From NCBI RefSeq assembly GCF_019603315.1, contig NZ_CP080649.1, positions 2,242,176-2,306,175 of the forward strand: DNA of 64,000 nucleotides. Direction: 5' to 3'. Under the pieces are notes generated by a model that was not told the DNA's origin, searched no databases, and saw nothing but the letters and a program-made list of their open reading frames with translations. Source of the stretch: Ruficoccus sp. ZRK36 (GTDB lineage Bacteria > Verrucomicrobiota > Verrucomicrobiia > Opitutales > Cerasicoccaceae). Both the position numbers and the translations under genes were made by a program. How positions within the stretch are numbered: position 1 is the stretch's first letter; the number at the start of each line of letters is the position of its first letter. Shown here piece after piece: positions 1 through 64,000 of this stretch.

Positions 1-372
1 GCACTGGAAATCATCGCCAACATTTCCGCCGACCACAACCGGCGTCTGGAGTCGGCCTTGAAGGAAAAGGGACTCTGCCTCATGCTGGTGCAATCTTCCG
101 GTTCCACGCCGAAGGCCGACAGCCCCCGGCTTCTCCTGCATAACGAGGTGGTGGTGTCCGCCTTGGAAAATCCCACCCAGAACAAGACGGGCGAGAACGC
201 CCTGCAAGTGGCCGAACGTGTGTTGAACGTACTCCATCAGGCCAGTTGGGCAACCGAGCACGGCCTGCGCCACGTCCTTCAGGTTGACACGCCCGCGTAT
301 GAAGCCGGTCCGCTCGACAGCGGACTCATCATTTACTTCTGCAATTTCCAGGTAAAAACCCTCCAGCCCTAA
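1..372 (+). CDS. Phage tail completion/terminator-like protein (5' partial)
   Basis: The reading frame is already open at base 1, so the true start lies left of the window; about 123 C-terminal residues are visible. The visible part is a small soluble alpha/beta-looking protein with no signal peptide or membrane segment. It sits immediately before a tail-tube-like gene, with only 4 bases between them. In siphophages and GTAs this slot usually holds a head-tail joining or tail terminator protein, and that is the basis for the call. No family motif is recognised directly in the residues, so the function is inferred from position only. Confidence 0.5.
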   Translation, partial: ALEIIANISADHNRRLESALKEKGLCLMLVQSSGSTPKADSPRLLLHNEVVVSALENPTQNKTGENALQVAERVLNVLHQASWATEHGLRHVLQVDTPAYEAGPLDSGLIIYFCNFQVKTLQP

Positions 373-376
373 GACC

Positions 377-919
377 ATGCCCAATCCGAATCTTCTCCTC
401 ATCGGCAGCGGTGATTTCTCGATTATCACCGGCATCACGGCGGCCCCGGCCAATGAGGCCGAGTATGACGATGCCAATGCCATGTTCGGAAACCTGAAAG
501 CGTTCTCGTTCCAGAATCAGGCCGAGACGAAAGAGCACTTCGGCAGCTACCGGAGCGTGAAAATCCTCGACCGGGTGTTCACCACGCAACTGCGGCTGGG
601 CTACTTGCTCCAGTTGGAGGAAGTCGATGACCGGGCGGTGGAATCCCTCTTTTATGGCGCATCCGGCGAATTGACCGGCTCTAATCCCGACTACCGTGAG
701 ATCAACCCGTTCCAGCGACCGCAAAGCCTGACCGGCTTCGCCCGGTTGCGCGTCTGGGATGACAAGAACTCTCAGAGCCCGCGCCTGATGCACAAGGATT
801 TTTGGTGCAATGTGCGCCTGAACAACCAGCCCGAAGTGGGCGACGAATGGTTCGGCTACGAAATGAAGGTGGATGTGCTCTCGCCGGTGGGGACAGTCTT
901 TCTACGGCAGGACGCCTGA
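377..919 (+). CDS. Probable major tail tube protein
   Basis: A 180-residue soluble protein with the size and beta-rich character of siphovirus tail tube subunits. It is rich in Gly, Asn and aromatic residues, begins MPNPNLLLIGSGDF, and has no signal peptide or membrane segment. It follows the presumed tail terminator and lies upstream of the tail chaperone and tape measure genes, the standard position for the tube subunit. The next gene starts 3 bases after its stop codon, so the two are co-transcribed. The call is contextual. A structure prediction showing a gpV/Hcp-like beta-sandwich would confirm it; another virion structural protein is the alternative. Confidence 0.5.
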   Translation: MPNPNLLLIGSGDFSIITGITAAPANEAEYDDANAMFGNLKAFSFQNQAETKEHFGSYRSVKILDRVFTTQLRLGYLLQLEEVDDRAVESLFYGASGELTGSNPDYREINPFQRPQSLTGFARLRVWDDKNSQSPRLMHKDFWCNVRLNNQPEVGDEWFGYEMKVDVLSPVGTVFLRQDA

Positions 920-922
920 GCC

Positions 923-1930
923 ATGAGTGAACTTAACGAACTGTTTGGCCCGTCCACGGTGCTTCCCCCCAGCGCTCCGCTCCATCTCGTGGAGCTGGCA
1001 GACAGCATCGCTTCGTTCCCCGAGGGTGAGCGTGTGCCCAGTATGCGTATCTGGTGCAATCCGGCCATGACAGGTATCTATCTGAACGGATTGGACGCCC
1101 GTGAACTGCAACTGCAAAACCTCGTACATCTGCGCTCCATTACCCTTTATGGCTGTCCACTGGAACGGTTCCCGGCTCTCACGCGCATGACCGAACTGAC
1201 CTCAATCGAATGTCTCTATGGGGGCCGTTTTCGTTATATTTCCGACCTGAGTGCGCTGGTAAATCTTACGACGCTGCGCGTGGAGGAAGGTCTGCTCGAA
1301 GATGCCTATGGCATCAAACATTTGTCCGCCCTTCAAGACCTGAGTCTTGCCTACAATCATCTCGTTCGGATGCCGCCCTTGGATAACCTCGTGGCCTTGA
1401 AAAACCTGTCGGTCTCCGACAACCTGTTGACGGACTTACCCGAGCTGGGGGCGCAGCTCTTGCTGGAACAACTCGACTGTGACGGCAATCGGTTGACCGT
1501 CTTGCCCCCGTTGAACCACCTCTCTGCCCTGAGTGGTTTGTATTGCAGGAATAATCAACTGACCGAATTGCCCGAACTGAATGGGCTGGTTGCCCTGAAA
1601 TACCTGTATTGCAATACGAACCAGTTGGCCTCGTTACCGTCTCTGGACGGCTTGAGCGAACTGTTTTACCTGCACTGCTACGAGAACGAATTGACGGTCC
1701 TGCCGGACTTAACCGGCTTGAGCAAGCTGCGTTACGTCCGGGCAGAGGACAACCAGTTGAGCGCCGAAGCCATCGACAATGCCCTCATTCAGTTGGCGGG
1801 GGCTGGCATGGCAACCAACGGCAGTTTTAATTACTCCGGCAATCCGGGCGCGCCCAACGAGCAGCGTTCCACGGACGCCACCACCGCTAAAACCATCCTG
1901 ACCAGCCGTGGCTGGGCCATCACCATTTGA
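923..1930 (+). CDS. Leucine-rich-repeat protein in tail operon
   Basis: A 335-residue protein. From about residue 55 onward it consists of repeats of roughly 20-23 residues with the pattern LxxLxxLxCxxNxLxxLP, as in bacterial LRR proteins; at least eight units are visible, several with the Cys/Asn ladder. The first 10 residues (MSELNELFGP) match the N-termini of two genes just downstream, which suggests a shared docking segment. There is no signal peptide or membrane segment. It is tightly packed between the tail tube candidate and a small ORF. LRR domains bind proteins, so a virion-exposed adhesin or assembly factor is plausible, but the role is unknown and LRR genes are unusual in tail modules. 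Confidence 0.75.
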   Translation: MSELNELFGPSTVLPPSAPLHLVELADSIASFPEGERVPSMRIWCNPAMTGIYLNGLDARELQLQNLVHLRSITLYGCPLERFPALTRMTELTSIECLYGGRFRYISDLSALVNLTTLRVEEGLLEDAYGIKHLSALQDLSLAYNHLVRMPPLDNLVALKNLSVSDNLLTDLPELGAQLLLEQLDCDGNRLTVLPPLNHLSALSGLYCRNNQLTELPELNGLVALKYLYCNTNQLASLPSLDGLSELFYLHCYENELTVLPDLTGLSKLRYVRAEDNQLSAEAIDNALIQLAGAGMATNGSFNYSGNPGAPNEQRSTDATTAKTILTSRGWAITI

Positions 1931-1932
1931 CC

Positions 1933-2232
1933 ATGACCGAAGAAATCCAGGAAGGAAACCTCCGCTTCAACCGGGCCAGTCGCCCCGAGAGCGGGAAATA
2001 CGTCTGGCGCTGCATCCATGACGGCCAGCGCGTGCTCAACGTCTTTGAAACCAACGGGGAAACCGATTCGATCCATGAGATGGCGGACTTTGACACCCCG
2101 GAGGAACTGAAGGCGGGCATCGAAGCCCTTGGGCTCGAAAACCCGGTCGAAGATTACGACCCTGAACAAGCCGCCCGTTTGGAACGGCAACGGCGCAGAG
2201 CCGGTATTCAACAGGATTTAGACCATGAATAA
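1933..2232 (+). CDS. Small acidic hypothetical protein in tail operon
   Basis: A 99-residue charged, soluble protein. The ATG at 1933 is preferred to the in-frame TTG at 1927, which lies inside the end of the LRR gene. The C-terminus overlaps the next start by 8 bases, which points to translational coupling. The middle contains an acidic helical segment (DTPEELKAGIEAL) and the end is a charged helix rich in Arg and Gln. No family is recognised. Its size and its place between two genes sharing an N-terminal tag suggest an accessory or chaperone-like role for the neighbouring virion proteins, which is inference only. Confidence 0.55.
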   Translation: MTEEIQEGNLRFNRASRPESGKYVWRCIHDGQRVLNVFETNGETDSIHEMADFDTPEELKAGIEALGLENPVEDYDPEQAARLERQRRRAGIQQDLDHE

Positions 2233-2962
2233 ACTCAATGAAGTTTTCGGCCCGGCCAAGACAGTCAGCCCGGCCTCGCAGACAAACGAGCTGGTTTACG
2301 AGGGGCGCTTGGGCTTCCCTTACATCGGCGTCGGGATGCCCCGGCTTACCGCCAGTCTCATGAATACCGTGCTCCATTCTTACGGCCCGGTCGATCCCCA
2401 GGCGAAGGTTCTCGCTTCGGAAGCTGGGTCATATGAAACGGAAAACGCGAGGCTCACTTTCAGCGGAAACACGATCACCATGATTCAGCCCAGTGGTGGG
2501 TCCTATGAGTATGAGGGAGAAGTCGGCAGTGCCAAGTTGCTACGCATCGACTACGACCTGGGCTTCACGCCACAGTCCCCCGAAGTCGCCCGGCTCTCGT
2601 TGATAACGGAAGATTCGGGTGTGATTGCGCACTGGTCTTACCTGCTGAACGATGACGAAAACACGGCTTCAACCATTGAGCTTTCAGAACGGTTCGGGAC
2701 GCTTTGGGTAACCGTTAGTGTCACCGGGTCGGGTAGCCGGGATGAACGCGGAATTGCGCAACGATTGATTCGGGGGCTGCTGTTTGAATCCGTGGATTGT
2801 CCGGTTGATTTGGGTGACGACAGCCCGGTTAAGGCGATCTTCAACTGGACGCAAGCAGTCAGTGTTGATGTTACAGCGCTTAGCCGGGTCCTGGGGCTGG
2901 AAATGCTGCTGGCTGAACCGGTTATTGTTCAGGCAAGTGTCGTCTCGGAAAACGACGACTGA
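2225..2962 (+). CDS. Tail-operon protein of unknown function, paralogue A
   Basis: A 245-residue soluble protein that is clearly paralogous to the next gene. Both carry an N-terminal segment of the form M-x-x-LN-x-x-FGPAKT, followed by SPASQ-x-NEL, EGRLG-x-PYIGVG, a middle LLRIDYDLGF block, and the end block EMLL-x-EP. The length and beta-rich composition suggest a virion structural protein. Its start codon overlaps the previous gene. No known family is recognised. It could be a minor tail or decoration protein, since tandem paralogues at this position in a tail operon are compatible with a heteromeric structure. Confidence 0.6.
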   Translation: MNKLNEVFGPAKTVSPASQTNELVYEGRLGFPYIGVGMPRLTASLMNTVLHSYGPVDPQAKVLASEAGSYETENARLTFSGNTITMIQPSGGSYEYEGEVGSAKLLRIDYDLGFTPQSPEVARLSLITEDSGVIAHWSYLLNDDENTASTIELSERFGTLWVTVSVTGSGSRDERGIAQRLIRGLLFESVDCPVDLGDDSPVKAIFNWTQAVSVDVTALSRVLGLEMLLAEPVIVQASVVSENDD

Positions 2963-2999
2963 TCGTGCCAACCCCAATTTCCCCCTGAGCACCTGACAT

Positions 3000-3725
3000 A
3001 TGAGCGAACTCAATAACCTTTTCGGCCCGGCCAAAACAATCAGTCCGGCCTCACAGGTCAACGAACTGCTTTTCGAGGGGCGCTTGGGTTCCCCTTATAT
3101 CGGAGTCGGCCAGCTCCGGCTCACGGCTGATCGAATGGACGCTGTGCTGCAAAGCTACGGCCCTGCCAACCCGCAGGCCAAGATTATGGGCTCCGAGACA
3201 GGCGTGTATGAAACGGAGAATGCGAATGTCAGTTTTGGCGAAGATGCGATCACCCTTACCCAGCCCAGCGGGGAGCCGTATCGCTATTATCGCCCCAGTG
3301 GCAGCGCCAAGTTGTTGCGCATCGACTACGATCTGGGCTTTATGCCCCAAGCGCTCGAAATTGTCCGGCTTGCACTTTTGGTTGAAGAATCGGGTGTAGT
3401 TGCGGCTTGGACTTCCACACTCAGTAACCGTGACGGCATCAATAGTTTTCCTGAACGGATGGGGACCCTCTGGGCCACCATTGAGGTGACCGGGGCGGGC
3501 AATAAAAACGAGGAAGGCACCGCCCAACTGCTGATCCGGGGACTGTTGCTGGAGGCGGTCGAGTGCCCGGTGGATTTCGGTGACGACCAACAGGTTCAGC
3601 CCGTGATCAGCGGATTGATCGGGAATCCGCGTGTTGTTGGGCTTATTCGGAACATCGGGGTGGAAATGCTGCTGGACGAGCCGATCACAGTTCAGGCCGA
3701 AGTTATTTCCATTAAAGACGACTAA
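3000..3725 (+). CDS. Tail-operon protein of unknown function, paralogue B
   Basis: A 241-residue paralogue of the gene ending at 2962, sharing the N-terminal tag (MSELNNLFGPAK), the YETENA segment, the KLLRIDYDLGF block and the C-terminal EMLL-DEP block. It is separated from paralogue A by only 37 bases. The two diverge most at about residues 130-170, where the copies carry different loops. There is no signal peptide or transmembrane segment. As with copy A, the function is unknown and a structural role in the tail is inferred from context. Confidence 0.6.
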   Translation: MSELNNLFGPAKTISPASQVNELLFEGRLGSPYIGVGQLRLTADRMDAVLQSYGPANPQAKIMGSETGVYETENANVSFGEDAITLTQPSGEPYRYYRPSGSAKLLRIDYDLGFMPQALEIVRLALLVEESGVVAAWTSTLSNRDGINSFPERMGTLWATIEVTGAGNKNEEGTAQLLIRGLLLEAVECPVDFGDDQQVQPVISGLIGNPRVVGLIRNIGVEMLLDEPITVQAEVISIKDD

Positions 3726-3801
3726 CGGACGCGTTCACCCGCACACTTGGATGCGCTTCCGGCGGTCGTGACGAGTACTGGTTGACACCCTCATTTCGGT
3801 C

Positions 3802-4191
3802 ATGGAAACACAAAACGCTGACAATTCGATCCTCAACGGTGGCTCGATCCTCAACGTCTGCCTTGTTGACGACAGCGAGGAAACCGTCACCGTCCGCCTG
3901 CTTAAAATCCGGGAGTTTCCTGATTACCTGCGCTTTGTTGATCAGGAGGAACGCCTGGCGGAATTCCTCTGCGACAAGCCCGAGGGCTGGGCTGACACGC
4001 TCACGGTGGACTCCCTCCTGGACATTTGCGAACAGGGCCACGGGATAAATTTCAAGAATGCCTGCCGCTGGGGCGAACGGCGGGCGCAGGTCAACGAAGC
4101 GCTCCTCCCCATCGCCGCCAGCGGGCAGAAAGTGCGGTCAGCCTTGCCGAGCTTTGCGCCGAGTGCGCCTGTCTCCTCGGAAAAGGCGTAA
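3802..4191 (+). CDS. Putative tail assembly chaperone (gpG-like)
   Basis: A 129-residue mostly helical, acidic protein ahead of the tape measure gene. This is where siphophages encode the tail assembly chaperone, often as a short form and a -1 frameshifted long form (lambda gpG/gpGT). Here too an open frame at -1 overlaps its end and continues to 4460. Near the stop the mRNA reads CGGAAAAGGCGTAA, which resembles but does not equal the lambda slippery site. From about residue 110 the 0-frame sequence looks low-complexity (SFAPSAPVSS) while the -1 frame looks coding. There is no recognisable sequence family; the call rests on size, order and the overlapping frame. Confidence 0.5.
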   Translation: METQNADNSILNGGSILNVCLVDDSEETVTVRLLKIREFPDYLRFVDQEERLAEFLCDKPEGWADTLTVDSLLDICEQGHGINFKNACRWGERRAQVNEALLPIAASGQKVRSALPSFAPSAPVSSEKA

Positions 4192-4460
4192 GCGAAGTTG
4201 CCGCTACGCTCTCCCTGCCGGAAGCCCTGCTTTTGATCCGACGCGATCAGGTCCGGCGCATGGAATCCCTGTGCTGGCACACCCAGTCCCGCGCTCTGGC
4301 TGCATCGGCCATCTGGAGCAAGACCGCCGGGCAGGCCCTCGGACGATTCGAGCGGGCATTGCGCACGGACACGGCCAACCCTTCGGCAACCAAACCCGCC
4401 GACCTGCACCGCCTCTACGGCGGTGCAGGCGTGCCCGTTCACCCCTTGCCGGATACTTGA
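4026..4460 (+). CDS. -1 frame extension of tail chaperone (gpT-like)
   Basis: This open frame lies -1 relative to the preceding gene. It looks coding only from about 4130 onward, with helical stretches such as EVAATLSLPEALLLIRRDQV. The only in-frame start candidates are a TTG at 4026, deep inside the upstream gene, and a late ATG at 4259; there is no good start near 4190. That favours translation as a fusion made by -1 ribosomal frameshifting near 4179-4186, giving a product of about 220 residues. Alternatives are an independent TTG-initiated protein or a sequencing indel. The nuclease gene starts 59 bases downstream. Confidence 0.45.
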   Translation: MRTGPRDKFQECLPLGRTAGAGQRSAPPHRRQRAESAVSLAELCAECACLLGKGVSEVAATLSLPEALLLIRRDQVRRMESLCWHTQSRALAASAIWSKTAGQALGRFERALRTDTANPSATKPADLHRLYGGAGVPVHPLPDT

Positions 4461-4519
4461 GGGATTTCCGGTCAAGCCTGAGCTTGGCATAGCGGCGTGC
4501 ATCCTTATTAGAACTGCGG

Positions 4520-5503
4520 ATGGTCCGACGAAAAAACAAACCCCGCAAGAAGAAGAGCCTGCTGTCCCTGCCGTTCCGGTTCGGAAAGATCACGCTCGTG
4601 CTCGTTGTGCTGGCGGCGCTGGGTTTCGGTATCTGGTACAGCCAGCAGGATGATGAGACGCAGGAAGCGGTGAACCAGCGGGCGATTGCCGTGCTTGTCT
4701 GGGTGCGGGATCGCCGGGAAACCAACCGCAAGACTGACCGCTGGATCGAGTGGGTGATGGACCGCATCCCTGCTTCGCGCGGTATTGTGGTGGACGCGGA
4801 TGCCCTCGGCGCTGACCGTTACACCCTGGCGGGCCTGCCGGTCGCTGACAAGCGCTTGCAGCTTTTAACCAACAGCGGCTATGTGGTGGGCTACGATGAG
4901 CAGATGGAAAATCCGGCCTGGGTTGCCTACAAGCTGACATACACGCCTGAGGGTGGGACGGAAGATCGCCCGGAGTCCTTTGAGACGGACATGCGCACGC
5001 GGGCGCGGGTGAGCCACAACGACTACACCGGCAGCGGATTCGACCGGGGACACATGGCTCCCAATCACGCGATCGGTGTCGTCTATGGCCCGCAGGCACA
5101 GATGGAGACCTTTCTGATGTCGAACGTCGTTCCGCAACAGCCGCAGCTCAACCAAGGCATCTGGCGGTTGCTGGAGCAGCAGGTTTCCCAGTCCTGGCTG
5201 CGCCGCTTTCACGAATTGTGGGTCATCACCGGGCCGGTTTACGAGAAGCCGGTGCGTCGTTTGGCCTCTGGCGTGGCCATCCCCAGCGGCTTTTTCAAAA
5301 TTGTCGCGGACGTGACGGACCGGGATGAGTTGCGGGTGATCGCCGTCATCATCCCGCAGGGAGCCGGTGAGTCGGACGATTTCAGCCAATATCTGGTATC
5401 CGTGGACGAAGTGGAAGCTCTCACTGGTTTTGACTTTTTCAGCCTGCTGGATGATCCGGTTGAGACCCCGCTGGAAGAAACGGTTCCCGCCCGTTTGTGG
5501 TAA
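4520..5503 (+). CDS. Membrane-anchored DNA/RNA non-specific endonuclease (NUC1/EndoG family)
   Basis: A 327-residue protein. After a very basic N-terminus (RRKNKPRKKK) comes one hydrophobic segment (about residues 22-42, LVLVVLAALGFGIW), which acts as an uncleaved anchor or signal. The catalytic domain follows, with the hallmark DRGHMAP motif at about residues 174-180 (His is the general base), then downstream Asn/Gln residues typical of the Endonuclease_NS family (SNVVPQQPQLNQGIW) that help bind Mg2+. These enzymes cut DNA and RNA without sequence preference. It sits between the tail chaperone frame and the tape measure gene, an unusual place for a nuclease. It may be a cargo insertion, or may act on host or environmental DNA outside the cytoplasm. 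Confidence 0.88.
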   Translation: MVRRKNKPRKKKSLLSLPFRFGKITLVLVVLAALGFGIWYSQQDDETQEAVNQRAIAVLVWVRDRRETNRKTDRWIEWVMDRIPASRGIVVDADALGADRYTLAGLPVADKRLQLLTNSGYVVGYDEQMENPAWVAYKLTYTPEGGTEDRPESFETDMRTRARVSHNDYTGSGFDRGHMAPNHAIGVVYGPQAQMETFLMSNVVPQQPQLNQGIWRLLEQQVSQSWLRRFHELWVITGPVYEKPVRRLASGVAIPSGFFKIVADVTDRDELRVIAVIIPQGAGESDDFSQYLVSVDEVEALTGFDFFSLLDDPVETPLEETVPARLW

Positions 5504-5532
5504 GCTGTTGTTGACACGCGCCCGGCCTGTAA

Positions 5533-7755
5533 ATGGCCGATTCCCGTGTCAGTGTCCTGATTGATATTCGCTCCAAGCTTGCTGGCTTGGAACAGGCTAC
5601 GGCGGGCTTTGGACGGCTGATCAAAGGGGTGGCCGGTTTCGCCGCCGCCTACCTGTCGGCTCGCACCGTCATTTCCGGTGCCCGCGACATCATCAAGCTG
5701 GGTGCGGACATGGACCACCTGCGCAGCCAGACGGGGGTGGCGGTCAAGGATTTGATCATCCTGCGCCAGGCGTTTGAGGACAACGGCATCAGCGCGGACA
5801 ATTCCCGACTGGCGATCAACAAAATGCAGAAGTCCCTCATTGAGGCCGGAGAGGGAATGCAGGAGCCCTCCAAAGCCTTTGAATCCCTCAATCTTTCCTA
5901 TGAGGACCTGTTGCAAAAAAGCCCCTCTGAGCAGTTCAGCGAGATCGGCAATGCGATCCGGAAGATCGAAGACCCGGCTGAGCGGGCGGCGGTTTCCATG
6001 CGGATTTTCGGGCGGGCGGGGGCCGAACTGCAAAGCCTGTTCGTCTCCGGCGACATCGACGATGTGACCCGTTCGCTCGGGGCTATGCCGGAGGTGCTGG
6101 AGCGCAACGCCCGGCAGTTCGAGCGCATCGACACACTGATGGGCCGCATCCCCAACAAATCGCGGCAACTCTTCGCCGGGATCGGGGACATGCTGGCGGA
6201 CGAATTGCTGGGACCGCTGGAAACGCTCAATAACATCGATCTGACGGCGGCGGGTCAGCGCATCGGAGGCTTTCTCGATCTGGCACTGGAGTCGTTCCGC
6301 GACGGCACCTTTGCCCAGTTCATCGGCCTGTCCATCGAGGCTGGCTTTGAGCAGGGGACGGCGGCGGCCCAACGCATGATCGACGATGCGCTGTCCTGGC
6401 TGGGTGAGGATGGCGAAGGCTGGAAGGTGGTGCTCAACGGCGTCATGACCTTCGGCACCAAAGCGGCCACCAGCCTGATTGATCTGTTGGAAAAGCCGGT
6501 GGTGTGGATCTCCGCAGGCTTTCGCAAGATCGGGGAGGAAGCGCGGGTCATCTTTCAGGAAGCCGTGAACCTGCTGGGGCGCGCCTTTTCCGCTGTGCTC
6601 AACGCGATCACCGCTGGCTTTGAGAACCTGCTCAACGGCGTGATCGAACGGGTCAACGCCATCACCGCTGCCCTGCCGTTTACGGACGGCACCCAGATCG
6701 GGACGGTCAGCTTTGGCCGTGTCGATTGGGGCAACAACGCCGTCAAACCTGCGCGGGAGTTCAACGATCTCTTGGCTGAACAGCGCGAGGGCGTAGCGGA
6801 ACTCTCCGACCTGATCCGGGATCAACTGAATGCCAACCTTGAAGCCAGCCGGGAAATTCTCGGCCTGTCCGCCGATGAGTCCGAGCGCGGCCTGAGCGCC
6901 ACCGAGCGCCTGAACGCGCTGATCGAGGAACGCATCGCGCTGCGCGAGAGCGAAGCCACACTGGGTGTGGAATCGGCTGAGTTACCCGCCGACAATTTAT
7001 CCGGCCAGATGGAAGCGCTGGAGTCCACCGCGACGGACACTTTCAGCAACATCGACAACGCCCTCAAATCGGGCCTGTCGAGCAGTATGGAGGGCTTAAT
7101 TAGCCGCACGGAAACCTGGCAGGGAGCCCTCACCAATGTCACCGGCACGATTCGCGGGGCGCTCATCCAGTCTTTCACGCAGATGGCGACAAGCTGGATT
7201 GCCGAGCGCCTGCGCATGTTCGTCATGGGCGAGTCTTTAAAGCAGGCCGACACGTCCAGCACGGTCGTGCAGGAAGCGACCAAACAGACCGCGATGGGGC
7301 CCACCGCCATGCTCGCCTCCATCGGCTCGTGGGGGGCCGCCGCCATCATCGGGGCCGCCGTGCTGACCGCCGTGATGGCCTCGGTCGGCGGTTTTGCCGT
7401 AGGCGGTTATACGGGATTCGGGGGCAAATACGAACCGGCGGGCATCGTCCACCGGGGCGAGTTCGTCGTGCCCGCCGATGTAGTCGCCCGGCAGGGACCG
7501 GCTTACTTTGACAATCTCGTGGGGCAGTTGCGGGTCAACCGGCCCACGCTCCCGAGCCTGCCCGGCTTTGCCGAGGGCGGGCTGGCTGACACCGTATCCA
7601 CAACGTCCACGCAATCGCAGACCGGTGGGCAAGTGAACATCGCCGTTACCGGCACCCGCAACGACCTGCGCCGTTTTCTCGAAACCACCGAAGGCGAAGC
7701 TGTCGTTCTCGACATCATGGGCCGCAACAAGCTCCGACTCGGCATCCCCGGATAA
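5533..7755 (+). CDS. Phage tail tape measure protein
   Basis: A 740-residue helical protein. The N-terminal 200 residues resemble the conserved tape-measure start (MADSRVSVLIDIRSKLAGLE, then GADMDHLRSQTGVAVKDL and an SPSEQFSEIG segment). A central coiled region is followed by a hydrophobic stretch at about residues 590-620. The C-terminal signature GGYTGFGGKYEPAGIVHRGE at about 623 is the same type seen in lambda gpH-like proteins. The protein sets tail length and is threaded through the tail tube; the hydrophobic part helps DNA passage across membranes. It starts 29 bases after the nuclease gene and ends 4 bases before the next gene. At 740 residues it predicts a moderate, non-contractile-type tail. 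Confidence 0.9.
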   Translation: MADSRVSVLIDIRSKLAGLEQATAGFGRLIKGVAGFAAAYLSARTVISGARDIIKLGADMDHLRSQTGVAVKDLIILRQAFEDNGISADNSRLAINKMQKSLIEAGEGMQEPSKAFESLNLSYEDLLQKSPSEQFSEIGNAIRKIEDPAERAAVSMRIFGRAGAELQSLFVSGDIDDVTRSLGAMPEVLERNARQFERIDTLMGRIPNKSRQLFAGIGDMLADELLGPLETLNNIDLTAAGQRIGGFLDLALESFRDGTFAQFIGLSIEAGFEQGTAAAQRMIDDALSWLGEDGEGWKVVLNGVMTFGTKAATSLIDLLEKPVVWISAGFRKIGEEARVIFQEAVNLLGRAFSAVLNAITAGFENLLNGVIERVNAITAALPFTDGTQIGTVSFGRVDWGNNAVKPAREFNDLLAEQREGVAELSDLIRDQLNANLEASREILGLSADESERGLSATERLNALIEERIALRESEATLGVESAELPADNLSGQMEALESTATDTFSNIDNALKSGLSSSMEGLISRTETWQGALTNVTGTIRGALIQSFTQMATSWIAERLRMFVMGESLKQADTSSTVVQEATKQTAMGPTAMLASIGSWGAAAIIGAAVLTAVMASVGGFAVGGYTGFGGKYEPAGIVHRGEFVVPADVVARQGPAYFDNLVGQLRVNRPTLPSLPGFAEGGLADTVSTTSTQSQTGGQVNIAVTGTRNDLRRFLETTEGEAVVLDIMGRNKLRLGIPG

Positions 7756-7759
7756 CGCC

Positions 7760-8953
7760 ATGCTCATTGATAACCATACCCTGATACCCTTCGCCCCTGA
7801 CTGGCTGTTCGCCATCAACCACCGGCAGGCGCACCGCTCGTCGGTGGCCGAGAGTGTGACCGGACTGGAGGAACGGGCTGCGTGGTTCACCCAGCCGCGC
7901 CGCAGCGGCAACTACACCATTACCACGGACACTGCCGCCCGCACTTTTGAAGTCGAGTCCGTCTTGCGGGCCGCACTGGAGTCGGCCAAGGCCGCCGCCC
8001 CCCGCTGGGGACGCGAGCAGATCGTCGCCCAGTCAGCAGGGAACACAATCACGCTCGAACGCAGCGCGGGTAATTTCAGCGCCGGGCAATGGGCCGGAAT
8101 CGCCCGGCCTCTGGGAGACATCACCGCTGCCGCCAAGATTGCTTCCGTCTCCGGCCCCGTGCTCACGCTGGAGGAAGCGCTCCCGTGTGAGGCGGGCGAC
8201 ATTCTTGTTCCCCTCGATCTGGGCCGTATCGAATCTGTGGATACAGAATTAATCGGAGGCAGCGGACGGGCCTTTGAAATCAGCGTCAAGGGGGCGACGC
8301 CGCTGGAAGCGGTCAGCGCAGAGTTTGTCTTCACGGAGACCGATACCAAAAGCAACTGGCTCTCAATTCTGGCGAACCTCTACTTCCTGTTCTTCATCGA
8401 TACATCAGGCAGCATGGATGCGGACGTGCCCAACGTCACTGCCGCCGCCAACGATTTAAAAGTGCTCCTGCGCGATATGATCTACGGCGGCGATCAAGAG
8501 AAGGCCGACCACTTCGTGCGTGTCCAGAGCTGGTCAAGCGAGCGCTGGCTGGACCGTCTAGCTTATCACGTTTCCGGCGAGGAAGCCGCTCGCTACGTCT
8601 CACTGGCCTTCATCAACGAGGCCAGCAGTGGTTACCACCGAGTGCCCCGCGTCCCGGAGAACGAGCCCACCAGTTCGTTCTCCACCGACTACAACAACTT
8701 TCAGACGGAGTATGCCCGCCGTGAGTTTTCCCGCTGCAAGGTGTATTCGGTCGATCCGACAGCCAGCAGTTGGGAGGACGATAACGAAGCCTTCAATGCG
8801 CACCTGGCCGCTGCCGTCACGGGCGCGGGCAACTACGCCGACCTCGGTCCGGCGCTGTCCACGCAGTATGTCCTCTACGAGGTGGGCATCCCTTCGGGAC
8901 GCACGGCGCAGACCTACCTTAACGACATTTTTACCCTCTTGGGCCTACGATGA
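7760..8953 (+). CDS. Distal tail protein with VWA-like domain
   Basis: A 397-residue protein directly after the tape measure gene. The N-terminal part (about residues 1-190) has the pattern of distal-tail/DUF2460-like proteins (ESVTGLEERAAWFTQPRRSG, followed by beta-rich sequence). At about residue 211 a von Willebrand factor A-like segment starts with FFIDTSGSMDAD, which contains the MIDAS motif D-x-S-x-S used to bind a divalent metal and ligand. The last 180 residues would complete a VWA fold. Its stop overlaps the next start by 4 bases. A VWA adhesion domain on a tail protein is unusual and could serve receptor binding; this is inferred from the motif. Confidence 0.65.
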   Translation: MLIDNHTLIPFAPDWLFAINHRQAHRSSVAESVTGLEERAAWFTQPRRSGNYTITTDTAARTFEVESVLRAALESAKAAAPRWGREQIVAQSAGNTITLERSAGNFSAGQWAGIARPLGDITAAAKIASVSGPVLTLEEALPCEAGDILVPLDLGRIESVDTELIGGSGRAFEISVKGATPLEAVSAEFVFTETDTKSNWLSILANLYFLFFIDTSGSMDADVPNVTAAANDLKVLLRDMIYGGDQEKADHFVRVQSWSSERWLDRLAYHVSGEEAARYVSLAFINEASSGYHRVPRVPENEPTSSFSTDYNNFQTEYARREFSRCKVYSVDPTASSWEDDNEAFNAHLAAAVTGAGNYADLGPALSTQYVLYEVGIPSGRTAQTYLNDIFTLLGLR

Positions 8954-10428
8954 ACTACCTTGATATACCGGTCTTTCCGCTGGTGGCCGACTTGGGGGAG
9001 TCGGTGCGCCGGACGCTCAACTACGAGCCGGAAGTCACCGACATCGGCTTCGGGGCGCACCCCGCTATGCCAGTGCAGGCCAATACACAGGAGCGCCTGC
9101 AAATCGTCACGGTGGCACCAGACGCCGATGCCCTCGATGCGGTGGAGGCGTTCTTCGCGGCTCGGAGCGGGCGCTTCAAGGCGTTCTGGCTGGCGACCGG
9201 CGCGGAGGATGTGACGGTACTGAGTGCGTCGGTGTCAGCCACCATGTTCATCGAAGCGTCCATCTTCTCCGACTGGTCGCACCTGAAAGGAAAACACCTC
9301 GTGTTCTGTTCGTTGGACGGCCAGTGCCTGTTTCGGAAAGTCCTGCTCGTCGAAGCGACTGCCTTTGCCACGCGTTCTCAAGTCACGCTCGATGAAGCTT
9401 TGCCCGCGAACGCCGACTGCTGGCAGGTCTCACGCCTGCTCCTAGTACGCCTTTCCAGCGACGAGATCAAGTATGACTTCGAGGCCGATAACCACGCCCG
9501 CATCCGCTTCACCGGCATCGAACTGCCCGAGGAGTATACCGCCCCCAACGCGCTCGCCACCCGCCGTCCCGTCTATCTCTACCGCATCACCCGCCGTTAC
9601 GGGGTGCGCGATATTTACTCGCTCCACCTCACGAGCCACGACACACCGGTCAACAGCGGCGTCACCTGGCACCCGGTCCCCATCGACCACAGCGGCCTGT
9701 CCGTCTCGACCGAGGGCGACACCGACAAGCTGAACCTCGAACTCTTCGCCTGGGAGGGGAATCCCTTCGAGGACTGGCTGCCCATCCATATCGGCCAGCC
9801 TACCAGTGTCGTCTTGAGCCTCGCCCACGTCGATGAAGCTACCGGCCTCGTGCTGGAGGCCCCGGTCATTCTGTTCCGGGGCATCATCGAATCCGTCACC
9901 CGGCAGGGCTACACCCTCAAGGCCAAGTCGGTCAGCCCGCTCTCCTACGGCGAAAAGCGTGTCCCGCGCTTCTTCCTCCAAACCCGTTGCAACTACCAAC
10001 TCTTCGACGGTTCCACCTGCCGTGTGCCCTCGGCCACTTATCGGCTGAGTGGCACCATCGAGGCCATCGACACGGATGGCGGGAGTATCGACTTCGAGTC
10101 CGCCACCCTCGTGGACAAGGCCGCAGACTGGCTACCGGGCGGCTATATCGAAATCGGCACCGCCCCGCAGGTCGAGGTCCGTACCATCCGTTACGCAGAA
10201 ATCCTCTCCGCGACTCGCCACCGGCTCTACCTGAACGCTTCCCTGCGCATTTCACAAACCGGGGACGCCTGTTCGGCCTGGCCCGGTTGCGACCGCACCC
10301 CCGATTGCTGCAAGCAGCGCTTTGACAACTTCGTCAATTACGGCGGGCACCCGTTCATCCCCTACGAAAACCCGACCCTCATGGCCATGCCCCTCGCCAA
10401 CACGGCCTCCGGCGGCGGCAAGAAATGA
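8950..10428 (+). CDS. Phage minor tail protein, DUF2163/BR0599 family
   Basis: A 492-residue protein. The N-terminal ~140 residues look like a DUF2460-type distal tail segment (AVEAFFAARSGRFKAFW). The remainder matches the DUF2163/phage BR0599 family: a beta-rich core, a FRGIIESV segment, and the C-terminal Cys-rich signature RCNYQLFDGSTCRV ... CSAWPGCDRTPDCCKQRF followed by NYGGHPFIP. In RcGTA and related phages this protein lies in the baseplate/distal tail between the Dit-like protein and the NlpC/P60 peptidase, the same order as here. It overlaps the preceding gene (ATGA), which supports one operon. It appears to fuse two functions that RcGTA encodes in separate genes. Confidence 0.85.
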   Translation: MNYLDIPVFPLVADLGESVRRTLNYEPEVTDIGFGAHPAMPVQANTQERLQIVTVAPDADALDAVEAFFAARSGRFKAFWLATGAEDVTVLSASVSATMFIEASIFSDWSHLKGKHLVFCSLDGQCLFRKVLLVEATAFATRSQVTLDEALPANADCWQVSRLLLVRLSSDEIKYDFEADNHARIRFTGIELPEEYTAPNALATRRPVYLYRITRRYGVRDIYSLHLTSHDTPVNSGVTWHPVPIDHSGLSVSTEGDTDKLNLELFAWEGNPFEDWLPIHIGQPTSVVLSLAHVDEATGLVLEAPVILFRGIIESVTRQGYTLKAKSVSPLSYGEKRVPRFFLQTRCNYQLFDGSTCRVPSATYRLSGTIEAIDTDGGSIDFESATLVDKAADWLPGGYIEIGTAPQVEVRTIRYAEILSATRHRLYLNASLRISQTGDACSAWPGCDRTPDCCKQRFDNFVNYGGHPFIPYENPTLMAMPLANTASGGGKK

Positions 10429-10501
10429 AGCTGAGCCAGCTTCACCGCATTCATGGGGGCGATGCCCCCATCGGTGCTGCGCACCTGCCCCCTTTATCAC
10501 T

Positions 10502-10957
10502 ATGAAGCCATTCTTCAAGAATCCCGAGAGAGTTCGCCAGTTGGAAGCGGAAGCCCGGCGCTGGATCGGCACGCCCTTCGTGCCGTTCCAGGGTGTGTGC
10601 CAGGGAGGTTGCGATTGCGTGCATCTTGTGCATCAACTGGCCACCGCCTGCGGCTTTCCCCACGAGTTGAAGCCGCCGCGCTACACGCTGGACGCGACCG
10701 CTCACCGGGAGGATTCGCAACTTCGGGAGTATTTGGAGAGCATCTCCAACTGTGTCCGGTTGGATGATGGCACGCGCCTTATGCCCGGCGATCTGGTGAC
10801 GTTCATCATGGGCCGTGCCCCACATCACCTCGGGATGCTGGTTACGCCACCGGTATTCATTCATTCGATACGCGGGTTGGGAACCACCTTCGGCCAGTTG
10901 GACGATCCGACCTATGCCCGGCGTCAAGACGCCGTTTACCGCCTGATGCAGTCATGA
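10502..10957 (+). CDS. NlpC/P60-family cell-wall peptidase of tail tip
   Basis: A 151-residue protein. The ATG at 10502 is chosen because the upstream extension of the frame reads as a shadow of the previous gene. The NlpC/P60 core is visible: an aromatic N-terminal WIGTPFV segment, the catalytic Cys within GGCDCVHL (residue 39 most likely), and a downstream His in APHHLGML. These enzymes cleave peptidoglycan stem peptides and in tails help penetrate the wall during DNA injection. The gene overlaps the hub gene by 4 bases (ATGA). The phage-type order DUF2163, NlpC, hub is conserved in lambdoid phages and GTAs. Confidence 0.88.
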   Translation: MKPFFKNPERVRQLEAEARRWIGTPFVPFQGVCQGGCDCVHLVHQLATACGFPHELKPPRYTLDATAHREDSQLREYLESISNCVRLDDGTRLMPGDLVTFIMGRAPHHLGMLVTPPVFIHSIRGLGTTFGQLDDPTYARRQDAVYRLMQS

Positions 10958-12921
10958 GCTTTTTGTTTCGCAGCACGCAGGCGGTACCCGCGCCGGTCCA
11001 GAGCCTGACCAACGTGCAGGCCGAGCGCGTCGCCACCAACGAAGAGGCCCGTCCGCTCCCGTGGGCGGCGGGCACCGTGCGCTTGAGCCTGACGTGGATC
11101 ACGCCCGCCATTAATCCGCAGGCCATTCCCATCACCACCACCTATCAAAGTGGCAAGAATAGCACGTCCACCGCTACGGTGGGCTACACCTATCAGGCGG
11201 GGTTGGCCGGGGCGATTTGCAGCGGGCCAGTCGATACGCTTCACGCCATCTACATCGACACGGTGAAGGTCTGGGAAGGCCCCCTTACCGCTGTGGCCGG
11301 ACAGTTCGCGTTCATCACGCTGCCCAATTACGGGCAGGCCCGGTTCTATTGGGGCAGTGACAGCCAGTTGGCCGATTCGCTGCTGGAACCGCTGGGCCAT
11401 CCGGCCTACCGGGGGCAGTGCTATGTCGTCTTCGATCCGCTTATCTTTGGACGCGACCGAACGTCCGCCCCGCAGGTAGAGTTCGTGGTCTCGCGCCGCA
11501 CGGTGATTCCGGGCTACGCCAACCCGGACCTTTCCGGGGATGTGTGCCCCATTCACGCCGCTATCGAACTGGCCACCCACCCGCGCTACGGCCTTGGCAT
11601 CTACCTGTCCGACTTCGACGGCAGCGGCGAGGAAACGTCCGCCAAACTGGTGGAGGCTGACATGGGTATCTCGCCGCTCATCAACAACGCCCAATCCCTT
11701 CCGCAGTCCCTCGCGGAGATGCTGGGGTACTTCGACGGCTTCCTTTACCAGAAAAACGGCAAGTACCGCTTCGGTTCGGCCTCGCTGCCGGTGGACTTTT
11801 CCGGGGCTCCCATCATCGACACCGCCGACCAGACCGATTTTCCCGAAATCGACACGGACGCCTTTAGCCAGGTGAGCAGTGAGACACGCCTTGTCTATAC
11901 CGACCGCGAGCGGGAGTTCAAAGAATCGGTCGCCATCCATCACGATGCTGCCGCGCATGCCCTCAACGGCACACAGGAACCGGTCACGTTTCAGCGGCGC
12001 TGGATCACCCGGCAAAGCGTGGCCAACGCCCAGGTCGCCAAAGCGGGACGCCGGGCCGCGCTGCCCGAGGTCGGCGGCAAGGTCATGGTGCATTACTCAA
12101 AGGGCATCGGGCTCAATCCCGGCGACCCGATCCGGCTGCGCCCCTTCCCGCAGGCAAACTACCTGCTCAACTGCCGGGTGACGGGCATTGCCCACAGGCG
12201 CAGCGACGATGCCGAACTGGAGCTTCAGTTCGTGCTCGATGTGGCGAACCAAGTCTCCGGCGTCACGCCCGCCCCCTACACGCCGCCCGAACAGCCGACC
12301 TACGACGCCGACCCGATGCCCTTCGAGGCTGTGTTCATCCTGCCCGCCGCTTTGTCTGGAGTAGCGGAACCAGAGTTGGCTCTCGCACACCTCGGGGTGC
12401 GGGCGCACAGCCTCATCACCGGCTACAACGTTTTTCATTCTGCCGACGACCTGAACTACGCCTTCCTCTCACAGGCACGGTTCTTCGCCGTCACCGGCAC
12501 GCTGACGGCCGAGTTACCCGAAGACGGGGTAGATGCCGTGATCGACGCACACGCCGTTGACCGGGCCACGCTGGCCACGCAGACCCCGGAACAGGCCGAT
12601 GCTGACGCCATGCTCCTGTTTCTCGGTGATGAACTTCTTTCCGTCGAAGGCTATGTGGTGAATGCGGACGGAACCGTGTCTCTGACCAACCTGCGGCGGG
12701 GGCGCTTCGGTACACTGGCGGCGGATCACGAGGCGGGGGAGCAGGCGTTTCTCATCCGCCGTGAGCACCTGCACGTGCTGCGCAAGGACGCCTTTGTTCA
12801 GGGCAGCACGCATTACTTTAAAAGCACCTCCTACACTATCGCCAAGGAACAGGACATCGCCACCGCCCCTGTAATACAATTGGAGATCCCTGAGCCCGAG
12901 CCGGAGGAACCGGAGGAGTGA
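10954..12921 (+). CDS. Tail tip/hub (host specificity-like) protein
   Basis: A 655-residue soluble protein following the NlpC/P60 peptidase, the slot of lambda gpJ or the RcGTA 'megatron' hub protein. The N-terminal portion reads like a phage tail-tip protein (PWAAGTVRLSLTWITPAINP, a YTYQAGLAGAICSGPVDTL block and a VFDPLIFGRD segment). Mid-protein AEMLGYFDGFLYQKNGKYRF resembles the hub domain of gpJ-like proteins. The C-terminus is acidic and ends in a Pro/Glu repeat tail. It is shorter than gpJ (1132 residues) or the RcGTA hub (about 1300), so extra receptor-binding domains may be missing or encoded elsewhere. Confidence 0.8.
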   Translation: MSFLFRSTQAVPAPVQSLTNVQAERVATNEEARPLPWAAGTVRLSLTWITPAINPQAIPITTTYQSGKNSTSTATVGYTYQAGLAGAICSGPVDTLHAIYIDTVKVWEGPLTAVAGQFAFITLPNYGQARFYWGSDSQLADSLLEPLGHPAYRGQCYVVFDPLIFGRDRTSAPQVEFVVSRRTVIPGYANPDLSGDVCPIHAAIELATHPRYGLGIYLSDFDGSGEETSAKLVEADMGISPLINNAQSLPQSLAEMLGYFDGFLYQKNGKYRFGSASLPVDFSGAPIIDTADQTDFPEIDTDAFSQVSSETRLVYTDREREFKESVAIHHDAAAHALNGTQEPVTFQRRWITRQSVANAQVAKAGRRAALPEVGGKVMVHYSKGIGLNPGDPIRLRPFPQANYLLNCRVTGIAHRRSDDAELELQFVLDVANQVSGVTPAPYTPPEQPTYDADPMPFEAVFILPAALSGVAEPELALAHLGVRAHSLITGYNVFHSADDLNYAFLSQARFFAVTGTLTAELPEDGVDAVIDAHAVDRATLATQTPEQADADAMLLFLGDELLSVEGYVVNADGTVSLTNLRRGRFGTLAADHEAGEQAFLIRREHLHVLRKDAFVQGSTHYFKSTSYTIAKEQDIATAPVIQLEIPEPEPEEPEE

Positions 12922-12941
12922 GTTGACAACAGACGGTAGGC

Positions 12942-13406
12942 ATGGACCCTATCATCACGGAAATGGCGGCAAGCGCCGTCGCAGGCGGACTCTTTCAGGG
13001 AGTCTCGGAAGTCTTCAAGCTCGGTCAGGGCTTCATCACCACGCTGCGCGACGTGGCGATTTCCAATAACGAACAGGCCCGCAAGAACGCGGAACTGGAC
13101 AATGCGAACGCCAACGCCGCCTCCAAGCGCACCCAGCCCTGGCTCACCGCTACGCTGGCCATCATCGTGATCGTGGCGGCGTTCATATTGCCTTTCATCG
13201 CGGGTTGGATCGACATGCCGACCCAGATCGTCAGCGACGAGGAACCGTTCTCCATGCTCTGGGGCCTGATTACCTTCGGGGGCGGCAAGATCGTCACGCA
13301 GGCCCAGGGCTTCGTCCAGGGACCGGAGTTCTGGAGCACCGTCCGCATGGTCGCCGGTTTTGTCTTCGGCGTGAAGGCCGTCTCCACCGGCAGTCGGTTG
13401 TTTTGA
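12942..13406 (+). CDS. Holin-like membrane protein (GTA_holin_3TM type)
   Basis: A 154-residue protein with an amphipathic N-terminus, a charged middle segment (NEQARKNAELDNANANAASK), then a strong transmembrane helix after TQPWLTA (LAIIVIVAAFILPFIAGW) and one or two weaker hydrophobic segments toward the C-terminus. This layout, with a conserved RPWL-like motif before the first helix, is typical of the three-TM holins encoded with gene transfer agents and some prophages. It is the last gene of the tail module, 20 bases after the hub gene. No endolysin gene follows, so lysis function is only inferred. Confidence 0.65.
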   Translation: MDPIITEMAASAVAGGLFQGVSEVFKLGQGFITTLRDVAISNNEQARKNAELDNANANAASKRTQPWLTATLAIIVIVAAFILPFIAGWIDMPTQIVSDEEPFSMLWGLITFGGGKIVTQAQGFVQGPEFWSTVRMVAGFVFGVKAVSTGSRLF

Positions 13407-13839
13407 ACGGCTGCCGGTTACAATTCTGCAAATAGACGACCGCTTATTGGCTCATGGGCCAAGGAACGATGAAGCCCGAAAAAATCCTCTCGCCGGGCAA
13501 AAAAATGGCGTTTATCGGTGGGCTGAAACGCAGGTCTTTCAAGTGCTCACGTATGCGGTGAGTGCCCATTCCGTCAAGGATTTACGCGGAAGGGGATGGT
13601 GAAAACGGCAGGAGATTTACGCCCCGTTGAGATCGGGAAAACTCATCGTTGCAAACTTGTAACGTACTTCGACTAGTAAGTGTAGGTCCATTTCGGTGTC
13701 TCTTAGGTATAGTCCTGCGTATTGTTTTTCGGATTTCTGATTCGGAAAATCATGCGGGGGCTATGTACGGGACGACTTCGGCCAGAGGGCGGAGCCGTTT
13801 TCATGCATTGATAAATCAAAACCTTTACCGCACACGACT
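13407..13839 (+). other. 433-bp intergenic region between tail module and exbB operon
   Basis: No convincing gene is seen. A possible 35-codon peptide from 13454 has no support. The region carries a GCCCG/CGGGC stem near 13470-13500 without a T-run, the 33-bp ECF-type box at 13671-13703, and then about 130 bases of leader ahead of the exbB start. It marks the boundary between the phage-like module and the TonB locus. Confidence 0.6.
13671..13703 (+). promoter_or_regulatory. Putative ECF-sigma promoter box, copy 1 (exbB operon)
   Basis: The box reads GACTAGTAAGTG, then a variable 7-base core, then ATTTCGGTGTCTCT. Two other copies in the window lie upstream of the second beta-helix gene and of fecR, always in the direction of the gene. 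Two conserved blocks about 16 bases apart fit the -35/-10 layout of an ECF sigma promoter (TAAGTG and TGTCTC as cores). The box lies about 137 bases upstream of the exbB start. Confidence 0.6.
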
Positions 13840-14571
13840 ATGATACCGAATCTATCACTCGCATTTCTGATGGGGCAGAGCCCGATGGAGTTGTTCACGC
13901 ACGGGGGGCCGATCATGTGGCCGATCCTCGCCTTGTCCTTCATCGCCGTGACGGTGGTGATCGAACGCACGCTGTTTTTGCTACGCGAGAACAAGCGCCG
14001 CCAGCCGGAAGTGGTGGAGCAAATCCTTGAGCAGATTGAGGCCAGGAACGTGGACAAGGCTGTCGAGTTGAGCGGCAGCACTCGCGACTACATCGCCCGC
14101 ATCCTGCACTACGCGCTGACCAACCGCGAACACTCGCTCAACAATGCTTTCACCCGCGCCGCCGACAAGGAACTGACGCGCTTCCAGCAAGGCATGGCCG
14201 TGCTGGACACCTGCATCACGGCGGCCCCGCTGCTGGGCCTGCTGGGGACCATTGTCGGGATGATGGGAACCTTCGCCTCGCTCGGCGGGGGCGACATTTC
14301 CGGCAACACCGGGGCGATCACCGGGGGCGTGGGCGAGGCCCTCATCGCGACGGCCTGCGGCCTCGGGATCGCCTTGATCGGCCTGTTACCATACAACATC
14401 CTGAACGCCCGCATCGAGCAGGTGAAGCACGACATCACCGATGTGTACTCGGCGCTGGAACTGCTGATCAAGAAAAACAAGGGCAAGTCCAATGCCCCCC
14501 ACGCGCACAATAGCGAGTCCGTGAGGGAACGGTTCCCCGAGGGCTTTGAGCCGCAGCCTGATCCGGCCTGA
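13840..14571 (+). CDS. exbB: MotA/TolQ/ExbB proton channel
   Basis: A 243-residue inner-membrane protein with three transmembrane helices, at about residues 24-45 (PIMWPILALSFIAVTVVI), 125-150 (AAPLLGLLGTIVGMMGTFASL) and 165-190 (GEALIATACGLGIALIGLLPY). The second and third carry the ExbB/TolQ family signature around the pore. With ExbD it converts the proton-motive force into TonB movement. It is the first gene after the ECF-type box and heads an operon with two exbD genes, tonB and a TonB-dependent receptor. The context makes ExbB more likely than TolQ or MotA. The C-terminal 25 residues are a charged tail. Confidence 0.9.
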   Translation: MIPNLSLAFLMGQSPMELFTHGGPIMWPILALSFIAVTVVIERTLFLLRENKRRQPEVVEQILEQIEARNVDKAVELSGSTRDYIARILHYALTNREHSLNNAFTRAADKELTRFQQGMAVLDTCITAAPLLGLLGTIVGMMGTFASLGGGDISGNTGAITGGVGEALIATACGLGIALIGLLPYNILNARIEQVKHDITDVYSALELLIKKNKGKSNAPHAHNSESVRERFPEGFEPQPDPA

Positions 14572-14619
14572 GTAGCCTCCCGCCATCCACCGTTCAACCC
14601 ATAAGCCCCAGCCGCTGCT

Positions 14620-15045
14620 ATGGACGAACCCGTTCAGGTCTTTGCCGCCTCTCCCCCGAAGCGCGCCCGCATTGAGATTATCCCGTTGATCGACGTGATT
14701 TTCTTCCTGCTGGCGACCTTCATCCTGTTCACCCTCTCGCTGCAAAAAAGCGGCGGGCTCCCGGTGTCGCTGCCAAAGGCCGATTCGGGCGAGGGGCGCA
14801 TTGCCGAGGATGCTGTCACCGTCACCCTGACCAGGGAGGGCACGCTGGCCTGGGACAAGGAGCCGGTCACTCTCGATGAGTTCATTGCTCGCTTGCAGGC
14901 GTACAAGGCGATTGAGCCAGACCCGAAAATCCTGCTCAACGGCGACGAGGACGCCTCCTTTGTGCAGGCCCGCTATGTGATTGACGAAATCCGCAAGGCC
15001 GGGGTGAACAAGATTCTCTTCGAGACCAAGCTCAAGCCCAAATAA
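14620..15045 (+). CDS. exbD: ExbD/TolR biopolymer transport protein, copy 1
   Basis: A 141-residue protein with a short cytoplasmic N-terminus, one transmembrane helix (about residues 22-43, IIPLIDVIFFLLATFILFTLSL) holding the family Asp in the LIDVIFFLL motif (the proton-carrying residue), and a periplasmic domain. It lies 48 bases after exbB. A second, different exbD follows at once; the two share the KKARIEIIPLIDVIFFLLATF-type membrane region but differ in the periplasmic domain. Dual ExbD genes suggest a heteromeric motor. Confidence 0.9.
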   Translation: MDEPVQVFAASPPKRARIEIIPLIDVIFFLLATFILFTLSLQKSGGLPVSLPKADSGEGRIAEDAVTVTLTREGTLAWDKEPVTLDEFIARLQAYKAIEPDPKILLNGDEDASFVQARYVIDEIRKAGVNKILFETKLKPK

Positions 15046-15090
15046 CCGGACCCGCGCCACCCGTATCCACTTTTCGCTACACGCTACGCT

Positions 15091-15522
15091 ATGACACCCG
15101 CTTTTTCAGAGCCGTCCAAAAAGAAAGCCCGCATCGAGATCATTCCGCTGATCGACGTGATCTTCTTTTTGCTGGCGACGTTCATCCTGTTCACGCTCTC
15201 GCTGGACAAGCTCCAGACGGTACCGGTGGACCTGCCGCAGGTTTCGCCCAACGCCAGCGCCGAAGCGCCCAAGGACGACGAGATCGTCGTCTTGCAGGTT
15301 TCCGAGGGCGGCACGGCCTACTGGAACCGTGAACTGATTGCAGCGGCGGAAATCCCGGCCCGCCTGACGAACTACAAGAACAGCGCCGAGGTGCCGACCG
15401 TGCTCATCTCCAGCGACACGCTGGCCCGCTACGGCGACGTGATTGGCGTGCTTGATCAGGTACGGCTGGCGGGCATCGAACGCATCTCCATCGAGACTAT
15501 TGACCGGCCCGCTGGCCGCTGA
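15091..15522 (+). CDS. exbD: ExbD/TolR biopolymer transport protein, copy 2
   Basis: A 143-residue paralogue of the preceding exbD with the same membrane helix and Asp motif (PLIDVIFFLLATF) and a periplasmic domain that starts TVPVDLPQVSPNA. The periplasmic sequences of the two copies are only loosely similar, which argues for an old duplication and distinct roles rather than redundancy. It lies 45 bases after copy 1 and 5 bases before tonB, so it is part of the same transcript. Confidence 0.9.
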   Translation: MTPAFSEPSKKKARIEIIPLIDVIFFLLATFILFTLSLDKLQTVPVDLPQVSPNASAEAPKDDEIVVLQVSEGGTAYWNRELIAAAEIPARLTNYKNSAEVPTVLISSDTLARYGDVIGVLDQVRLAGIERISIETIDRPAGR

Positions 15523-15527
15523 CCGCC

Positions 15528-16223
15528 ATGAGACGCCTGTTTCCCTTTTTACGTTTCGATTTGATTCTGGCCGCCGTGTTGTCGCTGCTCATCCACAGCG
15601 GTATCGCGCTGGGCGGTGAGTGGCTGAAAGCCGCCCCGGCCCCGCCCGAGACGGAGCCAGAGTCCGACCCCATCGAGGTCATGATCCAGCCGGTGATCGA
15701 ACCGGACGAGGTCGTCGTGACCGACATCGAAATGACTGAGAGCGCCGGGGCCGAGGAGTCCGCCGAACCGGCCCCGCCCATGCAGGCGGACATGCCCAGC
15801 GTGCAGATTGACTCGCCTTTCGTGCAGCAGATGCAGCCTCCGCCTCCGCAGGGCCTGAGCGCCGACGCCGCCGGGGCCATCCGCATCCCCACCACCACGA
15901 CACGGGCGGGTCTGCAAAAGCGCAGTGCGCAGTTGTTTGACCTGTCCGACCTCGACCAGCCGCCCGTGCCGACTTTCCGCAGTCGCCCGGTCCACCCCTA
16001 CGAACTGCGCCGCGACGGCATTGAGGGCAAGGTGCTGGTGGAGTTTTCCGTGGACAGTGGCGGGGACGTGATCGACGCGCACGCGGTCAAATCCAGCCGC
16101 CGCGAGTTTGAGAGCCCAGCCGTTCAGGCCGTGCTCAAGTGGAAGTTCCGGCCCGGCAAGAAGGGCGGTGTCCCGGTCGGCACGCAGCGCATCCAAGTGT
16201 GGATCAACTTCAACCTCAACTAG
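15528..16223 (+). CDS. tonB: TonB energy-transducing protein
   Basis: A 231-residue protein with an N-terminal membrane anchor (about residues 8-28, LRFDLILAAVLSLLIHSGIAL, with the His in the helix as in classical TonB). A Pro/Glu-rich periplasmic linker follows (about 35-110). The C-terminal TonB domain (about 145-231) includes RPVHPYELRRDGIEGKVLV, VDSGGDVIDAHAVKSS and LKWKFRPGKKGG. The last domain contacts the TonB box of outer-membrane receptors. It lies directly behind the two exbD genes and upstream of the TonB-dependent receptor in the same operon, so this TonB is probably dedicated to that receptor. Confidence 0.93.
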   Translation: MRRLFPFLRFDLILAAVLSLLIHSGIALGGEWLKAAPAPPETEPESDPIEVMIQPVIEPDEVVVTDIEMTESAGAEESAEPAPPMQADMPSVQIDSPFVQQMQPPPPQGLSADAAGAIRIPTTTTRAGLQKRSAQLFDLSDLDQPPVPTFRSRPVHPYELRRDGIEGKVLVEFSVDSGGDVIDAHAVKSSRREFESPAVQAVLKWKFRPGKKGGVPVGTQRIQVWINFNLN

Positions 16224-16232
16224 CTCGACGCC

Positions 16233-17600
16233 ATGCACTTTCTTTTCCTCATACCGTTCAACCGCCTTTTCACCTTCGCCTGTATGTGCCTACTGGTCTT
16301 TCTGGCCGGGGTGACCGGGGCGCAGGCGCAGAATGACGCGGCCCCACCGGAGATTTCCGAAAAGGTCGGGCGGGCCATTACGAAGCTCGCTCCCATGATC
16401 GAGCAGAAGCAGTACCCGCAGATTCTGCAAACCGTCGAACCGCTGCTGGCTGGGGACGACTTGACGCCCTATGACCGGGCCGTGCTGCTCCAGATTCAGG
16501 CGCAGGTGCTGCTCAATCAGGGCAACCTGACCGCCGCCATCACGCCGATGGAGGGCTCGCTGAAACTCTCGGACCAACACGGCTTTTTCGACGAAGCCCT
16601 GACGCGGGAGTTTTTGTATTTCCTGTGCCAGCTTTACTATCAGCAGTCGGCGGAAGCAACGGACGCCACCACGCGCACCGCCGCGATGGACAAGGCTTAC
16701 ACCTACCTGCACCGCTGGCTCGACGCCCTGCCCAAGCGCACGGAGGAGAGCCAGATTTTTGCCGCCTCGCTCATTTACGCTCGGGCCACGCTGGATGAGG
16801 AGCACCCCGACATGGACCTGATCGCGGAGGCCGATACTGAGGCGCAGCAGGGACTCCTGCTCGAAGTGGAGCCGAAGGAACAGCTTTATATGCTCTTGCT
16901 GGCGACGGCGCAATTGAAGGGCGACTGGGCGAAAATGGCCGACTGGCTCGAACTCATGGTCAAACGCCGCCCGGACAACAAGACCTACTGGCAGCAGTTG
17001 CTTGGAGTGTACCTGACGCTGGCCGGGCAGAGCGAAAACGAAGCCCGCGTGAACGATTTGCAGTTGCGGGCCATTCTCGCCATCGAGCGGGCGCAGGCGC
17101 AGGGCTTCATGACCGAGCCCAAGGACTGGTTCAACCTCGTTGGGCTCTACCTGAACGTGAAACGCTTTGGTGAGGCCGCCACGCTCCTGCAAGCCTGCCT
17201 CGACGATGGGCGCATCGAGAGTTCCCGCCAGAACTGGGAACTGCTGGCTTCGGCCTGGCAACAGGCCCACGCGCCGGACAAGGCCGTGGCCGCACTGGAG
17301 CACGCCGTCGAGGTGTTTCCGCAGGAGGGGCAGCTTGAGTACCAGCTTGCGCAGACGCTCTACGCTCAGGGCAAACCGGCGCAGGCGTATCAACATCTTG
17401 AGGTCGCCGTGCGTAAGGGAAATCTCGATACAACCGGGCAGGCGTACCTTTTCCTCTGCTACCTGGACTACGACAAGGGCGACTTTGACCAGGCCGCGCA
17501 ATGGCTCGTTGCCGCCCGCGAAAGCGGGGACGCCGCCGAGGACGAAATCGCCCGTCTGGAGGGCGCGATCAAGGACGCCCGCCAAACCGCTGTTCAATAA
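16233..17600 (+). CDS. Periplasmic TPR protein of TonB operon
   Basis: A 455-residue protein with an N-terminal signal peptide (hydrophobic core FACMCLLVFLAGVTG, cleavage near AQA|Q) followed by helical repeats with tetratricopeptide features (A-x-x-L-L-x-A, Y-x-Q-L-L-G-V-Y-L-x-L-A-G, YQLAQTLYAQGKPAQAYQHL). The TPR solenoid is a protein-binding scaffold. It starts 9 bases after tonB and is probably periplasmic. In TonB operons such TPR proteins may organise ExbB/ExbD/TonB or the receptor, but the partner here is unknown. No catalytic motif is seen. Confidence 0.8.
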   Translation: MHFLFLIPFNRLFTFACMCLLVFLAGVTGAQAQNDAAPPEISEKVGRAITKLAPMIEQKQYPQILQTVEPLLAGDDLTPYDRAVLLQIQAQVLLNQGNLTAAITPMEGSLKLSDQHGFFDEALTREFLYFLCQLYYQQSAEATDATTRTAAMDKAYTYLHRWLDALPKRTEESQIFAASLIYARATLDEEHPDMDLIAEADTEAQQGLLLEVEPKEQLYMLLLATAQLKGDWAKMADWLELMVKRRPDNKTYWQQLLGVYLTLAGQSENEARVNDLQLRAILAIERAQAQGFMTEPKDWFNLVGLYLNVKRFGEAATLLQACLDDGRIESSRQNWELLASAWQQAHAPDKAVAALEHAVEVFPQEGQLEYQLAQTLYAQGKPAQAYQHLEVAVRKGNLDTTGQAYLFLCYLDYDKGDFDQAAQWLVAARESGDAAEDEIARLEGAIKDARQTAVQ

Positions 17601-17623
17601 CCCACACTTTTAAAATTCCATCC

Positions 17624-18145
17624 ATGAACAAAGCATACTGGATCATCCCCCTTGTGGCCTTGCTGGGCTTCGGCTTTATGCAGCGGTCCTTTCAGCATGA
17701 CTACGCCGTACAGCAGGCCATTGAAAAACAGGAGGCCGAGGCCGCCCGGCAGGCCGAGCTGGAGGCCCAGCGTCAGGCCCGTGAACGCGCCATGCAGGAA
17801 GCATTGGAAGCGCAGGCCCGCCGCAAGGCCGAACGCGAGGCTCGCGAGACCGAGCGCGAACGCGAACGCGAGGAGCGCCGCCTAGCCATCGAGGCCCGCG
17901 ACGAAGCCTTCCGCGAACAGGAAAAACTCGCCCGGCAGGCCGACCGTCTGAAGAAGCAGATCGCCGCTCTCAACGAGGAACTGGCCCTCGCCAACGCCAG
18001 CGTCGAATCCCTTCAGAGTGAACTGGAGTTCCTGGGCAAGTTCGTCACGCAGGCCGAGGAAAACACCGAAGACATGACCGATCTGCTCAACCGCCTGAAC
18101 GCCCAGCCGCTCCCGCCCGCCCCGACCGTGTCCCGGATGGACTGA
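17624..18145 (+). CDS. Membrane-anchored coiled-coil protein 1 of TonB operon
   Basis: A 173-residue protein; the ATG at 17624 is chosen because the upstream part of the frame shadows the TPR gene. One N-terminal membrane helix (about residues 5-20, WIIPLVALLGFGFMQ) is followed by a long, highly charged coiled coil (about 30-150) rich in Glu, Arg, Ala and Gln. It is built like the downstream protein at 18174 though the sequences differ, so the operon has a tandem pair. The predicted topology is inner-membrane anchored with a periplasmic coil. No family is recognised. It could be a spacer, scaffold or stator part for the TonB machine. Confidence 0.7.
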   Translation: MNKAYWIIPLVALLGFGFMQRSFQHDYAVQQAIEKQEAEAARQAELEAQRQARERAMQEALEAQARRKAEREARETEREREREERRLAIEARDEAFREQEKLARQADRLKKQIAALNEELALANASVESLQSELEFLGKFVTQAEENTEDMTDLLNRLNAQPLPPAPTVSRMD

Positions 18146-18173
18146 CCCTTTAATCCTCGACGCCCCTTTTGTC

Positions 18174-18698
18174 ATGAAACGTTTTTACATCATTGTTCCC
18201 GTCCTGCTGCTGGCCACCTTTGGCGGGTTCTACTGGAATTACAGCCGCAATGCCGATGTCATTGCCGAGCAGAAGGCTGCTGCCGCCGCCCGTCAGGAAA
18301 TGGAGGACGCCGCGAAAAAAGAAGCCGTCGCCCGAAAGGCCCGCGAAGATGCCGAGAAGCGTGCCGCCGAACGCGATGCCGCCGAACTCGCCAAGGAGGC
18401 AGAACGCAAGGCCGCCTGGGAGGCCGACAATGAAAAGATCGCCGCCGACACCGAACGCTATCGCCAGCAGTTGACGGAGAATCGCGAAGAGGTCGAACGC
18501 CTCGAAGCCGAACTGGCCGCCCGGCAGGAGCAACTGGACAAGGCCAAGGCGGACGCGTTCTCCCTGCGGCGCGAGATCGAACTGCGTAAGATCAGCCGCC
18601 GCAATGCCGAACTCGAACAGCAGCGCCTCCTGACGATGGTCGGGGATCGCTACGAAACCCTCCTGCTCACGCCGCGCACTCCCGCGCCCCAGCCCTGA
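18174..18698 (+). CDS. Membrane-anchored coiled-coil protein 2 of TonB operon
   Basis: A 174-residue protein with the same design as its neighbour: one N-terminal membrane helix (IIVPVLLLATFGGFYW, about residues 5-20) and a charged coiled coil (about 30-150, with repeats such as RKAREDAEKRAAERDAAELA) ending in a Pro-rich tail. It starts 28 bases after the first coil gene and precedes the receptor gene. The pair may form heteromeric coils spanning part of the periplasm; the function is unknown. Confidence 0.7.
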   Translation: MKRFYIIVPVLLLATFGGFYWNYSRNADVIAEQKAAAAARQEMEDAAKKEAVARKAREDAEKRAAERDAAELAKEAERKAAWEADNEKIAADTERYRQQLTENREEVERLEAELAARQEQLDKAKADAFSLRREIELRKISRRNAELEQQRLLTMVGDRYETLLLTPRTPAPQP

Positions 18699-18859
18699 TG
18701 ATGGCCCGCTAAACCGGGATACCACCGAGCGCCAATCCGCCATGGACACCTCCCGCCAAATCGACCGTTTTCGCCGGTCGCGAGGCTGTGCCCTGCACCC
18801 GCTCAACCTCCCGCCAGATTTTATCTTTCCTTTACATTCATCGTTATCATTTCACTTCC

Positions 18860-21800
18860 ATGTTTTACTATGCCTGCTACGCCCTGCGCCGGATGCTAAA
18901 AAACCGGCGCCCACTTCCCTTTAAAATCCTGACGACGGCGTTCACGCTGTCGATGGCAGCTACCGGCCTGTCCGCCGAGGTCATCAACTACGCGACCTAT
19001 CCGCAGTTGACGGAGGTCCCCGTTACGATCCCCGAAGGAGAAATGACCCTGGAGTCCGCCCTCAAGTCCATCGAGTCGCAGACTGAATTCCGTTTCATGT
19101 ATCTGGCTTCGGATATTCCGGTCAGCGATCCGGTCAAGTTTACCGGGGACACGATCAGCCTCTCCGATATGCTGTTCAAAATCACTGAGGCAGCGGGCGT
19201 GGTCTTCACCCCGACCGGCAATGATAACATGATCGCCATCCGGATGCAGACCGCCGACGACGAGATCGACTACGGCGGGGCGATGGCCATGAACCTCGAA
19301 GACGGCCCGGGTGGCGAGGTTATCATGCTGGATAGCTTCGATGTGGACAGCCAGGAGTTCAAAAGCGGCAGCGACCAGCTTACGATGGAGCGAAAGGTCT
19401 CCACCGGCATGATGAACTTTCTCTCGCTGGAGGATATGTCGAAGTTCGGCGGATCGGACCTCTCCGAAGTTATCAACCGCATGGTCGGGGTCAATGTCGT
19501 GGAGGGGCGCTTCGCCGTGGTGCGCGGGCTGGGCGACCGCTACGTGAGCACGCTGGTCAACGGTCTGCCCATGCCCAGCCCGGACCCGATGCGCCAGGGG
19601 GTGCAGTTGGACCTTTTCCCCACCTCGATTATTGAAGAGGTGGTGGTACATAAGAACGCCCTGCCCAACATGCCCATGAACTCGGCCGCCGCCGCCTTTG
19701 ATCTGCGCACCCGGCAGTTCAGCGAGGATTTTACCGCGTGGTTCGAGGCCGGCTACTCGGTCAACTCCAATGCAACGAATGACTACCTTCGTCTGGACAA
19801 TGACGCCGCCTACAGCCTGTGGCCTTACAGCATTGACGGGTTCGATCCTATGCCCGGAAATTTTGGGCAACCCTACGACAAAGATAATGCCAACCAGGAG
19901 ATCGGCATCAACTTCGGCGATACCCCCGTTACGCCGAGTTTCAAATTCGGCTTCTCGGATACCTTCGAAGTCCTCGATCACAGCAAGCTTAAGGTTGTTT
20001 TTGCCACCAGTTACGATACGGGAGCAACGACTGCGACCGGTTGGGAGCAGGAGAGAATAGCGACGGTTGGGTCCGGTATTTATAATAAAACGCTGGGGGC
20101 CTGGATTCCCGCCGCTGGTGTGCCCGGCTCTGTCTATTCCGATTCTCTGGAGGCTCGGGGGCTTTACTACGACCTGACCCGTTCGGACTACGAGGTTCTC
20201 TTCGGCGGCTTGGTGGGACTGGCCTTCCAAATCGATGAAGACGGTGACCACGAAATTTACTTTAATACCCTCTATTCCCAGAGCACGAATTCCCGCGCCC
20301 AGCGCCTGGCTAATGGCCACTATCCTGCCGGGCAGGCACAAGTGACCTATGATCTGATTTTCGGCCAGCCTGCGACCGGTCACTATCACCCGATAAACTA
20401 TACGCCAGGGATGGCGGTTCCGGGGCAGATTAATACCGGGACCGTAGAGGGAGGGTATTTCCCGAACATCATCGGACTGGGTAACGGAGAACTTTATTAT
20501 CTCAACGAGGATATTTCAATTTTCGAGGAGCGCAACCTGACCGCCTTTCAGTTGGGAGGTGATCACACCTTCGAGGAACTGGGTGGCCTGCGGGCGAACT
20601 GGGGGCTGACCATGAGTTCGACGACCAGTGATGTTTTCCAGAGCGTGCTGAACTATTTCACCGAGCCATCCACCGGCGAGTATGTCTGGGCGGATAGTAC
20701 AGCGTTGGAATCTTCCGGTACTGCGAGTGAGCTTGCCATGGAGCAGACCTGGAGGGATCTGAGTGAGGACACCTACGGGGCTCGGCTAGACCTGGCCTAC
20801 GACTTGCCCTTCTGGGGAGGACGTGAATGGACGCTGGAAGGCGGTGCTTTTTTCCAAGATGCCAAACGCACGGTCACGCAGGCAGACGTTTTCTATTCGG
20901 TGGACCAGGAAATCACCGGCACAACCTTGGAAGAGTATATCAACCAAGTCGTGGAGCACGGGGTGTACGGAATTGGGGCAGGGCAGGTCACCCCGCCGGT
21001 TAAGCCCTCCTGGGCGGATGTTTCGCGCACACAGACGGCAGGCTATCTCATGGGAACGTTCCCGCTGCTGGAGCAGCTCAGTTTCACGGGCGGGGCGCGG
21101 CTGGTTGACTTGCAGATGAGTGCCAAGGGCGGGTTCAATCTCATCAGCGGCATAGACCTTGAGGATCTGGTCAATTACGAGTACTACATTAGCTCCACCC
21201 AGCAGGTCAGCTTGGCCGACTACATCGGCTATCCGGACACGGGGGAGGGAAACATCCATAAGAACTATATCCTCCCTTCCGGGGTGATGACTTGGGACGT
21301 GACTGACGACTTCATCATTCGCGGTGGCGGCTCCATGACGGTGGTACTGCCCTCCATGCGTGAGCTTTCACCCTACTTCTCTCTCGACGACGACTTTAAC
21401 TCTGTGCTGGGTAATCCCGGTCTGAAGCCCTCGGATGTTTACTCGGTCGATCTGCGCTTTGAGTACTACTTTAATGAAAGCGCTCTGGTCGCGTTGAACT
21501 TTTTCTACAAGTGGATTCAGAACCCTATCGAGAAAATAGCCTGGTATAACGACTACGAAGGGACTTTTTACACCTACTTTAACAACCCGGTCACTGCCAC
21601 CACGCGGGGGGTGGAGTTCGAGTTCCGCACCGACCTGGATATTATCGACGACGAGCTGAGCAACTTCAACCTCGGCATCAACCTGGCTTACATCGACGCC
21701 CGCGTGCCCCTCTCCGAGTACACCCGGCTGGCCTATTACAATGCTGTTTCGAATCCGGGGATCGATGTGGACCAGGGGCCGGGGGCGGGGCCTTACGGCA

Positions 21801-22171
21801 CCAACAACATTCCTGAGTACAACCGCATGCAAGACCAGCCGGAGTGGACGGTCAACGCCGACCTGACTTGGATAAACCCGGACTGGGGCAGTCGTCTGAG
21901 TCTTATCCTTTATGCCCAGAGCGATGTGCTCTCGTCGCTTGGAAGCCCCGTGCTCCCCACCTTAGACGAGTACTACCTGCCCTTCTACGAGCTGAAGTTC
22001 GTTTACGCGCAGGAGCTCTGGGACGGTTTTACCATGAAGTTCTCCGTCTCCAACATCACCGACACCGAGCGAGGCATGAAATACTCCAGCGAGGTCTTCT
22101 CCAGCCCTCCCACCTATCAGTCCTTTCACGTGGGCCAGACTTATGAGCTGAAGTTCAGCTACGAGTTCTGA
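18860..22171 (+). CDS. TonB-dependent receptor with N-terminal STN signalling domain
   Basis: An outer-membrane receptor of about 1103 residues. The ATG at 18860 is preferred; ATGs at 18788 and 18893 are also in frame. A signal peptide (FKILTTAFTLSMAATG) is cleaved near LSA|E. Then comes an STN domain (about residues 40-125, with the DVP-like VTIPEGEMTLESALKSIESQ, FMYLASDIP and SLSDMLFKITEAAG segments), a plug domain (about 190-280, VVRGLGDRYVSTLVNGL and PMPSPDPMRQG), and a 22-strand-type beta barrel ending in the typical aromatic C-terminus YELKFSYEF. STN domains touch FecR-type anti-sigma factors in the periplasm, and a FecR/ECF-sigma pair is nearby. Substrate unknown. The gene is in the exbB operon, after the coiled-coil pair. 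Confidence 0.92.
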   Translation: MFYYACYALRRMLKNRRPLPFKILTTAFTLSMAATGLSAEVINYATYPQLTEVPVTIPEGEMTLESALKSIESQTEFRFMYLASDIPVSDPVKFTGDTISLSDMLFKITEAAGVVFTPTGNDNMIAIRMQTADDEIDYGGAMAMNLEDGPGGEVIMLDSFDVDSQEFKSGSDQLTMERKVSTGMMNFLSLEDMSKFGGSDLSEVINRMVGVNVVEGRFAVVRGLGDRYVSTLVNGLPMPSPDPMRQGVQLDLFPTSIIEEVVVHKNALPNMPMNSAAAAFDLRTRQFSEDFTAWFEAGYSVNSNATNDYLRLDNDAAYSLWPYSIDGFDPMPGNFGQPYDKDNANQEIGINFGDTPVTPSFKFGFSDTFEVLDHSKLKVVFATSYDTGATTATGWEQERIATVGSGIYNKTLGAWIPAAGVPGSVYSDSLEARGLYYDLTRSDYEVLFGGLVGLAFQIDEDGDHEIYFNTLYSQSTNSRAQRLANGHYPAGQAQVTYDLIFGQPATGHYHPINYTPGMAVPGQINTGTVEGGYFPNIIGLGNGELYYLNEDISIFEERNLTAFQLGGDHTFEELGGLRANWGLTMSSTTSDVFQSVLNYFTEPSTGEYVWADSTALESSGTASELAMEQTWRDLSEDTYGARLDLAYDLPFWGGREWTLEGGAFFQDAKRTVTQADVFYSVDQEITGTTLEEYINQVVEHGVYGIGAGQVTPPVKPSWADVSRTQTAGYLMGTFPLLEQLSFTGGARLVDLQMSAKGGFNLISGIDLEDLVNYEYYISSTQQVSLADYIGYPDTGEGNIHKNYILPSGVMTWDVTDDFIIRGGGSMTVVLPSMRELSPYFSLDDDFNSVLGNPGLKPSDVYSVDLRFEYYFNESALVALNFFYKWIQNPIEKIAWYNDYEGTFYTYFNNPVTATTRGVEFEFRTDLDIIDDELSNFNLGINLAYIDARVPLSEYTRLAYYNAVSNPGIDVDQGPGAGPYGTNNIPEYNRMQDQPEWTVNADLTWINPDWGSRLSLILYAQSDVLSSLGSPVLPTLDEYYLPFYELKFVYAQELWDGFTMKFSVSNITDTERGMKYSSEVFSSPPTYQSFHVGQTYELKFSYEF

Positions 22172-22253
22172 GGGAGGGGACTACCTATGCCTGACTTCTC
22201 TACTAAACAACGCTCCCAGTTCCGGAGCATCACTCCACAAACTAAGCCATATC

Positions 22254-23891
22254 ATGAAAAAGAACTTATTCCTCCTAAGCCTGATTAGCAGCGTCGCTGC
22301 CGGTTCGGCCTTCGGTATCACCGTCGTTGACGAAAATATACCTGGTATCATCAAGAACTCGGACAATTCATACTCTATCACTGGAGATGTGACTTTGTCT
22401 TATACAGGTGACGCTGACCATACCTATATTCTTGAGAATTATACCTTCGTAGCCAATGGCGGTTCGCTTACGATTGAGCCCGGAGTGATCATGCGTGGGC
22501 AGCCCGCCGTGTATGATGGTGAGGGTGAGGTTGTTTCCGAGCCGGGCAGCCTGGTCGTCAGCCGTGGCGGTCAGATTTGCGCCGACGGGACGGCTGAAAA
22601 CCCGATTATCTTCACGACCGCCGCCAACACCAACCGTGAGCGCTGGTCCACGGGCCAGAGCTTCCTCGACGCCAATCCCGCCACTTTTCCGCTGCCGCCG
22701 ATGTCGGGCTCGGGTGCCAACCAGGTGGACAACGTCAGCCTCTGGGGCGCGGTGACCCTCCTCGGTTACGCTCCCATCAATACCTCGAAATACGAGACCG
22801 GTACCTCTGGTGAATCCTATATTGAAGGCTTCGGCCCTCACTACGAGGATGAGCGCACTCTTTACGGTGGCCGCAACACGACCGACAGCAGCGGTGTCCT
22901 GCGTTATGTTTCCATTCGCCATACCAGTATAGCCTATGAACAGAATGAAGAACAGCAGGGGCTGACTCTGGGTGGCGTCGGTTCCGGCACGATCTTGCAG
23001 TACATTGATGTCTACTGTTCCGACTCGGACGGTATTGAGATCCTTGGCGGCACAGCGGAGTTGTCCCACCTTATGATCAGTTACGTGAATGACGATAGCC
23101 TCGCGCTAGACCAAGGCTACACGGGGACGATTCAATTCGCCTTCGTTCTGGGGAGCGATCTTGAACCTGATATTAGGAGTTATGCGACAGGTTTGTGGTC
23201 CGACAATCTTGGTGAATGGGAAGGCGATGATGATAACTCTGAGGAGGATTACAACGTCAGCGCGACAGGCGCCCCCTACGCCCATCCAGCTCTCTACAAC
23301 CTGACATTCATGGGCCCGCGTGGCGGCTCTGCCACGCTGAGCAACATGATTCGTGCCCGTCAGAGCTTCGGTGGCGATGTGCGCAACTCGATCTTCATCA
23401 ACGCCCCTGCCAGCCATGCCAGCTTCCGCATTGACGGCACGGCCACGGATAACACCACCAACCCTAGATCGACAATCGGCCTCATCGAGTGGGATTACCC
23501 GAGCGTGAATCCTCGCACTCAGGCTGAAGTTGGTACGCTGACCTTCGCCGGTACCATGTGGTACAACGTTTCCAACAACACCGCCGCTACCGTCGGTGTT
23601 GACAGTTGGGCCATCGATGTCCTCAACAACGGTTCCGCTCAGTTGGTCACCGGTTCCTATCTGAATCAGGTCGGCAACAATCCCTATGTCGGTGGTACGG
23701 ACCAGACCACGACCAATGGTCTCAATCCCCGTCCGCAATTCTCCGTGCTCGTGGACGATGTCGCCTACGACGCCTGCGGCGTGCCGCCCTCCATCGAACC
23801 GGTGGAGTACATCGGTGCCTTCGACCCGGATACCGACAACTGGACGGCTGGTTGGACCGCCATGAGCCTGCGCGGCATCCTGGCGGATTGA
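22254..23891 (+). CDS. Secreted beta-helix-like protein, copy 1
   Basis: A 545-residue protein with a signal peptide (MKKNLFLLSLISSVAAGSAFG). The mature part has repeated short beta-strand blocks rich in Gly, Asn, Thr and Asp, such as GGSLTIEPGVIMRGQPAV and GDVRNSIFINAP, typical of right-handed beta-helix surface or secreted proteins. Its end, NWTAGWTAMSLRG, matches the end of the second copy. It lies 82 bases after the receptor stop in the same orientation, so it is probably co-expressed with the receptor. It could be a receptor partner, substrate-capture protein or surface-layer component; no enzyme motif is visible. Confidence 0.75.
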   Translation: MKKNLFLLSLISSVAAGSAFGITVVDENIPGIIKNSDNSYSITGDVTLSYTGDADHTYILENYTFVANGGSLTIEPGVIMRGQPAVYDGEGEVVSEPGSLVVSRGGQICADGTAENPIIFTTAANTNRERWSTGQSFLDANPATFPLPPMSGSGANQVDNVSLWGAVTLLGYAPINTSKYETGTSGESYIEGFGPHYEDERTLYGGRNTTDSSGVLRYVSIRHTSIAYEQNEEQQGLTLGGVGSGTILQYIDVYCSDSDGIEILGGTAELSHLMISYVNDDSLALDQGYTGTIQFAFVLGSDLEPDIRSYATGLWSDNLGEWEGDDDNSEEDYNVSATGAPYAHPALYNLTFMGPRGGSATLSNMIRARQSFGGDVRNSIFINAPASHASFRIDGTATDNTTNPRSTIGLIEWDYPSVNPRTQAEVGTLTFAGTMWYNVSNNTAATVGVDSWAIDVLNNGSAQLVTGSYLNQVGNNPYVGGTDQTTTNGLNPRPQFSVLVDDVAYDACGVPPSIEPVEYIGAFDPDTDNWTAGWTAMSLRGILAD

Positions 23892-23900
23892 TTCATTCTA

Positions 23901-23990
23901 GATAAACCCGGACTGGGGCAGCCCGGTTGGCCAGTCTGCACGGAACACTATCCGCCCTTCTACGAACTGAAGTTCAGCTACGAGTTCTGA
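23901..23990 (+). pseudogene. Remnant of a second TonB-dependent receptor 3' end
   Basis: The 21 bases starting at 23901 match 21871 onward inside the intact receptor gene. The last part (23967-23996) is identical to 22148-22177, including the codons for LKFSYEF, the stop codon and the following GAGGGAGG. The parts in between are missing. The intact gene carries the short direct repeat GAGCTGAAGTTC at 21989 and 22145, which explains a deletion. So a second receptor copy once preceded the second beta-helix gene. Confidence 0.85.
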
Positions 23991-24046
23991 GGGAGGTTAC
24001 CGGGCTGGAAGCTCGAATGTTAGGAATGCGTTACGAATTGAAAACC

Positions 24047-24079
24047 GACTAGTAAGTGGGGGTCGATTTCGGTGTCTCT
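24047..24079 (+). promoter_or_regulatory. Putative ECF-sigma promoter box, copy 2 (second beta-helix gene)
   Basis: The box starts GACTAGTAAGTG, continues GGGGTCG in the core, and ends ATTTCGGTGTCTCT, so it is nearly the same as the box ahead of exbB. It lies about 169 bases upstream of the ATG at 24248. The leader contains an inverted repeat GGGAGACG (24118) / CGTCTCCC (24171). Compared with copy 1 of the beta-helix gene, this box sits in extra DNA inserted between the receptor remnant stop and the common sequence that begins ATGCCTGACT. Confidence 0.6.
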
Positions 24080-24247
24080 CCTATGTAAGGCCGGATTATG
24101 CCCCGATCTTACCCACCGGGAGACGGTACTGCCGTTCCCCGTTCCCCCAGCAAAAAAATCAGGCACGGGGCGTCTCCCATGCCTGACTCTCTAAGAAACA
24201 ATTCTCCCTTACCGGGAGAGCCATTCCATATAGCAAAGCCTAATACT

Positions 24248-25879
24248 ATGAAAAAGAACTTGTTCCTTGCAAGCCTGATTGGCAGCGTCGCTGTCGGTTC
24301 GGCCTTCGGTGTTACCGTTGTTGACGATAACATCACGGGTATCACCCAAAACATGGACGGGACGTACTCCATCACCGGAGATGTGACCTTGTCGAATTCG
24401 GGAGATGCCACCTACATCCTGGACACCTACACCTTCGTCGCTGCCGGTGGTTCGCTTACCATCGAACCCGGCGTCATCGTGCGCGGCCAACCGGCGGTGT
24501 ATGACGGTAATGGTGATATCGTTTCCGAGCCGGGCAGCCTGATCGTCAGCCGTGGCGGTCAGATTTGCGCGGACGGTACGGCTGAAAACCCGATTATCTT
24601 CACTACCGCCGCCAACACCAACCGCGAGCGCTGGTCCACAGGCCAGAGTTTCCTCGACGCCAACCCCGCCACTTCTCCGCTGCCGCCGATGTCCGGCTCG
24701 GGTGCTAACCAAGTGGACAACGTCAGCCTCTGGGGCGCGGTGACTATCCTCGGTTACGCTCCCATCAATACCGGCCAGGTTGACACCGGTATCGACGGGG
24801 AAGCCTATATTGAAGGCTTCGGTCCCGACTTCGAGGACGAACGCATCACCTACGGTGGTCGTAATCCGTCCGACAGCAGTGGCACCTTCCGTTATGTCTC
24901 CATCCGCCACACCGGCCAGACTTACCAGCAGGACGAAGAGCAGCAGGGGCTGACCCTGGGCGGCGTCGGTTCCGGCACGATCTTGCAGTTCCTCGACATC
25001 TACTGCACGGACGATGACGGTATTGAGATATTCGGTGGCACCGCTTGCCTTGATCACGTCATGATCAGCTACGCCACCGACGACGGTCTCGACCTCGACC
25101 AGGGCTATGCTGGTACCGTCCAGTTTGCCTTCGTGCTGGCCAGTTCGCTGGAGCCTGATATGGGCAGCAGTGCTACGGGTCTGTGGGCCGACAACCTCGG
25201 GGAATGGGACGGCGATGACGACATCACCGACGACGAGTTCAACATCAGCCCGACCGGCGCTCCCTTCACCCACCCGGCGCTCTACAACATGACCTTCATG
25301 GGTCCGCGTGGCGGCTCTGCCACGCTGAGCAACATGATTCGTGCCCGTCAGAGCTTCGGTGGCGATGTGCGCAACTCGATCTTCATTAATGCCCCTGCCA
25401 GCCAGACCAGCTTCCGGATTGACAACACGGCCACGGATAACACCACCAACCCTGTCGCCACAACCGGCATTATCGAGTGGGATTACCCGAGCGTGAATCC
25501 TCGCACCCAGGCTGAAGTCGGTACGCTGACCTTCGCCGGTACCATGTGGTACAACGTGGCCAACAACACCGCTGCCGGTATCGGTAACGATGCTTGGGCC
25601 ATCGATGTGCTCAACAACGGTTCCGCTCCGCTGGTCACCGGTTCCTACCTGAATCAGGTCGGCAACAGCCCGACGATCACCGGCTTCTCCCAGACTGCGA
25701 CCAATGGCCTCAACCCGCGGCCTGTCCTTCCCGCGGCGGTGGACGATGTCGCCTATGACGCCTGCGGCGTGCCCTGCACCATCGATCCGGTGATCTACAT
25801 CGGCGCCTTCGAGCCGGGAGCAACCAACTGGACGGCCGGTTGGACCGCCATGAGCCTGCGCGGCATCCTCGCCGACTAA
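24248..25879 (+). CDS. Secreted beta-helix-like protein, copy 2
   Basis: A 543-residue paralogue of the gene at 22254. The start at 24248 is chosen because it gives the same signal peptide (MKKNLFLASLIGSVAVGSAFG); the longer frame from 24098 has no support. The body is closely similar: long stretches at about residues 80-170 and 350-400 are almost identical, while residues 20-70 and 180-260 are more diverged. Unlike copy 1 it has its own ECF-type box. It is followed by a GC-rich hairpin at 25965 and the PEP-CTERM gene. The function is unknown, and probably that of copy 1 with a different specificity. Confidence 0.75.
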   Translation: MKKNLFLASLIGSVAVGSAFGVTVVDDNITGITQNMDGTYSITGDVTLSNSGDATYILDTYTFVAAGGSLTIEPGVIVRGQPAVYDGNGDIVSEPGSLIVSRGGQICADGTAENPIIFTTAANTNRERWSTGQSFLDANPATSPLPPMSGSGANQVDNVSLWGAVTILGYAPINTGQVDTGIDGEAYIEGFGPDFEDERITYGGRNPSDSSGTFRYVSIRHTGQTYQQDEEQQGLTLGGVGSGTILQFLDIYCTDDDGIEIFGGTACLDHVMISYATDDGLDLDQGYAGTVQFAFVLASSLEPDMGSSATGLWADNLGEWDGDDDITDDEFNISPTGAPFTHPALYNMTFMGPRGGSATLSNMIRARQSFGGDVRNSIFINAPASQTSFRIDNTATDNTTNPVATTGIIEWDYPSVNPRTQAEVGTLTFAGTMWYNVANNTAAGIGNDAWAIDVLNNGSAPLVTGSYLNQVGNSPTITGFSQTATNGLNPRPVLPAAVDDVAYDACGVPCTIDPVIYIGAFEPGATNWTAGWTAMSLRGILAD

Positions 25880-25964
25880 GTGACTTCTTGTACGCAGGCA
25901 AGAAAACAAACCCGGAAAGGATTCTGAATAACGATCTGATTCGCGCTCATTTCCGGTAAACCCC

Positions 25965-25993
25965 GGCAGGCGGAGGAAATCCCTCCGCCTGCC
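25965..25993 (+). terminator. Hairpin between second beta-helix gene and PEP-CTERM gene
   Basis: A perfect 12-bp stem (GGCAGGCGGAGG paired with CCTCCGCCTGCC) with a 5-base loop. There is no T-run after it, so it may be a rho-independent-like terminator, an mRNA-stabilising hairpin or a processing site. It lies 86 bases after the stop codon. Confidence 0.55.
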
Positions 25994-26053
25994 TCTGGGT
26001 TTATCCGCACCCGTAAATCTCAAAACAAACCCACTAAACAACAAGGTTACAAA

Positions 26054-26842
26054 ATGAAAAACGCACATAAACTCATTCTCGCCGCCGCGGCTTTCGTCTT
26101 CGCCGGTTCTTTCGCCCAGGCTGAGGTCCTCGCCGGCTGGGGCTTTTCGACATCCTGGACTGGAACCAGTACGCCCCCGAGTCAACTTGCCAACAGCAGC
26201 ATTGGCACACCCGGCGGTACGCTCAGTTTTCCTGAGTCCTGGTTCGGTTCGACGCTCGCCAATGCCGTGGGCACGAGTTCGTCCAATTATGACCCGGAGG
26301 AGTTGTTTCCCGGTTCCACCAGAAGCATTTATTTCCAGAATGTGGATTTGACGGGCCTGGGGGTACCGGACAGCGCCAATGACGCTAATGACAAGCCCTT
26401 CTACTTTACCCTGAATAATCCCGGGGCAGGGATGGCCTTTGAGGATATTACGCTGAGCTATTATGCGCAGATTACCTATGCGGCGGGGAATCCGGCCTAC
26501 GGCAGCGCGACGATCACCTGGGCCTACAGCCTGACGGGGATTGACGGGGTTTATACCGACTTTGCCACCGACACAGTGGACGAGAACAACGTCTGGCAGA
26601 CGTTCCTGTCGGGGTCCGATATTCTGGACGGGGGACAGGCTGAATCGCTCACGCTCCGTGCTATCGTCAATGGTCTGGATTTAAACGATGGAATCAATAC
26701 AGGTGAATTAATACGCTTGGACAGCCTGACCATCAACGGCACGGTGGCCGAAGCCGTGCCCGAACCCTCGACCTACGCGCTGCTGGCCGGAACGCTTACC
26801 CTCGCGGGTGTGATTATTCGCCGTCGCCGTAACCGCGCCTAA
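26054..26842 (+). CDS. PEP-CTERM sorting domain protein
   Basis: A 262-residue exported protein with an N-terminal signal peptide (KLILAAAAFVFAGSFAQA). Its C-terminus is the classical PEP-CTERM anchor: the motif VPEPSTYALL, a hydrophobic helix (LAGTLTLAGVII) and a basic tail RRRRNRA. PEP-CTERM proteins are cut and attached by an exosortase. The middle is rich in Gly, Thr and Ser with a beta-sandwich-like composition. No exosortase gene is in the window. It follows the beta-helix genes in the same orientation and is terminated at 26898. Confidence 0.9.
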   Translation: MKNAHKLILAAAAFVFAGSFAQAEVLAGWGFSTSWTGTSTPPSQLANSSIGTPGGTLSFPESWFGSTLANAVGTSSSNYDPEELFPGSTRSIYFQNVDLTGLGVPDSANDANDKPFYFTLNNPGAGMAFEDITLSYYAQITYAAGNPAYGSATITWAYSLTGIDGVYTDFATDTVDENNVWQTFLSGSDILDGGQAESLTLRAIVNGLDLNDGINTGELIRLDSLTINGTVAEAVPEPSTYALLAGTLTLAGVIIRRRRNRA

Positions 26843-26897
26843 CTCATCAATCGACTACTGCGCTACTGTCTCAACCTGTTAAACGTGTCATGTGCTG

Positions 26898-26929
26898 GCG
26901 GGGCGGCTTTCGAGTCGCCTCGCTTTTTT
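26898..26929 (+). terminator. Rho-independent terminator after PEP-CTERM gene
   Basis: GCGGGGCG pairs with CGCCTCGC around a 10-base loop and is followed by six T residues (26924-26929). It lies 56 bases after the PEP-CTERM stop, just before the end of the convergent ECF sigma gene. Confidence 0.75.
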
Positions 26930-26966
26930 GTGTGTAACGGCTTTGGCGCAACAATGACCGTACCTG

Positions 26967-27521
26967 TCAGGGAAGCCGTTTGCGCAGTTGCTCTCTTGCC
27001 TTGAGGATATGGTTCTTAATCGTGTGCGGCGAGATGCCCAGACGGTGGGCAATTTCGCGGTAACTCAGGCCCTCGAAGGCAAAGAGCCGGAAGACTTCCC
27101 GTTGCTGATCGGGAAGCGAAGCGACCTCCTGATGAACATCGCAGAGCAGTTCACGATTCTCCAGAAGCTGCGGGGTGCCGGGCGTATCCACGGCGACCTC
27201 GTAGCCGTTCAGGTCGCCGTGATCAAGCAGGCCACCGGTACGACGTTCTTCACGGCGAATAAGATTCTTGGCCTCGTTGCGGACGGCGCTGACCAGGTAG
27301 GCGTTTACGTCGGAACGCAACTGGATCTTCTGCCGGTTGCGCCAGAGCTTTTCAAAGAGGCGATTCACGACATCCTTCGCCAAGTCGTCACTGTGCACAA
27401 TACTGCGGGCGACCCGCCGCAACGATTCAAGATGACGGCGGATAAGAAGCTTCAACGCCACCTGATCGCCCTGCTGAATGAGGGCAAATAACTCTTCGCT
27501 GGAGCGTTCGTCATTATACAT
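26967..27521 (-). CDS. ECF (FecI-like) RNA polymerase sigma factor
   Basis: A 184-residue sigma factor; the ATG at 27521 (MYNDERSSEELF) is preferred over an upstream in-frame start that gives an atypical extension. Region 2 (about residues 20-90) includes LAKDVVNRLFEKLWRNR and AYLVSAVRNEAKNLIRR. Region 4 (about 130-180) has LPDQQREVFRLFAFEGLSYREIAHRLGIS followed by HTIKNHI, a helix-turn-helix for the -35 element. It has no sigma 1.1 or region 3. It is divergent from fecR with a 253-bp intergenic region, the usual layout of FecI/FecR pairs. Its likely targets are the three boxes at 13671, 24047 and 27723. Confidence 0.9.
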   Translation of the reverse strand: MYNDERSSEELFALIQQGDQVALKLLIRRHLESLRRVARSIVHSDDLAKDVVNRLFEKLWRNRQKIQLRSDVNAYLVSAVRNEAKNLIRREERRTGGLLDHGDLNGYEVAVDTPGTPQLLENRELLCDVHQEVASLPDQQREVFRLFAFEGLSYREIAHRLGISPHTIKNHILKAREQLRKRLP

Positions 27522-27722
27522 GATCGCTGAGCTTATGACACGGGCACGGAAGGCCGGATTAAAACGGAATGGCGGAGCATTAATCTGACCATTTCCCCTC
27601 ATACGATCAAGGATGATTTCCCTCGCAGGCGCTTTTAAATGCTAACGTTTTACGGGTTTGAAACAGTCGAAATGCAACGATACGGTATGTTTCTTTAGAA
27701 AAATGAAAAAAAGTGCATATCG

Positions 27723-27755
27723 GACTAGTAAGTGGGTACCAATTTTGGTGTCTCT
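27723..27755 (+). promoter_or_regulatory. Putative ECF-sigma promoter box, copy 3 (fecR)
   Basis: The box reads GACTAGTAAGTG, core GGTACCA, then ATTTTGGTGTCTCT, matching the other copies except one base in the right block. It lies 19 bases before the fecR ATG, so the leader is very short compared with the other two. It suggests that fecR is autoregulated by the sigma factor it controls. Confidence 0.6.
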
Positions 27756-27774
27756 ATAGTGAAGGACTTATTAA

Positions 27775-28917
27775 ATGGACCTATACGACAACGACTTGGA
27801 CTTTCTGGACCTGTGTATCCGGGTGCTTTCCGACAAGGCGACGGACGAGGACAAGCAGACGCTCAACCGCCTGATGGCGGTGCCGGGCAGGCGCGATTTT
27901 TTCCTGGATGTCAAGAATGCCTGGGAAGTCAGAAAAGCCCCGCCTTATAACGAACGCTATGAAGCCGAGGTCGATGCGGCGTACAGGGAAGTGTGTGAAC
28001 GGGTCGGGCTCGATCCCGACCTTGGAGCAGAGGAACCGGCGCTCGTTCCCGGATCGCAGGAGCAGGTCAGTCCCGCTCATCTGGTCGAATTCGACATCGG
28101 CAAGCCGACCGGCTCGCGTTGGAGCCGCGTGATGCGTAACCGCGCCGTGGCCGTCACGCTGACAGCCGCCGCCGCCTGTTTCGCCCTTAGTGCGATTGTT
28201 TCCTCTCTCTGGTTGGAACGGCCTCAGCCGGACGCCCTTGTGGCCGGACTGCCGCAGGAAATTCTCGTCACCGGCAGCGGGCAGCAGTCCAGCTTTACCC
28301 TGCCTGACGGAACGAAAGTCCGTCTCAATGCCGCGAGCAAGCTGGTCGTGGCAGACGATTTCGGAGACGGAGAACGGCGCGTGGAATTGATCGGGGAAGG
28401 TTTCTTTGAAGTTACGCATGACACCGAACGCCCCTTTACCGTAGAGGCACGCGGCATTGAAACCCGCGTACTGGGAACGCGCTTCAACGTGCGCGGCTAT
28501 CCCGAGGACAGCGAAACGGAGATTACGCTCGCACAGGGGCGGGTCGAAGTACGCTCCGGCGAGAACGACGGCGTACCGACCGTCCTTTCGCCCGGTCAGC
28601 AGTACGATTACGACTGGGCGACGCACAGGCAAAACGTCCAGCCGGTCAACCTCGATCATGCCCTGGCCTGGATGCAGAACCGCATCAGCTTCGACAAGGA
28701 GCCGCTGCCACAGGCGCTACGTGAGCTTGGCCGCCACTATGGGGTGGACTTCCAACTGATGTCCCCGGAACTGGACAGCCAGACCCTTTCCATTTCCTTT
28801 AACGACGCATCGCTGACCAACGTTCTCGACGGGTTGGAATTGACCGGACGCCTACAGTTCGAGCGCCACACCGAGAACGGCAAGCTGATGCGAATAGAAG
28901 TTTTTTCCGTCAAATAA
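27775..28917 (+). CDS. fecR: FecR-like anti-sigma factor/signal transducer
   Basis: A 380-residue protein. The cytoplasmic N-terminus (about residues 1-120) contains the sigma-binding FecR N-terminal region (FLDLCIRVLSDKATDEDKQ, VKNAWEVRK). One transmembrane helix lies at about 122-145 (AVAVTLTAAAACFALSAIVSSL). The periplasmic FecR domain (about 165-290) has the typical PDGTKVRLNAASKLVV, VELIGEGFFEV and LGTRFNVRGYPEDSETEITLAQGRVEV segments. A C-terminal STN/DUF4974-like domain (about 300-380, ISFDKEPLPQALRELGRHYG) follows. It transmits the receptor STN signal to the divergent ECF sigma factor. Confidence 0.93.
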   Translation: MDLYDNDLDFLDLCIRVLSDKATDEDKQTLNRLMAVPGRRDFFLDVKNAWEVRKAPPYNERYEAEVDAAYREVCERVGLDPDLGAEEPALVPGSQEQVSPAHLVEFDIGKPTGSRWSRVMRNRAVAVTLTAAAACFALSAIVSSLWLERPQPDALVAGLPQEILVTGSGQQSSFTLPDGTKVRLNAASKLVVADDFGDGERRVELIGEGFFEVTHDTERPFTVEARGIETRVLGTRFNVRGYPEDSETEITLAQGRVEVRSGENDGVPTVLSPGQQYDYDWATHRQNVQPVNLDHALAWMQNRISFDKEPLPQALRELGRHYGVDFQLMSPELDSQTLSISFNDASLTNVLDGLELTGRLQFERHTENGKLMRIEVFSVK

Positions 28918-28993
28918 ACGGGTGGTAAAATGACTGACGCCTCTGGAATTGGGATGTTATTGGTATTTTTTATACTATAAAGTATTAATAAAA

Positions 28994-29326
28994 ATGATAA
29001 ACGCCATCTCCGAAACGGCTGCGCCGCCGCAGCCCTCCGTCTCACCGATACCCGATCCCGAAGTCCTCGAACTGCCCAAGGGTATCGAAGTGGTTCTGCG
29101 CGACTATGCCAAACGGGTCATGCGGATTTACTACTTCCGCAAAATGAAGGAAGACCGAAGCGGACCGCTCATCTTCTTTCATGCGCACACGCCGACAACG
29201 CCCTACGTGTTTGATGCCTGCTGGTGTTTCAGAACCCAGCAGACGCTCACCTCCCTGGGCGAATGCCACCTGTCCGACCGCGACAGGCTGGACAAGGTTC
29301 TCTACAGCACCGTCGTCGCGGGCTGA
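28994..29326 (+). CDS. Hypothetical protein, gene 1 of unknown four-gene cluster
   Basis: A 110-residue soluble protein; the ATG at 28994 is used instead of the in-frame start at 28949. It has a Pro-rich N-terminus (TAAPPQPSVSPIPDPEV) followed by a compact domain with an Arg/Lys/Tyr-rich stretch (YAKRVMRIYYFRKMKED) and aromatic-Cys content (FDACWCFRTQ). No family is recognised. It lies 76 bases after fecR and upstream of three unknown genes in the same direction. It could be the first gene of that cluster or the last of the fecR transcript. Confidence 0.55.
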   Translation: MINAISETAAPPQPSVSPIPDPEVLELPKGIEVVLRDYAKRVMRIYYFRKMKEDRSGPLIFFHAHTPTTPYVFDACWCFRTQQTLTSLGECHLSDRDRLDKVLYSTVVAG

Positions 29327-29433
29327 TAGGAGCCTTTGATCTGTCGATTCCTTTATTACTCCCTCCGAAGATCGCTCCCGGTCTTCCCACGTGGGTCCTG
29401 CCCGGCACCCATTTTTATGTTTCAACTACTCCC

Positions 29434-30618
29434 ATGCCATTACGTTTGCGTCGCTTCACGCGGCCAGAGATCTTGTCGTCGATACGCCCCGACCTGCTGC
29501 GCCGTTTTCTCGTACCCTATCAATCCTTTTTTCATGAGCAGGCATTTGACCTGTCCTGCCTGGATGAAAACGCCGGAGCCGAAGCACTGGCGAGTTTGTC
29601 GGGTGTCCTCCTGAATCCAGCGCAGGAATTCCCGCACGCGCTCGTGGACGCGCTATTTTGCATCCATGAGGTGGCGGTGCCGGAGAACGCCGACCTGCTG
29701 GAAATCACCGCCGCCAGCGAGAGAATAGCCCTTGAGCCGGAATCGACCCTGCTGGAGGTGGCTCTGGCAATTTGGATGGCCGTACCGGAGGCCCTGAAAT
29801 GGATGCACCGGCGACAGTCCACCACGCGCTTGCGCTCATTCGAGTATTTCAGTTCGGAGGACGGCGTATCGACCGATTTTTCCCTGAACGAAGAACGTAT
29901 CCGGCAGTTGGAGCACAGCCTGGCCCTTTACTTCGAAAAGCGTGACCGGGGATACGGCTGCCAGATTCACCATTACCCGCAGGAGCACGAGCACTGGTTC
30001 CTCATCAGTCACGGCGAACGTTACAAGCGAAAAACGACGTGGGAAAAGGGCAAGCTGGGTACGATTGGGTTTCGGCCCGAGAAATACGACCTCGTTATCT
30101 ACGACTCTCTGACGGAGGAACTGAGGATCAACGCGAAAACCGACGCCCAGCGGGAGCATTACCGCAAGCAGTTCGGGTTTTATCTCTTTGGCCGCGAAAA
30201 TCATTTCCCCGGTCGCAACAAGTACACGCTGGCCCCGTTGCTGCGGGACGGGGAAGCGGCGCTGTTTTCCGGCGACATCCCCGAGATCGAATCGGTTCGG
30301 CTGGTGGAATTGAGCTATTACCTGGATGATGACAGCCCCGAGGTACGCACGCACAAGGCCAATGATGTCTTTGCCGCGTTGGCCCGGCACCGGCAAGAGA
30401 TACCGAAGAATATAAGACCGCTGAAAGCCACTTTTCGCCTGACCTTTCGCGGGCATGACAGACCGCGAACTGTAACCATCAAGCCCTCCAACGTGGCGCT
30501 CTATACGCGAGACGGCGACGAGCGGATCATCCAGGACTGGCTGAATCGGCGGGAATTCATCATCCCGGACAAAGTAAAAGGACATGAACAGTTCGAACAT
30601 ATTCTGGAAGTCTGTTGA
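29434..30618 (+). CDS. Hypothetical protein, gene 2 of unknown four-gene cluster
   Basis: A 394-residue soluble protein. The ATG at 29434 is preferred because the 70 residues of the longer frame look non-coding. The sequence starts MPLRLRRFTRPEILSSIRP, has a charged middle (HHYPQEHEHWFLISHGERYKR) and a well-conserved-looking region FRPEKYDLVIYDSLTEELRI, then ends with a basic nucleic-acid-like domain (RLTFRGHDRPRTVTIKPSNV). No signal peptide, membrane helix or catalytic motif is recognised. It overlaps the next gene by 35 bases, so the two are translationally coupled. Confidence 0.65.
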   Translation: MPLRLRRFTRPEILSSIRPDLLRRFLVPYQSFFHEQAFDLSCLDENAGAEALASLSGVLLNPAQEFPHALVDALFCIHEVAVPENADLLEITAASERIALEPESTLLEVALAIWMAVPEALKWMHRRQSTTRLRSFEYFSSEDGVSTDFSLNEERIRQLEHSLALYFEKRDRGYGCQIHHYPQEHEHWFLISHGERYKRKTTWEKGKLGTIGFRPEKYDLVIYDSLTEELRINAKTDAQREHYRKQFGFYLFGRENHFPGRNKYTLAPLLRDGEAALFSGDIPEIESVRLVELSYYLDDDSPEVRTHKANDVFAALARHRQEIPKNIRPLKATFRLTFRGHDRPRTVTIKPSNVALYTRDGDERIIQDWLNRREFIIPDKVKGHEQFEHILEVC

Positions 30619-31621
30619 GGCCATTGGGCAAGGGGCGCGGGAGGCTGCGCTCAAGCGCTATCTGAGTGAAGCCTATGGCCTGATACGACCCTACCTGATG
30701 CCTTGCCCCAATTTGGCCTCCCAAATCGCCTGCCCGCGAACGCTGGAAGGCCACGGTTGCCAGTACCGGATCGTTGAGGAACCGGAGCCGGATGGCACCC
30801 ATGCCGCCGTCTGCGATCAGCATCATTGTCCGACAAGATTCCATACCCGCGAGGAACTGGTGCGCTATACCGTCAATCCGCAGCTCATCATTCCGGCCAT
30901 CGCCCGTTGCCTGGGCCTGCATCCGCAGATCGGCCCGATGGCGGACGACGCCTGGCAAATCGGCCATATACCGGGCTCCGCGATGATCGTGCCGGTACTG
31001 TTCACTCGGGTTAAGGAGGAAATTTCCATGAGGCGGGTGCTCCAGTCGCTCATCCTCAAAGGGAGCCGCCGCTTTGTGCTGGTGACGCCTTCGGTCCGTT
31101 ATCTCGGAAATCCCTGTTCGCCCTTGCACGCCCAGATCAACGGCCAAACCCTGCCCCTGGATGAAGTGACGGAAATGAACGGCCATGAGCCGGTCCTAAC
31201 TGTCGCGGGGCGCGTGCGCTGGAAAAAGCTCAAGGAAACCATCGGAGGGCCAGCGGTATTGGGGGTGACTTTCCCGACGCCCGCCAACGCCGCCTGGCAC
31301 GATCTCACCCTCGTGTTCAGGGACGGGCACACCGTGGTGGCGTCCATAGGCCACATCAAGGCGGCCTACACCTTTCAGGATATGGGAATGGTCAACCGGA
31401 AAAATCTGGCCCCCGACGAACAGTGGCAGTTGCTCTACCAATTTGCGGAGGAAATGGGGGTATTCACGTGGTCCAGCCAATACGCCGATCACCGCAACAA
31501 GAAACGGAAAGGACGTTTGGCGGCTCGTCTCAAAGCGTTCTTCGGCATTCCGGGCAGTCCCTTTTCATTCCGCCAGGAAGACGGAGGATGGGAGACTGTC
31601 TTCAACATCCGCATCGCCTGA
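30584..31621 (+). CDS. Hypothetical protein with Cys-rich N-terminal domain, gene 3 of cluster
   Basis: A 345-residue soluble protein. The N-terminal 85 residues contain Cys at 41, 50, 59, 77 and 82 plus His at 80 and 81 (CDQHHCPTRF), spaced like a metal-binding, probably zinc, module. The rest is beta-rich with a HAQINGQTLPLDEVTEMNG segment and a basic C-terminus (RNKKRKGRLAARLKAFFG). No family is recognised. It overlaps gene 2 and is followed 65 bases later by a small HTH protein. A DNA- or RNA-binding role is conceivable; the evidence is composition only. Confidence 0.65.
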   Translation: MNSSNIFWKSVEAIGQGAREAALKRYLSEAYGLIRPYLMPCPNLASQIACPRTLEGHGCQYRIVEEPEPDGTHAAVCDQHHCPTRFHTREELVRYTVNPQLIIPAIARCLGLHPQIGPMADDAWQIGHIPGSAMIVPVLFTRVKEEISMRRVLQSLILKGSRRFVLVTPSVRYLGNPCSPLHAQINGQTLPLDEVTEMNGHEPVLTVAGRVRWKKLKETIGGPAVLGVTFPTPANAAWHDLTLVFRDGHTVVASIGHIKAAYTFQDMGMVNRKNLAPDEQWQLLYQFAEEMGVFTWSSQYADHRNKKRKGRLAARLKAFFGIPGSPFSFRQEDGGWETVFNIRIA

Positions 31622-31686
31622 TGCTAAGGCGACAAGTTACAATTCGTTTTTTATTCAATAACGTATAAATAAGAGTGAAAGAAATC

Positions 31687-32070
31687 ATGAATATAGAGAA
31701 TGAACTGAAGCGTATCGAAAAGTCCGAGAGAAATCTGGCCATGCAGAAAAAGAAGCTGCTCGGGCTCAAGAAAAGAAAGAAGGCCAACCAAGCCAAGCTC
31801 GCCACCATCGTCAAGTTGAGCGAGTTCGATACGCCGAAGGAACTTGTCGAGGCTCTGATTGAGAAGTATGATATTCAACTGAACGGTCGCCGGGCTTTAA
31901 ACGGCCATACGTCCCCCAGCCGCCGCTCGCGGACGAAAGTCACGCCTGAGTTGCGCGACCTGATCAAGGCCAAGTTGAAAGACCAGTCGGTGAACCGGGT
32001 GTCGAAGGAACTGCAAATCAGCTACCCGGTCATCTCCAAGATCGCCAGAGGCCAGTACGATCAACTCTAG
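31687..32070 (+). CDS. Small coiled-coil/HTH DNA-binding-like protein, gene 4 of cluster
   Basis: A 127-residue basic protein; the ATG at 31687 is chosen over a GTG 12 bases upstream. An N-terminal coiled coil (about residues 1-40, ENELKRIEKSERNLAMQKKK) is followed by an Arg/Ser linker and a C-terminal helix-turn-helix (about 85-125, VTPELRDLIKAKLKDQSVNR and VSKELQISYPVISKIARGQ). The second helix has the recognition-helix look of XRE/Hin-type domains. It is probably a regulator or nucleoid-like protein of the cluster; no specific family is recognised. Confidence 0.7.
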   Translation: MNIENELKRIEKSERNLAMQKKKLLGLKKRKKANQAKLATIVKLSEFDTPKELVEALIEKYDIQLNGRRALNGHTSPSRRSRTKVTPELRDLIKAKLKDQSVNRVSKELQISYPVISKIARGQYDQL

Positions 32071-32080
32071 CTGCGGGGCA

Positions 32081-32108
32081 GGAGGCGGGATAAATGCGTC
32101 CCGCCTCC
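32081..32108. terminator. Bidirectional hairpin between convergent genes
   Basis: A perfect 10-bp stem GGAGGCGGGA / TCCCGCCTCC with an 8-base loop lies between the convergent HTH gene and the secreted protein gene. No strong T-run is present on either side. Confidence 0.55.
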
Positions 32109-32147
32109 CGCCATTGACCGAGCGACTCGAAGGGTTTCTCTATGCCC

Positions 32148-32630
32148 TCAGTCCGATTCCGCCAGTGTGGCGGCAAGCCGGGTGATCTGCTGCGTCGTTG
32201 CAACAGACAGTTTCGTGTATGCCTGATTCAACTTCTTGAACGGGGCGGAAAGCTCGGGCTCCACGCCCTTGCCTTTGCCTGTCTGATAGCCGACATAGAG
32301 GTAGTAGGCCATTTGGATACTTTGAAAATCGGAAGCCAGAGCGTTGCTGGCGGTGGCCAGGGCAGGAATGGCTCCGGCCCGAAAGCGTCGGCTTTTGCCT
32401 TCCTTTTGGGCGCCTTCGAGCACGACAATCATGCTCCGCAAAGCCAGTGGCTCGTTGAAGTCAATGTTCAGTCCGCTGCCCGATCTTGCAGCAAAACCTT
32501 TTTCAAAGGATGCCGCTTCCTGATAGAAGGCCGCGTACTGATGGCCGAGGCTTACCGTCCAGTCTTCGGCAGCTGACACCGGCGTTATGGACAGCAGGAG
32601 GATGATAACCAGTAGAATATTTCGTTTCAT
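32148..32630 (-). CDS. Secreted hypothetical protein
   Basis: A 160-residue protein; the start at 32630 (MKRNILLVIILLLSITPVSA) gives a clear signal peptide cleaved near SAA|E. The mature part is about 140 residues and mainly helical, with an ALRSMIVVLEGAQKEGKS segment and an AYYLYVGYQTGKGKG stretch. No family is recognised. It is the leftmost minus-strand gene of the accessory region and is convergent with the HTH gene. Confidence 0.65.
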   Translation of the reverse strand: MKRNILLVIILLLSITPVSAAEDWTVSLGHQYAAFYQEAASFEKGFAARSGSGLNIDFNEPLALRSMIVVLEGAQKEGKSRRFRAGAIPALATASNALASDFQSIQMAYYLYVGYQTGKGKGVEPELSAPFKKLNQAYTKLSVATTQQITRLAATLAESD

Positions 32631-32801
32631 GGCGATTCGTTGTTGGAACACATGGTTTTTCCATGGGATGGAAAGGCATTCGATGGCTGTTGCCTTGGGA
32701 GCGATTCAAAGACCGCACGGTGAGTGCGGCCCGTTCGGTAGCGTGTTTTTAGATCGTTGCGGAACGGGCCATATCCCATGTCCCGTTCCGCAGCAATGGT
32801 T

Positions 32802-32999
32802 TCAGTTGTCCCCAACGATCTTAATCATCTCAGTGGAGATGAAATTACTCCGGTTGCGATTCACCGTGTCCGCCATCTGGTCGATCTTGTCGAGCAAGTG
32901 CGTCGGCAGGCTGATGGAGATTTGCGTCTTACCCGGCGCACGTCTCGTCTTATTCGACTTATTAGTACGAATTGGTTTTTTAGATCTTCTTTTATACAT
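32802..32999 (-). CDS. Ribbon-helix-helix (CopG/Arc-like) DNA-binding protein
   Basis: A 65-residue protein. A very basic N-terminal tail (YKRRSKKPIRTNKSNKTRRA) is followed by the RHH signature: beta strand TQISISLP, helix THLLDKIDQMADTV, turn NRNRS, helix NFISTEMIKIV. RHH proteins bind DNA as dimers and often act as antitoxins or plasmid/island regulators. No toxin partner is seen next to it. It lies 55 bases downstream of the integrase stop in the same orientation and could regulate integration or excision. Confidence 0.8.
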   Translation of the reverse strand: MYKRRSKKPIRTNKSNKTRRAPGKTQISISLPTHLLDKIDQMADTVNRNRSNFISTEMIKIVGDN

Positions 33000-33054
33000 A
33001 ATGGATACCGCTATTTGGATTCGGATTCTGATGCAAGGATAGTTTTAGCATTAG

Positions 33055-34251
33055 CTATTTTATTTCTTTATTGCTTGGATATATGTCGAAGTAACGTTCG
33101 GCATTTTCCTTGGTGGCTATGCCTAGGTAATGTCGAAACATGACATCCTGATTCCGGTGGCTTATAATGAGGGCCGTTTTGCCCGGATTTCGATGCAGGG
33201 CAACATGGTATGTGACGAAGCTGTGACGAAAACAGTTTTTCGGCGGGCATTTGGGTTTGGACTCCACCGGCGGCAAGCCCTCGGCTTCCCGCTGGCGTTT
33301 TCCGCGGGCGATGTCGTCGGCCTCGATCAGCAGGCCCGCCCGTTTCAACGCCTCGCTGCGACGGTGCAGGTATTGCCGCTGGGTCATGGCAAAGGCTTCC
33401 TTCGGGGTGCGTTCCAGCCATGCCCACAGGTTGTCGGGCAAATCCTCGATCCACTGGCGGCGGCGCTTCTTCGTTTTCTCGGCGGGGGTGTGGATGCCGC
33501 GCTGTTCAAAGTCCAATTCGGCGTAGTCGAGCCGGGAGATGGCAGAGGAGCGCATCCCAGCGAACAGGCCCAGAGCCAACAGGCCGCACACCCCCGGATC
33601 AACGTGCTCGTTAGCCCGCAGGAGGCGTTCGGCTTCCTCGACGCTCAGGATGCCCGGCTCCGGGGCGATCACCGGCGGCGTGCGCACCTTGCGCACCGGG
33701 TTCTCCATCGCCCATTCCTGTTCGATCCACCATGAATAGGCTCCCTTGAGGTCACGCCGGTAGTGTCGCTTCGTTACCGCCTGATAGGGGAGGTTCAGGA
33801 CGTAGTCCGCGATCACCTGATGCGTGATTTCATGCACGTGGCGGTCGCCGCGCAGCGACGAGGAAAAATCCTCCAGATGCCGTTTGATGTGCTTGCGGTA
33901 CTCCGGGTCGCGTTCGATGCCCGCCAGGTGTTTCAGGTAGGCCGGGATGGCCTCGGACAGTTTCCGGGGCCGCAGGACCGGGCGGTTCGAGGCCAGCCAG
34001 AAACGCACGACCTCCACCGGGTCCGCCTCAGGAGCCAGCCGCGTGGCCTCCTGCCACCGGCGCATTTTGGCGGCGTCGAAGCCCAGCAGCAAGTCACGCC
34101 CGTTGCGCTCCAACTGCTCCGAGAAGTTCTCCACGAACTTCTCACGTTCGTTCTCGGTGGCGAAGAACCGGCATTTCAGCCGTCCCCCCACATACCACCG
34201 CGCTTCATATTTTTTAACTCTCTCGGGACGGTAGTGCCGTTTGATTTCCAT
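33055..34251 (-). CDS. Tyrosine recombinase / phage integrase
   Basis: A 398-residue site-specific recombinase. The N-terminal arm domain (about residues 1-70, RPERVKKYEARWYVGGRLKC) is followed by a core-binding SAM-like domain (about 95-180, AIPAYLKHLAGIERD). The catalytic domain (about 200-390) has the first Arg in LFAGMRSSAISRL, the motif RHSFVTYH, the His/Arg region ISHRNQDVMFRHYL and the nucleophile Tyr following it. It probably moves the local accessory island; the tRNA-Ser 7 kb away is a candidate attachment site. The residue spacing is intact, so it looks functional. Confidence 0.93.
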   Translation of the reverse strand: MEIKRHYRPERVKKYEARWYVGGRLKCRFFATENEREKFVENFSEQLERNGRDLLLGFDAAKMRRWQEATRLAPEADPVEVVRFWLASNRPVLRPRKLSEAIPAYLKHLAGIERDPEYRKHIKRHLEDFSSSLRGDRHVHEITHQVIADYVLNLPYQAVTKRHYRRDLKGAYSWWIEQEWAMENPVRKVRTPPVIAPEPGILSVEEAERLLRANEHVDPGVCGLLALGLFAGMRSSAISRLDYAELDFEQRGIHTPAEKTKKRRRQWIEDLPDNLWAWLERTPKEAFAMTQRQYLHRRSEALKRAGLLIEADDIARGKRQREAEGLPPVESKPKCPPKNCFRHSFVTYHVALHRNPGKTALIISHRNQDVMFRHYLGIATKENAERYFDIYPSNKEIK

Positions 34252-34306
34252 CTCACTCTAACTCTAGCAGAGCGAGCGGACAATCATAGGTCTAAGTGTC
34301 TTATTT

Positions 34307-34774
34307 TTAACGCTTTCTCAACTCCTCAACGTGTAGGTTCCAAAAGCCCATGACGGTGCTTAGTATGGTATCGAAAGAGATTTCCTTCCCGTGATCTATG
34401 ATAACGATTAACGGTCGTTGATAGGCATCACTGAACGCCGAAGAAAAGCCGTTTTGTTTGCGTGTTTCCACTTTTACCTTGGGGTTGAAGTGTTTACTGC
34501 CGTTAGCCAACAGTCTGGCGTATTCCAAACACTGGGCTTCACATCCATGCTTTGGGTATCGCTCTAGGAACTTGCCTTTGTCAAAAGCTTCCTGATGAGC
34601 CCATTCGTACATATGATACGCCAGTATGATAGCTACAAGCGCATGCCTTGGGCATCCATTGCGGGATAGGAAGTCCTGGTAGGCAGGGAATGCCAATTGG
34701 TCGTAAAAATCTATGGCATTCCTAATTCCGAGAAGTGAGCTGGGTTCTCCGTCAGGTGTTGTATGGGGGGACAT
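34307..34774 (-). CDS. Hypothetical protein in accessory island
   Basis: A 155-residue soluble, mostly helical protein (MSPHTTPDGEPSS at the N-terminus, then AIDFYDQLAFPAYQDFLSRNG, AYHMYEWAHQEAF and ARLLANGSKHFNPKV). The short helical blocks and the (A/G)NGSKHF segment remind one of small HEPN-like helical proteins, but no catalytic RX4-6H is seen. Low identity to any known family is expected. It lies 55 bases upstream of the integrase in the same direction. Confidence 0.5.
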   Translation of the reverse strand: MSPHTTPDGEPSSLLGIRNAIDFYDQLAFPAYQDFLSRNGCPRHALVAIILAYHMYEWAHQEAFDKGKFLERYPKHGCEAQCLEYARLLANGSKHFNPKVKVETRKQNGFSSAFSDAYQRPLIVIIDHGKEISFDTILSTVMGFWNLHVEELRKR

Positions 34775-35240
34775 GCTGAAAACTGTGAGTTATTGCTTAT
34801 TACTGGAGCAATACCCAACTTTCAATTTTCTCACGATCCCCCCAAAGGAATCAGCTTGATCATGGGAATCCTCAGTTTGGCGAACAGAAAAAATATTCCA
34901 CTGTCAGCACGGACACCGAGCCAAAGCCGGAGCCAAGCCGAATCGGTGCTTATGATTTCCCTCTTTTTCGACCAGAGACAGGTTCTTCTACTTTTGGGGT
35001 ATTAGTTCCTGACACTGGGCTTGGGCATCGATTAGGGCAATGGCTGCTTCTGCGTGGCGGGTGGCCTGTTTCAGATTCACGGCCCTCTGAATTGAAATTT
35101 CGACATCGGGGCGGAACCGATCCAACCGTTTCAGTCTGTGGAAATTACGTAATCCGAGTGTTATCCATTCCCCATACCGTAAAGATCATAGATCGTATAA
35201 TTCGCTGGGCGATTTTCCCTGAATAGCGTTACATAGAAGT
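34775..35240. other. 466-bp region with a gene remnant and no intact gene
   Basis: No full-length gene is seen. On the minus strand 34988-35185 carries a coding-like fragment described separately. The rest is AT-rich and holds no recognisable motif. The following gene begins after a short A-rich leader. Confidence 0.5.
34988..35185 (-). pseudogene. C-terminal gene fragment (possible pseudogene)
   Basis: This frame has no ATG near its 5' end, but the translation looks coding: YGEWITLGLRNFHRLKRLD, then a V-EISIQRAVNLKQATRHAE stretch and an ALIDAQAQCQELIP end. It starts just after an in-frame TGA at 35186-35188. The most likely reading is a truncated or frameshifted remnant of an island gene whose family is not recognised. 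Confidence 0.4.
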
Positions 35241-36320
35241 ATGGCCTCGAAAAAAAAAGCAAAGAAGAAGTTTCAGCCTCTACCCCCGGTGAAGCTTACC
35301 CCGGAACAGACGCAGTTATTCCAAAAGCAAGATTTCATCGGCTTAAAATATGATCACGTTGCCCACATTCGCCGACTCAGAAAGCACACTCCAGAGCAGG
35401 AGAAAGCACTGATGGAGCATGACGAGGACGAAAGGTTAATCAGAGATCATCCAGAGGATGCGCTCACAGAAGCATACAATGCCATCGACAGGGGTTCGAC
35501 CCTTCTTCTCAAGTTGATACGTGCACGATCGTTGAGGCACGACTATCCGCACAAACAAGAGCGTAGCGGCTACTACAGTCGTGATCGGGCGTTTGATTGC
35601 TTGTCCTCCAGAATCGACTACTTGAATCGTCAACTCGTTCGATTGGCTGAAGAAAATGTTCCACGGGCTTGCCCTGAGCTATGGTATCAGGCGAAAGCGC
35701 TCACGGAAGCGACCATGCGGCTCGCACTCGTTCACCCTGAGCAGTTTCGCACCGCTGCCGAAACCTCGCTAACCATGCCTTCCGTTCGTGCCCGAAATCC
35801 GGAATATACTGCGGACGCTTCTACAATAGCAGAAGCTATCCATCTTGGCGAAAAGCATCCAGCCCCAGATATTTCGGACAATCGCTCCAGGGCCGGAGCC
35901 TATTCCCACCTCCTTGTTGCCCGAATTTTTGATGACATACACCGGTACCGCAAGGAGTATGAATTTGAAGTGCAAACCCTAGAAATGCTACAAGGATTTT
36001 ATGAGACTGCGGATGAATACGAGGGCGTTACAATCGCTCAGTTCATTGGCCACTCCATGCACCCAAGCCGTGTGGAGATTATCCTGCGTTGCGCGGATCT
36101 TCCCGACTGGTTCGATGATCCAGACTCATGGTGGAAGCAGGGAATACTGCCTCTTGTTCGGAAGGAATTTGATTTGTTGGCTAACGACCCCAATCGCAAT
36201 CCAGGTCTATGGCAGGAATTGAGCAACGGAGGTGAACGCGAGGGGGATAAGGATGCCCGACGGTACTTAGAGAAACTCTGTCGCAACAAATTTTCTCAGT
36301 TGCGTAAGCACTGCCCGTAA
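35241..36320 (+). CDS. Hypothetical protein of accessory island
   Basis: A 359-residue soluble protein. The N-terminus is very basic (ASKKKAKKKF), suggesting nucleic-acid contact, and the rest is helical, with a stretch of charged helices (PEQEKALMEHDEDERLI, then DALTEAYNAIDRGSTLLLKL) and a C-terminal region including FDLLANDPNRNPGLWQE. No domain is recognised. Codon use is AT-richer than in the nuo operon, in line with transfer. It stands alone between the remnant and a small ORF. Confidence 0.55.
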   Translation: MASKKKAKKKFQPLPPVKLTPEQTQLFQKQDFIGLKYDHVAHIRRLRKHTPEQEKALMEHDEDERLIRDHPEDALTEAYNAIDRGSTLLLKLIRARSLRHDYPHKQERSGYYSRDRAFDCLSSRIDYLNRQLVRLAEENVPRACPELWYQAKALTEATMRLALVHPEQFRTAAETSLTMPSVRARNPEYTADASTIAEAIHLGEKHPAPDISDNRSRAGAYSHLLVARIFDDIHRYRKEYEFEVQTLEMLQGFYETADEYEGVTIAQFIGHSMHPSRVEIILRCADLPDWFDDPDSWWKQGILPLVRKEFDLLANDPNRNPGLWQELSNGGEREGDKDARRYLEKLCRNKFSQLRKHCP

Positions 36321-36810
36321 AAGCTCTTCCTATGGGCAGGCAGGCCATGGGCATGTTCTATAGACCCGAAAGTTACGGCTATCTGAGCTTCCCGCAGAAC
36401 AGTACAGCGGTATGCTCTCATACATGAACCGCACACCTTCGATATGGCTGTTTTTCGGCCATCACTTCAATTGATCACGCCCATGGATACATCCCTCACA
36501 TTTGCAGCTTACTGTTTTGTTTTTGCATCTATCGGTCCTGTCGTTGCGTTTGCCCTCGGTGTCCGGGCAATTCGTAGTGCAAAATCGCCCGCCGAACGAA
36601 AAGCCATCTTGCGGATGTTCGAAGTTCTTGTGTCTTCGCTCCCCATTTGGGGGCGGGGGCGTCAGCAAAGACACACGATGTCCAAAAGCAATGAACGAGT
36701 TGGCGAATGAGGCAAATGCCCATGCGCTCATCAGGCACGAGGCCTTCTTTTATCGCGGTCTTTCTCTTTCCTTCCTTCTCAACCTTCCCAATCCCAGTCG
36801 TCGTGGATCC
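36321..36810. other. 490-bp region before the large minus-strand gene; small ORF only
   Basis: The only candidate is a 75-codon reading frame on the plus strand, described separately. The sequence also contains a short palindrome near 36410-36430 (GCGGTATG...CATGAACCGC). Nothing else is recognisable. Confidence 0.4.
36483..36710 (+). CDS. Possible small membrane protein
   Basis: A 75-residue frame starting MDTSLTFAAYCFVFASIG with a hydrophobic stretch (AAYCFVFASIGPVVAFALG) that would be one membrane helix, then a basic region (RAIRSAKSPAERKA). No clear ribosome binding site, homologue or conserved motif is seen. The neighbouring gene runs the other way. It may be a chance ORF. Confidence 0.25.
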   Translation: MDTSLTFAAYCFVFASIGPVVAFALGVRAIRSAKSPAERKAILRMFEVLVSSLPIWGRGRQQRHTMSKSNERVGE

Positions 36811-39800
36811 TTATCGCTGATTGATGTATTGTGAAAGATCGTCGGCAGGTATCACCTGTTCAGTCGGGAATTCCATTTCTTTAAAAAACTGCATTGGTAC
36901 AATTTCACTGGTTACAAGTAGAGGAGTCAGTTGGATGCTCTCTGTCGGAATATCGGTGATCCTTGAAAGAGAGTTTAAATGCTGTCTAATCCAATCGACT
37001 CGTCGAAGGTGACGACCGAGAGAATCCTTCACTTTCTTATTTCCACGAAAATCCTCAAGCCGCTGAAGCACCTCCCGAATGGTTAGTGCCGGGAGAAGGC
37101 GTTTGCATTCAGCTGCAAAAACTCTTCCAGTGGATGGGTTCCAGGCTAAAACGTCTATATCACCAAGCCCCAAGCTTTTTGAAGCCCCTATTTCGGTCAT
37201 TTCTATTTCAAATCTAGATTCAAGACCATGATCATTAAATATATTGCGAATGCGCTCTGCAAAATCATGCCCACGCCGATTCACCTCGTGCCCAAGATAT
37301 GAACGCATATTTGCAGATGAGAAAAAGCGTTCGGGGAAGTTCGCGCTTTCGATATTTCCCAACAAATAGGATAAGCTTTTCTCAATGAATGGTGCAGAAA
37401 TAACCCAAGTGCGTGGTGATATGGCTACTTGGACCAAAGGCCGAGCTAGGAGAGATAAATGTCTGCGAAAACGCCATGGATAGACATCTTCTTTCTTACA
37501 ATTGGGTGGAAGGTTCTCATCCCATGCTGGACGGATTGGAAGGGTTAGTCGCACAAGAAACGCCTCAGCCTCTGAGGTGGAGAACTCGCAGCCCTCTTGA
37601 AGAATTTTGAGCATCTCTCGCTCCTTAACTAGCCGGCATGGTACACCCGATTTAATAGCAAAATCCCTAAAGACATCCATAATCTTAAGTATTTTCTCGA
37701 TTGAAACCCCAAACTCAGGCTCAAAGGCAGCATTTAGTTTTGATATCCTACAGTCTATGGCCTTTGACTGATCGTCCGAAAATACTTCTGGTGCCTCAAA
37801 GTATTGTTCATAAGCTTTTGCGGCCTTATTTGAGTCGTTGTCTGATCGGTGTGACAAATATTTAAAGAATGTCTCGTTATAAAAACTATTATCTACATCA
37901 ATCTCACCGTTGGGATAGATGGTGATTTCTGGTTTCATAACGCCGAATGCTATGGCATCACGATGATGTGCAAGTTCTATTAATAACTTAACTTCAGAAA
38001 GTAATAGTGCATGATCTGCTCTGAAAAAAGCCTCTTTCGCATCATCTAGACAAGCGTATTGTGCCGTTTCTATTAGAATTCGGTTTGCGAGATGAGCTAT
38101 AGACTGTTGACTTCGACGATTTCGTAATACTTCCCTGGTATTGTCATGATCATTATGTAGAGCGAATACTGATCGCGTAGTCATGTGCCAAACAGTTTGA
38201 TCGCGACTAATTTCGTCGATTGCCCGAAAGCACGCTTGAACAAGATAAGTTCTATCGAATCTCTCAAGCCGCTTCTCTAGTCGCTCCCAGACCTTCTCAA
38301 CTATTTTTTGGAGAAAGGTCCTACAACTCTCTTGACCAATGATTTGATTCCCTTCAGCAGGCCGGCCGACTAAATCGGCAAGGCCAAGTGTTGCCAAGTT
38401 CGTGTCCTCGTCGGCAACGAAAAGCGGATGTGGTTTATGCTCAGCCTTATAAAAATGCTCTATTTCATGCATTTCCACTACGTGAAAGTAACGTGTGTCG
38501 TCATTTCGAACGACTTCATGAGTCATGCATGAAATGGCTTCTTCTGAATCCCGTCTCCCAGATAGATGAGCGGCTCCTCTAAAAATTGACGCTACGATTT
38601 TTTGTTCAGCGATATTTTTAGGTGCGTTAAATTGTAAGAGAAATCCCTCTGGGATTGTAAGTGTAATGCGGCTCTTTTGCTGATCTGTCTTAATTGAAAT
38701 TTCCTCTGGTTCGGAAGGTAGAGTGTTGGCATCTCCATATGACCATTGCTCAAAATTCGGCAAGACCAAGTGTACTTCGATATCCCGCCTACGGATTTCC
38801 GGCCACTCTCGCTCCACGACTGCGACCAGATGGTCTGTCCATTGGAGCACGCAATCCCAAAGCTGATATAGCAGATCTCGTAGTTCTGGACGATCGGGGC
38901 GATATTCTGCAACAACCCACCACACGGCGCAACCACGCTTTGTACAACCAACCAAGCGTTCTTGAGCCTCATTAATCGCACCATAAATCGGGGCGTGGTT
39001 ATCTTCTAGGAAAAAGGTTCGTGAATTCTGTCTGACGATTCGGGAAAAACTATCGCTACCTGGCCTTTCAATACAGTGCTCGTCAAGCTTTTGGGCTTCC
39101 AATACACGAATTAATTGAGAATGGGCGCAGTCGATATAGATGATTTTACGAATTTCTTGAATGTCCAATTGTTTAGGCACTAAACGGAATTCGGAATTCC
39201 TCCAGAATGAAAACAGATTGAGCAATCCTGCTGGGTTTACTAGTTCCACACCAAGGCTCTCGCAATGGTCTTTATGTTTTCCGAGTTTCCATAATTGTAC
39301 CGCAGTGCATCCAGCACCCGTTAAGGCCATCCAATCCCGTAAGGTAGCGCTATAAACCCTCCATTTCGGACTCCAATGATTCCACTTTAGTTCACACGAC
39401 CTTCCATAGCCTGCGATGCAAATGAGAACCATTCCTCCGTTGAAGTGAGGAAGTTTTTCGAGCTTATTAGCACAAGACTGTATGTAATTTTGGAATTTTT
39501 CTTGCTCTACCTTTGAGAATGTATCGACTCCAGAAAAATTGTTTATCGCACCTTGTATGGATGGTGTATATGTTAGCATGACAACCGGCATTCCAACGTC
39601 AAACAGACCAAAACATGGCATCAAATGTGGCGTTCCCTCCTCCGCCTCTGGTGGAGTGAACTCAATTGGATTAATTCCAAGTCGGCTAGCAACGTCATTA
39701 ACGAAAACATCTGCACTTTCAGCCCGATAGAATATATCAGCAAATCCTGCTATAAATTTTAGCCGTTCAACCATATAGCGAACTACTGTCCTAGAAAGCG

Positions 39801-40626
39801 TACTAGGCTCAATAACCAAAATGCCTTTCTCCACCCGAAGAAGCGGATGCCGTTCCAATGTCGAGGCCCACAATGTCTCTAGATTAATGTTTGTAAGCAG
39901 AGGTTTGCTTAAAATGAAATCGTCAAGGAGGGCTTCCGGAGCCCCTAATTCCTTGAGGTCTTGATGAGTAAAGATAATGCTTTTGATTCTTGACTCCAAA
40001 ACCTTCCTACTCGGGATTATAAGCCTCTGCGCATGATTTCCGCTTCCCTCATCGTAGCGTTGCAAGCCTGCTTTCTCTGCTAACGCATCTGCTATTTTGA
40101 GTATGGCTATGACTCTATCTATCGTCTCTTGAAATGTTGGAGCATCGGGTTTCTTCCCATAAAAATCAAGGAGCCGTTCTACCAGAAAGGCTCCGTCACT
40201 GAAATTTCCTTGGAATATTCGAAAACTTCCATACCTAGAGTTGGCACACCCAATGAACTGATCTTCTACCGGATCTTCCAAGTGCGCCGCAGTAGAACTT
40301 GCCATAAGCCTAACCCATTCGGATAAGTCTTTGAACTTTGGCATTGCGCTGCCACGACAGCATGTGACGACTAGATGCGTAAGTATTTCAATACGTATGG
40401 TATTTGCTTGAAGCTCAGGAATTAGTCCGAGCGCACCAACCAATCGTGCTGCTGCGGGAAGAGAGAAGCGCTGAAGCTTCATGACTAACTTGGGATGCGT
40501 TTCAATTATTTGCGATATCGGAATCATACGATCTTTTAGTCTAGAATCTCCCTTAATAGTACTAATACATAAACGCCACAAGTTTCTTGATTTAAACGAG
40601 TTTGATTGGCGAATGACAGGGTTCAC
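36811..40626 (-). CDS. Large unknown protein with C-terminal PD-(D/E)XK-like nuclease domain
   Basis: A protein of up to 1271 residues; the start may be the ATG at 40626 or at 40527. The C-terminal domain (about residues 1110-1200) contains GHDFAERIRNIFNDHGL, then GDIDVLAWNP...FAAECKRLLP with Asp 1158, Glu 1173 and Lys 1175, the D-x14-E-x-K pattern of PD-(D/E)XK nucleases as in Mrr/NERD-like domains. The N-terminal 1100 residues are mainly helical with no Walker motif, signal peptide or transmembrane helix. It is AT-rich and lies in an integrase-bearing island next to a tRNA. This looks like an anti-phage or DNA-processing protein, but the N-terminal function is unknown. Confidence 0.75.
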   Translation of the reverse strand: MNPVIRQSNSFKSRNLWRLCISTIKGDSRLKDRMIPISQIIETHPKLVMKLQRFSLPAAARLVGALGLIPELQANTIRIEILTHLVVTCCRGSAMPKFKDLSEWVRLMASSTAAHLEDPVEDQFIGCANSRYGSFRIFQGNFSDGAFLVERLLDFYGKKPDAPTFQETIDRVIAILKIADALAEKAGLQRYDEGSGNHAQRLIIPSRKVLESRIKSIIFTHQDLKELGAPEALLDDFILSKPLLTNINLETLWASTLERHPLLRVEKGILVIEPSTLSRTVVRYMVERLKFIAGFADIFYRAESADVFVNDVASRLGINPIEFTPPEAEEGTPHLMPCFGLFDVGMPVVMLTYTPSIQGAINNFSGVDTFSKVEQEKFQNYIQSCANKLEKLPHFNGGMVLICIAGYGRSCELKWNHWSPKWRVYSATLRDWMALTGAGCTAVQLWKLGKHKDHCESLGVELVNPAGLLNLFSFWRNSEFRLVPKQLDIQEIRKIIYIDCAHSQLIRVLEAQKLDEHCIERPGSDSFSRIVRQNSRTFFLEDNHAPIYGAINEAQERLVGCTKRGCAVWWVVAEYRPDRPELRDLLYQLWDCVLQWTDHLVAVVEREWPEIRRRDIEVHLVLPNFEQWSYGDANTLPSEPEEISIKTDQQKSRITLTIPEGFLLQFNAPKNIAEQKIVASIFRGAAHLSGRRDSEEAISCMTHEVVRNDDTRYFHVVEMHEIEHFYKAEHKPHPLFVADEDTNLATLGLADLVGRPAEGNQIIGQESCRTFLQKIVEKVWERLEKRLERFDRTYLVQACFRAIDEISRDQTVWHMTTRSVFALHNDHDNTREVLRNRRSQQSIAHLANRILIETAQYACLDDAKEAFFRADHALLLSEVKLLIELAHHRDAIAFGVMKPEITIYPNGEIDVDNSFYNETFFKYLSHRSDNDSNKAAKAYEQYFEAPEVFSDDQSKAIDCRISKLNAAFEPEFGVSIEKILKIMDVFRDFAIKSGVPCRLVKEREMLKILQEGCEFSTSEAEAFLVRLTLPIRPAWDENLPPNCKKEDVYPWRFRRHLSLLARPLVQVAISPRTWVISAPFIEKSLSYLLGNIESANFPERFFSSANMRSYLGHEVNRRGHDFAERIRNIFNDHGLESRFEIEMTEIGASKSLGLGDIDVLAWNPSTGRVFAAECKRLLPALTIREVLQRLEDFRGNKKVKDSLGRHLRRVDWIRQHLNSLSRITDIPTESIQLTPLLVTSEIVPMQFFKEMEFPTEQVIPADDLSQYINQR

Positions 40627-41110
40627 GTGTGGATACTGTGGGTCTGGCTAGAGTGTAATCGTGGCTGGAGAACATCATCATATTTTGCTGCTAAATGCGC
40701 TCAGCGCGTGCCTTGAGGGCCATGGCGAGGAGTTGCTCGCCGTTTTTCAGGAGGTTTTCGCGTAGCATCTCCTTACTGTGGTGTAGATTTTGATTTCCCC
40801 CCTGCCCATGAGATGGTCACGTTCCATTTACTTCCAATTGGTGGCGGCCAGATTCTGCGTGTCACTGAACAGAATAGTTTTCTGCCCTTTAGCAGTACTA
40901 GATGAATGATATTCGATGATCTGTTGCGCAGGATAAAAGCAGCCTGAAGGGGGCTCGGTTAAGCCTCAGTTAAGGCAATTCGGGCGATTTTAGTAGTACT
41001 GAGTAGTATTTAGTCGTATTAAATACTTCAACAAATGCTCATATTAAGGCGTTGTTGATTCGTAACTTACTGAAAATTCGAGGCTTCCACGCCGGGCACT
41101 GAAAAGTCAG
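40627..41110. other. 484-bp region between the large gene and tRNA-Ser
   Basis: No intact gene is seen. A short coding-like fragment lies at 40691-40816 on the minus strand. The middle is AT-rich and contains several copies of AGTA/TAGTACT short repeats around 40885-41020 (TAGTAGTACTGAGTAGTATTTAGT). No recognisable promoter or terminator is present. Confidence 0.5.
40691..40816 (-). pseudogene. Short gene remnant near tRNA-Ser
   Basis: The open frame of 42 codons, with stop TAG at 40691-40693, translates as GNQNLHHSKEMLRENLL and NGEQLLAMALKARAERI, which looks like the C-terminal end of a phage/mobile protein. It has no good start and is preceded by an in-frame TGA at 40817-40819. It is probably a remnant of a gene cut by rearrangement next to the tRNA. 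Confidence 0.35.
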
Positions 41111-41202
<92 letters not shown>

Positions 41203-41400
41203 TTTGAAGAAACGGGGAGTCAGCCAGCAGGTCGGGGGGGAGTCAATCCCAAAGCATGTATTTTGTCGAAGTTCACCTCTGCCGCTTGAGTGAGGTATAA
41301 AATGGCCTTATGATCGGCTTGTATCTTGCTCAAGATGCACAAAATTTTTAATTAGGTTTGATTCCGGGGGGACTGCTCCCTAGGCAAGTAAGGGTTTTTT

Positions 41401-41952
41401 ATGAGTTCGGAGGCTTCATACGGCTACAACAGCAAAATTGAGGGGGAAGTTGTCGTGTCCAGACTGGACGCGGTGATCAACTGGGTACGCAAGAATTCGG
41501 TATGGCCGATGCCTATGGGGCTGGCCTGCTGCGCCATTGAGTTCATGGGTACCGCCGCCTCGCGATTTGATATTAGTCGCTTCGGCATGGAGGTGACACG
41601 TTTCTCTCCGCGCCAGGCAGACTGCATGCTGGTCGCCGGCACGGTCACTTATAAGATGGCTGAAGTTGTGCGCCGCATTTACGACCAGATGCCCGAGCCC
41701 AAGTGGGTTGTGGCGATGGGCGCGTGCGCTTCCTCCGGCGGGATGTACCGCTCCTACGCCACTCTGCAAGGGGTGGACCGGATTGTACCGGTGGACGTTT
41801 ACATCAGCGGTTGCCCTCCGCGCCCGGAAGCCCTGCTGGACGGCCTCATGAAGCTTCAGGATAAAATCATGCACGAGCATTCGGTCTCGAACCTGCTCAA
41901 GCGTGACATGCACCCGGCCCCCCAGGCCACTGCACCTACGGCTGCTCACTAA
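41401..41952 (+). CDS. nuoB: NADH-quinone oxidoreductase subunit B
   Basis: A 183-residue protein of the complex I peripheral arm. It coordinates the N2 [4Fe-4S] cluster through the twin Cys in [11 protein letters not shown] (Cys 43 and 44), a Cys in GACASSGG (about 109) and one in [10 protein letters not shown] (about 139). It hands electrons to quinone. The ATG at 41401 follows an AAGG motif 8 bases upstream. It is the first gene of the operon in this window; nuoA, which normally precedes nuoB, is not found. It overlaps nuoC by one base. Confidence 0.97.
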
Positions 41953-42578
41953 TGACGCAAGATACTCTTCTTCAGGACCTGCTCAAACGCTTTGACTACG
42001 CGACTGAGCGCTCGAGCGCAGACGCGCCGGCTATTAATGTGCCGGCGGATAAATACGTCGAAACTTGCCGCCAACTGCGCGACGAGATGCATTTCGACCT
42101 GCTGACCGACTCCACCGGTGTTGACTGGGGGCAGGAAGCCAGCCCGCGCTTCAGTGTGCTGGCCCAGCTGTTCTCCACCCGTGACAAGCGCTACGTGCGC
42201 GTCCAGACCGAGTGTGAGGGCGACGAAAATCCCGTGGCTCCGACCCTGACCGGACTTTTTGGCATCGCCAACTGGATGGAGCGCGAGACGTACGATTTGC
42301 TGGGTATCCGCTTCAGCGGGCACCCGGACATGCGCCGCATCCTCATGTGGGACAGCTACCCGTACCACCCGCTGCGCAAGGAGTTTCCGCTGGCGGGCAT
42401 CGAGGTGGAACTCCCGGCCGCTGATGTGACCGAGGCTACCGGCGGAACCAAGGTTATCGCCGCGCCGATGGCGGGTGGGCCTTTCCACTCTCCGCAGACC
42501 GGTGAAATGTCTGACCGCGAGCCGCGTGCCGCTGACCAGAGCTGGAACGAAAAGAAGGAGAAGCCCTCCGAGAGCTGA
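41952..42578 (+). CDS. nuoC: NADH-quinone oxidoreductase subunit C
   Basis: A 208-residue 30-kDa-type subunit. The motif ERETYDLLGIRFSGHPDMRRILM (about residues 113-136), with W-D-S-Y-P-Y-H-P-L-R-K-E-F-P-L following, is the NuoC signature. It starts within the nuoB stop (TAATG). It lies in the peripheral arm beside NuoD. The C-terminal 50 residues (APMAGGPFHSPQTGEMSD...) form a low-complexity extension beyond the family norm. The operon has separate C and D genes, not the fused nuoCD. Confidence 0.95.
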   Translation: MTQDTLLQDLLKRFDYATERSSADAPAINVPADKYVETCRQLRDEMHFDLLTDSTGVDWGQEASPRFSVLAQLFSTRDKRYVRVQTECEGDENPVAPTLTGLFGIANWMERETYDLLGIRFSGHPDMRRILMWDSYPYHPLRKEFPLAGIEVELPAADVTEATGGTKVIAAPMAGGPFHSPQTGEMSDREPRAADQSWNEKKEKPSES

Positions 42579-42585
42579 AGACACC

Positions 42586-43827
42586 ATGCCGACTCAAATC
42601 AAAGAACTTTCCGTGGGCGACGCCGCCCGCCGTGCCGCCGACCACGAGGACGAGCTGCAGGGCGAAACCATGAGCCTGAACATGGGTCCCTCGCACCCGG
42701 CCACGCACGGGGTGCTGCGGCTGAGGCTCGAGCTGGACGGCGACTACATCCTCAAGTGCGACCCGGTCATCGGCTATCTGCATCGCGGGGATGAAAAGAT
42801 CGCCGAGAACATGACCTACAACCAGTTCGTACCCTATACGGACCGGTTGGACTATCTCGCTCCGCTGGCCAACAACGTTTGCTACGCCATGGCGGTTGAG
42901 AAACTCGCCGGGCTCCAGATGCCGCCGCGCTGTGAGACGATCCGCCTCATCTGCTGCGAGCTGGCCCGCCTGTCCTCCCACCTGCTGGGTGTCGGGGTGT
43001 ACGGGATGGACTGTGGCGCGATGACGGTCTTCCTTTATACTTATACGCAGCGCGAAAAGCTCTACACGCTCTTTGAAGAGCTGACCGGCGCGCGCTTCAC
43101 CACCAGCTACACCCGTATCGGTGGGCTTGCCCGGGATATCCCCGACGGCTGGCTGGGCCGCGTGAACGACTTCCTCAATCAGCTCGGGCCGGCTATCGAC
43201 GAGGTTGATAACCTGCTGACCCGCAACAAGATATTTCTCGACCGCACGAAGGACATCGCGCCGATCTCCAAGGAAGACGCGATCAGCTACGGCTTTACCG
43301 GGGCCAACCTGCGCGCCTCCGGGGTGGACGTGGACCTGCGCCGCGACTGCCCGTACCTCGGGTACGAAAACTACGAGTTTGAGACCCCGATCGGCTCCGT
43401 CGGTGACTGTTACGACCGCTACCTCGTCCGCATGGAAGAGATGCGTGAGAGCGTGAAGATCGTTCGCCAGGCCATCGACAAGATGCCCGACGGTCTCTGG
43501 TACGCCGAAGAGGCCAAGAAGATTTTCAAGCCGCAGAAGGACAAGGTGCTCACCAGCATGGAAGAGCTCATCCAGAACTTCATGATCGTGACCGAAGGGC
43601 CGCAGATCCCGGCTGGAGAAGTCTATTTTGAAACGGAAAACCCGAAGGGGGCTCTCGGCTTCTACATCGTCTCCAAGGGCGGTGGCGTGCCGTTCCGCCT
43701 GCGCATCCGCGGCGGCAGCTTCTGCTCGCTGAGCATCCTTCCCAAACTCCTGCCCGGCATGATGATGTCGGACATCCCCGTCGTCCTGGGCTCCTTTGAC
43801 TTCGTCATGGGCGAGTGCGACCGCTAA
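42586..43827 (+). CDS. nuoD: NADH-quinone oxidoreductase subunit D
   Basis: A 413-residue 49-kDa-type subunit; the ATG at 42586 is used since the longer frame overlaps nuoC without need. Conserved elements include MSLNMGPSHPATHGVLRL (about residues 24-41), YLHRGDEKIAENMTYNQF and a C-terminal region ending ...DFVMGECDR. It forms the quinone-binding cavity with NuoB. It lies 7 bases after nuoC. Confidence 0.97.
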   Translation: MPTQIKELSVGDAARRAADHEDELQGETMSLNMGPSHPATHGVLRLRLELDGDYILKCDPVIGYLHRGDEKIAENMTYNQFVPYTDRLDYLAPLANNVCYAMAVEKLAGLQMPPRCETIRLICCELARLSSHLLGVGVYGMDCGAMTVFLYTYTQREKLYTLFEELTGARFTTSYTRIGGLARDIPDGWLGRVNDFLNQLGPAIDEVDNLLTRNKIFLDRTKDIAPISKEDAISYGFTGANLRASGVDVDLRRDCPYLGYENYEFETPIGSVGDCYDRYLVRMEEMRESVKIVRQAIDKMPDGLWYAEEAKKIFKPQKDKVLTSMEELIQNFMIVTEGPQIPAGEVYFETENPKGALGFYIVSKGGGVPFRLRIRGGSFCSLSILPKLLPGMMMSDIPVVLGSFDFVMGECDR

Positions 43828-43843
43828 TTTCTGATTTGTGACC

Positions 43844-44383
43844 ATGGACCTGGCTCCCGAAACCCTTAAAAAGATCGAATCGCTCTTTCCGAAGTACCCG
43901 GACAAGCGCAGCCTGACGCTGCCCCTGTGCCATCTGGTGCAGGAAGACCAGGGCTACCTCTCGGACGAGGCCATGAAGTGGATCGCCGCCAAGCTCGAGA
44001 TCGAGCCCATGAAGGTGCTCGAAGTGGTGAGCTTCTACCCGATGTTCCGCCGCAAGCCCATCGGCAAGGTGCATATCAAGGTCTGCCGCACGCTTTCCTG
44101 CGCCCTCAATGGTGCCTACAAGGTCTGCGAACAGCTCGAGGACGCGCTCGCCTGCAAGCGCGGAGCCACCTCCGAAGACGGCAACTACACGATCGAGTTT
44201 GTCGAGTGTATCGCTGACTGCGGTAAGGGCCCGGTCGTCCAGGTCGATGATCGTCTTTACGAGAACTGCACGCCCGATCAACTCGAGGACTTGATCGCCC
44301 GCATCAAGGAAGCCGCTTCCGCCGAGCCCGGCGCCGCCTGCAAGGCCGCGCCCGAGCCCGGTACGCCCGCCTACAAAGGCTAG
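43844..44383 (+). CDS. nuoE: NADH-quinone oxidoreductase subunit E
   Basis: A 179-residue 24-kDa-type subunit; ATG at 43844 preferred over a GTG 6 bases earlier. It holds the N1a [2Fe-2S] cluster via C-RTLSC ... C-IADCGKGP. The N-terminal helical part (YPDKRSLTLPLCHLVQEDQGYLS) is typical. The C-terminal 20 residues (AEPGAACKAAPEPGTPAYKG) are an Ala/Pro/Gly tail absent in most homologues. Confidence 0.95.
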   Translation: MDLAPETLKKIESLFPKYPDKRSLTLPLCHLVQEDQGYLSDEAMKWIAAKLEIEPMKVLEVVSFYPMFRRKPIGKVHIKVCRTLSCALNGAYKVCEQLEDALACKRGATSEDGNYTIEFVECIADCGKGPVVQVDDRLYENCTPDQLEDLIARIKEAASAEPGAACKAAPEPGTPAYKG

Positions 44384-44428
44384 GGGACACCAACCTGTAA
44401 CCACGGATAGATTTTTTCAGACAAGATC

Positions 44429-45784
<1,356 letters not shown>

Positions 45785-45800
45785 GCGCTATACTTTTCCC

Positions 45801-47510
45801 ATGTCAGAGAACGGACAGCCCAAAACGGTAGCCATCAACATCGATGGCAAAGACTTCGAGGTTCCCGAGGGGATGAACCTGGTGGACGCCTGCGAGAGCG
45901 TAGGCGTGGAGATCCCGCACTACTGCTACCATTCGCACCTCTCGGTCGCTGGTAACTGCCGTATGTGCCTGGTCGAGATGGGGATGCCGATGCGCGACCG
46001 CGCCACCGGTGAGCCCATCATGGACGACGACACCGGCCAGCAGAAGATCGGCTGGATGCCCAAGCCCGCCATCGCCTGCGCCAGCAAGGCCACTCCCGGT
46101 GTCCACATCAAGACCCAGAGTGAGCTGACCAAGAGCTGCCGCGAGGGTGTGATGGAGTTCCTTTTGGCGAATCACCCGCTGGATTGCCCGATTTGCGACC
46201 AGGCCGGTGAATGCCGTCTGCAGGAGTTTGCCACTGACTATGGGCGCGGATTCAGCCGCTACCACGAGGAGAAAAACGTCAAGCCCAAGCGCACCGTGCT
46301 GGGGCCGCGTGTCACCCTCGACGACGAGCGCTGCATCCTGTGCTCGCGTTGTGTGCGTTTCTGCTCCGAGATCGACAAGAATCCGGTCCTGGGCTTCACC
46401 GAGCGCGGCAGCCACTCCACACTGACCTGCTATCCCGGCACCCAGCTCGACAGCAACTACTCGCTCAACACCGTGGACATCTGCCCGGTGGGCGCGCTGA
46501 CCAGCACGGACTTCCGCTTCAAGATGCGCGTGTGGTTCCTCAAGCCGACCAAGTCCATCTGCACCGAGAGCAGCGCGGGCGTGAATACCGAGGTTTGGAG
46601 CCGTGAGGGTAAGCTTTACCGCGTGACGCCGCGCCGCAACGACGAGGTCAACGACTCCTGGATGACCGACTCTGGCCGCGCGCTTTACAAGCTCGTCGAG
46701 CGTGAAGACCGCATGCAGCGCTTCCGGATCGACGGCCAGGTGGCCTCGCTGGGTAACGCCGTGCTGCGCGCCCGAGAGCTGATCCAGCTCGGTCCGGTGG
46801 CCTATGTCGCCTCCGGCCACCTCAGCGTTGAAGAGCAGGCCATGCTCCGCAAGCTGGTGGAGAAGGAGCCCGGCTCCGTGACTTTCGTCAGCCACACCGA
46901 GGAGGGGGATGGCCGCCTCATCACCAATGACCGTACGCCCAATGTGCGTGGCGGTCTCGTGACGGGCTTGATCAACGAGCTGCCGGTGGCCTCTCTGGAT
47001 AAGCTGCGCGGTCAGCTCGAAGCCGGTGAGCTCAAGACCATCGTCAGCTACGGTGAGGATCTGGTGGCTGCGGGTCTTCCGCCCGAGTTGCTGAAAAAGG
47101 CGAACGTGGTTTACCTCGGTACGCACCGTAATGCCACGACCGACCTTGCGCGGGTGCTCCTCCCGACGCTGACCGTCTTTGAAAAGACCGGCAGCTTTAT
47201 CAACCAGCAGTTCCGCCTGCAGAAGTTTTACCAGGCAGTTCCCGGCCCCGCCGGTCTTCTGCCCGACGTCTATGTGCTCGACGCCCTGCTGGCCGAGTGC
47301 GCCGGAGGCACTCCCTGCCATCCCACGATGGAGCAGATCTGGGACTACCTGCATGAGAACGTCGAACTGCTCAAGGACGTATACTTTAACAAGATCCCCG
47401 AAACCGGCCTGCTGCTGGACGGGTCTGCCTATCAGGGGCTGCCGTTCTGCGAAGGTGCCAGCTGGCACTACGAGCCGCAGGGTGAAGCTGTCGCTACCTC
47501 GAAATTCTAA
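45801..47510 (+). CDS. nuoG: NADH-quinone oxidoreductase subunit G
   Basis: A 569-residue 75-kDa-type subunit; the ATG at 45801 is preferred to the frame start at 45666. The N-terminal region carries ligands for N1b (CYHSHLSVAGNCRMCLVE), N5 (HPLDCPICDQAGEC) and N4 (CILCSRCVRFC, CPVGAL). At the place of the N7 site the sequence is SICTESSAGVN, with a single Cys where E. coli-type NuoG has a CxxCxxxC, so N7 is lost. The molybdopterin-like C-terminal part is short; total length is well below the 700-900 of many NuoG. It starts 16 bases after nuoF. Confidence 0.93.
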   Translation: MSENGQPKTVAINIDGKDFEVPEGMNLVDACESVGVEIPHYCYHSHLSVAGNCRMCLVEMGMPMRDRATGEPIMDDDTGQQKIGWMPKPAIACASKATPGVHIKTQSELTKSCREGVMEFLLANHPLDCPICDQAGECRLQEFATDYGRGFSRYHEEKNVKPKRTVLGPRVTLDDERCILCSRCVRFCSEIDKNPVLGFTERGSHSTLTCYPGTQLDSNYSLNTVDICPVGALTSTDFRFKMRVWFLKPTKSICTESSAGVNTEVWSREGKLYRVTPRRNDEVNDSWMTDSGRALYKLVEREDRMQRFRIDGQVASLGNAVLRARELIQLGPVAYVASGHLSVEEQAMLRKLVEKEPGSVTFVSHTEEGDGRLITNDRTPNVRGGLVTGLINELPVASLDKLRGQLEAGELKTIVSYGEDLVAAGLPPELLKKANVVYLGTHRNATTDLARVLLPTLTVFEKTGSFINQQFRLQKFYQAVPGPAGLLPDVYVLDALLAECAGGTPCHPTMEQIWDYLHENVELLKDVYFNKIPETGLLLDGSAYQGLPFCEGASWHYEPQGEAVATSKF

Positions 47511-47513
47511 GTC

Positions 47514-48677
47514 ATGGACTGGATCGATATTTTACTGAAAGTCGTTTACGCCGTCCTCGTGGTCGTCGTCACGATGACGATCGCGGGCTACTCCGTCATG
47601 GCGGAGCGCAAGATCGCCAGTTGGATTCAGGGTCGTATCGGCCCGAACCGTGCCCGTATCCCCGGCATTGCGGACATTCCCGTGCTCGGTAAGATGCTGG
47701 TGCAGCTCGGTATCTTCCAGCTCCCGGCCGACGGCCTGAAGTTCCTCTTCAAGGAGGAGCCCGTCCCGGCGCACGTGAAGAAGGTGTACTACAACATCGC
47801 CCCGTGCCTGTCATTGGTTCCGGCACTGGTGGTGCTCGTGGTGCTGCCGTTTGGTGTTTACTATGTGGACGGTCAGGCGCAGCCGCTCGTCCTCGCCAAC
47901 CTCGACATCGGCATCCTCTTCATCCTGGCGATCAGCTCGCTCGGGGTGTACGGGATCGTGCTCGGTGCCTGGGCCGGTAACAACAAGTACTCCTTCTTCG
48001 GCGGGGTGCGCTCCAGTGCGCAGATGATTTCCTACGAGCTGGCGATGGGGATGGCGATTCTGCCCGTCTTCATGTGGGCCAACGGCCCAACCGGCAGCCT
48101 CGGTGACCTCACGCTCTTTAACGTGGTGGAAGCTCAGAAGGACCTTTGGCTGGTTTTCTGGATGCCGCTTCCGGCCTTCATTTACCTGACCGCTCTTTTC
48201 GCTGAAACGAACCGTCTGCCCTTCGACATGCCCGAAACCGAGACCGAGCTGGTCGGCGGTTTCCACACCGAGTACGGCGGCTTCAAGTTCGGTCTGTACT
48301 TCACCGGTGAATACGCGCACATGGTCATCGGCTCGGCTATCTTCACTCTGCTGTTCTTCGGCGGGTGGCAGTTCCTGCCGACCTTCGGGGTCCTGCCGGA
48401 CTGGGTTGCCAACCCCTGGGCCTCTTGGGGCTGGATTGGCGCCGTCATCAGCGTGATTTTCTTTATCGTCAAAATGTATTCGCTGATGGTCTTCTTCATC
48501 TGGATCCGCTGGACGCTGCCGCGCTTCCGCTACGACCAGGTCATGACCATCGGCTGGAAGTACCTCGTGCCCATGGCCCTGGCCTGCATCATCTTCTACG
48601 CGATATTCATCGCCGCTTGGGATACTTTCTGGACCATTGAGAATATCCCCGCCGTCATCGACCAGGCCGCTCCCTAA
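47514..48677 (+). CDS. nuoH: NADH-quinone oxidoreductase subunit H
   Basis: A 387-residue polytopic membrane subunit with about eight transmembrane helices that connects the peripheral arm and the proton pumps. Conserved loops are AERKIASWIQGRIGPNRA (about residues 27-44), a quinone-channel acidic segment in the middle (GVRSSAQMISYELAMGM), and AETNRLPFDMPETETELVGG (about 225-245). It lies 3 bases after nuoG. Confidence 0.96.
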   Translation: MDWIDILLKVVYAVLVVVVTMTIAGYSVMAERKIASWIQGRIGPNRARIPGIADIPVLGKMLVQLGIFQLPADGLKFLFKEEPVPAHVKKVYYNIAPCLSLVPALVVLVVLPFGVYYVDGQAQPLVLANLDIGILFILAISSLGVYGIVLGAWAGNNKYSFFGGVRSSAQMISYELAMGMAILPVFMWANGPTGSLGDLTLFNVVEAQKDLWLVFWMPLPAFIYLTALFAETNRLPFDMPETETELVGGFHTEYGGFKFGLYFTGEYAHMVIGSAIFTLLFFGGWQFLPTFGVLPDWVANPWASWGWIGAVISVIFFIVKMYSLMVFFIWIRWTLPRFRYDQVMTIGWKYLVPMALACIIFYAIFIAAWDTFWTIENIPAVIDQAAP

Positions 48678-48700
48678 CCACCCAGGAACTTCTCACTGCC

Positions 48701-49249
48701 ATGTCAAAAGTCGTCGAACGCAAACCGCTTACTTTCCTCGAGAAGACTTACCTGCCGCAGATCATCGGCGGGCTGAAGATCACGTTGAAAAACTTCTTCC
48801 GCCCCAAGGTCACGCTGCAGTACCCCGAGGAGCGCCCGCCGATCCCGGTCGGCTACCGTGGCGTGCCCACGCTGGTGCGCGACCCCAATGGGCGCGAGAA
48901 GTGCGTCTCGTGCCAGTTGTGCGAGTTCGTCTGCCCGCCCAAGGCCATCCGCATCACCCCCGGTGAGATCCCCGAGGCCGAAACCGAGCGCGCCCACGTG
49001 GAAAAGGGCCCGGAGGACTTCGAGATCAACATGTTGCGCTGTATTTACTGCGGCATGTGCGAGGAAGTCTGCCCGGAGGAGGCGATCTTCCTGCAGGACA
49101 TTTACTCCGTCGTGGGCACCTCGCGCGAGGAGTTCGTCAACCACAAGGACAAGCTCTACGAGCTGGGTGGCACACTGCCCGACCAGCACTACAAGTGGGA
49201 CAAGAAAAAAACCGCCGAGGAACGCGCTGCTGCCGGTGGCCATCATTAA
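48701..49249 (+). CDS. nuoI: NADH-quinone oxidoreductase subunit I
   Basis: A 182-residue ferredoxin-like subunit with two [4Fe-4S] motifs: CVSCQLCEFVCPPKAI (about residues 68-83) and CIYCGMCEEVCPEEAI (about 113-128), the ligands of N6a and N6b. The N-terminal amphipathic part (LEKTYLPQIIGGLKITLKNF) contacts the membrane arm. The C-terminus ends in a His-rich GGHH. It is in the standard place after nuoH. Confidence 0.97.
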   Translation: MSKVVERKPLTFLEKTYLPQIIGGLKITLKNFFRPKVTLQYPEERPPIPVGYRGVPTLVRDPNGREKCVSCQLCEFVCPPKAIRITPGEIPEAETERAHVEKGPEDFEINMLRCIYCGMCEEVCPEEAIFLQDIYSVVGTSREEFVNHKDKLYELGGTLPDQHYKWDKKKTAEERAAAGGHH

Positions 49250-49359
49250 ACCTTATTAACTGACACTGAAGGGATTTTGACTTGAAAGGGCCAAGCCGAT
49301 ACTGAGACTTTTACCGCTTTGCCGGCTTCCAGCTGGCAGGCGACTGGGACGCATACGCT

Positions 49360-49947
49360 ATGCAAGACTTCTTCTTTTATCTGTTTTCCGCGCTGACGGT
49401 ACTCTCCGCCTTTTTGGTGGTGGTCAGCCCGAATGCGGTCAACAGCGCCGTGTTCATGATCGTTAGCTTCGTGGGGACAGCTGCCATGTTCCTGCTGCTG
49501 GACGCCTTCTTTCTGGCGATTCTCCAGGTGCTTGTTTACGCGGGCGCGGTCATGGTTCTGTTTCTGTTCATCATCATGCTGCTCGACGTCGAGCGCAGCA
49601 GTAAGGTGCGCCCGGACGTACTGACGGTAGCCGCCTCCTCGGTCGCTACGCTGCTGCTGATCTTCGGCATGGTTTACCTTTTCCTGACCGGGAACGACGC
49701 TTCCGGCCCCGCGCTGGCGGCTGTGCCTGAGGTACCCGGTGGTGCCAGCCCGATGGAGTTTGCCACGGCGGCGCGTTCCTTCGGCTACGGTCTGTTTACC
49801 AAGTACATGCTGCCGTTCCAGGTGGCTGGCTTTCTCCTGCTGGTGGCCATGATCGGTGTCATCGTGCTGAGCAAGCGTACCGCCGGGACCCGTGCAGGTG
49901 CTCCCGACGCCAGTGAAATTCGTGAATCGGAAGTGAGGGAATCATGA
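49360..49947 (+). CDS. nuoJ: NADH-quinone oxidoreductase subunit J
   Basis: A 195-residue membrane subunit with five hydrophobic helices. The first part ([29 protein letters not shown]) and the [22 protein letters not shown] segment (about residues 51-72) are the NuoJ family signature; the latter holds the pi-bulge region important for proton coupling. It begins 110 bases after nuoI and its stop overlaps nuoK by 4 bases. Confidence 0.95.
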
Positions 49948-50252
49948 GCGGGATTGGTCTGAACGCATACCTTTTCGTGGCGGGGCTGCTGTTTGCCCTC
50001 GGATTTTTCGGGGTGCTGCTGCGCCGCAACACGCTGGTCATCTATATGTGCATGGAGCTGATGCTCAACGCCGTGAACCTCGCCCTGGTGGCGTTCTCGC
50101 GTTTTAACCGCACGATGGACGGCAACATTTTCGTCTTTTTCATCATCACGGTGGCAGCGGCTGAGGTCGCTGTCGGGCTGGCGATCATCGTCGCCCTCTA
50201 CCGCAAACGCCGGACCGTTCAGGTCGAGGAACTCAACGCCCTCAGCAACTAG
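49944..50252 (+). CDS. nuoK: NADH-quinone oxidoreductase subunit K
   Basis: A 102-residue protein with three transmembrane helices. The second helix carries the conserved Glu in [15 protein letters not shown], and the third the Glu in [15 protein letters not shown]; both glutamates take part in the proton route. ATG overlaps nuoJ (ATGA). The sizes and order J-K-L are canonical. Confidence 0.97.
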
Positions 50253-52190
50253 ATGAACCCTCTGCAACTGCTCGCGATTATTTTGCTCACCCCGCTGGTT
50301 TCAGCGGGTGTCATCTGCCTGTTTCTGCGGCGTGGAGGCTACTGGGCCTCGGCCGTATCCGTGGTGGCGGCCTTCGTCATCATGGTGCTCAGCTTTGTCT
50401 TCCTGATCCAGTGGGACGGGCAGACGCTGACCGGCTCGCTGACCTGGCTCCAGCTGGGGCAGGACTACAGCTTTGACCTGGGCTTTCTCTTTAACCACGA
50501 GGCGGCCACCATGCTGGCGGTCGTCGCCTTTGTCGGGTTCTGGATCCACGTCTTCAGCGTGGGGTACATGGACGACGACAAGGACAAGGGCCGCTTCTTC
50601 GGCGGGTTGTCGATCTTCATGTTCTCGATGCTCGGCATCGTGCTCTCGGACAACCTGTTCATGGTCTTCGTCTTCTGGGAGCTGGTCGGCTTCAGCTCGT
50701 ACATGCTGATCGCCCACTACTGGGACAAGGACTTTGCCGCCGCCGCCTCGAAGAAGGCCTTTATCGTGAATCGCATCGGGGACTTTGGCTTCCTCGTTGG
50801 TATAGCCTGGGCCTACCACTACTACGGCACGGCCGACATTTCCCAGATCACCGCACAGATCGCCAGTGGGCAGAGTGGGGCGGTCACGGGCATCGGCCTG
50901 CTGCTGATGTGCGGCTTTATCGGTAAGAGCGCTCAGTTCCCGCTGCAAGTGTGGCTGACGGACGCCATGGCTGGCCCGACGCCGGTCTCTGCGCTCATCC
51001 ACGCCGCTACGATGGTTGCCGCCGGTATCTATTTCATGGTCCGCGTGTTCTTCCTGCTCACGCCTTTCGCGCTGGAGTGGATCCTGTGGTCTGGCGCGAT
51101 CATGACCGTTTTTGCCGGTTTCTGCGCTCTGGGCCAGAACGACATCAAGAAGACCCTCGCGTACTCGACGCTGGCCCACCTCGGCTACATGGCCACGGCC
51201 ATCGGTCTGGGCTTCCCGGGGCTGGCCATCATGCACATGGCCATGCACGCCTGCTTCAAGGCCACGCTGTTCCTCTGCTCCGGCTCAGTCATCCACGCCT
51301 GCCACCACGAGCAGGATATGTTCAAGATGGGTGGCCTCTGGAAGAAGATGCCCGTCACCTTTATCGCTTTCCTCGTCGCCACGCTGTCAATCTCCGCGGT
51401 TCCTTTCACCGCCGGTTACTACAGTAAGGACACGATCATCGCCGGGGCCTGGGGCAAGTTTGCCGCCGGTCACGGAGACGCCTACGCGTGGGCCTTTGGG
51501 CTCACGATGCTGGGTGCGCTGCTGACCGCCCTGTACATGGGCCGCATGCTCTTCGTCGTGTTCTTCGGCAAGCCCAACTCCGAAAAGGCCTCCCACGCGC
51601 ACGAAAGCAGCCCGTGGATGTCGGTGCCGCTCGTCGTGCTCGGTTGGGTCCTCTCGCTGGGTGCAGGCTGGTTCGTGTACCACTGGGGCTGGGCTGATGG
51701 CGTGATGAACGCCCTCGTCCCTGCCGACGTGGCGCAGTTCATGATCGAGGGCTACTCGCACGCCGCTCCCGGCTGGGAAGGCGCGCACCACCTCTTCGAG
51801 GAGTCCGGTGCGCACTGGGTCGAGTACCTGAGCATCGGCTGCATCATTGGTGGCTTCCTGTTCACCTTCTTCTTCTACGGTCGCGGTCCTGCGCAGGATC
51901 GCCTCCAGGTCAAGGCTCCTGGGCTCTACCATGTGTTCGAGCGCCACGGCTGGTTTGACGATATTTACGATTTCTATGTCACCCACATCCAGCAGCGTTT
52001 CGCTGACTTTGTAGCGTTCATCGACACGGCCGTCATCGGCGGTCTGGTCGTGCGCGGTTCCGGCGCGGTCGCCGGGCTGGTCGGGATGGTTTCACGCTCG
52101 CTCCATGTGGGCAGCATTCACGGTTATGTTTATTGGTTTATCGCCGGCGTTCTTCTCTTTGGCGCCTTTGCTCTGGGACTGCTACGATGA
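50253..52190 (+). CDS. nuoL: NADH-quinone oxidoreductase subunit L
   Basis: A 645-residue antiporter-like subunit with many transmembrane helices. It shows the MrpA-type core: SYMLIAHYWDKDFAAAASKKAFIVNRIGDF, then the broken-helix Lys segment (GKSAQFPLQVWLTDAMAGPTPVSALIHAATMV) and YSTLAHLGYM. The C-terminal amphipathic lateral helix extends after about residue 530 (GWFDDIYDFYVTHI). It starts directly after the nuoK stop and overlaps nuoM by 4 bases. Confidence 0.97.
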   Translation: MNPLQLLAIILLTPLVSAGVICLFLRRGGYWASAVSVVAAFVIMVLSFVFLIQWDGQTLTGSLTWLQLGQDYSFDLGFLFNHEAATMLAVVAFVGFWIHVFSVGYMDDDKDKGRFFGGLSIFMFSMLGIVLSDNLFMVFVFWELVGFSSYMLIAHYWDKDFAAAASKKAFIVNRIGDFGFLVGIAWAYHYYGTADISQITAQIASGQSGAVTGIGLLLMCGFIGKSAQFPLQVWLTDAMAGPTPVSALIHAATMVAAGIYFMVRVFFLLTPFALEWILWSGAIMTVFAGFCALGQNDIKKTLAYSTLAHLGYMATAIGLGFPGLAIMHMAMHACFKATLFLCSGSVIHACHHEQDMFKMGGLWKKMPVTFIAFLVATLSISAVPFTAGYYSKDTIIAGAWGKFAAGHGDAYAWAFGLTMLGALLTALYMGRMLFVVFFGKPNSEKASHAHESSPWMSVPLVVLGWVLSLGAGWFVYHWGWADGVMNALVPADVAQFMIEGYSHAAPGWEGAHHLFEESGAHWVEYLSIGCIIGGFLFTFFFYGRGPAQDRLQVKAPGLYHVFERHGWFDDIYDFYVTHIQQRFADFVAFIDTAVIGGLVVRGSGAVAGLVGMVSRSLHVGSIHGYVYWFIAGVLLFGAFALGLLR

Positions 52191-53782
52191 CGGACTTTAA
52201 TTCCTTGCTGCTAATCCTCGCCATCGTGATTCCGCTGGCGGCTGCGGTGCTTCTGCTTTTTACGCAGAAGAGCTGTGACTGCATGGCGAAGCTCATCGCC
52301 GGGATCGGTTTTCTGGCCCCGACCGCCATCGCGCTATGGCTCTGGGGTAACTTTGGTGACGCCGCCCATAACGCCGCCGGCTACGCCTACCTGAGCCAGT
52401 TTGACCTCGGGATGAAGGAAACGCTCGGCATCAGCCTCTATCTGGGGCTGAACGGCATCTCCGCGCCGCTGTTTCTGCTCTCCGGGATCGTCGGCCTGGC
52501 CGCCGGTTGGCACGCCATCAACTCGAAGGCCGAGCGCCTGCCGCAGTACCTGCTGCTCCTGCTCGTCATGCAGGGTGGTCTGATGGGCGTCTTTGCCTCG
52601 GTGGACATCTTCTTCTTCTACTTCTTCCACGAACTCGCTCTCATCCCGACCTTTATCATGATCGGCATCTGGGGCGGGGCAGGGCGCCGCTCGGCCGCGA
52701 TGGAGATGACGATCTACCTGACGCTGGGGGCAATGCTCTCGCTGCTCGGCCTGATCTACATCTACAAGGCCACCGACTGGACCGGCTTTGACCTGATCGC
52801 CCTGCGCGAATACGTCGCCGCCAATGACATCTCCGACGTCATCCAGCACAACATCTTCGGCCTGCTGCTGTTCGGCTTCGGGATTCTGGTTTCGCTCTTT
52901 CCGTTCCACTCGTGGGCGCCACGCGGTTATGCCGCCGCCCCGACCGCGAACGCCATGCTGCACGCCGGGGTGCTGAAAAAGTTCGGCCTCTACGGTCTGG
53001 TGCAGATCGCTGTGCCGCTGATGCCGGTGGGCGCGCTGGAGTGGAATCCGCTGCTGATCTGGCTGGCGCTGGGTAACATCCTGTTCATCGGGCTGGTAAC
53101 CATCGCCCAGCGCGACCTCAAGCTCATGGTCGGGTACAGCTCGGTCATGCACATGGGCTACATCTTCCTCGGTATCGCCACTCTGTCCGTGGCAGGTGTC
53201 GGTGGTGCGGTCATCCTGATGTTTGCGCACGGTCTGTCCGTGGCGCTGATGTTCCTGCTGTCCACCGCCGTTTACCAGCGTACCGGTACCTACGATATGC
53301 GCGATATGGGCGGCCTCGGGATGAAGACCCCGATTCTGGCCGGATTCTTTGTGGCTGCGACGATGGCGAGCGTTGGCCTGCCGGGCTTCGCCAACTTCTG
53401 GGGCGAGTTCACGATCTTCATGGCCCTTTGGCAAAGCCACGCCTGGGCCGTTGCTCCGGCAGTGATCGGGATCATTATTTCTGCCATCTACGGGCTGCGC
53501 GCCTCGGCTGCGATCTTTATGGGACCGCAATCGGAGGCCTTCAAGGCAGCCTCTGCGGGTAAGACCATTACCGACATCACGCGGGCCGAGCGTATCCCCG
53601 CGATCATCCTTATCCTCGGGCTGGTGCTGGTCGGCTTCTGGCCGCGCTCCATCTCCAACTCGATCGACAACCAACTGATGGACGACGCCGTCTATCAGCC
53701 CCGCGTCCTTTCCACGGCCCACACTCCGGCGGCTCCTGCTACGACTGCCGCTGGCCATGAACACGAAGAGCCGGCATCATGA
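52187..53782 (+). CDS. nuoM: NADH-quinone oxidoreductase subunit M
   Basis: A 531-residue antiporter-like subunit with about 14 helices. The ATG at 52187 overlaps the nuoL stop. The family Glu-bearing segment FFFYFFHELALIPTFIMIG (about residues 140-160) and the Lys-rich region LPFHSWAPRGYAAAPTANAMLHAGVLKKFGLYGL are both present. The C-terminal tail is Ala/Pro/His rich. It overlaps nuoN by 4 bases. Confidence 0.97.
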   Translation: MTDFNSLLLILAIVIPLAAAVLLLFTQKSCDCMAKLIAGIGFLAPTAIALWLWGNFGDAAHNAAGYAYLSQFDLGMKETLGISLYLGLNGISAPLFLLSGIVGLAAGWHAINSKAERLPQYLLLLLVMQGGLMGVFASVDIFFFYFFHELALIPTFIMIGIWGGAGRRSAAMEMTIYLTLGAMLSLLGLIYIYKATDWTGFDLIALREYVAANDISDVIQHNIFGLLLFGFGILVSLFPFHSWAPRGYAAAPTANAMLHAGVLKKFGLYGLVQIAVPLMPVGALEWNPLLIWLALGNILFIGLVTIAQRDLKLMVGYSSVMHMGYIFLGIATLSVAGVGGAVILMFAHGLSVALMFLLSTAVYQRTGTYDMRDMGGLGMKTPILAGFFVAATMASVGLPGFANFWGEFTIFMALWQSHAWAVAPAVIGIIISAIYGLRASAAIFMGPQSEAFKAASAGKTITDITRAERIPAIILILGLVLVGFWPRSISNSIDNQLMDDAVYQPRVLSTAHTPAAPATTAAGHEHEEPAS

Positions 53783-55299
53783 ACAAGGAACTTCTGACAC
53801 AGCTCTCCGAGCAGTTTGTATCGACTAACCAGTGGTGTGTCCTCTGGCCGGAAATCGCCATGGCGCTACTGGCTGTGCTGGTGCTGCTGATTGACCTTTT
53901 CGCCACGCGCCTGCGTGACCGCGCGGTGCCCTTCGCGGCCATCGCCGGGCAGATCGTGATCTTTGTCATCCTGCTTGGGCAGATGAGTGGCGGAGCCGGT
54001 GACGGGCAGATGTTCTTCGGCGGGATGATCCTGCCGACCACGCTCTCCGGCGTGATGCGGGTGTTTTTCCTGCTGGCCTCCATCCTGGTCTCCTGGCTGG
54101 GCGTGATCTATCTGCGCAAGCAGACGCTGCCTCGCATGGAGTTCTATTGCCTGACACTGATGGTGACGGCGGGTATGATGCTGCTGGGACAGAGCTCGAA
54201 CTTTGTCATGCTCTTCGTCGCTCTGGAAACGGTGACGATTGGCTTCTACGTACTGGTCAGCTACGGGCGTAACAGCATCTTCTCGCTCGAAGGCGGCCTC
54301 AAGTACCTCGTCCTCGGGGGTACGAGCACGGCTATTTTGCTGTTCGGTATCGTGCTGCTCTACGGGGTGGCCGGTGATCCGAGCCTGCCTATGCACAGTG
54401 GCGATTCACTGAATTTCCTCGCACTGGAGCAGTTCCTCGCCGCTAATCCGGACAACATGCTGGCCAAGATTGGCGTGGTCATGGTCCTGTGCGGTATCTG
54501 CTTCAAGATAGGTGCTGTTCCTTTCCAGATCTGGATCCCCGACGTCTATCAGGGTGCTCCGACCCCGGTAACGGCTTTCCTCGCCGTTTCCTCGAAGGCC
54601 GCTGGTTTCATCGTCCTGATCAACCTGATTACGGGGCCCTTCGGCCCGATGCAGGGCATGATCGTGCCGCTGCTGTCGGCCATCGCCGTCGTGACGATCC
54701 TCTTCGGCAACTTTACCGCGCTGGGCCAGCGCAACGTCAAGCGCGTGATGGGCCTGTCCGGGATCGCGCATGCTGGCTACCTGCTGCTGGGCGTGATCGC
54801 TCTGGCGCAGGGCGTCGAGCTGGGCGCTTGGGCCGTGATCTTCTACCTTTTCACCTACCTGTTCGGTTCGTTCGCGGTCTTCGGCGTGATGTCTCACGTT
54901 GCCGGGCCTGATGACGAAAATCAGCAGATCGACCACTACGTGCATCTCGCCCGCCGTAATCCCTTCCTCGCAGGCGTACTGGCCGTGGGGCTGGGCTCGC
55001 TGGCCGGGATTCCGCCGCTGGCCGGTTTCATCGGGAAGGTTTTCCTCTTTGTGGTGGCCTACCAGGCCGACCTCTACCTGCTGCTGGCCGTGGCCATCAT
55101 CGGGGTGGTCATCTCGATCTACTACTACTTCGGATGGATGCGTGAAGCGTTCTTCCAGGAGCAGAGCTGGCCCGAGGACAAGGAAGACGAAACGCCCGCG
55201 ATCAAGGTTTGCCTTCCGCACAAGGTGGCGCTGGCCGCACTGGCCATCATCACCGTGCTGCTTGGCGTCTATCAGGGTGGCTTTGGCGGCGGCTTCTAG
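53779..55299 (+). CDS. nuoN: NADH-quinone oxidoreductase subunit N
   Basis: A 506-residue antiporter-like subunit with about 14 helices and the last gene of the complex I operon. Typical elements are LFVALETVTIGFYVLV, the FKIGAVPFQIWIPDVYQGAPTPVTAF loop and the GLSGIAHAGYLLLGV segment. No strong intrinsic terminator follows; about 270 bases separate it from hisH. Confidence 0.97.
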   Translation: MNKELLTQLSEQFVSTNQWCVLWPEIAMALLAVLVLLIDLFATRLRDRAVPFAAIAGQIVIFVILLGQMSGGAGDGQMFFGGMILPTTLSGVMRVFFLLASILVSWLGVIYLRKQTLPRMEFYCLTLMVTAGMMLLGQSSNFVMLFVALETVTIGFYVLVSYGRNSIFSLEGGLKYLVLGGTSTAILLFGIVLLYGVAGDPSLPMHSGDSLNFLALEQFLAANPDNMLAKIGVVMVLCGICFKIGAVPFQIWIPDVYQGAPTPVTAFLAVSSKAAGFIVLINLITGPFGPMQGMIVPLLSAIAVVTILFGNFTALGQRNVKRVMGLSGIAHAGYLLLGVIALAQGVELGAWAVIFYLFTYLFGSFAVFGVMSHVAGPDDENQQIDHYVHLARRNPFLAGVLAVGLGSLAGIPPLAGFIGKVFLFVVAYQADLYLLLAVAIIGVVISIYYYFGWMREAFFQEQSWPEDKEDETPAIKVCLPHKVALAALAIITVLLGVYQGGFGGGF

Positions 55300-55446
55300 C
55301 CGAGTTGCACCCGGTGGCAATGATGGGCTCTGACCCATCGCTCACTGCGTTCGCTGCCCTTTCATATTGCTGGTCGAGGCATCAAAACTGGACCGTCTCT
55401 TGGTCCCGGCGCGAAGCGCCGAGAATAAAGTTTTTTGGGAAGAGCT

Positions 55447-55479
55447 CGAGAAACCTTTTGTTCACAAAAGGGTTTCTCG
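55447..55479. repeat. Near-perfect inverted repeat between nuoN and hisH
   Basis: CGAGAAACCTTTTG and CAAAAGGGTTTCTCG form a 14-bp stem with one bulged base and a TTCA loop. No T-run follows. It lies 100 bases before hisH and could be an mRNA hairpin, terminator-like element or REP-like repeat. Confidence 0.55.
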
Positions 55480-55578
55480 CATTTACTGCCATCTTCTTCA
55501 TCTCAAAAAGATGGAAAGAACCATCTGAGTGCCAAGGAGTTTGACAAAGGGGCCAGGGGTGCGCACGGTTAGCCACGC

Positions 55579-56208
55579 ATGAGCGAAGAAGGACCGATTG
55601 TTACCGTTATTGACCCGGAAATGGGTAATCTGCGCAGCGTTTGCCGCGCGTGGGAGCATGCCGGTGCACGTATCCGGCTGGCGGCGACACCCGATGGGGT
55701 AGAGGAGTCCGCAGCGATTATTTTTCCCGGTCAGGGGGCGATCCCGCACTGTATGGCCCGCCTGGAGCAGACCGGCTGGGCGCAGACCCTGCGCGACTGG
55801 ATTGCCCAGGACAGGCCCTTTTTCGGCATTTGCCTCGGCATGCAGACCCTTTTTGAGCACTCCGAGGAGGGCGACACCAAGGGGCTGGGCATCTTTCCCG
55901 GCCGCGTAAAGCGTTTTGTCCTCGGGCCGGAGTACAAGATCCCGCACATGGGCTGGAATGCCGTGAGCTTCTGCGGTGAGAACCCGCCGCTGGTGGACGG
56001 TATCGACCGCGCGCGCGACCAGTTTTACTTTGTCCACAGCTATCATGTGATCACCGATGAGCGTGATCTGGTCTGGGGCGAAACCGTGTACGGATACCCC
56101 TTTACCAGTGCCATTGCGCACGGAAAGTGCTTCGCTACGCAATTTCACCCGGAAAAAAGTCAGGCCAAAGGCTTGCAAATTTATACGAACTTCGTGAAAT
56201 CCCTCTAA
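55579..56208 (+). CDS. hisH: Imidazole glycerol phosphate synthase glutaminase subunit
   Basis: A 209-residue class I glutamine amidotransferase. The nucleophile lies in FFGICLGMQTLFE (Cys about 84), with the oxyanion turn before it. The catalytic His and Glu are in ATQFHPEKSQ (about 188-190). With HisF it transfers ammonia to PRFAR and forms AICAR and imidazole glycerol phosphate in histidine synthesis. No hisF or other his gene is adjacent, so hisH is separated from its partner here. The start follows a TTAGCC leader. Confidence 0.95.
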   Translation: MSEEGPIVTVIDPEMGNLRSVCRAWEHAGARIRLAATPDGVEESAAIIFPGQGAIPHCMARLEQTGWAQTLRDWIAQDRPFFGICLGMQTLFEHSEEGDTKGLGIFPGRVKRFVLGPEYKIPHMGWNAVSFCGENPPLVDGIDRARDQFYFVHSYHVITDERDLVWGETVYGYPFTSAIAHGKCFATQFHPEKSQAKGLQIYTNFVKSL

Positions 56209-56263
56209 GGAGGGGTATTAATTCCCCTACGTTATCAACCTTGATCTAACTTCAGGACCTCTC

Positions 56264-57592
56264 ATGGAAGACTCCGCCACTATTCGAATCGCTAATGAAA
56301 ATTATACCTTCCCCCTCATGGAGGGCAGCGAAGGCGAAAAAGCGATCGACACTCGCACCCTGCGCTCGAAGAGCGGTTACATCACCTACGATGAGGGCTA
56401 CGGCAACACCGGTTCGTGCGAAAGCGCGATCACATTTATCGACGGCGAAAAGGGCATCCTTCGCTATCGTGGTTACCCGATCGAGCAGCTTGCCGAAAGC
56501 TCCACCTTCATCGAGGCCGCATATCTGATTATTTACGGCGAGCTGCCCCAGCGTAAGCAGATGACCGAGTTCTCCGGTCGCGTCCTGCGCAATGCCCGTA
56601 TCGACGTGGGCATGCACCGCATCTTTGAAGGCTTCCCGCACAGCTCCCACCCGATGGCCATGCTCTCGGCCATGCTGAACTCCCTGGGCTGCTACTATCC
56701 GGAGATGGCCACGAACAACCGTGAGCGCGACCTGGAGTACTTTGATGAGGCGGCCTCGCTGCTGCTCTCAAAGGTCCGCACCCTCTCGGCCATGACCTAC
56801 CGCATGAAGAACGGCCTGCCCTTCGTCTACCCGAAGCACAGCATGGGCTACTGCCAGAACTTCCTGCACATGCTTTTCTCCGAGCCCTACCATGACTACG
56901 TCCCGCACGACGATGTGGTCAAGGCGCTCGACCTGATCCTGCTCCTCCACGCCGATCACGAGCAGAACTGTAGCACCTCGACCGTTCGCATGGTCGCCAG
57001 TGGTGGTGCCAACCTCTTTGCCTCGGTCTCGGCGGGAGTCTGTGCCCTGTGGGGTCCGCTCCATGGCGGTGCCAACATGGCCGTGGTCAGCATGCTTCAG
57101 AAGATCCACGACGCCGGGGACGACGGCAGCCGCTTCATCGAGGCCGCCAAGCGCGGCGAGGCCCGCCTGATGGGCTTTGGTCACCGTGTCTACAAGAACT
57201 ACGACCCGCGCGCCCGCATCCTCGGTAAGACCTGTGAAAAGGTGCTCGCTGCCCTCAAGCAGAACAACCCGCTGCTGGACATCGCCCGCCGCCTCGAAGA
57301 GAAGGCCCTGAGCGACCCGTACTTTGTCGACCGCAAGCTGTACCCGAACGTCGACTTCTACAGCGGCATCATCCTCGCCGCTATCGGCCTGCCGCTCGAC
57401 ATGTTCACGGTCATCTTCTCCATCGGTCGTATGCCTGGCTGGATCGCCAACTGGAAGGAAATCGCCGAAGGGGGTGGCCGTATCCACCGTCCGCGTCAGA
57501 TCTACGTCGGTAAGAACCAGCGCGACTACGTCCTGATGAAGGACCGCGCCAAGAATCTGGCCCCGGCTGAAGGCCCGCAGATCACCGAGTAA
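56264..57592 (+). CDS. gltA: Citrate synthase (type II-like)
   Basis: A 442-residue TCA-cycle enzyme condensing acetyl-CoA and oxaloacetate. The catalytic elements are [19 protein letters not shown] (His about 230), the [15 protein letters not shown] loop and [15 protein letters not shown] (catalytic His about 307). The N-terminal region ([43 protein letters not shown]) matches the type II enzyme of Gram-negative bacteria. It is monocistronic with its own terminator at 57617. Confidence 0.96.
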
Positions 57593-57616
57593 GATCCCGG
57601 CCAACTGCTTTAAACA

Positions 57617-57647
57617 AAAACGCCGCCCGATGTGGGCGGCGTTTTTT
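57617..57647 (+). terminator. Intrinsic terminator after citrate synthase
   Basis: AAAACGCCGCCC pairs with GGGCGGCGTTTT with a 5-base loop, and T residues follow. The stem works in both directions and lies between the convergent citrate synthase and membrane protein genes. Confidence 0.85.
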
Positions 57648-57680
57648 CGTATCCGTCAATGACTACGCGAGTAGCTTTCT

Positions 57681-58448
57681 TTATTCGTCGGAGGAGGGCG
57701 GGGCCTTGGCGTCCTTTTTCGCGTCAACGACCAGATCGTCCATCGTCAGGCCGGTCAGCTCGCGGATGTTCTTAAAGAGGACCCACATGGCAGCGATCAT
57801 GAGGGGGAGGGTGAGGACCGTCATGACGACCCAGGTGATCCAGGTCTGCGTCCCCAGCTCGGCGTTAAAGGCGGCCTGATCGATATTGGGGTCGGTTTTG
57901 ACGACCATACGCGTGACGGTGAAGTTGACCGCCGCGCTGACCAGAAACGACGAGGCAAAGATCCAGGTGCAGCGCACCAGCACGCGCTCAAAGGCGCTCT
58001 TCTTCTCCGGGCTGTCAAGGTGCGACTCCAGCTTCTGCGTGTCCATGATCGAGGGGTTGAGCAGAAACATCTTGATGACGGGCTTCCGGGTCTTGAGGGA
58101 GGAGACGACGGCCACCCCGATGATGAGCGGGAGCAGGGTCTCCTTGATCGCGAAGACCAGCGGGCTGAGCTTGAGCAGGCCGATGCCACCGGTCAGCAGC
58201 ACGCTGATAAAGCCGAGGATGGACAGGCCGTTGACCTTTTTACGCTTCTTCAGGTCGTAGAGAAAGTAGCCGATCGGAAAGAGTAGGGCGACGATCAGGA
58301 CCTGACTCTCCGTGAGGAATGAGAACCATTTGTCGCCCTTGGTCAGGAAGAGGATCGGGGCGGCCAGGTTAAAGGCGAGGTTCAGCCAGAGGTTTTCCCG
58401 GGGTTCGGAGCTTGGCTTTGGTGTAGACTCTTGGCGGCTGTTGTTCAT
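57681..58448 (-). CDS. Integral membrane protein of VC0807-like type
   Basis: A 255-residue protein; the start at 58448 (MNNSRQES) is preferred to a longer frame at 58508. About six hydrophobic segments are visible, such as NLAFNLAAPILFL, ESQVLIVALLFPIGYFLY, LGFISVLLTGGIGLL and ITWVVMTVLTLPLMIAAMWVLF. A conserved-looking intracellular loop (RKPVIKMFLLNPSIMD) follows the third. This pattern fits VC0807-like membrane proteins of unknown role. The C-terminus is charged. Confidence 0.65.
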   Translation of the reverse strand: MNNSRQESTPKPSSEPRENLWLNLAFNLAAPILFLTKGDKWFSFLTESQVLIVALLFPIGYFLYDLKKRKKVNGLSILGFISVLLTGGIGLLKLSPLVFAIKETLLPLIIGVAVVSSLKTRKPVIKMFLLNPSIMDTQKLESHLDSPEKKSAFERVLVRCTWIFASSFLVSAAVNFTVTRMVVKTDPNIDQAAFNAELGTQTWITWVVMTVLTLPLMIAAMWVLFKNIRELTGLTMDDLVVDAKKDAKAPPSSDE

Positions 58449-58476
58449 TTTGGGACCTACACTCTGCCACCCACTC

Positions 58477-59133
58477 ATGAACGCAAGCCCTATCCGCTGT
58501 CTGATCACCGCTGGCCCGACCCGGGAGTTTTTCGATCCCGTGCGCTACATCAGTAATCCCTCCAGCGGTAAGATGGGCTACGCGCTGGCCGCTGCCGCGC
58601 GTGCGGCAGGCTGGCAGGTGGAGCTGATCAGCGGGCCGGTCGCGCTGCGCCCCCCGGAGGGAGTGGAGGTCATCCCCGTCATTACTGGTCGCGAAATGCT
58701 TGCCGCCGTAAAGGGGCGCTTCCCCGCCTGCGACATCCTGATCAAGGTGGCGGCGGTCTGCGATATGCGCCCGAAGCATTACTCGCACAACAAGGTGAAA
58801 AAAGACGCCATCACCCTGACGGTAGAGTTTGAGCCGGTGGAGGATATTTTAAAAACCGTGGCGGCTACGAAACGGCCGGATCAGGTCGTGGTCGGATTCG
58901 CGGCTGAGACGCAGGACGTGGAGGCCTACGCCCGCCGCAAGCTGGAGGAGAAGAACCTCGACTGGATCGTGGCCAATCAAGTCGGTGGCCCCGAGAGTGC
59001 CTTTGAGTCCGACCGCAATGCCGTGCAGCTGATCGGCAGCGGGGGCGAGGCGCTGGACTTCGGCCCCGGTTCGAAAACCGATGTCGCCCACCAGTTGATC
59101 GGCTACCTCAAAGCTTTTCACTTCGCCCCGTAA
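58477..59133 (+). CDS. coaB: Stand-alone CoaB-like phosphopantothenoylcysteine synthetase
   Basis: A 218-residue protein; the ATG at 58477 begins MNASPIRCLITAGPTREFFD. The CoaB fold is evident from ITAGPTRE (nucleotide loop), RYISNPSSGKMGYALAAAA, and VAAVCDMRPKHYSHNKVKK, followed by VVGFAAETQDVEAYA. CoaB joins cysteine to 4'-phosphopantothenate in CoA synthesis. Most bacteria fuse CoaB to the decarboxylase CoaC; here only the synthetase domain is present. The gene lies divergently 28 bases from the membrane protein. Confidence 0.85.
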   Translation: MNASPIRCLITAGPTREFFDPVRYISNPSSGKMGYALAAAARAAGWQVELISGPVALRPPEGVEVIPVITGREMLAAVKGRFPACDILIKVAAVCDMRPKHYSHNKVKKDAITLTVEFEPVEDILKTVAATKRPDQVVVGFAAETQDVEAYARRKLEEKNLDWIVANQVGGPESAFESDRNAVQLIGSGGEALDFGPGSKTDVAHQLIGYLKAFHFAP

Positions 59134-59142
59134 CTTTCCCCT

Positions 59143-60324
59143 ATGCCCGACAAAAGCACGCACCTGGACCGCATTCTGGGCCGTATCGATGCCCTCGACT
59201 CGGATAACCTGGCCACGCTCGTGAGGCGTCTTGTCCGTGAGCGCACGCTGCTGGAGACGGTTTTTAACACCATTCAGGAGGGCATCCTCGTGGTGGATAA
59301 GGAGGGGCGCGTCGAGTACGCCAACGCAGCCGCCGGGAACCTGATCGGCCTGAAGGAGAAAGACCTCGGCCAGGTCGTGCTCTGGAAGGTCATGCCGGAT
59401 CTGGGGCAGATACTGGACCTCGACAGTGAGGTCAGCCCGGCGATGATGCCCGCCTCTTCACGCGAACTGGAGATCACCTACCCGGAGCCGCGATTCGTCC
59501 GGCTGTACGTTGTGCCCTTCGAGACCGAGGAGGACGAGGAGACGCGCCAGCTGCGCTACGCGATCATCATCTCCGACATCACCGAGGAGAAAACCTCGAC
59601 CGAGGAGCGCATTGCCAACGAGCGCATCTCGTCGATCTTCGACCTCGCCGCCGGGGTGGCCCACGAGCTGGGGAACCCCCTCAACTCGATCAACATTCAC
59701 CTCCAGCTCATGCGCCGCCAGCTCGCGCGCGTACGCAGCGAACCGGCTACGGACAAGATCAAGTCCTCACTGGAGGCCTGTACGAATGAGGTGCAGCGGC
59801 TGGACGGGATCATTACGCACTTTCTCCAGGCGATCCGGCCCCAGCCACCGGATTTGCGCGAGGTGGACCTGCTGCAGATTCTGGAGGAGGTCCTTACGCT
59901 GCAGGGGCCCGAGTTGCAGAACCTCAACGTCAGCGTCGCTGTCGAGGTCCGCGATGACCTGCCCCCCGTGATGGGCGACCCCGAGCAGATCAAACAGGTG
60001 TTTTTCAACATCACGAAAAACGCCATGGAGGCGATGGATGTCGGCGGCGACCTCACCATCACCGCGCACAGTGACGATGATTTCGTGACGCTCGTCTTTG
60101 CCGATACCGGAGTGGGCATCTCCCAGCAGGACCTGCCGCGTGTCTTCCAGCCCTACTACACGAGCAAGTCCACCGGCCACGGTCTGGGGATGATGGTCGT
60201 CCAGCGCATCATGCGCGACCATGGTGGCCAGATCGGGATCGACAGTAAGCCCGGCACCGGCACCGTGATCAGCCTGCGCTTCCCGCAGCGTCACCGCCGC
60301 ATGCGTATGCTGGAGAGCCGGTAA
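59143..60324 (+). CDS. Two-component sensor histidine kinase (NtrB-like)
   Basis: A 393-residue cytoplasmic kinase. A PAS-like domain (about residues 20-150, VFNTIQEGILVVDKEGRVEYANAAAGNLIG) is followed by HisKA with the phosphoacceptor His in GVAHELGNPLNS (about 174). The ATPase domain has the N box NITKNAMEAM (about 290), the G1 box VFADTGVGIS and the G2 box GHGLGMMVVQRIMRDHGGQIG. No membrane helix is visible, so the signal is internal. It is 104 bases upstream of its response regulator, the cognate partner by position. Confidence 0.93.
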   Translation: MPDKSTHLDRILGRIDALDSDNLATLVRRLVRERTLLETVFNTIQEGILVVDKEGRVEYANAAAGNLIGLKEKDLGQVVLWKVMPDLGQILDLDSEVSPAMMPASSRELEITYPEPRFVRLYVVPFETEEDEETRQLRYAIIISDITEEKTSTEERIANERISSIFDLAAGVAHELGNPLNSINIHLQLMRRQLARVRSEPATDKIKSSLEACTNEVQRLDGIITHFLQAIRPQPPDLREVDLLQILEEVLTLQGPELQNLNVSVAVEVRDDLPPVMGDPEQIKQVFFNITKNAMEAMDVGGDLTITAHSDDDFVTLVFADTGVGISQQDLPRVFQPYYTSKSTGHGLGMMVVQRIMRDHGGQIGIDSKPGTGTVISLRFPQRHRRMRMLESR

Positions 60325-60427
60325 TTTTTGGGAACAAACAGCCTGCCTTTCATCGCGGGACAAAAAGTCACTCTGATGGGCGGTTTAGAGTGGTTTTGCT
60401 GGAGCGGCTTGCCGTAGAGTAGCGGTT

Positions 60428-61819
<1,392 letters not shown>

Positions 61820-61886
61820 TGTCGGTAAAGACCCTAAAAAGATTGAATGCGGGGAATGCCCCCCTCTATACTCAGCGCCCATTCTC

Positions 61887-62762
61887 ATGAAATCTACGTT
61901 ACTCTCTCTGCTAGCGGTTACCACAGCTGCTTTAACTATCCACGCCGAAGAAATTGAGGTGGTCGGTTCCGACTTGCTCAGCGATGCGGTGGTCCAGCCG
62001 TTGCAAGACTTTGCCGAGACCAACAAGCTCGATGTAAACATCGACCTGTATGGCAGTATCCCTGCCATGTCGCAGCTGCACAACGATGATGCGCAACTGG
62101 CCTTCGTCGCCCGCCCTGACGGCGAAAAGTTTGAAATGAGCGGTTACAAGGCGATACCGTTCGCCTATCAGGTGGCTTTCATCGTGGTAAACAGCAACAA
62201 CCCGCTGACGGAGCTGTCCCTGCCGCAGCTGGGGGGCATCTTTGGCAGTGGAGCCGAGCAGTACTATGGCCGCTGGGGTGAGCTGGGGGTTGCCGGTAAT
62301 CTCGCCGCCCGCTCCATCCAGCCTATTGTTGTCGAGGTCCCGGGCTCGGTGACCCGTGAGATGTTCAAGTCCATGGCCCTGAAGGATGGTAACTTTAAGT
62401 CCAACATGGTTACGGTGGAGGATTTCAGTAAGGACCCGAATGCTATCCTCAGTGATAGCGGCGCGATCGGTGTTTTTCCCTTCATGCCCAAAGGTAACAA
62501 CCTGAAGGCGATTTCGGTTTCCACGGGTGAGAAGGACTCATTCGCTTATGGGCCCAGCCGCGATAACGTCTATTACGACTCTTATCCGCTGCGTTTGCCG
62601 TTTTATCTCGTCTATAAAACAGAAAATTTTGAAGAAATTAGCAAAATTCTCCGTTTTATGCTCAGTGAGGAGATGTCTAAGTCGTTGGAATCCAATGGGT
62701 TTATGCCTCTTCCAGAAAATGTTCGAAAACGTGCTATTCTGGAACTTGACATTGGCTCCTGA
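61887..62762 (+). CDS. PstS-like periplasmic substrate-binding protein
   Basis: A 291-residue exported protein with signal peptide MKSTLLSLLAVTTAALTIHA. The mature PBP-like fold begins EIEVVGSDLLSDAVVQPL, with phosphate/anion-binding-protein elements LAFVARPDGEKFEM and IPFAYQVAFIVVNSNNPLTEL, and SDSGAIGVFPFMP in the second lobe. It is probably a phosphate-type or anion-binding protein of the PstS superfamily, but no pst transporter genes are adjacent, so the ligand is open. It is downstream of the NtrC-type regulator and upstream of tRNA-Gly. Confidence 0.8.
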   Translation: MKSTLLSLLAVTTAALTIHAEEIEVVGSDLLSDAVVQPLQDFAETNKLDVNIDLYGSIPAMSQLHNDDAQLAFVARPDGEKFEMSGYKAIPFAYQVAFIVVNSNNPLTELSLPQLGGIFGSGAEQYYGRWGELGVAGNLAARSIQPIVVEVPGSVTREMFKSMALKDGNFKSNMVTVEDFSKDPNAILSDSGAIGVFPFMPKGNNLKAISVSTGEKDSFAYGPSRDNVYYDSYPLRLPFYLVYKTENFEEISKILRFMLSEEMSKSLESNGFMPLPENVRKRAILELDIGS

Positions 62763-62793
62763 AATCCCCAATTTACTGCACTTTCAACGCTAA

Positions 62794-62869
<76 letters not shown>

Positions 62870-62875
62870 CTTTTT

Positions 62876-62910
62876 AATCCCTCGGAAGTCATTTTCCGGG
62901 GGATTTTTTT
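62876..62910 (+). terminator. Intrinsic terminator after tRNA-Gly
   Basis: AATCCCTCGGAA pairs with TTCCGGGGGATT (one mismatch) and is followed by seven T residues. It begins 7 bases after the tRNA CCA end. Confidence 0.85.
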
Positions 62911-63044
62911 GTGCCCGCTAGAGTGGTGGAGGCGGGGAGTGAATGAGGCTGGAGTATCGGCACTTTCTTGGGCGCAGACGTATTTGGATGTTGGGAATGA
63001 CTTATGAGTTGATGGCCGCGTGAGGGACCGTCACACTGTTTCGA

Positions 63045-64000
63045 TTGGGTGAAGGAAGTATTATTCACGATCTGACTCTGGTCGTCCTGTGTGCGGCAGT
63101 AGTCACGGTTATTTTCTATAAGCTGAGGCTGCCTGTCATCCTTGGTTATCTGCTGGTGGGCGTGCTCGTGGGGCCGTACACGCCGGAGCTGCCGACCTTG
63201 CACAACTCGGGTGCGATCGAGGAGCTGAGCCAGCTCGGGGTGATCTTCCTGATGTTCTTTATCGGGCTGGAGTTCGATATTGAGCGACTGCGGCGGGTCT
63301 TCTGGCCGGCGTTTATCGCGGCGGTCCTCCAGTCGATCATCGTATTTATCATCGGTATCCTCTGTGCGCCGCTGGTGGGCTACTCGCCGCTGGAGGGGAT
63401 ATTTCTCGGTGCGCTGCTGACGAACTCAGCCTCGCTGTTGTGTATTAAAATCCTCAAGGACAAGGGACGCCTCAAGCATGCCGATGCTCACATGGCGGTG
63501 GGCATCCTCGTTTTTGAGGACATGGTGGCGATCCTGCTGCTGGTGGTGCTCGGTGAGCTCGGGGGGGCTGAGAGCTTCCAGATTAGCGCGCTGTACCGGG
63601 TGGTCTTCCTGCTGGGGGTGTTTGCGGCAGGGGTATATATTTTGGGGCGCGTGCTGGCTCCTTGGCTCAGCCGCCAGCTAAAAGGCTCTAACTCGGGCGA
63701 GATCATCACCCTGGTGTCGGTCGCACTGGCGCTCGGCTTGGCCGAGTTGGCGCAGCTGTCGCGTTTTTCGATCTCGCTGGGAGCGTTTCTGGCCGGGGCG
63801 ATTATGGCCCAGACGCAGATCGTCGGGGACATTCAGCGCATCACTGACCCCTTCCGGAACCTGTTTTGCGCGATCTTCTTTGTCACGATCGGGATGCTGA
63901 TCGACCCGAGCTGGCTGCTGTCGAACTGGCTGGCGGTGGTCTTTATCGCCGTGCTGGTGGTCGTCGGTAAGCTCATCACGTGCTGGCTGGGGCTGTTTGT
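63045..64000 (+). CDS. Kef-type CPA2 cation/proton antiporter (3' partial)
   Basis: The frame is open from about 63024 to the window end, so only the N-terminal part is seen. The sequence begins EGSIIHDLTLVVLCAAVVTVIFYKLRLP and continues with the CPA2 hallmarks VILGYLLVGVLVGPYTPEL, LSQLGVIFLMFFIGLEFDIERL and LVFEDMVAILLLVVL. Many transmembrane helices are present. There is no in-frame ATG at the start (an in-frame TGA lies at 63021); a TTG at 63045 is the best candidate. It is likely KefB/KefC-like or a Na+/H+ exchanger. The regulatory C-terminal domain is outside the window. Confidence 0.85.
   Translation, partial: MGEGSIIHDLTLVVLCAAVVTVIFYKLRLPVILGYLLVGVLVGPYTPELPTLHNSGAIEELSQLGVIFLMFFIGLEFDIERLRRVFWPAFIAAVLQSIIVFIIGILCAPLVGYSPLEGIFLGALLTNSASLLCIKILKDKGRLKHADAHMAVGILVFEDMVAILLLVVLGELGGAESFQISALYRVVFLLGVFAAGVYILGRVLAPWLSRQLKGSNSGEIITLVSVALALGLAELAQLSRFSISLGAFLAGAIMAQTQIVGDIQRITDPFRNLFCAIFFVTIGMLIDPSWLLSNWLAVVFIAVLVVVGKLITCWLGLF

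Follow-up and report, generated by a model that had tools for sequence, protein, structure and literature searches.

A distant Upx-family protein of Verrucomicrobiota with a C-terminal PD-(D/E)XK nuclease domain, probably carried on an island at tRNA-Ser

The question raised by this locus of Ruficoccus sp. ZRK36 was whether a very long open frame ending in a nuclease-like pattern encodes an undescribed anti-phage system, as had been proposed from the sequence alone, or a protein of a known kind. The window (the whole stretch of 64,000 nucleotides that was analysed) carries at 36811–40626 (minus strand) a frame of 1271 codons that opens with GTG at 40626, in agreement with the sequence-only reading; its GC content is 44% versus ~60% in the flanking DNA, and the AT-rich character noted in that reading was thereby confirmed. 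The motifs LGLGDIDVLAWNP and FAAECK were both found in the 1271-residue protein at the positions claimed, with D1158, E1173 and K1175 within them; the stretch of the protein that carries these three residues is LGLGDIDVLAWNPSTGRVFAAECKRL. Similarity to relatives begins near residues 35–37, where an ATG is present (M34, 40527); since it begins only near residue 35, comparison of the sequences indicates that this ATG may be the start codon instead of GTG 40626. Scans for promoters and terminators yielded less than the shuffled controls did, and in Rfam the tRNA alone was matched.

The protein was compared with profile and structure databases. PADLOC Upx (PDLC02221) matched residues 31–1248 over profile positions 24–1250 (E 1.9e-144); NCBIfam Upx_antiphage (NF042954, 'anti-phage protein Upx') matched residues 35–1249 over profile positions 10–1224 (E 9.6e-163, 543 bits); the sole PDB relative by sequence was chain A of 9wuf (1272 aa, E 4.4e-89), and a wider profile agreed. 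This chain is named 'Restriction endonuclease' in the PDB; the title of the structure is 'Cryo-EM structure of Upx'. Pfam gave no match for the window protein, and this silence explains the earlier impression of an orphan; the full-length match to Upx in all three sources refutes that description and speaks against the statement that no known domain is present. Nor is the system undescribed: Upx has entries in both PADLOC and NCBIfam, and its structure has been solved (9wuf); the window copy is a divergent addition. The first description of Upx reportedly came from the tests of defence systems by Gao et al. 2020.

The score of the window protein (543 bits) lies far below the NF042954 equivalog cut-off of 1900 bits, which was passed by the copies of Xenorhabdus (2186 bits) and P. 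fluorescens (2114 bits). Further clear relatives fell under the same cut-off (1688, 1538, 934, 567 and 451 bits); the value therefore marks close orthologues within a continuum. Judged by these scores, the window protein belongs to the wider Upx family as a remote relative and falls outside the narrow NF042954 equivalog set. It shares with Upx (NF042954, PDLC02221, 9wuf) a homology of ~1,240 residues, the fold and the C-terminal PD-(D/E)XK site, and the lack of a recognised defence partner in the window is consistent with a single-gene layout; it differs from canonical Upx in being only 22.7% identical to a Salmonella sequence, apparently that of 9wuf, in its sub-equivalog score and in its place on a separate verrucomicrobial branch. 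The reach of Upx is thus extended into Verrucomicrobiota, the NCBI model recognising Upx only near the tested proteins.

Models of the two halves were built by AlphaFold2 with 49 aligned sequences (pLDDT 91.1 for residues 35–690; 92.5 for residues 600–1271). In Foldseek, 9wuf was the single significant PDB match of each half (E 2e-39 and 4e-30). VIA-align against 9wuf gave Z 39.2, rmsd 3.3, 642 residues aligned for the N-terminal half and Z 36.2, rmsd 5.3, 618 residues aligned for the C-terminal half; the next-best matches of either half reached only near Z 9. The N-terminal half (residues 35–690; 38557–40524, minus strand), presumed to be the sensor or regulator, follows the solved Upx fold over these 642 residues, which excludes the new fold that had been suggested for it.

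Two sub-regions of this body gave weaker matches in VIA-align and are reported as leads only. Residues 293–473 (39208–39750, minus strand) matched FokI, BspD6I, EcoT38I, McrC and RPB5-like chains (Z 6–8), i.e. a PD-(D/E)XK restriction-enzyme-like fold, and may be a pseudo-nuclease; the E-x-K motif is missing from the middle region of the window protein and of the aligned relatives, except for the divergent copy of a Bosea plasmid (EAK), where it possibly stands by chance. Residues 523–690 (38557–39060, minus strand) matched a piece of M1 peptidases (gluzincin-like; Z up to 8.6 over ~100–111 residues), and no HExxH was found there in the alignment. The restriction-enzyme-like and the peptidase-like rows agree in kind, yet such Z values can be due to chance; taken from predicted models, they suggest that the sensor body of Upx may have been assembled from dead enzyme folds. 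A role of the middle region as a second nuclease was also considered and was reduced to a lead, E-x-K being absent and a profile–profile comparison with the C-terminal nuclease giving no support.

The C-terminal part (residues 1100–1271; 36814–37329, minus strand) is a Mrr/NERD-like PD-(D/E)XK nuclease domain. Pfam on the C-terminal halves of the relatives gave Mrr_cat in 10/49 (best 7.6e-06) and NERD in 5/49; in the window protein no Mrr_cat or NERD domain was found above the Pfam gathering score. After 9wuf, the last ~155 residues matched Can2, Cdn1, Card1, Holliday junction resolvases (Hjc), McrC and BspD6I (Z 7–9). D1158 falls on one predicted strand and E1173/K1175 on the following one, in the model the placement expected for a PD-(D/E)XK fold. 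With the Mrr_cat and NERD matches of the relatives and the nuclease folds, the nuclease that had been proposed from the motifs was upheld. The Mrr_cat and NERD families (PF04471, PF08378) possess a PD-(D/E)XK core of like kind but are without the Upx body, and the likeness is confined to the last ~170 residues of Upx; similarly, the CRISPR ancillary nucleases Can2, Cdn1 and Card1 superpose on the C-terminal domain of the window protein, whereas no CARF domain was recognised by Pfam in Upx N-terminal halves, the likeness being that of the nuclease domain alone.

For the invariant residues an alignment of 74 near-full-length or long sequences was used; it takes in the Bosea and Deinococcus plasmid copies and a Salmonella fragment coinciding with 9wuf, and one sequence (G125/L017) is counted twice. 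Among the matches listed, the following residues were identical in 74/74: in the C-terminal region F1122, G1155, D1158, E1173, K1175, H1206 and R1209; in the body W570, N671, E853, R1032, D1047, P1050, W1051 and R1055. H715 was invariant in the 49-sequence alignment A5. Spanning about eleven phyla, the 74-sequence alignment sets family-invariant residues apart from variable ones; the eight body residues and H715 are targets for mutagenesis of infection sensing.

On the ground of full-length Upx homology, the solved Upx fold and the intact invariant PD-(D/E)XK site, the window protein is read as a diverged Upx homologue of the Verrucomicrobiota, working in defence as a nuclease made of a single protein (probability roughly 0.8). 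In the mechanism proposed, the ~1,100-residue body would hold the C-terminal nuclease inactive and would recognise a sign of phage infection; once triggered, the Mrr/NERD-like nuclease would cut DNA, phage DNA first, and the cutting would stop phage replication. With ~23% identity to canonical Upx and 543 versus 1900 bits, the trigger or the target could have changed. In the collection of papers searched, none on the mechanism of Upx or on 9wuf was found.

The same architecture could also serve an abortive-infection effector, in which the activated nuclease would kill the cell by degrading the nucleic acid of host and phage alike; this is regarded as possible, on balance unlikely. The window holds no partner by which self DNA would be marked, and abortive infection is a frequent mode of action of single-protein systems that have a large sensing part; on the other side, no sign of toxicity or of an antitoxin was seen. 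In one survey (PMC10855318) Upx is assigned, by validation or by prediction, to the class that degrades nucleic acids and not to the abortive class; the assignment may be a predicted one.

Relatives of the Upx-family protein were collected by a scan of one genome per species (84,980 species; at least 80 loci); among the matches listed they come from at least about eleven phyla and are patchily distributed. In the tree, the window copy forms a fully supported clade with three sequences of Verrucomicrobiota (L017, L018 and L019; Opitutia/Coraliomargarita/Puniceicoccaceae), the closest among the matches listed (full-length identity 34–36%); the canonical Salmonella/Xenorhabdus/Photorhabdus/Pseudomonas group lies far away. 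An Upx relative was present in 5/384 genomes of the class sample and in 0/3 other genomes of the genus; this patchy occurrence fits horizontal spread. Phages searched by tblastn gave no Upx match, and viral contigs searched with a four-sequence alignment gave none; a first genome-contig scan started from one sequence and detected no relative, its peptide patterns being too specific.

Three further Upx loci were noted. At L006:1441–5180 (G236) the relative is split into adjacent frames of 979 and 266 aa, and where the former stops the latter begins, possibly a two-gene version or a frameshift. On a plasmid of Deinococcus sp. QL22 (L015:25–7551) a distant relative of 1231 aa stands directly after a protein of >1,100 aa on the same strand, in which GEAGIGKTELA, a P-loop-like motif, lies close to the start. 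On a plasmid of Bosea vestrisii (L012:7905–11615) a very divergent relative, with E-A-K in its middle region, is found near a caspase-like/DEAD helicase and two TIR proteins.

In the three verrucomicrobial relatives (L017:1493–14254, L018:1206–16062, L019:309–17557) the order was hsdR-hsdM-hsdS-upx-AAA_15 ATPase-~320-aa protein (3/3; two of the three upx copies are near-identical, so that two independent observations of the cassette are counted). The hsdS frame reaches or overlaps the start of upx, the ~320-aa protein has no Pfam match, and in L019 an extra Schlafen/AlbA-like protein stands between upx and the ATPase gene. One more downstream protein is common to L018 and L019. The window copy differs in having neither hsdR-hsdM-hsdS upstream nor the AAA_15 ATPase and ~320-aa protein, and adjoins an integrase and tRNA-Ser instead; tblastn at E 1e-6 gave no match to the hsdR/hsdM/hsdS cassette in the window, and two HsdM_N matches were found elsewhere in the genome. 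The restriction-linked cassette of the closest relatives, among the matches listed, is a testable lead.

Another explanation is that of a type IV-like or modification-dependent restriction enzyme, of which the body would read modified DNA and the C-terminal nuclease would cut it. The position of upx directly behind hsdRMS in these three loci speaks in its favour, as do the nuclease domain of Mrr_cat/NERD kind, found in such enzymes, and the PDB label of 9wuf_A; it is nevertheless considered distinctly unlikely, Pfam having recognised none of the known base-reading domains, SRA and YTH-like included, in the N-terminal halves of 49 relatives, and no restriction–modification genes standing beside the window copy. 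Taken jointly, the observations would allow a broader scheme, speculative and quite improbable as a whole: the verrucomicrobial Upx branch would be a partner of type I restriction–modification in the cassette described, perhaps a second line when restriction fails; the window copy would be a stand-alone derivative; and the body would consist of dead PD-(D/E)XK-like and dead gluzincin-peptidase-like domains turned sensors.

The proposed defence role was further examined through the neighbourhoods of 46 further relatives. The neighbours (138 proteins, 69 in each of two sets) matched 250 and 215 PADLOC families (E <= 1e-10), the best matches including type I RM, Gabija, Avs3a, SIR2, HerA and PD-Lambda; 66 control proteins from arbitrary places in six genomes of verrucomicrobial orders matched 4. 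PADLOC families overlap, so that these figures are not protein counts, and the control genomes differ from the relatives' own; despite both, the contrast of 250 and 215 versus 4 is large. The relatives thus stand in defence-rich neighbourhoods, and the anti-phage role is supported by inference from these and from the Upx family. That the gene is a decayed or housekeeping nuclease without a defence role, a passenger on a mobile island, is highly improbable: it stands alone, with no other recognised defence genes or partners among the neighbouring frames tested, but its frame is intact across 1271 codons with every family-invariant residue kept, its distribution is patchy (5/384 class genomes; 0/3 congeners), and its relatives lie among defence genes.

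To the left of the Upx-family gene stand some small frames in which no domain was recognised, followed by a tyrosine recombinase (33055–34251, minus strand; partial NCBIfam XerC/XerD matches); to the right is tRNA-Ser(GGA) (41111–41200, minus strand; ARAGORN), the probable insertion site. The recombinase and the tRNA had both been named in the sequence-only reading; the RHH protein named with them was found neither by Pfam nor by NCBIfam in nine frames. To the right of tRNA-Ser are nuoB and other genes presumably of NADH dehydrogenase. The nuoB–tRNA-Ser block is conserved in the genus, the flank 3' of the tRNA (left) being different in three relatives; on the left side of tRNA-Ser the genomes of the genus have genes that are unrelated. 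Low GC, the integrase, the tRNA, absence from three congeners and the variable flank 3' of the tRNA indicate that the Upx-family gene is probably carried by an integrase-borne island situated at tRNA-Ser. No clean empty insertion site was found in the same-genus genomes; elsewhere in the window, matches to the 3' end of tRNA-Ser did not exceed 13 bases, and the left end of the island is therefore not fixed. An integrase near a tmRNA gene of a congener shares 57% identity with the recombinase, and the DNA just upstream is near-identical. In one published survey Upx was met almost only in a single hotspot of the Pseudomonas PAGI-1 island (PMC12629846). As far as the window is concerned, the outcome is ordinary: a defence gene of a known kind, probably on an island.

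Further to the left, an overlapping hypothetical pair (464 + 345 aa; 29224–31621, plus strand) was observed; no convincing Pfam family was found for it, and several copies, 61–67% identical, are present in congeners. At 31675–32070 a 131-aa protein with a possible helix-turn-helix end is encoded; its copies (52–65% identical) occur at several same-genus sites, sometimes beside the 464/345-aa pair. About 90 bases at 32851–32943 are repeated elsewhere in the same genome and in congeners at 73–77% identity.
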